Below are positions 1-37,942 of a stretch of 37,942 bases of DNA, piece by piece; the stretch's first letter is position 1, and the number at the start of each line of letters is the position of its first letter. The stretch spans positions 1-37,942 of the forward strand of contig CABMCA010000055.1 in assembly GCA_902384525.1 (NCBI GenBank). Reading direction: 5' to 3'. The notes below the pieces were generated by a model that saw only the letters and a list, made by a program, of their open reading frames with translations, did no database searches and had not been told where the DNA came from. Source of the DNA: an uncultured archaeon. GTDB taxonomy: Archaea; Halobacteriota; Methanosarcinia; Methanosarcinales; Methanoperedenaceae. A program made the position numbers and the translations under genes.

Positions 1-206
1 TATTTTTAAATGTAGAAGATATTGTAGCCATGGTCAGTAGCAGGTAATATCATTACATTAAAGAATAAATAAGTATTTATTGTGATGATATTACTTTGAC
101 CATAACTGAATTATGTAACTGTGCCCACGCTTTTTGATATATATTTAAATCCTTTTATGGCAGTCCTCACATAACGCTCAGTGGGTTTCGCTCTTATCAA
201 CGATGG
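1..206. other. Intergenic region without recognisable gene
   Basis: No open frame of useful length or RNA gene is visible. An AT-rich box around 137-152 (GATATATATTTAAA) looks like an archaeal TATA element and could fire in either direction, but a leftward reading from about 112 stops after eight codons. This may be the downstream spacer of the leftward RNA methylase gene. Confidence 0.4.
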
Positions 207-228
207 ATTTTCACGGATCCATGAAAAT
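207..228. terminator. Palindrome directly after the RNA methylase stop codon
   Basis: Arms ATTTTCA and TGAAAAT flank a GGATCC centre, giving a 22-bp palindrome with one mismatched pair. It abuts the leftward stop codon at 229-231, so the transcript could form a hairpin there. No T-run follows on the minus strand, so a classical terminator is not certain. Confidence 0.35.
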
Positions 229-1590
229 TTACTTTTTGATCATGACAGCGCCGAAAAACCCATCAGTATTATGAACATGCGGTAATAACCTGAAAAATCC
301 GTCTTCACAGGTTAATTTGCCAGATTCAAAATCATGCATTTCCGATACGGGAACCAGGCAAAAATCCTTTCTCTCAGAAAGAAAACCGCGCACATTATCC
401 TCATTTTCCTCCCTGCTTATCGTGCATGTGACATAGACCAGTCTTCCTCCGGATTTAACAAGCCTGCTGTATTCGCTTAATATCTCTTTCTGTTTCGCTG
501 CAAGTTCTTTGACATCATCCCGGGTCAACCGCCATTTCGAATCCGGGTTCCTCCTGAAAACCCCCATGCCTGAGCAGGGCGCATCTATGAAAACGCAATC
601 CGCCATATTATTATATTCATTTAATGCCTCCCTGTTCGCGGTCTTAATATTGAACGCACCGGCTTTTCCCGCACGGCGCCGCAGGTTCGAAAGTTTAACA
701 GCCGACAGGTCTGAAGCGATTATTGCCCCACGGTTTTTCATCAGTCCTGAAAGGAAAAGGGATTTTCCGCCATTCCCTGCACATGCATCAATTACAAGTT
801 CTCCTGGCTTTACCCCTGTAAGAAGCGTAACAAGCTGGCTTCCTTCGTCCTGCACCTCGAAAAGCCCTTCCTTAAAAGCCCGGGTTTTAAAAATATCTTC
901 TTTCTTATTAACAATCAGGCCAGATGGTGATAATTCCGTTCTTAATGAAGAATATCCCTCTTCATCAAGCGCTTTTTGAAGTGATCCGATATCCGATTTC
1001 AGTGGATTCACCCTGATCGTTAAAGGCGGCTCCATGTTATTAGAACTGCACAAAGCCTCAACTTCTTTAACCGACCCCAGTTCTGTAAGCCATTTTTCAA
1101 CTATCCAGCGTGGGTGTGAATGGTATGCACAAATATATTCGATCCGAACTTTTTCAGGATCAGGGAAGATGACCGTATTTTTATTCTTTAATACTGCTTC
1201 AACCGTTCTTTTTACGAATCCGCTTAACTTACTATTGTCCGATGACATCGCTACTGCATTGTTTACTATTCCTGCTGCCGATACATTCGTAAATAAGGCC
1301 TGGTATGTGCATATCCTGAATAAATTAAGTATTTCCGGATCAAGATTTGTCATAGTGGCTCTTGATGCGTGTCCAATTATGTAATCCAGCCTTCCCGGAT
1401 GGCGCAAGATCCCATAAACGAGATCAACGATAACAGTTTTTTCACCAGATGAAAAATCTTCATTTTTAAAAAGCTCACTAATAATGATATCAGGATATTT
1501 TTTCCCCTGGAGTATTGAGTTCAATAGCAAAAGAACTGAATTATAGCTCTTTTGCCTGATAAGAACATTACTTTTATTATTCTTTCTCAA
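229..1590 (-). CDS. RNA (cytosine-C5) methyltransferase, NOL1/NOP2/Sun family
   Basis: A 453-residue SAM-dependent RNA m5C methyltransferase, similar in layout to bacterial RsmB. Residues about 10-140 form a NusB-like helical RNA-binding domain. The Rossmann-fold catalytic domain carries SAM motif I DACAGNGGKS (268-277), the release cysteine in APCSGMG (C339) and the catalytic nucleophile in VTCTIS (C389). Both family cysteines are present, so the enzyme should be active; whether the target is rRNA or tRNA cannot be read from sequence. The ATG lies inside the upstream ZPR1 gene (14-bp overlap), making it the last gene of a leftward run of ZPR1, SepF and PUA genes. Length is normal for the NusB-containing subgroup. 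Confidence 0.93.
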   Translation of the reverse strand: MRKNNKSNVLIRQKSYNSVLLLLNSILQGKKYPDIIISELFKNEDFSSGEKTVIVDLVYGILRHPGRLDYIIGHASRATMTNLDPEILNLFRICTYQALFTNVSAAGIVNNAVAMSSDNSKLSGFVKRTVEAVLKNKNTVIFPDPEKVRIEYICAYHSHPRWIVEKWLTELGSVKEVEALCSSNNMEPPLTIRVNPLKSDIGSLQKALDEEGYSSLRTELSPSGLIVNKKEDIFKTRAFKEGLFEVQDEGSQLVTLLTGVKPGELVIDACAGNGGKSLFLSGLMKNRGAIIASDLSAVKLSNLRRRAGKAGAFNIKTANREALNEYNNMADCVFIDAPCSGMGVFRRNPDSKWRLTRDDVKELAAKQKEILSEYSRLVKSGGRLVYVTCTISREENEDNVRGFLSERKDFCLVPVSEMHDFESGKLTCEDGFFRLLPHVHNTDGFFGAVMIKK

Positions 1591-2158
1591 AAATGATCAT
1601 ACCCGTCTTAAGACAAGCCGCCTCTTCTTGCGTAAGTTCCCTGTGTGTTGCTTTTTCTGCAATTATGGCGCTATTGCCCAGAGGATCTTCGATAATAACT
1701 GTAATTTCAAATTCCCCGGCTTTGATCTTCTCGATGATAGATTGTAATTCCTGTGCGCGCCTGGTTTTAGGTTCTTCATTCCATCTTACTACCATCTCCA
1801 GGATATCACTCACCCTGTCAAGCACGCCTTCGATATTTGAAATAAACGATTCAGAAGCTGGTCCTGGTTCTATATCGACCCCTAGTTCCGGTATCCTTAT
1901 TGTTCCTGATGTCGAGCGAACCACACGCGCATCAATGTCGTCCCGCGTCGTGACTTTCAATTCATATCGAACGGGTTTGCGCTGGTCCATGATCATGGTA
2001 TCAGAGTATCTTAAACCGCATTCACACTTTGAAGTAATATGCATTACTTCACCAAAAAAAGGAATATTATCTTTTACCCAGTTTGTAACAAGTTCTTTGC
2101 TACAAAGAGGGCAAACGCTTCTGGTAATTGTTAAAATACTGCCTGATTCTGAGTTCAC
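1577..2158 (-). CDS. ZPR1-type zinc-finger protein
   Basis: 193 residues, the usual size of archaeal single-domain ZPR1 proteins (eukaryotic ZPR1 has two copies). The N-terminal zinc ribbon is CPLC (17-20), closed by a CEC motif near residues 44-46. It is followed by the ZPR1 beta-domain with the characteristic run SDTMIMDQRKPVRYELKV and RSTSGTIRIPELGVDIEPG split over residues 52-100. Eukaryotic ZPR1 binds elongation factor EF-1A and helps it fold; a similar role for archaeal aEF1A is inference. Its ATG overlaps the sepF stop by 4 bp (ATGA), implying translational coupling, and its 3' end overlaps the RNA methylase start. Confidence 0.88.
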   Translation of the reverse strand: MNSESGSILTITRSVCPLCSKELVTNWVKDNIPFFGEVMHITSKCECGLRYSDTMIMDQRKPVRYELKVTTRDDIDARVVRSTSGTIRIPELGVDIEPGPASESFISNIEGVLDRVSDILEMVVRWNEEPKTRRAQELQSIIEKIKAGEFEITVIIEDPLGNSAIIAEKATHRELTQEEAACLKTGMIIFEKE

Positions 2159-2523
2159 TTTAACTTTTGCCTGTCTATACGCATGCCACGCGGGGTCACG
2201 ATCACCTGGTCTTCTTTGATCATCGCGATATCACCATGTACATCATTGACAACTGCTTTCAGGTCTTTGATCGCCCTGTCAAAAACCATTTTATCTTTTT
2301 TTGCAGGCGAGACATCGATCATCAGGATATTGCCGTCATAAATTTGTTTTTTTAATTCAGGCATCATTTCAAGTCCTGATAATTCAGCTATTTTTATATA
2401 AGTGTTGGCTGTTTCACCCTGAAAACCCTCTTCATATTCTGAAAGATCAAGTTCCTGATATTCATCCGCATCTGATTTTGTCTTCTTCCCGCCGCCAAAA
2501 AGATTATCTATAAATTTACCCAT
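2155..2523 (-). CDS. sepF: Archaeal SepF, FtsZ membrane anchor
   Basis: A 122-residue SepF/DUF552 protein. The first ~12 residues (MGKFIDNLFGGG) form a short amphipathic membrane-targeting helix, followed by an acidic linker (about 17-40) and the compact SepF core (about 40-118). In archaea studied so far SepF tethers FtsZ to the membrane at midcell, where FtsA is absent. The 48-bp gap to the upstream PUA gene holds an AGGTG ribosome-binding site and a TATA-like stretch, so an internal promoter is possible. It is translationally coupled to the ZPR1 gene. FtsZ itself is not adjacent, although an FtsZ-superfamily gene lies at 19587. Confidence 0.9.
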   Translation of the reverse strand: MGKFIDNLFGGGKKTKSDADEYQELDLSEYEEGFQGETANTYIKIAELSGLEMMPELKKQIYDGNILMIDVSPAKKDKMVFDRAIKDLKAVVNDVHGDIAMIKEDQVIVTPRGMRIDRQKLK

Positions 2524-2571
2524 GAAATATTCACCTTTACTTCGTACTCCTTATTGTTTATATCTATTTAT

Positions 2572-3054
2572 TTATTTCTGTTCAAGGTTCCAGATTTCAT
2601 CCCCTACATAGTGTATGGACTTTACTGCCTTGCCTTTTCCCCCGACCATTTCTTTTCCTACCATAAGGGCTCTTCCGATACCGATCGCTTTCCCATGTGC
2701 TTTCTCTACGATGATGACAAGATCGCCTATGTTTATAGCTGGATCTGCTTCAACAATCCCCGGGCTCATCGTGTCAGCTCCGTTTATGATGAACCTCACA
2801 GCCCCCGGATCAACAAGGACTATGCGGCGCGCCGGGTTCAATTTAAGGGCGCCTTTTACAGTAGGAAATATTTTTCCGTCTATCTTAAATAAAAGAGGTT
2901 CCCCATCCACAAAAATGAAATCCTGTCCCTCACTTTCTACATATTCAAGCTTCCTGCCCTCAAATGATGATGCATCACCAAATGCCTCGACAATATCATT
3001 TACAAGAGCTTTCTGATCTGTTTTTCTTAATACATTCCTTGATTTTATTTTCAT
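2572..3054 (-). CDS. PUA-domain RNA-binding protein, MCT-1/Tma20-like
   Basis: 160 residues with an N-terminal pre-PUA domain (about 1-75) and a C-terminal PUA domain (about 77-155; run ALKLNPARRIVLVDPGAVRF then a GIV-x-AD segment). This is the architecture of archaeal COG2016 proteins, related to eukaryotic MCT-1/Tma20 and the N-terminal half of eIF2D, which act on ribosomes and initiator tRNA. A function in translation is inference from the family. The ATG has a GGTGAG ribosome-binding site five bases upstream and is divergent from the lsm gene. Confidence 0.85.
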   Translation of the reverse strand: MKIKSRNVLRKTDQKALVNDIVEAFGDASSFEGRKLEYVESEGQDFIFVDGEPLLFKIDGKIFPTVKGALKLNPARRIVLVDPGAVRFIINGADTMSPGIVEADPAINIGDLVIIVEKAHGKAIGIGRALMVGKEMVGGKGKAVKSIHYVGDEIWNLEQK

Positions 3055-3138
3055 TGCTCACCAATAGTTTTAAATATTGTACGAACTACTTTGGTGCACT
3101 ATTGAATTAATGGTTTATTAATATTAAGGAGCGTTTTT
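3055..3138. promoter_or_regulatory. Divergent promoter region between PUA and lsm genes
   Basis: TTTTAAATATT at 3068-3078 is a good TATA box for the rightward lsm-rpl37e transcript, with AAGGAG (3126-3131) as ribosome-binding site seven bases before the lsm ATG. Two interleaved inverted repeats sit around it: CACCAA (3059-3064) with TTGGTG (3091-3096), and CAATAG (3062-3067) with CTATTG (3099-3104). They could be an operator, but no regulator is known. Confidence 0.55.
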
Positions 3139-3354
3139 ATGGGAAACAGACCCCTCGACATTCTAAACAATGCGTTAAATAAGTCAGTATTGATACGGTT
3201 AAAAGGCCAGAGAGAGTTCAGAGGCGAATTACAGGGATACGATATCCATATGAATATCGTCCTGGCTAATGCCGAGGAAATAAAAGAGAACGGAACGAAA
3301 AAACTTGGAACAGCAGTTGTACGCGGGGATAATATAGTATTTATTTCTCCATAA
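3139..3354 (+). CDS. Sm-like archaeal protein (SmAP/Lsm)
   Basis: 71 residues forming one Sm fold: Sm1 motif around residues 16-45 ([20 protein letters not shown], with the DxHMN uridine-binding loop) and Sm2 around 55-66 ([14 protein letters not shown], with the RGDN loop). These proteins form heptameric rings that bind U-rich RNA. The ring residues (D, N in Sm1; R, G, D/N in Sm2) are intact. It is followed 22 bp later by the L37e gene, the standard archaeal lsm-rpl37e pair. Confidence 0.96.
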
Positions 3355-3376
3355 GATTTAAAAAGGTGATTAAAAT

Positions 3377-3547
3377 ATGTCAAAAGGTACGCCTTCATTC
3401 GGTAAGAACCAGAAGAAAACACATGTTATATGCAGAAGATGCGGAAAAGCATCAATGAACACGCACACAAAAATGTGCGCATCGTGTGGTTTCGGTAAGA
3501 CCACACACATGAGATCCTACAAATGGCAGGAAAAATGCGGTTACTAA
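3377..3547 (+). CDS. rpl37e: 50S ribosomal protein L37e
   Basis: A 56-residue zinc-ribbon ribosomal protein starting [16 protein letters not shown]. The zinc ligands are CRRC (C19, C22) and CASC (C34, C37), followed by the conserved [12 protein letters not shown] segment. Its GGTGA ribosome-binding site (3365-3369) precedes the ATG. It is co-transcribed with lsm, and the purF gene starts 11 bp after the stop. Confidence 0.96.
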
Positions 3548-3558
3548 GGTGACCACGG

Positions 3559-4959
3559 TTGCATGAAGAATGCGGCATAGTCGGTGTCTCTTTTAAAGAG
3601 GAGACATCTGCCGCACTATCAATCTACTATGCACTTTTTGCTCTCCAGCACAGGGGACAGGAATCCGCAGGAATAACTGTTCATGATGGCAGCCAGGTCC
3701 GTACCTTAAAAGGTATGGGTCTTGTGCCAGATGTTTTTAACAAGGCAGATATACAGAAACTCAAAGGTCATGTAGGGATAGGACATGTCCGATATTCAAC
3801 TACAGGCAGTTCAAAGATCGAGAATTGCCAGCCTCTTCTTGTAAGTTTTAAGAGCGGAACTATAGCTATCGCCCATAATGGTAATCTTGTAAACTCAAAA
3901 GAACTGAGGACTGAGCTTGAGAAAGAGGGACGGATATTCTTATCCGAATCAGACACTGAAGTCATAGCTCATCTCCTTGTCAAGGAACTGATGCATAGCG
4001 AGCTTAAAGATGCAGTTAAAGATGTAATAAAAAAACTTGTCGGTTCATATTCGCTTGCTATCCTGATAGATAAAACAGTTATTGTTATTCGTGACCCGCT
4101 TGGCATAAAACCGCTGTGTTTTGGCTCGCTCGACAATGGTTATGTTGTAGCGTCCGAGAGTGTTGCCATTGATATTTTGAACGGGCAGCTGATACGTGAT
4201 GTAGCTCCTGGCGAAATGCTTGTTTTCAACAATGGGACTTACGAAAGCCACCAGCTGGTAAAATCAAAAAATACTGCCCATTGTGTATTTGAATATATTT
4301 ATTTCGCAAGGCCGGATTCAGTCATAGATGGCCGGCTTGTATATAATGTGAGGATGCGAATAGGAGAGATGCTTTTTAAGGAGCACCCGGCTATAGCAGA
4401 TATCGTTTCGCCTGTTCCTGATTCAGGCATCACATATGCGATCGGTTTCTCAAAGAAATCGGGTATTGATTATATGGAAGGGCTTATGAAGAACCGCTAC
4501 ATAGGCAGGACATTCATTATGCCAGGGCAGGATATGAGAGAAACGGCAGTCAGGCTGAAACTGAACACTATAAAACCAAATATTGAGAGTAAAAGCATTG
4601 TCCTCATCGATGACAGTATTGTGCGCGGAACAACTTCGCGCCGTATAATAGATATGATCCGTAAATCAGGCACAAGGGAGATCCATATGCGAGTAGCAAG
4701 CCCTCCCATTATTTCTCCATGTTATCTGGGGATCGATATGGCAACACGTGAAGAACTTATAGCTGCGCACAAGACAGTAAAAGGCGTTGAGGCCTTAATA
4801 AATGCAGATTCCCTGGGATATTTAAGTATTGATGGACTTGTGGAATCCATAGGGATACCGGTGGATGATCTATGCCTGGGGTGTTTGAGCGGGATATATC
4901 CGGTTGAAATCCCGGGAGAGAAATGCATAAAGAGGCAATTGAAATTGTCGGAATTCTAA
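3559..4959 (+). CDS. purF: Amidophosphoribosyltransferase
   Basis: 466 residues. It catalyses the first committed step of purine synthesis, transferring glutamine-derived ammonia to PRPP. The start is TTG with GGTGA (3548-3552) upstream; this leaves a four-residue propeptide before the glutaminase nucleophile (C5, CGIVGV). The glutaminase domain covers about 5-230 (GHVRYST at 75-81, HNGN at 107-110). The PRT domain has the PRPP loop VLIDDSIVRGTTS (348-360). Four cysteines (C242, C388, C439, C442) match the [4Fe-4S] ligands of the Bacillus-type enzyme, so this is the iron-sulfur, oxygen-sensitive form with a cleaved propeptide. Full length and intact. Confidence 0.97.
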   Translation: MHEECGIVGVSFKEETSAALSIYYALFALQHRGQESAGITVHDGSQVRTLKGMGLVPDVFNKADIQKLKGHVGIGHVRYSTTGSSKIENCQPLLVSFKSGTIAIAHNGNLVNSKELRTELEKEGRIFLSESDTEVIAHLLVKELMHSELKDAVKDVIKKLVGSYSLAILIDKTVIVIRDPLGIKPLCFGSLDNGYVVASESVAIDILNGQLIRDVAPGEMLVFNNGTYESHQLVKSKNTAHCVFEYIYFARPDSVIDGRLVYNVRMRIGEMLFKEHPAIADIVSPVPDSGITYAIGFSKKSGIDYMEGLMKNRYIGRTFIMPGQDMRETAVRLKLNTIKPNIESKSIVLIDDSIVRGTTSRRIIDMIRKSGTREIHMRVASPPIISPCYLGIDMATREELIAAHKTVKGVEALINADSLGYLSIDGLVESIGIPVDDLCLGCLSGIYPVEIPGEKCIKRQLKLSEF

Positions 4960-5007
4960 GGGAAAACTAAAAAAGAGGGAACTTCTATTAGACAGTGAGG
5001 CACAACT

Positions 5008-5640
5008 ATGGGCATAATAAAAAGGCTGGGACTTAATTTTTCCTGGTTGAAAAGACTATTTAAGAGAAAAAAAGCGAAAATCGGAATATATGGCCCCCCC
5101 AATGCTGGTAAAACTACACTGGCCAACAGGATCGTCAGGGATTGGACCGGGGATGCCATGGGTTCGGTATCCCATATTCCGCATGAGACACGAAGAGCAA
5201 GAAGGCGTGAAGATGTTACAATAGTGAGTAACGGTTCTTCCGTAACACTGGATATTATAGATACACCAGGAATTGCTACAAAGATCGATTTTCACGATTT
5301 CATGACTTTCGGACTCCCGGAGGAGGAATCGAAACGACGCGCCAAAGAGGCAACAGAAGGCGTAATGGAATCTGTCAAATGGCTTGAAGACTTAGATGGC
5401 GTAATACTGGTAATGGATGCAACCGAAGACCCGTATACCCAGGTTAATGTTGTCATAATTGGAAATTTTGAAGCCCGGAAGCTTCCCATATTGATAGCAG
5501 CAAACAAGATAGACCTTCCAAATTCATCACCGGCAAGGATACAAAGCGCTTTTCCCCAACATCCGCTTGTTCCCATATCCGCTCTTGATGGGAAGAACAT
5601 AGATTTATTGTATAAAGAAATTGCAGAGCATTTCGGGTGA
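5008..5640 (+). CDS. arvA: Era-like small GTPase ArvA/OapA
   Basis: 210 residues with a full G domain: G1 GPPNAGKT (29-36), G3 DTPG (85-88), G4 NKID (166-169), G5 SAL (191-193). A basic amphipathic stretch (about 12-22, WLKRLFKRKKA) precedes the G domain and could contact membrane. The next two genes encode a DUF2073 protein and a zinc-ribbon protein, which is the conserved euryarchaeal OapABC/ArvABC cluster. In Haloferax volcanii this GTPase is required for extracellular vesicle formation and was earlier called origin-associated. Assignment rests on the three-gene order plus the G domain; the function in this lineage is inferred. Confidence 0.87.
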   Translation: MGIIKRLGLNFSWLKRLFKRKKAKIGIYGPPNAGKTTLANRIVRDWTGDAMGSVSHIPHETRRARRREDVTIVSNGSSVTLDIIDTPGIATKIDFHDFMTFGLPEEESKRRAKEATEGVMESVKWLEDLDGVILVMDATEDPYTQVNVVIIGNFEARKLPILIAANKIDLPNSSPARIQSAFPQHPLVPISALDGKNIDLLYKEIAEHFG

Positions 5641-5644
5641 TTAT

Positions 5645-6001
5645 ATGAAAGGAATTCAGATGGATTTAATATCGGAAGAAAAACTTGATGCCATGACTTC
5701 CATGGAAAAAGTGAGGTTGATTCTTGACGAAGTGCGAAACGGAAAGATACTCATACTTGAAAAAGGGCTTACTCCCAATGAACAGACAAAACTAATTGAA
5801 CTTACAATGGCAGAGATAGAACCTGATGATTTTTCAGGAATTGAGATCGAAAGTTACCCTGTAAAACAAAACGAAAATTTCCTGAATAAACTTTTTGGAA
5901 AAACAACCCTCAAGACACGCCTTACGGTTATAGGCCCGGCATCACAGTTAAAAACAATTAGAAAAGATAGGGATCTAATAAGCGCATTAGTCTCACCATA
6001 A
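5645..6001 (+). CDS. arvB: DUF2073 protein ArvB/OapB
   Basis: 118 residues from the ATG at 5645, chosen because GGGTGA (around 5633-5638) lies at a suitable distance; an upstream in-frame ATG at 5621 overlaps arvA and has no obvious site. The protein is a small mixed alpha/beta DUF2073 protein (run GLTPNEQTKLIELTMAEIEP in the middle, FGKTTLKTRLTVIGPASQLK near the C-terminus) without transmembrane segments. It is the middle gene of the ArvABC cluster and is presumed to work with the GTPase; no biochemical activity can be read from it. Confidence 0.82.
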   Translation: MKGIQMDLISEEKLDAMTSMEKVRLILDEVRNGKILILEKGLTPNEQTKLIELTMAEIEPDDFSGIEIESYPVKQNENFLNKLFGKTTLKTRLTVIGPASQLKTIRKDRDLISALVSP

Positions 6002-6004
6002 GCT

Positions 6005-6442
6005 ATGCCACATAAATGCACAAGATGCGAGAGCATATTCAAGGACGGCGCAGCCATCATATTGAACGGCTGCCCGAAATGCGGGTGGAATAAGTTCCTT
6101 TATGTGAGAGATGACTCATCCGCGCCCGGACCAGCCGCAAAAATCGAGACTGCGGCAAACACAGGTCAAATATCCCCTGAAGCTTCGAATTTCATAAGAG
6201 AAGTCGATGAGATACTGGGAATTAAGGAAGAAAAAACCGAATTAAAAAATGAACCTAAAGCTGAAAATGCACAAAAAGAGATCGGGGACAGGATCGAATC
6301 AATCAGGATAGTATCGCCAGGGCAGTACGAATTAAATCTTGAATCGCTGCTTGAAAGAAAAGAAATTGTCATGGCGCTCAAAGAAGATGGCACATATATC
6401 GTTAATTTGCCATCTGTCTTTAAGAAAAAGAAGGATCACTGA
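6005..6442 (+). CDS. arvC: Zinc-ribbon protein ArvC/OapC
   Basis: 145 residues. The N-terminal zinc ribbon is CTRC (about 5-8) and CPKC (about 23-26), then a low-complexity acidic and alanine-rich linker (about 40-95), then a conserved C-terminal domain (about 97-140, SIRIVSPGQYELNLESLLER). This matches the OapC/ArvC family and completes the arvABC cluster, starting three bases after the arvB stop. The last seven bases overlap the convergent gene on the other strand. Confidence 0.83.
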   Translation: MPHKCTRCESIFKDGAAIILNGCPKCGWNKFLYVRDDSSAPGPAAKIETAANTGQISPEASNFIREVDEILGIKEEKTELKNEPKAENAQKEIGDRIESIRIVSPGQYELNLESLLERKEIVMALKEDGTYIVNLPSVFKKKKDH

Positions 6443-6900
6443 CGGTAGAATTTTGTTGGTGTAGCATTACGGCCTGAATATTCAACAGCATGCTTATCTC
6501 CAGGAAGATAAATAAATATCGTATTAAGAGTGCTTCCAAAACTAACAGATTCATGAATATAATAATTTACATTCTTATCATACCTTGAAATATTTTTCAC
6601 ATGCAGAATTGTCTTATCCTGATCTATCTTTATAATCTCATAACTGAAATTTGAGAAGAGTTCCTGTATCTTTGGCTCGATACTTTTTCCACCCATTAAA
6701 ATAATATACATTTTTGGAATAGTACCAAGATCATAATTCACTATGAATTCAGCATCTGTCTTATCGAATTTTATTGTAACTGATGAGATCTCAAAAGTGC
6801 GGCTGCCTGGCGACCCTCCGGACAATGGGAGAAATAAGAACAATAATACAATAAGAAATATCACAGGGATTAGTTTTTTCATCAGGGATTTGTTATGCAT
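6436..6900 (-). CDS. Small exported protein of unknown function
   Basis: 154 residues. An N-terminal hydrophobic segment (about 10-28, LIPVIFLIVLLFLFLPLSG) preceded by lysines is a signal peptide or membrane anchor. The remaining ~120 residues are beta-rich and extracellular in character, with potential N-glycosylation sites (NFS, NIS, NAT). No known domain is recognised. It is convergent with arvC (7-bp tail-to-tail overlap) and divergent from mdh. Confidence 0.6.
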   Translation of the reverse strand: MHNKSLMKKLIPVIFLIVLLFLFLPLSGGSPGSRTFEISSVTIKFDKTDAEFIVNYDLGTIPKMYIILMGGKSIEPKIQELFSNFSYEIIKIDQDKTILHVKNISRYDKNVNYYIHESVSFGSTLNTIFIYLPGDKHAVEYSGRNATPTKFYRQ

Positions 6901-6986
6901 TCCGCCAATATATCCTTTGCGTCAAATGTGGATAACTATTATCGTCCATTAATCACCTTCATACCAAAAAATCCAGGTGAACATAG

Positions 6987-7916
6987 ATGCCAAAAATCAC
7001 AATTATCGGTGCAGGAGCGGTTGGTTCGACTGCCGCGCAAAGAATAGCAGAAAAAGAACTCGGGGATGTAGTAATGACAGATATAGTTGAAGGGCTGCCC
7101 CAGGGTAAAGCTCTTGACATTCTGGAAGCTGGCCCGCTTCTTGGTTATGATTCAAATATTATCGGAACGAACGATTATAAGGATATTGAAGGCTCGGATG
7201 TAGTTGTCATTACTGCCGGAATAGCAAGAAAACCAGGCATGACAAGGGAAGACCTGTTGAAAATCAATACTAAAATAATAACCGATGTCTCACAGAATAT
7301 CAAACGTTATGCGCCAGATTCTGTGGTTATCACTGTCACGAACCCGCTTGATATAATGACTTATGTGTCCATGAAAACCACAGGTTTTGAACCAAACCGG
7401 GTCTTCGGTATGAGCGGTGTACTTGATTCGGGCAGGTTTGCCACATTTATTGCGCTTGAACTTGGCTGTTCGGTGCGGGATATTAAAGCGATGGTTCTTG
7501 GAGGGCACGGGGATACAATGGTGCCTCTTCCCCGGTTTACAACCGTGTCAGGTGTCCCGATCACAGAGCTGATGCCGGAATCAACAATCAATCGGCTTGT
7601 TGACCGGACGATCAACGGGGGAGCTGAGATCGTCAACCTTCTCAAAACCGGGAGCGCATTTTACGCCCCATCCGCAGCTGTGACAAATATGGTTGAAGCT
7701 GTGATAAAGGATACAAAACGTATTCTCCCGGTATGTGCTTATTTGAATGGGGAGTATGGCAAGAAAGACATCTATCTTGGGGTTCCGGTAAAAATTGGAA
7801 GGAAAGGTATTGAGGAAATCCTTGAACTTGAACTGACTGTTGAAGAGAAAAAAGCCCTGGATAGATCTGCAGAAGCTGTAAAGTCAGGAATTGCATCTCT
7901 TAATGCTGTGGGTTAA
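6987..7916 (+). CDS. mdh: Malate dehydrogenase (NAD-dependent, LDH-like type)
   Basis: 309 residues of the lactate/malate dehydrogenase family. The Rossmann motif GAGAVGS is at 8-14, with D32 at the end of the second strand, which favours NAD over NADP. Substrate-binding arginines R81 and R87 lie in the loop ARKPGMTREDLL, the pattern of malate rather than lactate dehydrogenases. The catalytic histidine is H174 in GGHGDTMVPL. It interconverts malate and oxaloacetate in the partial TCA cycle. AGGTGA (6974-6979) precedes the ATG. It is apparently monocistronic. Confidence 0.95.
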   Translation: MPKITIIGAGAVGSTAAQRIAEKELGDVVMTDIVEGLPQGKALDILEAGPLLGYDSNIIGTNDYKDIEGSDVVVITAGIARKPGMTREDLLKINTKIITDVSQNIKRYAPDSVVITVTNPLDIMTYVSMKTTGFEPNRVFGMSGVLDSGRFATFIALELGCSVRDIKAMVLGGHGDTMVPLPRFTTVSGVPITELMPESTINRLVDRTINGGAEIVNLLKTGSAFYAPSAAVTNMVEAVIKDTKRILPVCAYLNGEYGKKDIYLGVPVKIGRKGIEEILELELTVEEKKALDRSAEAVKSGIASLNAVG

Positions 7917-8214
7917 TTCTAAAATTATTAACAAATATTGTCGCATTCATCAGGTATATTTAAACCCCGATTCAAGTAAGAAGACGATTAGTTTCACCCC
8001 GCTTGGCTTTCTCATAAATACTCATAGAATCATTTCTAATCGAGGTGAACAATTTGGATTTATTCTGGAGTGGACTTGTACAGAGAGCATCTGAGCGCAC
8101 AAGGAACGAAAGGAGAAGCTAGTTCAGCGGAGTGCATGAAACTGCTATTCGAGATATAGAAATGGAGAAGAAACCGACAAACTAAGTGATAAAAGGCAAC
8201 AAATATAAATAGAC
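7917..8214. other. Spacer at the left edge of the restriction island
   Basis: This 298-bp stretch contains the left copy of the 42-bp repeat (7925-7966), an inverted repeat CGATTAG (about 7984-7990) with CTAATCG (about 8037-8043), an AGGTGA site (8043-8048) in front of a short open frame from TTG 8054 that meets TAG at 8120 and, read through, TAA at 8183, and a TATA box (AAATATAAATAG, about 8200-8211) just before vsr. The short frame may be a gene remnant; I do not recognise it. Confidence 0.5.
7925..7966 (+). repeat. 42-bp direct repeat, left copy
   Basis: It matches 12747-12788 at 36 of 42 positions, with shared blocks ACAAATATTG, CATTCATCAG and TATATTT. The two copies bracket the Vsr/methyltransferase/nuclease/Z1 operon. 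The TATATTTAAA part of this copy resembles a TATA box, so the repeat contains promoter-like sequence. Confidence 0.75.
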
Positions 8215-8682
8215 ATGATGCTTAAGATTAAGCCAGATAATATAAAGATTTTTATGGATCATTTGACACCGGCAGAAAGATCCTGGAATATGTCCAGAAT
8301 ACATTCAAAGGACACAAAGCCAGAAGTCTTTGTTAGATCATATCTTCATAGAAATGGCTTTAGATTTCGTATAAATAATAATAATATTACCGGAAAGCCG
8401 GATATTTACCTAAAAAAGTATAATGCAGTTATTTTTGTACATGGATGTTTTTGGCATAGACATAAAAATTGCAAAAGAGCTACAATGCCGAAGTCCAATA
8501 TTGATTATTGGGATTTAAAATTTAAAAAAAATAAAAAAAGAGATAAGTTGATTATGAAAGAATTGCAGATTGAGGGTTATCGAGTTTTTGTGATATGGGA
8601 GTGCCAGGTTAATAATAAATCAGTTCTATATGAACTTACAAATAGTATTAGAAACATAGAAGAGGCAGTACATAATGAATAA
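8215..8682 (+). CDS. vsr: Vsr-type mismatch endonuclease
   Basis: 155 residues (142 if the ATG at 8254 is used, giving MDHLTPAERSWNMSRIHSKD, the usual Vsr N-terminus). The TATA box at about 8200-8211 would place transcription start near 8230, which favours the internal start. Key residues: the metal-binding aspartate D63 in GKPDI and the H76/H81/H83 cluster in VHGCFWHRHKNC with its structural zinc cysteines. Vsr nicks next to T:G mismatches made when 5-methylcytosine deaminates, protecting the genome from the partner methyltransferase. It overlaps that gene by 8 bp. Third positions are AT-rich, unlike the flanking housekeeping genes. Confidence 0.93.
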   Translation: MMLKIKPDNIKIFMDHLTPAERSWNMSRIHSKDTKPEVFVRSYLHRNGFRFRINNNNITGKPDIYLKKYNAVIFVHGCFWHRHKNCKRATMPKSNIDYWDLKFKKNKKRDKLIMKELQIEGYRVFVIWECQVNNKSVLYELTNSIRNIEEAVHNE

Positions 8683-9769
8683 ACCAAAAGTAATTTCTCT
8701 GTTTTCAGGCTGTGGCGGTCTGGATTTGGGCTTCCATCTAGAGGGTTATGAAACCGTCTGGGCTAATGATATTAATGAATATGCTGCCGAAACATTTAAG
8801 AAATACTTTGGTGAAGTTATTACAACTCAAGATGTGGAGACCATTGATCCGTATACAGATAAAAAAATCCCATCTTGTGATTTAATCTTGGGCGGTTTCC
8901 CCTGCCAAGATTTTTCGATAATTTGGAAACAACCCGGCTTAAATGGGTCGCGTGGGAATCTATACAAGAGCTTTTTAAGATTTGTTGATGCAAAAAAACC
9001 AAGGGCATTTGTCGCTGAAAATGTAAAAGGCATATTAACTGCGAATAAGCAACTGGCAATCCAACAAATTATAAGTGATTTTGAAAATATTAATCCCGGA
9101 TATTTAGTTAAAGTCCAACTATATAACTTTGCGGAATATGGAGTGCCACAATTCCGTGAACGAGTTTTAATTGTGGGAGTCAAAATGGATACAGATTTTG
9201 AATTTTTTCATCCTAGACCCACTCACGGTCCATTTGGAAATCTGCCGTATTTTACTGCTGGACAAGCATTAGAAGGCGTCGAAAATGTAGAATTTAATAA
9301 TGAAAAATTAAATATTGCTCAAAAGACTAGAGATTTACTAAATTTAATTCCAGAAGGCGGGAATTTCACTGATATTCCTAAGGAACACCCGCTTTATGTT
9401 AAAGGAATGATAAGCCATGTGTATAGACGAATAACCAGAAACGAACCGGCAAAAACGATTATAGCTGCTGGCGGTGGCGGTACTTGGGGCTACCATTACC
9501 CTGAACCAAGACCCTTAACAAATAGAGAGCGTGCTCGCTTGCAAACATTTCCTGATGATTTTCAATTCTACGGGTCTATCAGTGAAGTAAGAAGACAAAT
9601 TGGAAATGCTGTTCCTCCAAACGGTGTACGAGAAACAGCCAGAGCTCTAATGCCACTTTTTAATGGTGATTATCAGAGAACAGACTTAAGAACACTTGAT
9701 ATAGAATTGAAACTTCTTTCGATTAAAGAACGCATACAATATGATTCTAGAAATAATGAACGAGAGTAA
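8675..9769 (+). CDS. DNA (cytosine-5-)-methyltransferase
   Basis: 364 residues with the ordered C5-methyltransferase motifs: I LFSGCGGLDLGF (9-20), IV GGFPCQDFS (73-81, catalytic C77), VI ENVKG (115-119), VIII QFRERVLIVGV (159-169), IX RLQTFPD (288-294) and X RQIGNAVPP (307-315). The variable target-recognition region lies about 190-275, so the recognition site cannot be read directly. It methylates host DNA against the partner nuclease in this island. It overlaps vsr by 8 bp. Length and motifs are complete. Confidence 0.96.
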   Translation: MNKPKVISLFSGCGGLDLGFHLEGYETVWANDINEYAAETFKKYFGEVITTQDVETIDPYTDKKIPSCDLILGGFPCQDFSIIWKQPGLNGSRGNLYKSFLRFVDAKKPRAFVAENVKGILTANKQLAIQQIISDFENINPGYLVKVQLYNFAEYGVPQFRERVLIVGVKMDTDFEFFHPRPTHGPFGNLPYFTAGQALEGVENVEFNNEKLNIAQKTRDLLNLIPEGGNFTDIPKEHPLYVKGMISHVYRRITRNEPAKTIIAAGGGGTWGYHYPEPRPLTNRERARLQTFPDDFQFYGSISEVRRQIGNAVPPNGVRETARALMPLFNGDYQRTDLRTLDIELKLLSIKERIQYDSRNNERE

Positions 9770-9770
9770 A

Positions 9771-10811
9771 ATGGAACTTTTAAATTCAAATTTTCCGCCT
9801 CTTAATACTGGAAACAGGTCTTTTGCCGATGCATTTGACGAATTACTATTTGAAGCGGATACGATTCGAATTGCTACAGGATATATAACCGCTGATTCAG
9901 TTGCTGAATTGCAGCGTAGTGTGGAGTTAAATTTAAAACTTAAAGTTGACCTGATTATTGGAATGCATTATTTTGACCTTTTCACAAGAAAAGAATACCA
10001 AGCTTCTTTAAACTTCGGCAAGTTCTTAAGTGAAAAAAGTATGGGTGGAGTTTTTTTATCAACTGCTTTTAAATATCACGGGAAAATATATTCATTTTTA
10101 AAAAATAAAGAACCCATTGGTTCAATTGTGGGTTCAAATAACTTAAGCAGCATTACAGAATATAGCAGAGTCTACGAGACAAGTCTTTTATTTAATGATA
10201 GAAGCAAAGGTATAGAATTAAATAACTTTATTGATAATTTAATAAGTGTATCAAAGCCTATCGAAGCACTTCGAATTGAAGTATTTAATGAATACAACAA
10301 ATTGCTAATTGAGCATGAAAATGTTGAGACTGTTGATCCCATTGAAGTTAAAAAAATACCCTTAACAGACATTAGATTTACAATTCCACTTAAAGTTAGT
10401 GCTTCGCATTCAAAGAGCAATTTAAATGTCTTCTTCGGAAAAGGAAGGGAAGATAAAAGGGGTCTTATAAAACCGCGGCATTGGTACGAAATTGAATTAA
10501 TTGTCCCGAGTGAAATTACTAGCATGAACGGTTATCCCAACTTGGAAAGTGGAAATAATATTTTTGATGTTATTACTGATGATGGATGGAAATTTAGATG
10601 CAAAGTGAGCGGTGATTATAATAAAAATCTTCGATCAGAAGGGGACTTGAAAATATTAGGTAAATGGTTAAAAGGCAGGCTTGAAAATGCCGGCGCATTA
10701 GATGTTGGTGAATTAGTTACAGAAGAAACACTACAAAAGTATGGGCGTTCAGATTTTGAGCTAATAAAAACAGAAATCAAAAACCTTTGGTATCTAAATT
10801 TTGGAGTATAA
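9771..10811 (+). CDS. NgoFVII-like restriction endonuclease, PLD fold
   Basis: 346 residues from the ATG just after the methyltransferase stop; in-frame ATGs at 9741 and 9756 would overlap that gene. The N-terminal half is a phospholipase-D-type nuclease domain: IRIATGYITADS at the first strand, then HGK (about 103-105) and GSNNLS (about 121-126) with a conserved glutamate in YETSLLF, i.e. one HxK(x)nN half-site that would need a dimer. The C-terminal half (about 220-346) is probably the DNA-binding/target domain. The family includes NgoFVII and is typically next to a C5-methyltransferase. No methionine or motif loss is seen; the cognate site is unknown. Confidence 0.82.
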   Translation: MELLNSNFPPLNTGNRSFADAFDELLFEADTIRIATGYITADSVAELQRSVELNLKLKVDLIIGMHYFDLFTRKEYQASLNFGKFLSEKSMGGVFLSTAFKYHGKIYSFLKNKEPIGSIVGSNNLSSITEYSRVYETSLLFNDRSKGIELNNFIDNLISVSKPIEALRIEVFNEYNKLLIEHENVETVDPIEVKKIPLTDIRFTIPLKVSASHSKSNLNVFFGKGREDKRGLIKPRHWYEIELIVPSEITSMNGYPNLESGNNIFDVITDDGWKFRCKVSGDYNKNLRSEGDLKILGKWLKGRLENAGALDVGELVTEETLQKYGRSDFELIKTEIKNLWYLNFGV

Positions 10812-10812
10812 C

Positions 10813-12699
10813 ATGCATTTTAATAGTTATATTGAAAGAGTGCGCCAAGAGAACTCTTCTGAATTAGCTGATTCGATTTCTAAGACTACCGCCAAAATTA
10901 TTAATCCGCATATTAAGACGTTTTCTTATGATACACATATTAACGGCCTGCTTCTCGGCAATGTTCAAAGTGGAAAAACTAGTCAAGTATTCGGAATAAT
11001 AAGCGCTGCAGCAGATGAAGGGTTTAGGATTTTCATATTATTAACAACAGATAATATATATCTTCAACAGCAAACATATGCAAGAGCCATTAAGTTCCTT
11101 GATAGTTTCAATGTATGCGGTGAAGAAGATGAAATTAGGTTCAAAGAAAATAACTTAAGAAAGCCTACAATCGTCATCCTAAAAAAGAATGCAAGTGTTC
11201 TGAGAAAATGGAACGGCAATTTAACTTCTTCAGGATTTTGTACAGGAAATCCGATATTCATCATCGATGATGAAGCAGATGCGGCAAGCTTAAATACAAA
11301 AATCAACCAAGATGATATCAGTACTATAAACAAATCACTTGACTCCATGAAGAAGAAGTCAGCAAGCAGTATATATCTGCAAGTTACAGCAACCCCTCAA
11401 GCGGTATTGCTACAGACAATTGATTCAGGTTGGAAACCTAGATTTGTTCAGTATTTTGAGCCTGGAACCGGCTATCTTGGCGGAGATTTTTTTTATAACC
11501 AAGAACCAATCCCTAACTGTATTCGATTTACATCAGATAATGAACTTGATGATTTGCTTTCAGATGACGAATTCCCGGAAAACGGATTAATACGTTCTCT
11601 TTGTTCATTTTTAGTTATTTCTGCTCACTTAATTAAAACTGAAAATAAAAGAGTTTCAAACTTTTTAATTCATCCGAGTATCAAAATCGCTGATCATGAA
11701 CTAATTGCTGATAAAATTGGTTCATATTTGAATAGAATGATTCTTGAAATCCAAGAAGATAAGTTGTTTGAGAAACTAAAGGAATCTTGGGACGATTTAA
11801 AGAAAACTAAAAGTGAATTAATTGATTTTGATTCTGCTTGTAATTTTATAAAAGAGTCTTTAAATAATAACCAGATAAAAATAATGGTTATGAATTCCCG
11901 TAATGAGATAGGAGATTATAGTAATGGTATGAATATTATTGTTGGCGGTAATAGTCTTGGCCGAGGAGTTACTTTTCCTGCACTGAATGTGGTTTATTAT
12001 TGTCGCAGAGCTAAAGCCCCTCAAGCAGATACATTTTGGCAACATTGCCGTGTTTTTGGTTATGATAGAGACAAAAACCTAATAAGGATATTTATTCCAC
12101 CAATTTTATTTAAATTGTTTTCAGAATTAAATCAAAGTAACAGGTCAATTATATCTCAAATTCAAAAGAACAATATTGACAACATACACCTTCTCTATAA
12201 TGGAAATACAAAACCAACAAGAAAAAATGTTATTGATCAATCAAATTTGTCGTTAATAACGGGCGGTACAAATTATTTTCCTATTTATCCAATCAACAAA
12301 GACTTAAAAGCTCTTGACGAAATATTATCTACTTTTGACCAACGAGAATATCATTCAGTTAATATTAATTATTTTTTAAAAATACTTGAAAATATATTAA
12401 GTGAAGATGATTCTGACTGGCCTTCAACTTTATATTATGAATGCATAAAAGCCTTTATTGCAGATAAGCCGGGAGAACAGGGCATTTTAATTGTCCGCAG
12501 AGAAAGGGATATTGCAAAAAACACAGGGACTTTGCTTTCTCCTGATGACAGAAACTTAGGTGGCAGATTTATTAATAATATTGTGTTAACACTATATAGG
12601 ATAACAGGCAATAAAAATAAGGGATGGAACGGATCACCTATTTGGATTCCAAATATAAGATTCCCTGATGGTCTAAATTTTTATAAAATTATAGGGTAG
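10813..12699 (+). CDS. Z1-domain ATPase linked to restriction-modification
   Basis: 628 residues from the ATG at 10813, preceded at good spacing by GGAG (10803-10806); an upstream in-frame TTG at 10801 would place that site inside the gene. Helicase-like ATPase features are visible: Walker A GNVQSGKT (49-56), Walker B IIDDEADA (150-157), TATPQ (193-197), GGNSLGRGVTF (378-388) and an arginine-finger-like QHCRVFGY (410-417). This is the Z1/DEAD-like family found beside C5-methyltransferase, Vsr and NgoFVII-type nucleases. Its exact role (translocation or licensing of cleavage) is not established. It starts one base after the nuclease stop. Confidence 0.85.
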   Translation: MHFNSYIERVRQENSSELADSISKTTAKIINPHIKTFSYDTHINGLLLGNVQSGKTSQVFGIISAAADEGFRIFILLTTDNIYLQQQTYARAIKFLDSFNVCGEEDEIRFKENNLRKPTIVILKKNASVLRKWNGNLTSSGFCTGNPIFIIDDEADAASLNTKINQDDISTINKSLDSMKKKSASSIYLQVTATPQAVLLQTIDSGWKPRFVQYFEPGTGYLGGDFFYNQEPIPNCIRFTSDNELDDLLSDDEFPENGLIRSLCSFLVISAHLIKTENKRVSNFLIHPSIKIADHELIADKIGSYLNRMILEIQEDKLFEKLKESWDDLKKTKSELIDFDSACNFIKESLNNNQIKIMVMNSRNEIGDYSNGMNIIVGGNSLGRGVTFPALNVVYYCRRAKAPQADTFWQHCRVFGYDRDKNLIRIFIPPILFKLFSELNQSNRSIISQIQKNNIDNIHLLYNGNTKPTRKNVIDQSNLSLITGGTNYFPIYPINKDLKALDEILSTFDQREYHSVNINYFLKILENILSEDDSDWPSTLYYECIKAFIADKPGEQGILIVRRERDIAKNTGTLLSPDDRNLGGRFINNIVLTLYRITGNKNKGWNGSPIWIPNIRFPDGLNFYKIIG

Positions 12700-12746
12700 C
12701 TGCAATTGGCTCCTTATAAATTCAACAGAAAAAGAGATCCCTCTAT

Positions 12747-12788
12747 TTATTGACAAATATTGCCACATTCATCAGTTATATTTGATCC
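12747..12788 (+). repeat. 42-bp direct repeat, right copy
   Basis: Second copy of the sequence at 7925-7966 (36/42 identical). It lies between the Z1 gene and the sulfite reductase gene. Its TTATATTTGA segment is about 55-65 bp before the sulfite reductase ATG and could be that gene's TATA box; a second candidate, TTATTTAAATAT, lies at 12809-12820. Confidence 0.75.
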
Positions 12789-12842
12789 TGCAAGTTAAAC
12801 ACCCAGAATTATTTAAATATCAACTGTATATCAAGGTGAACC

Positions 12843-13700
12843 ATGACATTAGAAAAACTCGACATATCGATCCTTAAAAAATCCGGTTATATGAAACAGA
12901 AGCAAAAAGACCTTTTCGTGGTCAGGCTTCGAATGCCCTGCGGCAATGTCACTTCAGACCAGCTTTCAGGGATAAGCCGTCTTACCCGGAAATACGGCAC
13001 CGGATACATACATATCACAACCCGCCAGGGGATGCAGATCCCGAATGTGGATATACATAACCTGGATGCGATAACAAAAGAACTCGAAGACAATGGGACG
13101 CCGCCAGGCTCCTGCGGTCCGCGGGTACGTAATATAATTTCATGCCCGGGGAATCTCGAATGCAATTACGGCATTATAGACACTTATGGTCTCGCAGGAA
13201 TACTAGATAAGGAATTTTTTGGCGAAGATATGCCTGTTAAGATAAAATTCGCTGTAACAGGATGCCCAAATGCATGTGCTAAGCCGCAGGAGAACGACCT
13301 CGGAGTAATGGGCATACTCAAACCCGTTATTAATTCCGATGCTTGTTCAGGATGCGGGACATGCACTTTCATGTGCCCGGAAAAGGCTATAGTTCTGGAA
13401 GATGATAAGGCCAAAATCATCTGGGACAAGTGCAACCTGTGTGGAGCATGTGTTGGAACTTGCCCTTCTGATCTTATAATTGAGGAGTGGAAAGGCTATA
13501 GGCTCTTTGTGGGCGGAAAAATAGGAAAACATCCCAAACTCGGGAGAGAATTGACAGATGCAAAATCCGCTGAGGAAGCTGTCGCCATATTCAGGAGGAT
13601 TATTGACTGGTCAAAGAAGAATACCAATATTGGTGAGCGGTTTGGAGATTGTCTGGAACGTGTGGGATTCGAGAACTTCAGTAAAGATATCTTAGGATAG
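12843..13700 (+). CDS. Small siroheme sulfite reductase with two [4Fe-4S] clusters
   Basis: 285 residues. Residues about 15-160 are a sulfite/nitrite reductase half with the siroheme-[4Fe-4S] ligand pattern C101-x5-C107 and C141-x3-C145 (CPGNLEC, GCPNAC). A ferredoxin insert follows with C168/C171/C174/C178 and C197/C200/C203/C207. This is the short Dsr-like protein class found in methanogens and ANME archaea. Beside APS reductase and ATP sulfurylase it most likely reduces sulfite to sulfide for assimilation, but a nitrite- or sulfite-detoxifying role is possible. An AAGGTGA site (12834-12840) precedes the ATG, and APS reductase follows after 7 bp. Confidence 0.85.
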
Positions 13701-13707
13701 TGAAAAA

Positions 13708-14427
13708 ATGTCAGAACAACTTAACATTGAAAAATCTGCAAAAGATTATGAGAATAAGTCGCCCCAGGAAATCCTGGAGCTTGCGCTTAATAATTTCAAG
13801 AACATTGCAATATCCTTTAGCGGTGCTGAGGATGTTGTATTGATCGACATGGCAAAAAAGATCAGTAATGATTTCAGGGTATTTTCGCTTGATACAGGGC
13901 GCCTTCATCCTGAGACATATCAGTTCATCGAAGAGGTCAGGAAGACCTATAATATCCCGATCGAAGTGTTTTTCGCAAACCGCGATGCGACTGAAAAACT
14001 TGTGGAAGAAAAAGGATTGTTTTCATTTTATAAGGATGGTCACAAAGAATGCTGTGATGCGCGTAAAGTTGACCCGTTAAAGCGCGCCCTCAATACAGTG
14101 GATGCGTGGATAACAGGGCAGCGAAAAGACCAGAGCCCTGGAACGAGAGCAAATGTCCCTGTCATACAGAAAGACCCCACCTTCGGGACTGGCAACCTGG
14201 TAAAATTCAACCCTATTGCAAACTGGACTTCAAAGCAGGTATGGGATTACATACGAGAGAATAATGTTCCTTATAATAAACTGCATGAAAAAGGATTCAT
14301 AAGCATCGGATGCGAACCATGCACGAAACCTGTATTGCCCGGCCAGCATGAGCGCGAAGGGCGCTGGTGGTGGGAAGATGCAACGAAGAAGGAATGCGGG
14401 CTGCATGCTGGGAATGTGAAAAGGTAG
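13708..14427 (+). CDS. cysH: Adenylyl-sulfate (APS) reductase, iron-sulfur type
   Basis: 239 residues of the PAPS/APS reductase family. The PP-loop is SFSGAEDVV (37-45). The presence of C115-C116 and C202-x2-C205 marks the [4Fe-4S] subgroup that uses APS rather than PAPS. The C-terminal catalytic cysteine is C230 in KKECGLH. It reduces APS to sulfite and AMP, sitting between ATP sulfurylase (15221) and the sulfite reductase directly upstream, with which it forms an operon. Confidence 0.93.
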
Positions 14428-14441
14428 TCCGGATTGGGCAT

Positions 14442-14861
14442 TCAATCTGGAATTTCACGCAGGGTTAAAACCTCAATTTCCTTCACATTACAAAGTTTCT
14501 CATCATTAGTCACGAAGACATCCCCTTTTTTTGTGATCACGGATGCCAGCTGGATCGCATCGGGTGTTTTTATCCCATATTTTGCCCGAAGCTGCGCCGC
14601 TTTTATTGAGACCGGTTCATCCATTGCCACCATATCAAGCTGAGCTTGCAGGATTGTTTTATACTGCTCAACGAGATCGAATCTTTTTTCCCTGAGAGGT
14701 TTTACAAGCAATTCAAGGAGTGTAACATAAGATGTTATGCCTGTGGCTTTTCCCTCAGCGATCCTGTCTATCAGCGGTTCGATTTTCCTGAGGTAAAAAG
14801 GATGTTCCTCGATGTAATAGATGAGCACATTGGTATCAAGTCCTATCCGTTTATAGTTCAC
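14442..14861 (-). CDS. vapC: VapC-type PIN-domain toxin
   Basis: 139 residues of a PIN ribonuclease. The acidic metal-binding residues are D9 (LDTNVLI), E50 (TLLELLV), D101 (TPDAIQLA) and D120 (VTNDEKL), so the active site looks complete. VapC toxins usually cut specific tRNA or rRNA loops. The ATG overlaps the vapB stop by 4 bp, a normal antitoxin-first arrangement. The pair lies antisense between the APS reductase and ATP sulfurylase genes and ends 14 bp from the former. Confidence 0.93.
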   Translation of the reverse strand: MNYKRIGLDTNVLIYYIEEHPFYLRKIEPLIDRIAEGKATGITSYVTLLELLVKPLREKRFDLVEQYKTILQAQLDMVAMDEPVSIKAAQLRAKYGIKTPDAIQLASVITKKGDVFVTNDEKLCNVKEIEVLTLREIPD

Positions 14862-15097
14862 CAGCTCTCCCGCTCCTTTTTGATATAATCTTCGACATCA
14901 ATATCTTTCCATATTTCCTTGCCAAGACCTTTTAAATCCTTAAGCGATAACCGCGTTTTGTTCCCAGTTTTTTTCATTACTATCTCATCATCTTTCTCAT
15001 AGACCTGCAATATATCCCCTTTTGATATTCCAAGAAGTTCACGTATGTCCTTGGGTATCACTACCTGGAACTTATGGCTTACTTTTGTTAAAGGCAT
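14858..15097 (-). CDS. vapB: AbrB/MazE-like antitoxin VapB
   Basis: 79 residues. An N-terminal swapped-hairpin AbrB DNA-binding domain (about 1-45; KVSHKFQVVIPKDIRELLGI, then KGDILQVYEKDDEIVMKK) is followed by a charged C-terminal helix (about 50-79) that should wrap the toxin. It neutralises VapC and probably represses its own promoter. The ATG is directly preceded by two copies of the presumed operator, with no ribosome-binding site, so the message is probably leaderless. Confidence 0.9.
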   Translation of the reverse strand: MPLTKVSHKFQVVIPKDIRELLGISKGDILQVYEKDDEIVMKKTGNKTRLSLKDLKGLGKEIWKDIDVEDYIKKERESW

Positions 15098-15135
15098 AGT
15101 TGTACTGTATGGTTGTACTGGTATTTTAGCCTAAC
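15098..15135 (-). promoter_or_regulatory. vapBC promoter with tandem operator
   Basis: GTTGTACT occurs twice with 13-bp periodicity (15099-15106 and 15112-15119), squeezed between the vapB start codon (15097) and an AT-rich TATA-like box (about 15121-15128). The TATA-to-ATG distance of about 30 bp implies transcription starts at the ATG. VapB binding here would block the initiation site; that is inferred. Confidence 0.6.
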
Positions 15136-15220
15136 CAGAGTCTTACGTATTGAGCTATTAAGATATTCACAAACAATTATTACACTGCAACCCCATTAAA
15201 GCCCAAAATCTGGGATTACA

Positions 15221-16357
15221 ATGACACAAATAAAACCTCACGGCGGAAAATTAATCAACCGCACCTTAACCGAACAAAAACGAAACAAGATCATAGACCA
15301 GGCATCTGAATACCAGAGCGTACCCGTCAGCGTTGACCTGATGAAGGATATTGAAAATATCGCTTCCGGACTATTCAGCCCTCTTGAAGGCTTTAATGGC
15401 CGGGAAGATTACGAAAGTATTCTCTACAACAAGCGCCTCTCCAACGGCCTTCCATGGACGCTTCCTATTGTTCTTGACACAGATAACAAAGATATAAAGG
15501 AAGGAGATGAAATTCTCCTCAAAAATGACTCAAATCTCGTAGCTGTAATGCAGGTTGAAGAAATCTACAATTACGATAAAAGAGCATTCGCAGAGCAGGT
15601 GTTTGGGACAAACGATGCAGCACATCCGGGTGTGGCAAAGACCTATTCCATGAAGGACACGCTGCTTGGCGGAAAGATAAGCCTTATAAACGAATCGGAA
15701 ACCCCTTATTTCAAATATGCGATGAAACCCGCCGAAACCAGGAATCTCTTTAAGGAAAAAGGCTGGGAAAAAGTAGTAGGGTTCCAGACACGAAACGTCG
15801 CGCATCTTGGCCATGAATACCTCCAGAAATCAGCGCTTACGATGGTCGATGGGCTTTTCATAAATCCTGTCATTGGCAAGAAGAAAAAAGGCGATTTTAA
15901 AGATGACGTGATCCTTGAAAGCTACGAAGTCCTGATCGATAATTATTATCCCAAGGACAGGGTCGTTCTTGGTATTTTCCAGACAGAGATGCGCTATGCA
16001 GGCCCCCGCGAAGCCATATTCCATGCTATCGTGAGAAAGAATTACGGCTGCACCCATTTCATCATCGGCAGGGATCATGCAGGTGTGGGAAGCTACTATC
16101 ATCCTTTTGCTGCGCAGGAAATATTCAAGGAGTTCCCTGATATCGGTATTGAGCCAATGTTCTTCATGTCGTTCTTCTATTGCAACAAGTGCGGCGGCAT
16201 ATCCAACGACAAGGTCTGCCCCCATACTGACAGGGTGGATTTCAGCGGCACAAAAATGAGGAAGATGATCGAAGCGGGAAAAAGACCGCCGGCGGACTCC
16301 ATGAGGCCGGAGGTTGCTGATGTGATATTGAAGTCAGGGAAACCGTTTGTGGAATAA
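15221..16357 (+). CDS. sat: ATP sulfurylase
   Basis: 378 residues, the size of archaeal and bacterial homo-oligomeric Sat. It makes APS from ATP and sulfate. The nucleotide-binding motifs are QTRNVAHLGH (189-198) and GRDHAG (283-288). A zinc site CNKC (321-324) with CPH (333-335) is typical of archaeal Sat. SGTKMRKM (342-349) is the phosphate-contacting loop. It supplies APS to the reductase upstream, from which it is separated only by the antisense vapBC pair. Position 189-192 is QTRN as expected, and no residue is missing. Confidence 0.96.
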   Translation: MTQIKPHGGKLINRTLTEQKRNKIIDQASEYQSVPVSVDLMKDIENIASGLFSPLEGFNGREDYESILYNKRLSNGLPWTLPIVLDTDNKDIKEGDEILLKNDSNLVAVMQVEEIYNYDKRAFAEQVFGTNDAAHPGVAKTYSMKDTLLGGKISLINESETPYFKYAMKPAETRNLFKEKGWEKVVGFQTRNVAHLGHEYLQKSALTMVDGLFINPVIGKKKKGDFKDDVILESYEVLIDNYYPKDRVVLGIFQTEMRYAGPREAIFHAIVRKNYGCTHFIIGRDHAGVGSYYHPFAAQEIFKEFPDIGIEPMFFMSFFYCNKCGGISNDKVCPHTDRVDFSGTKMRKMIEAGKRPPADSMRPEVADVILKSGKPFVE

Positions 16358-16523
16358 GTTAGAAATATACGTTTAAAGTTGTTATTGCCCCAGGTCACTT
16401 GCAGATATATTCATCTTTTTGTACTTTTTCAAAAACAGTATCGTTAATATTTAGAAAACATTAAAAGCAATAAGATAATTTAAGAGGAAGATTTATCGAT
16501 ATTTTGAACGGAAAGGGCAAACA
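16358..16523. other. Spacer before kup
   Basis: AT-rich 166-bp spacer. GAAAGGG (16510-16516) is a plausible ribosome-binding site for kup, and TTAATATTTA (about 16446-16455) a possible TATA box. A weak hairpin TTTTTG/CAAAAA occurs near 16416-16435. I looked for a conserved riboswitch core and saw none. Confidence 0.3.
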
Positions 16524-18335
16524 ATGGTTCAGAGGGAAGCAATCAAAGGAGTTATAAAATCACTGGGTCTTGTTTTTGGGGATATAGGAACAAGCCCCAT
16601 TTATACTCTTACTGTTATTTTTCTCCTGACTTCTAAAACACAAGCCCATGTTATGGGAATTATATCATTGATCATATGGACGCTTATTATAGTGGTTACC
16701 GTTGAGTATGCATGGCTTGCTATGAGCCTTGGACAAAAAGGTGAAGGGGGAACCATTGTTCTGAAGGAAATCCTTGTACCTGTGTTAAAATCCGGAAGAA
16801 ATGTAGCATTTGTCTCGCTCCTTTCCATTATTGGTATTTCTCTTTTGTTCGGAGATGGCGTAATTACTCCAGCTATCAGCATACTGAGTGCTGTCGAAGG
16901 AATGGCATTTATCCCCGGGCTTGAAGAAATAAGCCAGAGAACTATTGTTATCATCGCAGCAATGATCGCAATTGCCCTTTTTGCAATCCAGAAAAAAGGG
17001 ACTGAAAAAGTTTCATGGGCGTTTGGACCCGTCATGGTCTTATGGTTTTGCGCAATCGCTCTTTCCGGTTTTATTTCCATAATTAATGTCCCCTCGATAT
17101 TGCTGGCGATTAATCCGTATTATGCAATAAAATATCTAATGGAGAACAACATTTCCGGATTCTTTCTGCTTTCCCAGGTCATCCTCTGCGCAACAGGAGG
17201 TGAAGCTTTATTTGCCGATATGGGACAGCTGGGCAAGCTTCCCATAATCAGGGCATGGTATCTGGTATTTATTGCTCTTTTATTAAATTATCTTGGGCAG
17301 GGAGCTTTCATTATCCAGCATCCTGAAACAAAAAACGTTCTTTTTGAGATGGCATTCCATGAGGCCCGTATCCTTTATATTCCATTTCTCATACTTAGTA
17401 TTTTTGCAACGATAATCGCTTCTCAAGCCATGATCAGCGGGATGTTCTCCATAGTATATCAGGGGATTACGACCCGCGTTTTACCTATGCTTAAAGTTGA
17501 TTATACTTCAACAAAACTACAGTCGCAGATATACATCGACTCAGCAAACTGGTTTTTACTTTTCTCGGTTCTATTTATCATGTTCGTGTTCAGGAAATCC
17601 GAATACCTTGCGGAGGCATATGGTCTTGCTGTCACCGGAACAATGGCGCTTACGGGAATAATGATGACCTGGATATTTTATTTGAAAAATGAAAGGTCAA
17701 AATTTATTGTTGCATTTCTTGTAACATTTGTAGATATGGTTTTTCTTACTTCAAGCCTGCACAAAATACCCTATGGAGGTTACTGGTCTATAATGCTTGC
17801 TTTAATACCGTTTTCCATAATAATGATTTACACTACAGGGCAGAAAAGACTTTCAGAAGCGCTTTCACCAATGCCTCTTGATGCTTTTCTTAATGAGTAT
17901 GAAGAATTATACAGGACTGTGCCCAAAATAAAAGGAACAGCTCTTTTCTTTGCAAGAGATATACAGAAAATCCCTCCTTATATAAATAGTACGATGTTCA
18001 TGAATAACATCATTTATGAGGATAACATAATTGTCTCTCTTATAAAAACAGAGAATCCCTATGGCATTTCAGGCTCCTTCAAGAGCTATCTTGCAGATGG
18101 ATTAAGAGTATTTGAGATATATATGGGCTATATGGAAGTAGTTGATGTTGAAGCTCTATTAAAGGAGAATGGAATAGAGGAAAAGACCATATTCTATGGT
18201 CTTGAGGATATTGTTTCAGATAATATTGTCTGGAGGATATATTCGTTGATAAAGAAGATTACACCCGCCTTCGTCCAATTTTATAAACTTCCGCCTCACA
18301 AGCTTCACGGTGTTATCTCAAGGATAGAAATGTAA
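16524..18335 (+). CDS. kup: Kup-family potassium uptake protein
   Basis: 603 residues of the KUP/HAK/KT K+:H+ symporter family. The hallmark GDIGTSPIYT is at residues 19-28, directly in the first membrane helix. About 12 hydrophobic segments extend to residue ~440, followed by a cytoplasmic domain of about 160 residues (DAFLNEYEELYRTVPKIKGT and onward) that is usual for the family. FGDGVITPAIS (about 111-121) and CATGGEALFADMGQ (about 226-239) are conserved pore segments. It stands alone, without a regulatory gene beside it. Confidence 0.94.
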   Translation: MVQREAIKGVIKSLGLVFGDIGTSPIYTLTVIFLLTSKTQAHVMGIISLIIWTLIIVVTVEYAWLAMSLGQKGEGGTIVLKEILVPVLKSGRNVAFVSLLSIIGISLLFGDGVITPAISILSAVEGMAFIPGLEEISQRTIVIIAAMIAIALFAIQKKGTEKVSWAFGPVMVLWFCAIALSGFISIINVPSILLAINPYYAIKYLMENNISGFFLLSQVILCATGGEALFADMGQLGKLPIIRAWYLVFIALLLNYLGQGAFIIQHPETKNVLFEMAFHEARILYIPFLILSIFATIIASQAMISGMFSIVYQGITTRVLPMLKVDYTSTKLQSQIYIDSANWFLLFSVLFIMFVFRKSEYLAEAYGLAVTGTMALTGIMMTWIFYLKNERSKFIVAFLVTFVDMVFLTSSLHKIPYGGYWSIMLALIPFSIIMIYTTGQKRLSEALSPMPLDAFLNEYEELYRTVPKIKGTALFFARDIQKIPPYINSTMFMNNIIYEDNIIVSLIKTENPYGISGSFKSYLADGLRVFEIYMGYMEVVDVEALLKENGIEEKTIFYGLEDIVSDNIVWRIYSLIKKITPAFVQFYKLPPHKLHGVISRIEM

Positions 18336-18361
18336 AATATATTTTGTCATTATAAAAATTA

Positions 18362-18406
18362 TGCTCATAAGGTTTAAATATAATCGTATTATATACAGTT
18401 TTGCAG
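18362..18406 (+). promoter_or_regulatory. TATA box for the secreted repeat protein gene
   Basis: TTTAAATATAA at 18373-18383 lies 25 bp before the ATG at 18407, so the message could be leaderless. No Shine-Dalgarno sequence is visible before any of the candidate starts. Confidence 0.45.
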
Positions 18407-19579
18407 ATGATCCCGAACCGGAAAAAAAGTTTTAACATGATGAATAAATTCTCATATCTTTTATTGATCTTATTAATTTTTTCAATACCTGTTAACGCCC
18501 TTAAAAATGCCACTTTTTTCATGGAAAATAATACAGGATTGAATTTTAAGGATGGAGATTACAAAGTGGAGATTATCGAAATTAGTAAACCCGGAGATAT
18601 GCCTTTTGTAAAAGTCAATTTGACTACAGGCGGATTATCGGGAAAGTATAATTTATATAAAGACGAAGATCCTTCTATTAATAATGAACCATATAATCAA
18701 ATCAGACTTAATACCTCCTTTATTACTCAAACAGGTGCGAGGATCACAGTGGAATATCCTGATGCGTGGTCAAGTCCGGAAAAATATACAATCGAAGTAC
18801 CCATTGTTGCCGAGAAAATACCAGAAATCGTGTTAACAAAATCAGTCGATAAAACAACACTGAATAAAGGTGATGTTGTTGAATTTAAATTGATATTGGA
18901 AAACACAGGTAATGGGACAGCTTACAATCTTACTCTGGAAGACAGGTTCCCACCAGGATTTACAAGCGCACCGGGTTCAAGATTCCCACCCTTGATACAG
19001 GATGAACTTAAAGCTGGTGAAAGCCTTGAGCTTTTGTTCGCCCTGAAGGCAGTGGAATCTGGCTCATATAACATTGAACCCACTATTGTCAAGTATAGTT
19101 CAAAAAGTGCACGATCTAATCCTGTTTCTTTAACTGTTCTTGAGGAGAAAAAAGAAAAATCCAATCTTGTCACAGTTATTACACTGGATAAATTGAATAT
19201 ATTCACAGGCGAAGCGGTCAAAGCTATTGTGAAAATCACAAACAAAGGCAATGTATCTGCTGAATCAATCCTTATAAAAGGAACTGTTCCGAAAGGAATG
19301 GAAGTAATTGAAGGAGACTTAAGACAGGCATATACAAAAATAGAACCTGATGAATCTGAAGAATATTCAGCTACCCTGAAAGCAGTTGAAAGTGGAAATT
19401 ATTCTATTCAATTAAAAACAAGTTATTCTGATGATCTGACAGGTTCCTCTGCTAATTCCGATCCTATTATTGTGACAGAAAAAGAAAAAAATTATCTGTA
19501 TATCCTTATTCCCGTGATAATAATCATAGCTGGAATAGTGTTATTTATTATGAAGAGACATAGGGAGTATAGGTTTTAG
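18407..19579 (+). CDS. Membrane-anchored cell-surface protein with CARDB/DUF11-like repeats
   Basis: 390 residues from ATG 18407 (alternatives TTG 18401 and ATG 18437). An N-terminal signal peptide (hydrophobic core YLLLILLIFSIPVNA) is followed by a novel ~100-residue domain and two immunoglobulin-like repeats. The repeats start ITLTKSVDKTTLNKGDV-like (about 140-240) and LNIFTGEAVKAIVKITNKGN-like (about 255-350); both have the pattern of CARDB/DUF11 adhesion domains. A C-terminal helix (LYILIPVIIIIAGIVLFIMK) and a basic tail anchor it in the membrane with the bulk outside. It ends 7 bp before the FtsZ-like gene, so the two may be co-transcribed. Confidence 0.75.
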   Translation: MIPNRKKSFNMMNKFSYLLLILLIFSIPVNALKNATFFMENNTGLNFKDGDYKVEIIEISKPGDMPFVKVNLTTGGLSGKYNLYKDEDPSINNEPYNQIRLNTSFITQTGARITVEYPDAWSSPEKYTIEVPIVAEKIPEIVLTKSVDKTTLNKGDVVEFKLILENTGNGTAYNLTLEDRFPPGFTSAPGSRFPPLIQDELKAGESLELLFALKAVESGSYNIEPTIVKYSSKSARSNPVSLTVLEEKKEKSNLVTVITLDKLNIFTGEAVKAIVKITNKGNVSAESILIKGTVPKGMEVIEGDLRQAYTKIEPDESEEYSATLKAVESGNYSIQLKTSYSDDLTGSSANSDPIIVTEKEKNYLYILIPVIIIIAGIVLFIMKRHREYRF

Positions 19580-19586
19580 AGGAAAT

Positions 19587-20684
19587 ATGCTGAATGTACT
19601 TATTATCGGAGTTGGACAATGCGGCAACAGGATACTTGATTCCATTAACAAGGAAGCGTTTGGGGGAAGTTCCCTTGCAAAGTATTATGGAACCCAGAAA
19701 TTCAAAAGCCACGTTGAAACTATCGCTATTAATACGGCCATAAATGACCTGAAAGAATTGAAGCATACAAAAGCCAAAGACAGGATCCAGGTGCCGCATC
19801 TGCATGGGGTTGGAGCTAACAGGAATGTTGGAAAACAGACTTTTGAGGAAAATAAAGAACTGCTGCTTCGGGTTATCGAAGAGCGCGGCGATTTTGATGT
19901 TGCATTTGTTATGGCCTCGTCATCAGGCGGGACAGGTTCGTCTTTTGCGCCTCTTTTGATAGATGCGATGAAAGAACGATATAAATACAATGTGTATGGG
20001 ATAATTGTACTCCCGTTCAGGGAAGAAGGTTCTATATATCTGCAAAATTCCATCTTTTGCGTAAAAGAATTAATGGATGGAAATTGTGATGGCACAATAA
20101 TTGTAGATAACCAGTATTTGAAACATCTCGGAAAGGATATAAAAAACGCTTATGATGAAATAAATTCTACTGTTGCAAAAAGATTTCTCTTCCTGTTAAA
20201 GGCGCTTGACAGTGAAATGATGATGGTGACCGATCTTGGGGATTTTAAAACTGTTATGTCCGGCGGAACAAAGCTTGCAACGATGGGTTTTGGTATCGGG
20301 GATAGAAATATGCCTGTAAAAGGTGTTATCCAGCATAGTATTTCACAAGCCGGTCTGCTTTTTAAGCTTGATCCTTATAAGGAATCAAACCGGGCGATGA
20401 TAATAATTGAAGGAGATCAGAAATACCTGAATATCAATGATATCACAAGTGAGGTCGAGAAGTTATCTGCTGAAATAGGACAGATATTCAAAGGTATTCT
20501 CTTACGGGAAGGACATATGCCAAAAGTGCTGACCTTGCTTTCGATAAGTTCTTCTTCTGAGCTTGACAGGTTATTTGAAATAGGTATTGATGCAGTGCAT
20601 AAAGAACGGGAAAGAAAGGAGCAGACACTGGGATTGAACCAGGAAATAAAGAACAGGCTTGAAGGATTGGAACCCCAGTATTAA
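19587..20684 (+). CDS. FtsZ/tubulin-superfamily GTPase, divergent (CetZ/FtsZ-like)
   Basis: 365 residues. The nucleotide-binding T1 loop is GVGQCGNR (8-15), closer to tubulin's GQCGN than to FtsZ's usual loop. The tubulin signature is SSSGGTGSS (111-119), where FtsZ has GGGTGTG. The T7 catalytic loop reads DLGDFKTVM (216-224), keeping both aspartates of the FtsZ NxDxxD motif though not its asparagine, so the protein should still activate GTP hydrolysis in a filament. The first 60 residues contain an insertion (about 22-42). No canonical C-terminal FtsZ peptide for SepF/FtsA is evident. Cell shape, division or surface organisation are all possible; the adjacent surface protein may be a hint. 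Confidence 0.8.
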   Translation: MLNVLIIGVGQCGNRILDSINKEAFGGSSLAKYYGTQKFKSHVETIAINTAINDLKELKHTKAKDRIQVPHLHGVGANRNVGKQTFEENKELLLRVIEERGDFDVAFVMASSSGGTGSSFAPLLIDAMKERYKYNVYGIIVLPFREEGSIYLQNSIFCVKELMDGNCDGTIIVDNQYLKHLGKDIKNAYDEINSTVAKRFLFLLKALDSEMMMVTDLGDFKTVMSGGTKLATMGFGIGDRNMPVKGVIQHSISQAGLLFKLDPYKESNRAMIIIEGDQKYLNINDITSEVEKLSAEIGQIFKGILLREGHMPKVLTLLSISSSSELDRLFEIGIDAVHKERERKEQTLGLNQEIKNRLEGLEPQY

Positions 20685-20722
20685 TCGAAATATTCATATC
20701 ACTATAAGAGGTATCGTATATT

Positions 20723-20959
20723 ATGGCAAAGGACAAGAAATTAATGCAATCTGATATTTGCAACGGATGTGGAATATGTGTAACGGTCTGCCCGCAGAAT
20801 ATTAAACTTTCAAAAGCGGATGATTTTGATATAAATAAGGCAAAGCTTGCGATCTCAGTGACAATGGGCGCAGCAGTGATCGACCAGAATGTGTGTATCG
20901 CCTGCGGCATATGCACCCGCAATTGCCCGGTATCGTCTTTGACGATCGTTCCGGCGTGA
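20723..20959 (+). CDS. 2[4Fe-4S] ferredoxin
   Basis: 78 residues with two complete cluster motifs: CNGCGICVTVCP (about 13-24) and CIACGICTRNCP (about 58-69), separated by a ~33-residue loop that is longer than in clostridial ferredoxins. It is a soluble low-potential electron carrier. The partner cannot be assigned; the gene follows the FtsZ-like gene by 38 bp with its own AAGAGG site. Confidence 0.88.
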   Translation: MAKDKKLMQSDICNGCGICVTVCPQNIKLSKADDFDINKAKLAISVTMGAAVIDQNVCIACGICTRNCPVSSLTIVPA

Positions 20960-21261
20960 GTTGTAAACATAACCCCCAAGCACCGATTTTTTGATAAATA
21001 TTCCGAGAATACTCTGCGCTCTTCGCGTGCTTTGCGGTGTTTGATATTAGACAATAACAACGAACTAATACGAACCCGAACGAACTCCGGTAGTATTATT
21101 GGTTTGTTCAAGTTAATTAAATTAGAGACAAATAATCAACCACAGAGCACACAGAGAGCACAGAGCGTACCAGTTTTCTCTGTGTCCTCTGTGCTCTCTG
21201 TGGTTTTTTCTAACACATATTTGCCAATCGATAACAATATTTCAAATTTCAGGGTTCACTC
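20960..21261. other. Repeat-rich intergenic region
   Basis: This 302-bp gap contains no gene. Around 21010-21040 there are words related to CTCTGCG/CTTTGCG. Around 21060-21085 CGAAC is repeated four times. The large hairpin at 21138-21205 dominates the right half. A T-rich, weakly structured stretch leads to the YrdC start at 21262. Confidence 0.5.
21138..21205. repeat. Long CACAGAG-word hairpin with T-run
   Basis: Two 28-nt arms (21138-21165 and 21178-21205) pair at 24 of 28 positions around a 12-nt loop. Each arm is itself built of CACAGAG/CTCTGTG words. A run of six T (21204-21209) follows, so on the plus strand it could act as an intrinsic terminator for the ferredoxin gene. Comparable low-complexity extragenic palindromes occur in other genomes, but the family is not identified here. 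Confidence 0.8.
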
Positions 21262-21843
21262 ATGCAAATAGGTACGGATATCAGGAAAGCATCAGAAATC
21301 ATAAGAAATAACGGCATAGTCATCTATCCCACGGAAACAGTATATGGCATCGGGGCAAATATTTTCTCAAATATTGCACTTGAAAAAGTGTTCGCCATCA
21401 AGAAAAGGGATAAGGATAAGCCTGTTTCTGTTGCTGTTTCTGATCTTAAAATGATGGAGGACCTTGTATATATCGGGAAAAAGGAAAGGCATTTTATTGA
21501 AATATTCCTGCCCGGACCTGTGACTGTTCTTCTTAAAAAGAGGGATTTAGTCCCTGGTGTGCTCACTTCAGGATCGGAACTTGTGGGCATACGTTTCCCG
21601 GCGCATGAAACCACTATCAATCTAATTCAACTTGCGGGAGTCCCGATAACATCCACGAGCGCCAACTTTTCAGGGGAAGCCCCGCCGCGAAGAGTGGATG
21701 AGATAAGGGTCGATGCGGATTATATTATTGACGGCGGTGAATGTAAAGGTGAACCTTCGACAGTGGTTGACCTTGTTAATCGAAAGATCATAAGGATTGG
21801 CGCAAATTTTGAAGATGTGAAGGCAGCACTTGAAGATTTTTGA
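21262..21843 (+). CDS. L-threonylcarbamoyladenylate synthase (YrdC/Sua5 domain)
   Basis: 193 residues, a YrdC domain only, without the C-terminal Sua5 domain. It makes threonylcarbamoyl-AMP for tRNA t6A modification at ANN-decoding tRNAs. Motifs: PTETVYG (23-29), KKRDKDKP (47-54), and the nucleotide-binding SANFSG (133-138). The TGA stop overlaps the TTG start of the MNT gene. Its last ~170 bp (21636-21805) are duplicated downstream at 22197-22365. Confidence 0.93.
   Translation: MQIGTDIRKASEIIRNNGIVIYPTETVYGIGANIFSNIALEKVFAIKKRDKDKPVSVAVSDLKMMEDLVYIGKKERHFIEIFLPGPVTVLLKKRDLVPGVLTSGSELVGIRFPAHETTINLIQLAGVPITSTSANFSGEAPPRRVDEIRVDADYIIDGGECKGEPSTVVDLVNRKIIRIGANFEDVKAALEDF
21636..21805 (+). repeat. 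Source copy of a 170-bp duplication (3' part of the YrdC gene)
   Basis: This segment reappears at 22197-22365 with about ten differences, including a one-base deletion that shifts the frame. It codes for residues about 126-181 of the YrdC protein. Both copies begin with GGGAGT, the breakpoint microhomology. Confidence 0.9.
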
Positions 21844-22115
21844 TCCCGGTTATACTGAAGCGAAAAAATGTTTTAAAGGAAAAATATAATGTAAAAGAGA
21901 TTGGCATATTTGGCTCTTATGTGAGAGGGGAACAAACTGAGAAAAGCGACGTAGATATACTCGTTGATTTTTATGAATTGCCTGATGTTTTCAACCTGTT
22001 AAAATTAGAACGTTCACTTCGTGGTATCTTAAAATGCAAGGTTGACGTTATAAGGAAACAAGCGATACGAAAGGAACTAAGAGACCAGATCTTATCCGAG
22101 GCTATCAGGATATGA
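21840..22115 (+). CDS. MNT-type nucleotidyltransferase antitoxin (MntA-like)
   Basis: 91 residues with a minimal nucleotidyltransferase fold: GS-x10-DxD as GSYVRGEQTEKSDVDIL (G25, D37, D39) and a third acid D69 in CKVDVIR. These proteins add AMP to the tyrosine of a HEPN ribonuclease toxin and silence it. The start is TTG overlapping the YrdC stop (TTGA), so translation is probably coupled. The HEPN partner directly downstream (ATGA overlap) is truncated, leaving this antitoxin without its cognate toxin at this locus. Confidence 0.85.
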   Translation: MIPVILKRKNVLKEKYNVKEIGIFGSYVRGEQTEKSDVDILVDFYELPDVFNLLKLERSLRGILKCKVDVIRKQAIRKELRDQILSEAIRI

Positions 22116-22210
22116 TGCGGAATTATAAACTTTTTGTAATAGACATACTGGATGCGATTGATAAAATCGATGAATTTATCGGAAATATGGATTATGGGGA
22201 GTACCGATAA
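22112..22210 (+). pseudogene. HEPN toxin remnant (5' 32 codons)
   Basis: The reading frame starts at ATG overlapping the MNT stop (ATGA) and encodes MMRNYKLFVIDILDAIDKID and eleven more residues before TAA at 22208. This is the first helix of a DUF86/HEPN toxin, which normally runs to about 110-140 residues with an RX4-6HXY active site. The frame ends exactly where the duplicated YrdC segment begins, and the catalytic part is nowhere nearby. It is therefore a broken toxin gene. Confidence 0.85.
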
Positions 22211-22365
22211 CATCCACGAGCGCCAACTTTTCAGGGGAAGCGCCGCCACGAAGAGTGGATGAGATCAGGTAAGCGCGGATTATATTATTGACGGCGGGGA
22301 ATGCAAAGGTGAGCCTTCGACAGTGGTTGACCTTGTTAATCGAAAGATCATAAGGATTGGCGCAA
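22197..22365 (+). repeat. Inserted copy of the YrdC 3' segment
   Basis: About 94 percent matching copy of 21636-21805 in the same orientation, separated from it by the MNT gene and the HEPN start. It has stops in the YrdC frame after the one-base deletion near 22270, so it is not expressed as protein. It replaces the rest of the HEPN gene. Confidence 0.9.
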
Positions 22366-22405
22366 GGATTAAATTTAAATCATATAATAATCATAGTAAT
22401 CATGA
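22366..22405 (+). promoter_or_regulatory. Promoter-like AT stretch before the 244-residue hypothetical gene
   Basis: ATTAAATTTAAATCATATAATAAT at 22369-22392 is AT-rich with a TTTAAATCATATA TATA-like core, immediately after the duplicated segment. It may have arisen with, or been brought next to, the duplication breakpoint. ATG choices are 22403 (short frame) and 22406 (long frame). Confidence 0.35.
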
Positions 22406-23140
22406 ATGCCTCCGGAAAAAAGTAATTCAAAGACATTAATAAAACTGATATTACTTATCGCAAAAAATGATGGTATTGAATTATCACTTATTACAAAAAA
22501 CAAGAGATTAAGTTTTAAGAATGTTGAACTCTTAAATGAAATGAGTTTACTGGATTTTGGATGTAAAGGGGAAAGCGCCCATAATAAAATTCCTCCCGGC
22601 ATATTGAGATTCAAAAATGATCTAGGCACATTCCAGGCCATTGCACAAATCCTTGATAACAAAGAGTTGTCAAAATTGATGATAACGAAATATTATGAGA
22701 ATAATCTAATATCATATAAAACGTATCTGACAAAATCATTCGCCAGGATCAATGAATCTTCACTTCCCGATGAGGATTACCTGGATTATGCCCTGCGCAA
22801 TTCACCTTCAACGGTTCGTTTCTTTTTGAAGGATAATGGCAGCACTGAATTATTGAAATCCACATATGATAACTATATCAAGTCCGGTAATGAAAATAGT
22901 GAAAAGTCGAAGATCGAGATGATGAACAAACATAATCTGCATCTGGTCTGGGAGAATTTGATATTTTCAAATATACAGGAAGATCATAAAAACAAGCTAC
23001 TTTTGAATCCTATTAATTATTACACCGGATACTTACCCATTACCAAGAAAACCCTTGAAAAACTCCTGGAATGGCGCCATTGCGATAAAATAGAAGAGAA
23101 AAATTTTTTCTTAAATGTGATCAATAACTTCTTTAAATGA
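22406..23140 (+). CDS. Hypothetical protein, helical
   Basis: 244 residues; not recognised. It is lysine- and asparagine-rich and apparently soluble. The first ~60 residues (KTLIKLILLIAKNDGIELSL, then KNKRLSFKNVELLNEMSLLD) could be a winged-helix or helical DNA-binding domain. Residues 90-244 are mostly helical with no transmembrane segment or catalytic motif. It lies between the broken MNT-HEPN locus and the S-layer gene. A-T-rich codon use suggests recent arrival. Confidence 0.5.
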   Translation: MPPEKSNSKTLIKLILLIAKNDGIELSLITKNKRLSFKNVELLNEMSLLDFGCKGESAHNKIPPGILRFKNDLGTFQAIAQILDNKELSKLMITKYYENNLISYKTYLTKSFARINESSLPDEDYLDYALRNSPSTVRFFLKDNGSTELLKSTYDNYIKSGNENSEKSKIEMMNKHNLHLVWENLIFSNIQEDHKNKLLLNPINYYTGYLPITKKTLEKLLEWRHCDKIEEKNFFLNVINNFFK

Positions 23141-23323
23141 ATATTTTATTTTTATTTAAATCATGTATGAATAAAAATTCATTTTAAACTGATGTTAGTT
23201 GGCTTTTGTCGGAGAAATTATTTATATATGTTGAGTTCTTATGACACAAAGGTCTTATCATGCGCTTTTTGTGACATGGAAGGCGATGGAGAAATGATTA
23301 AAAATGATTCGAGGGGAAAAAAT
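23141..23323 (+). promoter_or_regulatory. S-layer gene promoter and leader
   Basis: ATTTATATAT at 23220-23229 is a strong TATA box, placing transcription start near 23250. An inverted repeat ATGACACAAA (23241-23250) / TTTGTGACAT (23268-23277) with one mismatch sits at the start site and could be an operator or a 5' hairpin. The leader would be about 70 nt. Upstream, ATGAAT/ATTCAT (about 23168-23183) is a small hairpin after the preceding gene. Confidence 0.6.
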
Positions 23324-26300
23324 ATGGTAAAAGGAAAATATTTCAAAGGAATTGCGATTCTGGTATTGTTATTAGGAATGCTGTCTGTTGCAATGGCAAT
23401 TACTATTGATCCACCATCGAGTGACCAATCGGCTAATAATGTCACTGGGGACCCGGCAAGAATTTTTACAATTACGATATCAGGCAATTCAACTGTTAAA
23501 TGGTATGTTAATGGAACGCTAGACTATACGGACCCAAATCCGAATGCTACGACTTCATCATATACTAATAGTACCTTTAAGGTCGGGGTTTGGAATGTGA
23601 CGGCAATCGCAACAAATTCAACAAATGCAAACGATAGTGCTACGAGAAAATGGTTGTGGACGGTCACAGCCCCCTCCCCTCCAGTATATACAGCTCCAAC
23701 CATCACTCCTTCCCCTACCGCTATTGCATTTGATACAAGCGCAAATATCAGCTTCATTGTCAATCAAAGCAATGCAAATACAACGGTTCGATACGGAACA
23801 TCATCACTGACTTTTGAAAGCAATTGGCAGAATGGATCAAGTTATGGTACATCCAGAACTATATTACTTACTGGATTATCACCTGGTATTCAATATAATT
23901 ACAGTGTTTTTGCATACAACGCATCCAATTCAAGCCTTTTTTCCAATTCTACCCCGATTCAAAGTTTCACAACGCGTAACCCAACCAGGCCAAATATTAC
24001 AAGTGTGACAAATGATGGTGGATCAACTTCCAGCATAAATTTAACAACTGAAGTTAACCAAACCGATGCTTACATTGGGATAAAGTATGGAGAAACGGAA
24101 TTATTGGAACTTCCTTTTGTATGGAATAATGCGTCCGGCTCACCAAGAACTATAAAACTTTATCCTTTAGCATCTGGAACTAAATATTATTATAGTGTAT
24201 ATGCATTTAATCAAACAAATCAAACATTTTCATCCAATACAACAATTCAAAATTTCACCACAAAATATCCAGGCCCAACAGTAGACACTATTAATCCCCC
24301 AAGCACAATTGCGCTGGAAAGGACAACAGGTGAATTACAAAATCTAAGTATAACAATAGGAAGCCAGAGCGGAAATTTGAGCTGGTATGAAAACAATAAT
24401 ACTTCTCCTCTAACTTCAAAATTAGTGAATGCTTCAGAAACTGTAATTTACCCTTTCTCGAGAAGCACAACAGGAACTTACACAATAACTGCAAATGTGA
24501 GCAATGCAAATGGAAGCGCCACTCGTATGTGGACAATAAACGTCCATCCTACAACATTCTCAACAGGCAACCGCATCTGGGACGGCAGTAATCAGAATGA
24601 TTTCGGTCTTACTTACACCTGGACCCCCCAGAGCTTCTCAGGATTCTATTACAATGCAAAAGACGACGTGGGCACTGAGAACATAACAATCACAATGGAT
24701 GGCTACTCATCCAGAACCATAGGAACGAATAAACTCGTTTACTCCACATCCCCTCAGGAAGTTAGCTTTACCCACTCACTCTGGGGCAAATATCAGGTCA
24801 TAGGCTTCATGGCTGATAAGTATTTTGCAGGTTATACCTCCAATACTTCTAAAACAAATACTCGTCCAACTACGGATTTCAGCGGGATCAGCGCGCTGGC
24901 CCAGGGAGGGCTCCATAAAGTGCTTATCGACGATGATACAAAGCAGACCATAGCTGTTGGAGGAACACTTGCCCTGCGGGATGGTTATGTATTGAAAGCA
25001 AAAGACATTGATATGAACGCAAGAACAATGCTCCTTTCACTTTTGAAAGACGGCAGTGAAGTTGATGTTTCTCCCCTTTCTGCAGGTGAGACATATGTTT
25101 ACACCAAAACCATTGGAGGCGTTGAGAGCCTTCCATTGATCATGATACGGTTCGATAGTGTGTTCTCAGGCCGGGAACTGCAGACAGCATTCGTCAAAGG
25201 CCTTTTCCAGATATCGGAGGACACCACGATAGTACGTACAGGGGATCAGTTCGGCAGCATGAAAGTGGACAGTGTCGACCTGAGTGGGATACGGATGAAA
25301 AACAGCGCAAATATTGGCCTTAGCAAGGGAACAACTAACACTCTCATGGGCGATCTCAAAATACAAGTCGCCAATAACGATTCTGCTGTCAGGTTCGCAC
25401 TTACGGTGGATAGGCCATCTAACTTAGAAGTCAGGAGCACGGTTTACAGGGATAGTGATTCGAATCCTGTCAGGGAATGGACACCCTACAATTTCGGTAT
25501 GAACATTGGGGATAAAAGTGTTGGATTCTTCTATGACCTTGACGATGGAGTGGGAAGTGAAAATTTGAACCTTACTAATCCGGTAAGCAGCAGAAGCATA
25601 CCTGAAGGTGGTCTTGTATACACAACAACTCCACAGGATGTAAAGTTCACGTACACTGGTTTTGGAAAATACCAGGCTATAGGATTCATGGCTGATAGGT
25701 ATTTTGCAGGTTATACATCAAATACCCTGACTAACTTAATAACAAGACCCACCACTAATTTTGCGGGAATAAGCACAATTGCAAATGGCAACCTCAATAA
25801 AGTGCTTATTGATGATGACACCAAGACGACTATAGCAGTTGGAAGTACGATTGCTCTCCAGGAAGGTTATGTTCTCAAGGCGACTGATATTGACCTGGTT
25901 GGAAGGGCGATGCTTCTTACCCTTCTTAAAGATGGAACAGAAGTTGACGTCTCACCTCTTTCCGCGGGTGAAACTTATATATACACCAAGACTATAGGAG
26001 GCACTGAAAACCTTCCACTGATAATGGTAAGATTTGAAAGTGTTTTCTCAGGCAATGAATTACAGGTTGCGTTCCTGAGAGGTATTTTCCAGATATCTGA
26101 GAATCCCACAAAAATTCAGGTGGGAAACAAGTTCGGCAGCATGGAAGTTAAAAGCGTTTCAAGTACCAGTATCACAATGAGCAACAGCGGAAGCATTGGA
26201 CTAAGCAGAAATAGTAATAATGCTCTTATGGGCAATGTAAAATTGAAAGTTGCCGATACTGATGCTGCCCTGAGGTTCTATTTCGGAGTCGATGTGACCC

Positions 26301-27235
26301 CTGATATGATAGTGAATCAGCTCTCAATAGATGCACCCACAAAAGTAATGGCGGGGGATACGCTCAAGGTCAAAGTAACGGCAGGAGGAAAAGCTGTTAA
26401 TAACACATCCCTGTCATTAGATACCGATATGGGGGCGACTGATATTAACGGTGAACTCAATTACACGATCCCGAAAACATTAAAAGCCGGGACATATACC
26501 ATTACCGCAGCAAAGACCGGGTATGAGAAAGCAACAAAGAGCATCGAGATCCAGAAATATGTCGATCTGAGGCTGAGCATTGAAGCACCTTCAAAGGCAA
26601 ACCAGTATGAAAACATAACCATAAAAGTTTTGTACAACGGTACTGCCATGAGCGGCGCTGCTGTCCTGTTTGATAATACCAGCGCTGGTATAACAGATAG
26701 CAATGGGGAAGTAAGCTACAGGCTGGAAACGAGCGGAACACATTCAATAACAGCATCAAAGACATCATATATTACTGTTTCAACGGATATAGATATAAGA
26801 GCCCCATATTCGGAATTTAAGGCACTTGATATCAATATCACGCCCAATCCTGTTTTTGCCGGCGAAGATTTCGTGGTCAGATCCAATATTACCAATGTGG
26901 GTACGAAGTCGGACACACTTCCTGTTGAACTTGTTATTAACGGTACTTCTGTCGATAATAGGACGATCACATTAACGCCCGGTCAGAAAGTTGAGATCAA
27001 TTTTACCAGGCAGGAACCTTTAGTCACAAATGTCACAGTCCAAGTCATGGGACAGAGCAATTTATTGGTAGTACAGAAAAAATCAACAAATTACCTTTTG
27101 ATCGCTGTAATAGCTACTGCAATAGGCGCTGTGATAATCTATGTTCTTACCTCTAAAGGTTTGTTGAGCCTTGAAATATTAAAACAGAAATTTGAATTGT
27201 TGAGCGATAAATTCAGTAAACTTTTTAAGAAGTAA
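23324..27235 (+). CDS. S-layer protein with two Methanosarcina-type duplication domains
   Basis: 1303 residues from ATG 23324, preceded by an AGGGG site; the reading frame is open from 23192, but that is upstream of the TATA box. A signal peptide (hydrophobic core AILVLLLGMLSVAMA) is followed by an Ig-like segment, two fibronectin-III-like modules (about 125-320), another Ig-like module, then two tandem S-layer duplication domains (about 407-700 and 703-992, both with the GFMADKYFAGYTSN-type signature). PEGA/CARDB-like repeats follow, then a transmembrane helix (LLIAVIATAIGAVIIYVLTS) and a basic cytoplasmic tail. Many N-x-S/T sites suggest glycosylation. It forms or contributes to the surface lattice; the FN3-like extension is unusual for canonical S-layer proteins of this family. 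Confidence 0.9.
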   Translation: MVKGKYFKGIAILVLLLGMLSVAMAITIDPPSSDQSANNVTGDPARIFTITISGNSTVKWYVNGTLDYTDPNPNATTSSYTNSTFKVGVWNVTAIATNSTNANDSATRKWLWTVTAPSPPVYTAPTITPSPTAIAFDTSANISFIVNQSNANTTVRYGTSSLTFESNWQNGSSYGTSRTILLTGLSPGIQYNYSVFAYNASNSSLFSNSTPIQSFTTRNPTRPNITSVTNDGGSTSSINLTTEVNQTDAYIGIKYGETELLELPFVWNNASGSPRTIKLYPLASGTKYYYSVYAFNQTNQTFSSNTTIQNFTTKYPGPTVDTINPPSTIALERTTGELQNLSITIGSQSGNLSWYENNNTSPLTSKLVNASETVIYPFSRSTTGTYTITANVSNANGSATRMWTINVHPTTFSTGNRIWDGSNQNDFGLTYTWTPQSFSGFYYNAKDDVGTENITITMDGYSSRTIGTNKLVYSTSPQEVSFTHSLWGKYQVIGFMADKYFAGYTSNTSKTNTRPTTDFSGISALAQGGLHKVLIDDDTKQTIAVGGTLALRDGYVLKAKDIDMNARTMLLSLLKDGSEVDVSPLSAGETYVYTKTIGGVESLPLIMIRFDSVFSGRELQTAFVKGLFQISEDTTIVRTGDQFGSMKVDSVDLSGIRMKNSANIGLSKGTTNTLMGDLKIQVANNDSAVRFALTVDRPSNLEVRSTVYRDSDSNPVREWTPYNFGMNIGDKSVGFFYDLDDGVGSENLNLTNPVSSRSIPEGGLVYTTTPQDVKFTYTGFGKYQAIGFMADRYFAGYTSNTLTNLITRPTTNFAGISTIANGNLNKVLIDDDTKTTIAVGSTIALQEGYVLKATDIDLVGRAMLLTLLKDGTEVDVSPLSAGETYIYTKTIGGTENLPLIMVRFESVFSGNELQVAFLRGIFQISENPTKIQVGNKFGSMEVKSVSSTSITMSNSGSIGLSRNSNNALMGNVKLKVADTDAALRFYFGVDVTPDMIVNQLSIDAPTKVMAGDTLKVKVTAGGKAVNNTSLSLDTDMGATDINGELNYTIPKTLKAGTYTITAAKTGYEKATKSIEIQKYVDLRLSIEAPSKANQYENITIKVLYNGTAMSGAAVLFDNTSAGITDSNGEVSYRLETSGTHSITASKTSYITVSTDIDIRAPYSEFKALDINITPNPVFAGEDFVVRSNITNVGTKSDTLPVELVINGTSVDNRTITLTPGQKVEINFTRQEPLVTNVTVQVMGQSNLLVVQKKSTNYLLIAVIATAIGAVIIYVLTSKGLLSLEILKQKFELLSDKFSKLFKK

Positions 27236-27267
27236 GGACCTCAGGGTCATTTACTTCTTTTTTTATT
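27227..27267 (+). terminator. Strong hairpin terminator of the S-layer gene
   Basis: AAGAAGTAAGGACC (27227-27240) pairs with GGTC..TTACTTCTT (27245-27259) around a short loop, with one small internal bulge, followed by a T-run and TTTTATTTTA. It overlaps the stop codon. The stem plus U-tract is typical of an intrinsic archaeal terminator on a highly expressed gene. Confidence 0.75.
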
Positions 27268-27336
27268 TTAACTTCCCTATGATTAAATTCTAATAATAAG
27301 GAAAAATTATTATAGGGTGAAAATCATTACTTTAAC

Positions 27337-27714
27337 ATGGATTATTGGTTCGGCAATCTCATCAGTGATTATTTGCTGTATAAGATCATCGAAGGGATTA
27401 TAGCAATACTTTCAATGATCATAATCTATCTGGGTATCCAAATAGCGTTAAACTGGAAATTCTTACATAAGGAGAATCCGAGTTCAAATGAAGTAATCTC
27501 ACAAACACAAAGTTTTAACCGAAGCACACTGTTTATCTTTATTGCCGGTTTTTTTATGTTGATACACGAGTTTCTTGAAGGTCTTGAGAAAGAAGCGCCG
27601 GATTATGTGACTTACGAACTGCTTGAGTTAGTTGCAATTACCGGATTAGTATTGTTTTTACTGGAGTGGCATAAAATATTGAAGCAATTAAGAAAAGATC
27701 GATCAAATAAATGA
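27337..27714 (+). CDS. Small membrane protein, three or four helices
   Basis: 125 residues with hydrophobic segments at about 14-36, 62-78 and 92-110. Loops are charged, including a basic C-terminal tail (KILKQLRKDRSNK). A possible GGGTGA site lies upstream. No family is recognised. It is convergent with the next membrane protein (27724-28254), nine bases away. Confidence 0.55.
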   Translation: MDYWFGNLISDYLLYKIIEGIIAILSMIIIYLGIQIALNWKFLHKENPSSNEVISQTQSFNRSTLFIFIAGFFMLIHEFLEGLEKEAPDYVTYELLELVAITGLVLFLLEWHKILKQLRKDRSNK

Positions 27715-27723
27715 GTGATTGAA

Positions 27724-28254
27724 TTAACCTTTCACTTTTTTCCTAACCATACTGGCGAAAAGAATTGTAATATCTTTTAACAGGCAATAAAAATATGGCC
27801 TGATCTTTGGATGGGTACTTTTATCGATATTATCTCCGATACTCGTCAATAGCAGGACCGAGATCATAAATATAACCATGGCCTGCCCGGGTGAAATAAA
27901 GAGAGGTTCATAATTTGCGGCTTTTAAATTAAGGATCATTCCTAATATTCCAGCAATGATAAATGATACAAGATATCCACTCATTATCCAATAGGCACTC
28001 TTATCAATTATGAAAAAAGGTAACAATAAAATAACCAGGGTGATCCCGATCTTTATTGCTATGAAATCTAATATGCCATAATTGATAATTACGTATCTTA
28101 CAAGCAGATTTCCTTCTCCCATAATTCCTTTTTGCTCGATCATTTTCAGGCTGGTTATGGTATCTCCGATACCGAATGCCAGAAAAGCCAATATGAAGAG
28201 TAAAAATTGTAATTTATTGTACCAGCATGGGTAATATCCGCTGTCGCCGTTCAA
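27724..28254 (-). CDS. Multi-pass membrane protein, DUF5658-like
   Basis: 176 residues with about four membrane helices (about 12-30, 62-80, 88-108, 122-140). The segment GDTITSLKMIEQKGIMGEGN after helix 1 resembles DUF5658-type proteins of methanogens. The start is TTG at 28254 with GGGAG seven bases upstream; no other methionine precedes helix 1. Function unknown. Confidence 0.6.
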   Translation of the reverse strand: MNGDSGYYPCWYNKLQFLLFILAFLAFGIGDTITSLKMIEQKGIMGEGNLLVRYVIINYGILDFIAIKIGITLVILLLPFFIIDKSAYWIMSGYLVSFIIAGILGMILNLKAANYEPLFISPGQAMVIFMISVLLLTSIGDNIDKSTHPKIRPYFYCLLKDITILFASMVRKKVKG

Positions 28255-28401
28255 AATATTCTCCCATGTATCTTATATTTTTACTCCTTTATAAGGAAAT
28301 CCTGCAAAATAAATTCACAATCTTTATTATTCACAATCTTTATGAACTTGGTTTACACATTAAGGTTTATATTAAGGTCAATTATGTCCAGGTTAATTAT
28401 T

Positions 28402-28647
28402 ATGTCAAATCTTAAAACAGTTATAAATAATACAAAGATCTTGGGATCAACAATGTTCATTATCGGTGCCTTATCACTATCATGGGCATTAAAAATGTTA
28501 GTAGAGGCAATGTCCCCACCCTATATACTGAAGTATTTGACAGAGACGTCATTATTGATATACATTGTATCCTTCATTATCCTTGCAGTGACATCTTATA
28601 AACTGTTATCCAAAAGTTATATTATATTGGCGCCTTTCCTGAAATGA
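28402..28647 (+). CDS. Small membrane protein
   Basis: 81 residues from ATG 28402; longer frames begin at 28342 and 28384. TTTATATTAA at 28366-28375 would place transcription start near 28395, favouring this start. Two hydrophobic segments (about 14-33 and 49-71). No homology recognised. Coding status is moderately supported by length and hydrophobic pattern only. Confidence 0.4.
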   Translation: MSNLKTVINNTKILGSTMFIIGALSLSWALKMLVEAMSPPYILKYLTETSLLIYIVSFIILAVTSYKLLSKSYIILAPFLK

Positions 28648-28735
28648 AATTATTCAATCTTAATCAGATGATCAAAAAAACAAAAGACGAACTATCGCAA
28701 GATATAAGTATAATCATAATCATATAACATACTCA

Positions 28736-28785
28736 GGGCAGGCTGAAAAATTTTTTTTATAACACTCCCACTCCCCAACCTGCCC
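28736..28785. repeat. Inverted repeat GGGCAGG/CCTGCCC
   Basis: Perfect 7-bp arms 28736-28742 and 28779-28785 enclose a 36-nt loop containing an A5T8 stretch and a C-rich stretch. Located 70-120 bp before the next gene; function unknown. A terminator for the upstream small gene or an RNA leader are both possible. Confidence 0.4.
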
Positions 28786-28857
28786 ATAAAAACGTCCATT
28801 TTTTGCAAAAAGTTTAAAGTACGAATCGACGATATTATAAAAGGAGGTAACTATAGA

Positions 28858-29235
28858 ATGACATTTCGATCACCAAAATATTTTGGAGAACAAGTTTTTA
28901 ATGATGTTTATTGTAAATTGATAGAAAAGGCACGAAATAAACAATCTATACATTATGAAGAGGTTGCAGCCATAATGGGAAAAACCCCTGAAGAAAAAAT
29001 GGGGCATTATTGGGTAAATGAAACCGGATATATGTTAAAAGAGATTTGTGACTATGAACATAAGCACAATAGACCTATGCTCAGTGTTATTGTCGTACTT
29101 AAGGAGGATGGAATACCAGGTAAAGGTTTTTTTGAATTAGCAAGAGGATTGGGAAAACTTACCTCGGTGTCTAAACTGGATGAAAAAGCATTCTGGAAGC
29201 AAGAGCTACTAGAGGTTTATAAAACCTGGGGTTAA
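28858..29235 (+). CDS. Conserved hypothetical protein
   Basis: 125 residues, not assigned. It has an unusually strong, bacterial-like ribosome-binding site (AAAGGAGGT, 28840-28848). The N-terminal half is helical; MLSVIVVLKEDGIPGKGFFE around residues 74-93 looks like a conserved core strand-loop. Soluble, with no cysteine cluster. It begins the bacterial-looking block. I suspect a widely distributed unknown family seen in bacteria. Confidence 0.6.
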   Translation: MTFRSPKYFGEQVFNDVYCKLIEKARNKQSIHYEEVAAIMGKTPEEKMGHYWVNETGYMLKEICDYEHKHNRPMLSVIVVLKEDGIPGKGFFELARGLGKLTSVSKLDEKAFWKQELLEVYKTWG

Positions 29236-29277
29236 AACCTGATCAACATATATTATATTTTGTATCTTAAAATTTAA

Positions 29278-29472
29278 ATGGAATCATTATGGCAAAGAAC
29301 AAAGGACTCATTGCAAATGCATCAATTTCCATCAATTGAGCTATCTACCGAGGGAGCGCAGACATATATTTCGCTCTCACAAGATAACAATCCGACTGAA
29401 CAAGCCCGCGAACACTCTAAAAATAATTGGGTAATGATGCTTGCAAGTTTGAAGAAGTTATTGGAGAACTAA
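29278..29472 (+). pseudogene. Fragment of an SRPBCC/AHSA1-like protein
   Basis: 64 residues. The second half (SLSQDNNPTEQAREHSKNNW then MMLASLKKLLEN) matches the C-terminal end of SRPBCC/activator-of-Hsp90-like proteins, which are normally 140-160 residues. Only about 40 residues of that domain remain; the first ~20 residues do not fit the family. The gap to the preceding gene is only 42 bp, so the 5' part is lost. Probably non-functional. Confidence 0.65.
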
Positions 29473-29476
29473 TTTT

Positions 29477-29890
29477 ATGAGAGATCCTATTAAAAAATTA
29501 TTTGCAGAATACGAAAAGGCATTCAATGCACTTGATGTTGAAAAGCAGGTTCCGTTCTTTGCAGAACATTTCATTTCAGCAGGTCCGAGGGGCAGTATCG
29601 CGCTGGGAAGAGACGAATTCGCCAAAATGGCAGGTAAAGCCGCGGAATTTTACAGAAGCGTGGGGCAGACATCCGCAAAAATTCTTTCCATGGAAGAAAC
29701 TGAAATCAGCAATGAATATTCCATGGTCAAAGTCCACTGGGGAGTTACGTTTGAGAAGACCGGAAACAAGCTGATTGAATTTGATGTTACGTATTTTATC
29801 CAGAAAACCGGCCCCGATCCAAAAATCATCATGTTCATAGCTCACCAGGATGAGGAGAGGGCCATGAAAGAGCTAGGTTTCCTGGGGTAA
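29477..29890 (+). CDS. SnoaL-like/NTF2-family protein
   Basis: 137 residues with the NTF2-like cone fold expected for SnoaL/DUF4440 proteins: starts with a helix (DPIKKLFAEYEKAFNALDVE), followed by the FFAEHFISAGP turn and a beta sheet. Such proteins bind small hydrophobic molecules or act as ketosteroid-isomerase-like enzymes; substrate unknown. It is 4 bp after the SRPBCC fragment and in the same block as DHFR-like and VOC genes, a context typical of bacterial genomes. Confidence 0.75.
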   Translation: MRDPIKKLFAEYEKAFNALDVEKQVPFFAEHFISAGPRGSIALGRDEFAKMAGKAAEFYRSVGQTSAKILSMEETEISNEYSMVKVHWGVTFEKTGNKLIEFDVTYFIQKTGPDPKIIMFIAHQDEERAMKELGFLG

Positions 29891-29961
29891 ATAAATCTAT
29901 AAAATTGCGAAAAATCCTTATATCATCGAACACATAATTATCTTATTAGTGGGGGAATCTG

Positions 29962-30573
29962 ATGAAAATGAGAAAACTTGTTGTAACCACATTTATAACT
30001 CTTGACGGCGTTATGCAGGCACCAGGGGGACCTGAGGAAGATCCGACCGGCGGTTTTACCCATGGCGGATGGTCGTTCAATTACTGGGATGACATGATGG
30101 GGCAAGTCATGGGCGAATTCATGGCAAAACCTTCTGAGTTATTATTGGGCAGGAAGACGTATGAAATCTTTGCTGCTCACTGGCCATACATTAAAGATGA
30201 CCCGGCTGCCGACAAATTGAACAGCGTCAAGAAGTATGTTGTCTCCAGAACGCTTGATGAAGCGAGTTGGAATAATTCCACACTGGTAACGGGAAACGTG
30301 GTGCAGACAATCAGAAATCTCAAGGAACAAAAAGGGCCAGAAATCCAAGTGCACGGCAGCAGCAATCTGATTCAAACGCTGCTTAAAAACGATCTTATCG
30401 ACGAGTTCCGGTTATGGATTTTCCCTATTACGATAGGGAAGGGAAAAAGGCTATTTAGCGACGGAACACAACCTGCCAGTCTCAAGCTTATCGATAGCAA
30501 GACTTCTACCACTGGTGTCATCATCGCTACCTATGAACCTGCGGGAGAACTCAAAACAGGAGTAAAATTATGA
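29962..30573 (+). CDS. Dihydrofolate reductase-family protein (RibD C-terminal domain)
   Basis: 203 residues of the DHFR/RibD reductase fold: TTFITLDGVMQAPGGPEED at the N-terminus, ELLLGRKTYEIFAAHWPY near 60-77, then the NADPH-binding EIQVHGSSNLIQTLLK (about 126-141). An NADPH-dependent oxidoreductase is likely; a true folate role is not supported. It overlaps the following PhnB-like gene by 4 bp. A paralogue is at 31974. Confidence 0.82.
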   Translation: MKMRKLVVTTFITLDGVMQAPGGPEEDPTGGFTHGGWSFNYWDDMMGQVMGEFMAKPSELLLGRKTYEIFAAHWPYIKDDPAADKLNSVKKYVVSRTLDEASWNNSTLVTGNVVQTIRNLKEQKGPEIQVHGSSNLIQTLLKNDLIDEFRLWIFPITIGKGKRLFSDGTQPASLKLIDSKTSTTGVIIATYEPAGELKTGVKL

Positions 30574-31487
30574 CAAACATTAAACAAAAAATCACACCCA
30601 ACCTATGGTTTGACCGCCAGGCAGAAGAGGCAGCGAAATTTTACACTTCTATCTTCAAAAATTCCGGGATCGGCAAGATGACCCGCGCCAGCAAAGCAGG
30701 TTTTGAAATTCACGGCCTGACTGAGGGCACGGTAATGACCATTGAATTTGAGATTGAGGGGCAAAAATTCATTGCGATTAATGGCGGACCGCTATTTAAA
30801 TTCACTCCAGCTGTATCATTTCTTGTCGCCTGTAATACCAGGGAGGAAGTCGATGCGATATGGGAAAAACTCTCTGAAGGCGGTACGGCGCTCATGGAAC
30901 TTGGTGAATATCCCTTCAGCGAAAAATATGGATGGACGCAGGACAGGTACGGTCTTTCGTGGCAGGTGATGTTCATGGGCGATCGTAAGATAAAGCAGAA
31001 GATCACTCCGACGCTTATGTTTGTAGGTAAGCAGTGCGGAAAAGCAGAAGCGGCGATCATTTTTTACACATCAGTCTTCAAAAATTCAGAAATTGGAAAC
31101 ATCCTCCGCTATGGCAAAGGCGAGGAACCGGACAAAGAGGGAACAATAAAGCATGCTGCCTTCACGCTTGAGGACCAGGAATTTGCAGCCATGGATAGTG
31201 CTCGTAAACACGACTTTACCTTCAATGAGGCCATTTCATTTATGATTGAATGCGAGACCCAGAAAGCGATTGACTACTACTGGGAGAAACTTACAGCAGA
31301 TGGAGGGCAAGAAAGTGTGTGCGGCTGGCTCAAGGATAAGTTCGGTGTTTCATGGCAGGTTACCCCCACTGGCCTGGATGAGATGCTGCGAGATCATGAT
31401 AAAGAAAAGGTGGAACGCGTTACCAATGCGTTCCTGAAAATGAAAAAATTTGACATCGGGGAATTAAAGAAAGCATACGAGGGATAA
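30570..31487 (+). CDS. PhnB-like VOC protein, two tandem domains
   Basis: 305 residues comprising two PhnB/3-demethylubiquinone-methyltransferase-like VOC domains (about 1-140 and 145-285). Each starts KITP-x-LWF/LMF and ends with a YG/FGVSWQV motif (DRYGLSWQVMF and DKFGVSWQVTP). These metal-independent or divalent VOC proteins have unknown substrates. The ATG overlaps the DHFR-like gene (ATGA). Domain repeat in one chain is common for this subfamily. Confidence 0.85.
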   Translation: MTNIKQKITPNLWFDRQAEEAAKFYTSIFKNSGIGKMTRASKAGFEIHGLTEGTVMTIEFEIEGQKFIAINGGPLFKFTPAVSFLVACNTREEVDAIWEKLSEGGTALMELGEYPFSEKYGWTQDRYGLSWQVMFMGDRKIKQKITPTLMFVGKQCGKAEAAIIFYTSVFKNSEIGNILRYGKGEEPDKEGTIKHAAFTLEDQEFAAMDSARKHDFTFNEAISFMIECETQKAIDYYWEKLTADGGQESVCGWLKDKFGVSWQVTPTGLDEMLRDHDKEKVERVTNAFLKMKKFDIGELKKAYEG

Positions 31488-31526
31488 ATAACAAACGAAC
31501 AACTTAAGAGTTAAGGAGAAAACACT

Positions 31527-31961
31527 ATGACAAAATTAAACATATACCTCAATTTTGCGGGTAACACGGAAGAAGCGTTTAACTTCTATAAATCCGTTTT
31601 TGGCGGAGAGTTTACGTCTGTTTTCCGATTCAAGGATATGCCGATGGAAGGCGTAGATATCCCGAAAGAGGACGAAAACAAAATCATGCACATCAGCTTG
31701 CCAGTTGGCAAAGATAACGTGTTAATGGCGACCGATTCTCTTGAATCGCTCGGCATGAAACTGACGCAGGGCAACAATGTTTATATTTCAGTCCACCCGG
31801 AAAGTAAAGATGAGGCGGACAGGATATTTAACGCTCTTTCCGGTGACGGCACAATAGAGATGCCTATCTCCGACCAGATGTGGGGCGACTACTACGGCAG
31901 TTTTGAAGATAAGTTCGGAGTGCAGTGGATGGTGATTTACACCTATCCGAAACCAGTTTGA
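31527..31961 (+). CDS. PhnB-like VOC protein, single domain
   Basis: 144 residues, one VOC domain: LNFAGNTEEAFNFYKSVFGG near residues 6-25, HISLPVGKDNVLMATDS around 57-73, and DKFGVQWMV at the C-terminus. Similar to the two-domain protein just upstream but in its own lineage. An AAGGAG site (about 31513-31518) precedes the ATG. Confidence 0.85.
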   Translation: MTKLNIYLNFAGNTEEAFNFYKSVFGGEFTSVFRFKDMPMEGVDIPKEDENKIMHISLPVGKDNVLMATDSLESLGMKLTQGNNVYISVHPESKDEADRIFNALSGDGTIEMPISDQMWGDYYGSFEDKFGVQWMVIYTYPKPV

Positions 31962-31973
31962 CAAATTAAAAAT

Positions 31974-32534
31974 ATGGGAAAAGTTATTTTAGGAGTAACA
32001 ATATCACTGGACGGGTTTGCCGAAGATAGCAATGGTAGCGTGGGCGCGCTGTATCCAGACCTCGATACACTGCGAAATACCGGGGTCTTACGGGAATCCA
32101 TACATACTACCGGCTCGGTAGTGATGGCATGGAAAGAGTTTGCTATGGCAAAAGACCCTGATTCGCTCGCGGGTAATTATGAGTATCAAGTACCAATATT
32201 TGTTTTTACAGATAAAGCACCTAAAAAGCATCCAAAGGAAACTGACAAGTTAACCTTTACTTTCGTTACAGATGGTATTAAAAGCGCGGTCCGGCAAGCA
32301 AAAGCAGCCGCAGGCGACAAAAATGTTACAATTATCGGCAGCGCAGGCACCACCGGGCAATGTATCAGAGCAGGATTAGCTGATGAACTGCATGTTGATA
32401 TCATACCGGTATTTCTTAAAAGCGGTTTCCGGCCATTTGAAGATACAGGCAATAAATCAATCAAGGTAGAAAGAATAAAAGTGGTGGAACTTCCAGCCGG
32501 CAGGACACATCTTAAATTCCGCATCATAAAATAA
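31974..32534 (+). CDS. Dihydrofolate reductase-family protein
   Basis: 186 residues of the same fold as 29962 (GVTISLDGFAEDSNGSVGAL at the N-terminus; NVTIIGSAGTTGQCIRAGLA near 110-129, the nucleotide-binding turn; DELHVDIIPVFLKSG). Probably an NADPH-dependent reductase of unknown substrate. Twelve base pairs after the VOC gene, in the same presumed transcript. Confidence 0.8.
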   Translation: MGKVILGVTISLDGFAEDSNGSVGALYPDLDTLRNTGVLRESIHTTGSVVMAWKEFAMAKDPDSLAGNYEYQVPIFVFTDKAPKKHPKETDKLTFTFVTDGIKSAVRQAKAAAGDKNVTIIGSAGTTGQCIRAGLADELHVDIIPVFLKSGFRPFEDTGNKSIKVERIKVVELPAGRTHLKFRIIK

Positions 32535-32656
32535 AAAATAGGAAACAGTCTGAAAGCAGCAAGATCCGTTCCCGGAACATGGAAGTATGCCCATCCACCA
32601 GAGCCGATGAATACTCCGGACATAAGTATAAATCAGTTGGGATATAATTAACTCTT

Positions 32657-33832
32657 ATGGGAGTTATTCGACTCGGCTGTTCGGGCTGGGACTACAGGGA
32701 TTGGGCAGGTGTGTTCTATAGGGATAAAGAGGAGTCAAAACTAAGGGCATATTCAAGGATATTCAACACTGCTGAGATCAACTCCACATTCTACAGCTAT
32801 CCCCAGCCCGGCATCGTATTTGGCTGGGCAAAGTATACTCCGCAGGATTTTAAATTTGCAGTGAAACTTAACCGCCTGATAACCCACGAAAAAATTCTGG
32901 AAATTTCAAAAGGAGTGGAGGATGACCTAAAAAGGTTCATGGAACTCATGAAACCGCTTCAAGAGTCGGGAAAACTTGCCTGCATTCTGATCCAGCTCCC
33001 GCCTGGAATGAAGTTCAGGAAAGACAGGATAGAAGAATTTCTTAAAATACTGCCCTGCGATATGCGATTTGCACTTGAATACAGGAATGAGGCATGGCTG
33101 ACAGAACAAGCGCATGACCTGCTGAGAGATTACAATGTTGCAGCCGTAGCAGTTGATGAACCGCTGCTCCCGCCTGATATCAGATTGACTTCGGATATTG
33201 CATACGTTCGCTGGCACGGGAGAGGCGAAAAAATGTGGTATCACTACCACTATTCTAAAGATGAGCTTGCAGCCTGGATACCGAAACTGAAGGAGATGTC
33301 GAAGAGTGCAGACGTCTATGGATATTTCAACAACCACTACTATGGCTATGCTCCTGAGAACTGTATAGATGTACTTGAGATGTTAGAGATGGCTACGCCA
33401 GAGCAGAAAGAGATGAGGCAGCACATATCAGGTTACTGGAAAGGCAGGGTAATAACAAATGTAATTGCAAAGACGCTCAGCGATTATCTACCACAGGAAA
33501 AGGGCAATGTAGCGACCTTACTATCAGGATTTGTCGAAACTTCAAGGCTTGAGAAAGCAAGAGAGATAAAGGACATTGAGATAATGGAACTGGGAACTGA
33601 TAAGATAGTAGCGGATGTACGGGGTTATTCGGTTTACATTGATCTGGAAAAAAGGTTCATATTGCACGACTGCGCGGACTGGCAGAGAACTGCGCGAGAG
33701 AGGCGGTTTTGCAAGCATATCGGCGCGTTAATGCTTGCGCTGCCTGAGGATACGGCAAGAAGTGTGCTTGAGCGGATCAAAAGGCAGCAGTGGGAGTTCA
33801 GCCAGTATACGGGGAGAGGGGAGACTTATTGA
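32657..33832 (+). CDS. DUF72 (YecE-like) protein fused to a SWIM zinc finger
   Basis: 391 residues. Residues 1-245 are a DUF72 TIM-barrel: IRLGCSGWDYRDWAGVFY at the N-terminus, FNTAEINSTFYSYP, EYRNEAW (about 141-147), VRWHGRG (about 189-195) and YGYFNNHYYGYAPENC. The C-terminal ~130 residues contain a SWIM-like zinc finger, HDCADWQRTARERRFCKHIG (about 336-355), in which the first cysteine of CxC is a histidine; CKH is intact. The linker has no recognised domain. DUF72 function is unknown; SWIM fingers bind nucleic acid or protein, so the fusion hints at a nucleic-acid role. Confidence 0.82.
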   Translation: MGVIRLGCSGWDYRDWAGVFYRDKEESKLRAYSRIFNTAEINSTFYSYPQPGIVFGWAKYTPQDFKFAVKLNRLITHEKILEISKGVEDDLKRFMELMKPLQESGKLACILIQLPPGMKFRKDRIEEFLKILPCDMRFALEYRNEAWLTEQAHDLLRDYNVAAVAVDEPLLPPDIRLTSDIAYVRWHGRGEKMWYHYHYSKDELAAWIPKLKEMSKSADVYGYFNNHYYGYAPENCIDVLEMLEMATPEQKEMRQHISGYWKGRVITNVIAKTLSDYLPQEKGNVATLLSGFVETSRLEKAREIKDIEIMELGTDKIVADVRGYSVYIDLEKRFILHDCADWQRTARERRFCKHIGALMLALPEDTARSVLERIKRQQWEFSQYTGRGETY

Positions 33833-34091
33833 TAGGCGTTCATATTCGTATATGCAGCTAAAAATAGTGTAAGTAAGGTCTATTTACGACATAGCTACTC
33901 GAATTCAAAGTTTAATTGCCCTCTATTCACCGATATCTTCTCAACAGTTGTACGATTCATGATTTTTCCCCGGTCAAAAATATATCCGCATCTCCGAGGA
34001 TTCTTTCCTATACATCCAGCATATACATCGCGATAATGCTATCAGTCCTATCCTATCAAGATATTTTGGATGTATTGTATGCTCCACAATC
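33833..34091. other. Spacer between DUF72-SWIM and tspO
   Basis: About 260 bp between convergent genes. No gene or RNA is seen. A small palindrome CTCAA-CTA-TTGAG (about 34091-34103) sits at the tspO stop and could be a weak transcription end signal. Open frames through here run antisense to tspO and are not credible. Confidence 0.4.
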
Positions 34092-34580
34092 TCAACTATT
34101 GAGTCTCCATATCATGAAATTAAGGATCGCTGCAAAACTCACCCAGATTATGTATGGGATGAGCAAAAGACCTGCTATTCTTGATATCTTCATGAAAATC
34201 ATTATTGTAAATGCTATTGAGATCCACAGGATAGAAATTTCTATCAGCCCGGAAAGTGGGGACCGGAGGCCGAAGAACGCTGCCGACCACAGCACATTCA
34301 GGATCAACTGGACTGCAAAGATGACAAGAGCATTTTTGACCTGTTGACCTTCAAGACCCCTTCGCCATACCAGATAAAGCGAGATACCCATCATCACGAA
34401 AAGAGTGGTCCATACCGGAAAGAATAACCAGTTCGGAGGGGCAAAAGAAGGTTTGGTGAGCGTTGCATACCATGTCGGTATCGCCGGGATCGTGAAAAAC
34501 GAACCAAGAAAACCCGCGAAAAGACATATTGTAATGCTGACGATCAGTTTGATCGACTCAGGTACATTTTTGTTTATCAT
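34092..34580 (-). CDS. tspO: TspO/MBR-family membrane protein
   Basis: 162 residues with five transmembrane helices. Family marks: KPSFAPPNWLFFPVWT (about 43-58) with the WxPP/FPVWT loop, and the helix-3 segment LVIFAVQLILNVLWSAAFFG. TspO binds porphyrins and, in bacteria, degrades or senses protoporphyrin; in archaea its role is little known, but ligand-binding residues near A-Q-L-x-L-N-x-x-W are present. It is followed in the leftward order by the PaaK-like gene upstream (34614-35957) and both may be one transcript (33-bp gap). Confidence 0.93.
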   Translation of the reverse strand: MINKNVPESIKLIVSITICLFAGFLGSFFTIPAIPTWYATLTKPSFAPPNWLFFPVWTTLFVMMGISLYLVWRRGLEGQQVKNALVIFAVQLILNVLWSAAFFGLRSPLSGLIEISILWISIAFTIMIFMKISRIAGLLLIPYIIWVSFAAILNFMIWRLNS

Positions 34581-34613
34581 GTATTATCTCCTATTTTGAA
34601 CTGATCCATAGCT

Positions 34614-35957
34614 CTATCTTCTATCAACCAGGCGCTTTGGTCTGCCCTTTATCCGGTAGAATTCCAGATCCCGAAGACCTGCAAAGTTGAAAATAATCTT
34701 GAACATTCCTTCTGCATATACCTGCTCAAGGGGTGGCTTATATCTGAAAAATGTCCGCAGGAAGTTCTCTTCAACAGCTTTTCTGTCACACTTATCCCTG
34801 TCAAGACATTCAACGCTCACTCTCAAAATCGTCTCTCCTTCATCATCGCCGCCATAAAGGAATGCCTCATATTCCCCTGTAAGGTATTCCATATTCTCGC
34901 GCTGGAATACTCCCCGCTCCACATCCACACGGTTAAAGGGCGTTTCTGCGACCCAGAAGGTCTCAGATTCACGTTGGGGATTCATGATCTTCATATGAGT
35001 CCTGCCGCAGGCGCATCGTTTCCTTGTGATTACAGTGGTAGTGTCTTCGGTATCATAGTTCAGCAACAGGGTACCGGATTTTCCACCTACTGGCAAAAGC
35101 GTTGTAAGGACGATCCTGCCGCAGTCACCATCGCGTACAAAGTTTTTCAATGCAGGATCATAGATGTCAAGGTGAACGAGGTCTTCAGGCACATGGAGCC
35201 CACCCAGATCGGTGCACTCACCGCACATCGTTCCTTCCGTGCTCCCGTAGGTGTTATAGACCTGGCAACCCCACACCTCGGCAAGGTATGCACGCGACTC
35301 ATCGGCAAAACTCTCCCCTCCGACAACAAGGCGCCTGATACTTGATTCCTGAGGAAGGATATTTTCATTTTTCATCTGCCTGGCAAGAGCCAGCAGTTTG
35401 AAAACGCTCCCGACTATCCCGGTGGGCTTATAATTCTTTATGACGCGGGATGGAAATGTGCACTTTCCCATCGGAATGATCGTTATACCAATTTCACGGG
35501 CAGCAAGGGTCATTGTATTGGCGCCGATGTTCATGCCGTATGACGCACAAACAACCACCCTATCGCCAGGGCCAAAACCCTGTGAGACAAAGCTCCTCGC
35601 ATATTTTTCAGCATACCGTTCCCAATCCTGCCATGTGAGAAAGAATGCTTTTGGAGTCCCGCTTGTTCCTGATGTCTCATGAAGTGTGAAAACCTCCCTC
35701 CAATCTACACTTCTGAACTGGAAATCTGTACTTTCCGGCGGCTGGTACTCTCTCATTGTTTTCCCAGATATTATGGGCAATTCCCGAAGATCTTCATGTG
35801 TGCGCACATCGGATGGATTTATTCCGTGCTCCCTGAACCACTTTTTATAGAAAGGCGAATTTTCGCTGGCATACTTGACAGTATAGCGTATGCGCTCTTC
35901 TATTAGCGAATCAAGATCTCCCCTACTCATGGTCTCTATTTTTTCATTAAAGAACAC
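34614..35957 (-). CDS. PaaK-like adenylate-forming enzyme (coenzyme F390 synthetase family)
   Basis: 447 residues of the phenylacetate-CoA ligase branch of the ANL superfamily. Phosphate loop TSGTSGTPK (95-103), YGSTEG (237-242, A5 motif), LNYDTED (about 304-310, A7), and the C-terminal domain after about 330. A cysteine pair in RCACGRTHMKI resembles the zinc-binding insertion found in PaaK homologues. Methanogen homologues are called coenzyme F390 synthetases, which adenylate F420; substrate here is not proven. The gene is upstream of tspO on the minus strand. Confidence 0.83.
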   Translation of the reverse strand: MFFNEKIETMSRGDLDSLIEERIRYTVKYASENSPFYKKWFREHGINPSDVRTHEDLRELPIISGKTMREYQPPESTDFQFRSVDWREVFTLHETSGTSGTPKAFFLTWQDWERYAEKYARSFVSQGFGPGDRVVVCASYGMNIGANTMTLAAREIGITIIPMGKCTFPSRVIKNYKPTGIVGSVFKLLALARQMKNENILPQESSIRRLVVGGESFADESRAYLAEVWGCQVYNTYGSTEGTMCGECTDLGGLHVPEDLVHLDIYDPALKNFVRDGDCGRIVLTTLLPVGGKSGTLLLNYDTEDTTTVITRKRCACGRTHMKIMNPQRESETFWVAETPFNRVDVERGVFQRENMEYLTGEYEAFLYGGDDEGETILRVSVECLDRDKCDRKAVEENFLRTFFRYKPPLEQVYAEGMFKIIFNFAGLRDLEFYRIKGRPKRLVDRR

Positions 35958-36192
35958 AATAACAGATACAACCTCAAGAATAATATGGTTTTCCTATTTA
36001 TATGCAGGCGTTAACTATACAATTATTGTAGAGCAGTTTTAATTGAATGACAGTGCAAGCCCGTTACTTATTTTATGGCCACTTCAAATCAAGTAAACCC
36101 CAATAAAAATTGTTTTTTTATTGTTTATTTAGAAGCATTGATATATACCGGGGATAGAATAATAAAAAGTGTCAGTATGGGTAACGTAAAAT
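35958..36192. promoter_or_regulatory. Divergent promoter region
   Basis: This 235-bp gap separates the leftward PaaK-like gene and the rightward DUF362 gene. On the minus strand GCATATAAATAGG (about 35993-36005) is a TATA box about 40-45 bp before the PaaK-like ATG. On the plus strand TTGATATATACC (about 36138-36149) is a TATA candidate for the DUF362 gene. No other structure is noted. Confidence 0.55.
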
Positions 36193-37362
36193 ATGGAAAA
36201 GCAAACTGAGAGCAGTAATCTTTCTACAGTGTCGCTTGTAAGGTGCCAGACCTATGGTCAATCAAATATCGATGCTGCGGTTGAAAAGGCACTGGAGCTT
36301 ATTGGCGGAATTAAAAGCTATGTTAAACCCGGTGATCGTGTTCTTCTGAAGATAAATCTCCTGACAGGTGATGTTCCTGAAAAAGCAGTTACCACCCATC
36401 CGGCGATTGTTCGGGCTATGATACGTCAGGTTAAAGCAGCGGGAGGGATCCCGCAGGTTGGCGACTGCAGCGGCCATGAGGGGGGGCCAAATTATAAAAG
36501 ATACATTACAGCCTGCCGTAATACTGGCATTATGAAAGTATGCGAGGAAGAAGGAGCCAGTATCTTACACCTCAGTGCGGAGTCTATCGAGGTAAAAAAT
36601 CCCGGTGGCCGCATATTCAAGAGCTTCATTTTATCAAAGCAGGTTCAGGAAGCTGATGTGCTGATATCTTTACCAAAACTCAAGACCCATGGGCTGACAT
36701 TATTTACCGGAGGGGTGAAAAATAATTTCGGCTGTGTAACTGGTCTCAATAAAGCAAAAATGCATCTTCGTGCCCAGGACCCGGAAACATTTTCCCAGAT
36801 GCTCGTGGATCTCCTTGGCATAGTGCGGCCTGAATTGACAGTAATGGACGCAGTTGTTGGTATGGAAGGGAACGGACCCAGCAACGGCACTCCAAGACAG
36901 GTCAATGCAATTCTGGCAAGCTGCGACCCTGTGGCACTTGATGCAGTGGCCTGCAAGATGATCGGTATAGACCCGTTCATAGTACCTTCCACCCGCCTGG
37001 CACACGAACAGGATATGGGAACCGGAGATATTTCCCATATCGATGTACGTGGAGAGGATCTGAAGGACATGCAAATTGAGGACTTCAAGCTTCCTTCTGG
37101 TACTGCATCATTTTTCCGCGCAAGGGGCCTGATGCGTTTCCTTCGCAGTATGCTGGTTGCAAAACCTGAACTGGTAAGACAACAATGCAAAAAATGCTGG
37201 ATATGCATGGAACACTGCCCTTCTGGTGCAATATCAAAAAAAGAAGACTATCCTTCATTTGATCATAAGAAATGTATCAGATGTTACTGCTGTCAGGAAC
37301 TGTGTCCAGGTAATGCCATTGAATTGAAGACTCCTTTTCTGGGCAGATTTGTAAAAAATTAA
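36193..37362 (+). CDS. DUF362 protein with C-terminal 2[4Fe-4S] ferredoxin domain
   Basis: 389 residues. A DUF362 domain covers about 15-290 (VLLKINLLTGDVPEKAVTTH, then PQVGDCSGHEGGPNYKRY and LPKLKTHGLTLFTGGVKNNF). The C-terminal ferredoxin part has two motifs, CKKCWICMEHCP and CIRCYCCQELCP, before residue 385. DUF362-ferredoxin proteins are common in anaerobes and presumed redox proteins; their substrate is unknown. Divergent from the PaaK-like gene. Confidence 0.87.
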   Translation: MEKQTESSNLSTVSLVRCQTYGQSNIDAAVEKALELIGGIKSYVKPGDRVLLKINLLTGDVPEKAVTTHPAIVRAMIRQVKAAGGIPQVGDCSGHEGGPNYKRYITACRNTGIMKVCEEEGASILHLSAESIEVKNPGGRIFKSFILSKQVQEADVLISLPKLKTHGLTLFTGGVKNNFGCVTGLNKAKMHLRAQDPETFSQMLVDLLGIVRPELTVMDAVVGMEGNGPSNGTPRQVNAILASCDPVALDAVACKMIGIDPFIVPSTRLAHEQDMGTGDISHIDVRGEDLKDMQIEDFKLPSGTASFFRARGLMRFLRSMLVAKPELVRQQCKKCWICMEHCPSGAISKKEDYPSFDHKKCIRCYCCQELCPGNAIELKTPFLGRFVKN

Positions 37363-37416
37363 ATTGTATCATGCATTTGCTTCAGCCCGGCGAAATTTCG
37401 ATATGTCATACTTTTC

Positions 37417-37731
37417 TGCATCAACTGCAAGAAATGGCGCTCGACACGGGTTGTAAAAAGCGAGCCAGAGTGCCCGGAATGTCCATTGTGCGGCAGCAAA
37501 AAAGCAGGAGAAGTACAAATCGGAAGAGGAATGAAAAAGAACGGCGCGGGTTTTCAAGAAGCGAACCTTGTTCTGTCGCATGGGAAAACTGCGGCTATAG
37601 TGCTTGCTTCAAAGGGCATCGGGCCTAAGACTGCTTCGAGGGTTATCGGGAAGCTGAGGAGGATGAGGAGGAGTTTTACAGCTTCGGGGTCAAGGGGGAG
37701 AGAACGCCAGCCCTTTGAAAGGGCTGGATGA
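37417..37731 (+). pseudogene. 3' remnant of a Lhr/DEAD-family helicase gene
   Basis: Read in frame from 37417, this gives a zinc ribbon CINCKKWRS..CPEC..CPLCG followed by EANLVLSHGKTAAIVLASKG and IGPKTASRVIGKL. This is the C-terminal end of a large archaeal DEAD/DEAH (Lhr-like) helicase. The rest of the gene, over 700 codons, is missing; part of the linker after the ribbon is deleted; and a frameshift follows KL, since the other frame continues EEDEEEFYS as the family does. It lies directly between DUF362 and an insertion-sequence end. Confidence 0.75.
37707..37727. repeat. Perfect 21-bp palindrome, presumed IS left-end hairpin
   Basis: Ten-base arms CCAGCCCTTT and AAAGGGCTGG flank a single G. 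It lies 77 bp before the TnpB start. IS200/IS605-type elements carry subterminal hairpins at both ends that the transposase TnpA reads, so this is likely the left end of the element. No TnpA gene is visible in the window. Confidence 0.65.
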
Positions 37732-37803
37732 ATCGTACCCTTGGAATACTTTCACTTCCCTCTCCTAAAGCATATATCCTGCTATACCGAAACAGGAAGT
37801 AGC

Positions 37804-37942
37804 ATGAGAAAAACATACCAATTCAGATTATACCCGAATAATAATCAGGAAGTTAAACTGAATAGTACACTTTCCACATGCCGACGCCTGTACAACGATT
37901 CTCTGGCTGAACGAAAACTACAGGCGGAGCTTAACAGGTTAA
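37804..37942 (+). CDS. tnpB: TnpB, IS200/IS605-type, 5' part only
   Basis: The first 46 codons (MRKTYQFRLYPNNNQEVKLN, then STLSTCRRLYNDSLAERKLQ) match the N-terminus of IS605-family TnpB, the RNA-guided nuclease ancestor of Cas12. The frame is open at the window edge, so catalytic RuvC residues cannot be checked. The palindrome at 37707-37727 likely marks its left end. It sits next to the decayed helicase gene. Confidence 0.85.
   Translation, partial: MRKTYQFRLYPNNNQEVKLNSTLSTCRRLYNDSLAERKLQAELNRL

Follow-up and report, generated by a model that had tools for sequence, protein, structure and literature searches.

How did a bacterial-type restriction-modification (R-M) operon come to lie between mdh and a sulfite/nitrite reductase-type gene (sir) in an archaeon of the Methanoperedenaceae, flanked by two copies of one 42-bp sequence? 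The locus belongs to a stretch of 37,942 nucleotides (contig CABMCA010000055.1 of assembly GCA_902384525.1, forward strand), here called the window, whose numbering is used throughout. An initial annotation had noted the repeat and offered two readings of it, namely that the island inserted in, and duplicated, the promoter region of sir, or that a repeated sequence had served as an exchange point.

A bacterial-type restriction operon

The features of the island and its flanks are collected in Table 1. When read from its likely start, Vsr scored 131.9 bits against TIGR00632 (cut-off 97.85), the methyltransferase translation contained the PCQ and ENV motifs, and Z1 contained a Walker-like GNVQSGKT and DDEAD, with a second possible start at ATG 10813. 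The endonuclease matched the R.NgoVII structure (PDB 4rct, E 1.3e-80), was 42% identical to a protein in Neisseria gonorrhoeae and had an HGK that fits the HXK catalytic motif, of a type described previously (PMC4081073). The top relatives of the operon were bacterial (Clostridia, Desulfosporosinus), with identities of ~70% for the methyltransferase (M) and 51–57% for the endonuclease (R), and kept the order M-R-Z1, often with a Vsr gene after Z1. No relative of the endonuclease was found among 393 genomes of the phylum, the best methyltransferase match within the genus stood at 43%, and Z1 had only distant relatives in the genus; viral contigs provided two endonuclease matches (53% and 38%). 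The island is AT-rich, as had been noted, with ~29–38% GC versus ~40–47% around most of it. We infer that the operon encodes an active restriction system, with GCSGC as its likely target. In the flanks this site is not depleted: it was seen 39 times, where base composition predicts 24.5. Such a count agrees with either a recent arrival or a different specificity.

Table 1. Features of the island and of its borders in the window.
Feature	Coordinates	Strand	Basis or remark
mdh, malate/lactate dehydrogenase, native left flank	6987..7916	+	Pfam Ldh_1_N/Ldh_1_C
Left repeat copy, sir promoter element in a form from outside this species' clade	7925..7966	+	
Small-gene promoter box ATTAGTTTCACCCCGCTTGG	7987..8006	+	Conserved in other small-gene copies; also at some further places in the genus
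Decayed small gene	8054..8176	+	TTG for ATG; in-frame TAG at 8120-8122 (codon 23)
vsr, mismatch nicking endonuclease, likely start ATG 8257	8215..8682	+	Pfam Vsr 1.6e-30
C5 cytosine methyltransferase	8675..9769	+	Pfam DNA_methylase PF00145 1.6e-74, 251.7 bits
NgoFVII-type PLD restriction endonuclease	9741..10811	+	Pfam RE_NgoFVII PF09565 and RE_NgoFVII_C PF20731, above cut-off
Z1-domain ATPase ('Type II helicase domain protein')	10801..12699	+	Pfam Z1 4.6e-30; PADLOC PDLC03202 5e-221
Right repeat copy, native sir promoter element	12747..12788	+	One difference from G021, core to sir ATG
Second conserved TATA-like stretch of the sir promoter, TATTTAAATATC	12810..12821	+	Conserved in genus alignment
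sir, sulfite/nitrite reductase-type gene, native right flank	12843..13700	+	Pfam NIR_SIR

Empty sites in close relatives

Two close relatives, G018 and G003, represent empty sites in which mdh is joined directly to sir with a single copy of the repeat motif between them. The products of mdh and sir are each 96% identical in amino acids to those of G018, and mdh is collinear with both relatives. Alignment of the window to G018 extends from 227 to 7961 and resumes at 12753, and both alignments cover the motif. The mdh–sir junction in related genomes, which had been proposed as the place to look, thus supports insertion into the sir promoter region. In G021, which is also close, a different and divergent gene lies upstream of sir, and by reading of its sequence it is argininosuccinate lyase-like. 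Just past sir and the PAPS reductase genes, we also observed a pair comprising a PIN-domain protein and a MazE-type antitoxin (14442-15097, minus strand).

The window contains no tRNA, which rules out tRNA-targeted integration, and no integrase was seen in the inserted segment, whose four intact genes are those for Vsr, M, R and Z1. With these genes and with a directly repeated promoter element at its borders, the segment falls outside integrase-borne genomic islands, which are recognized by an integrase or transposase together with att sites or terminal inverted repeats.

The border repeat as a sir promoter element

The 42-bp direct repeat was confirmed at the positions and with the 36/42 identity first reported; no other 42-mer comparison of the two intergenic regions scored higher, and with shuffled bases (n = 15) the best match reached 22–25. 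The 23-bp core of the repeat occurs twice in the window, versus 0.02 occurrences expected, and TATATTT lies within each copy, as had also been pointed out. A pattern search in 31 genomes of the genus revealed the motif in 25, and in 21 aligned relatives a clear copy, one per genome, precedes sir. Other matches in the genus have 2–3 mismatches and no adjacent sir, and no second close copy away from sir was found in the genomes of the genus that were searched. The case that the initial annotation had set against its own reading, with the 42-bp sequence upstream of many unrelated genes, was searched for within the genus and not found; a scattered promoter motif is ruled out by the position of the element before sir, as one clear copy per genome. 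We take the motif to be a conserved element of the sir promoter.

TATATTT is present in all the aligned sir-promoter copies, where it is followed, nearer the sir start, by a second TATA-like stretch (TTTAAATATC or similar), and either of the two may be the functional TATA box of sir. The left copy has no such second stretch after it. The motif AGGTGAAC, originally said to follow both copies, was found at 8043-8050 and at 12834-12841, the latter one base off the 12835-12842 first given. Since it occurs five times in the window, once just ahead of mdh (6975), we read it as a recurrent ribosome-binding-site motif, and the occurrence at 8043 belongs to the small gene described below.

Two copies in two forms

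Homology of the left copy to other sir promoters extends from ~7921 to near 7972, where it stops with no sir start following, and includes, after the copy, AAACCCCGAT, as in the promoters of some other species. The copies differ at six sites. Five of these show the genus-majority letter in the left copy, and in the right copy the positions around CAGT and TTTGATCC read as in its own clade. The comparison involves a few tens of bases, with a short diagnostic stretch (~20 bases after the core) and with junctions known from the assembly alone. The genus-common letters on the left, and the match of the right copy to the nearest species, suggest that the left copy was probably brought in from elsewhere.

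A long target duplication would also leave a repeat bordering the inserted segment and a single copy in the empty site, if the local sir promoter element had been duplicated upon insertion and the left copy, free of constraint, had later diverged. Its differences, however, run to genus-majority letters rather than being random, the AAACCCCGAT after it matches the promoters of other species, and the right copy is nearly unchanged from that of G021. Duplication of the local promoter, as first suggested, is therefore not supported, and we judge it unlikely; the other early suggestion, a repeated sequence used as an exchange point, fits better. We also considered a reciprocal crossover of a circle, by which the left copy would have a native left and a foreign right half and the right copy the reverse, but the stretch to the left of the core, short and AT-rich, offers too little by which to judge it.

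A decayed small gene behind the left copy

The island has a fifth component, which the initial annotation overlooked: the segment 7970-8180 represents, in decayed form, a small gene (~42 codons) of a dispersed kind. The mini-frame listed at 8054 does exist, but as the remains of this gene, with an altered start and an internal stop codon (Table 1). Likewise, the repeat copies had been described as lying exactly outside the four-gene operon, which has to be amended on the left, where the decayed gene and its own promoter lie between repeat and vsr.

The segment matches a gene widespread in the genus that consists of a box (ATTASTTTCACYCCGCTTGG), a TATA-like stretch, a GAGGTGA conserved among relatives and an ORF of 41–48 codons. 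The relatives of its product are 39–48 aa long, with the consensus MDLFWSGLxxRASEHTRxERRSQFSxVHE. Most genomes of the genus have one to few copies, which adjoin different genes in different species, and a version of 39 codons is present in a second family of the order. The gene is under coding constraint, with a median dN/dS of 0.16 and third codon positions varying most. No Pfam, NCBIfam or Rfam match was found for the small protein; a structured RNA at 7970-8180 is ruled out by the lack of an Rfam match and the coding pattern of variation, and a viral gene by its absence from the viral contigs searched. The copy nearest to that in the window is in G016 (84% DNA identity, with weak support for the tree fork), and the copies that the same genome has on C42 and C54 are more distant.

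The box, as TACTTTCACYCCGCTTGG, was also observed before a tRNA-like sequence (G041), a zinc-ribbon-like ORF (G008, G043) and an ORF (G020), and may be the mark of a shared regulator. Separately, at G003:C46:37279-44188, a partial copy of the small gene and a C5 methyltransferase that belongs to the same broad class (38%) lie ~6 kb apart.

Origin of the island

We consider it reasonably probable that recombination at the sir promoter element, shared by incoming and resident DNA, recently brought the R-M operon in between mdh and sir. The incoming DNA would have carried a sir-promoter element and the small gene, both from another species of the genus, beside the operon, all parts arriving jointly; the shared element would have provided the homology for exchange, with the foreign copy ending up at the left border and the native sir promoter kept complete at the right one, and the small gene would have decayed after arrival. 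Several observations support this: G018 and G003 have empty sites, the element is specific to sir and its two copies differ in form, the small gene is present in decayed form, the operon has bacterial relatives, and the island is low in GC. A donor arrangement with sir element, small gene and operon together was found in no genome. Since the native sir promoter is whole on the right, sir is probably still expressed normally.

The island points to three sources (sir promoters of other species, a G016-like small gene and bacterial operon genes), and the junction near 7970 shares only GAT. Both would suit a stepwise build-up in which a foreign fragment with sir element and small gene came first and the restriction operon later, out of a bacterium and in a separate event. 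That scheme, however, needs two events at one site, and no genome with the first step alone was found, so that it seems to us quite improbable. The genome is a draft assembly of 130 contigs and the cargo is of bacterial type, as might be expected had DNA of different organisms been joined artificially; yet both flanks are native, an archaeal small gene adjoins the operon and there is no long exact repeat that could mislead an assembler, and we give an artefact hardly any credence. In particular, a misjoin driven by the repeat is unlikely because exact runs common to both copies are only ~10 bases.

Beyond import at the shared element in this one genome, a more speculative and rather doubtful extension is that the sir promoter element is a recurrent exchange point, where foreign DNA enters upstream and leaves the promoter whole, with the small gene and its box as a dispersed unit travelling along. 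For this locus, import would describe a route by which a defence operon enters the chromosome beside a metabolic gene with the promoter undamaged, apparently via a short shared promoter element alone. The island is in itself unremarkable. Unexpected was the small-protein family found across the order, an unnamed protein that is conserved in more than one family of these archaea and can now be tested for its function.

Comparison with known systems

The operon resembles the NgoFVII-type Type II R-M system in its PLD endonuclease with both NgoFVII domains, N- and C-terminal, and in the C5 cytosine methyltransferase adjoining it. NgoFVII and AspCNI are related GCSGC enzymes of the PLD class (PMC4081073); here, GCSGC specificity is only predicted, and the site counts show no avoidance. 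The M-R-Z1 order is that of many bacteria, some of them with Vsr, but the host here is archaeal, and Vsr comes first rather than last as in most of the relatives seen. As in defence islands acquired through homologous recombination at conserved sequence on their flanks, the chromosomal site is conserved and has an empty counterpart in relatives. Unlike in those islands, the shared sequence is the promoter element of a metabolic gene, and its two copies carry the forms of different species.
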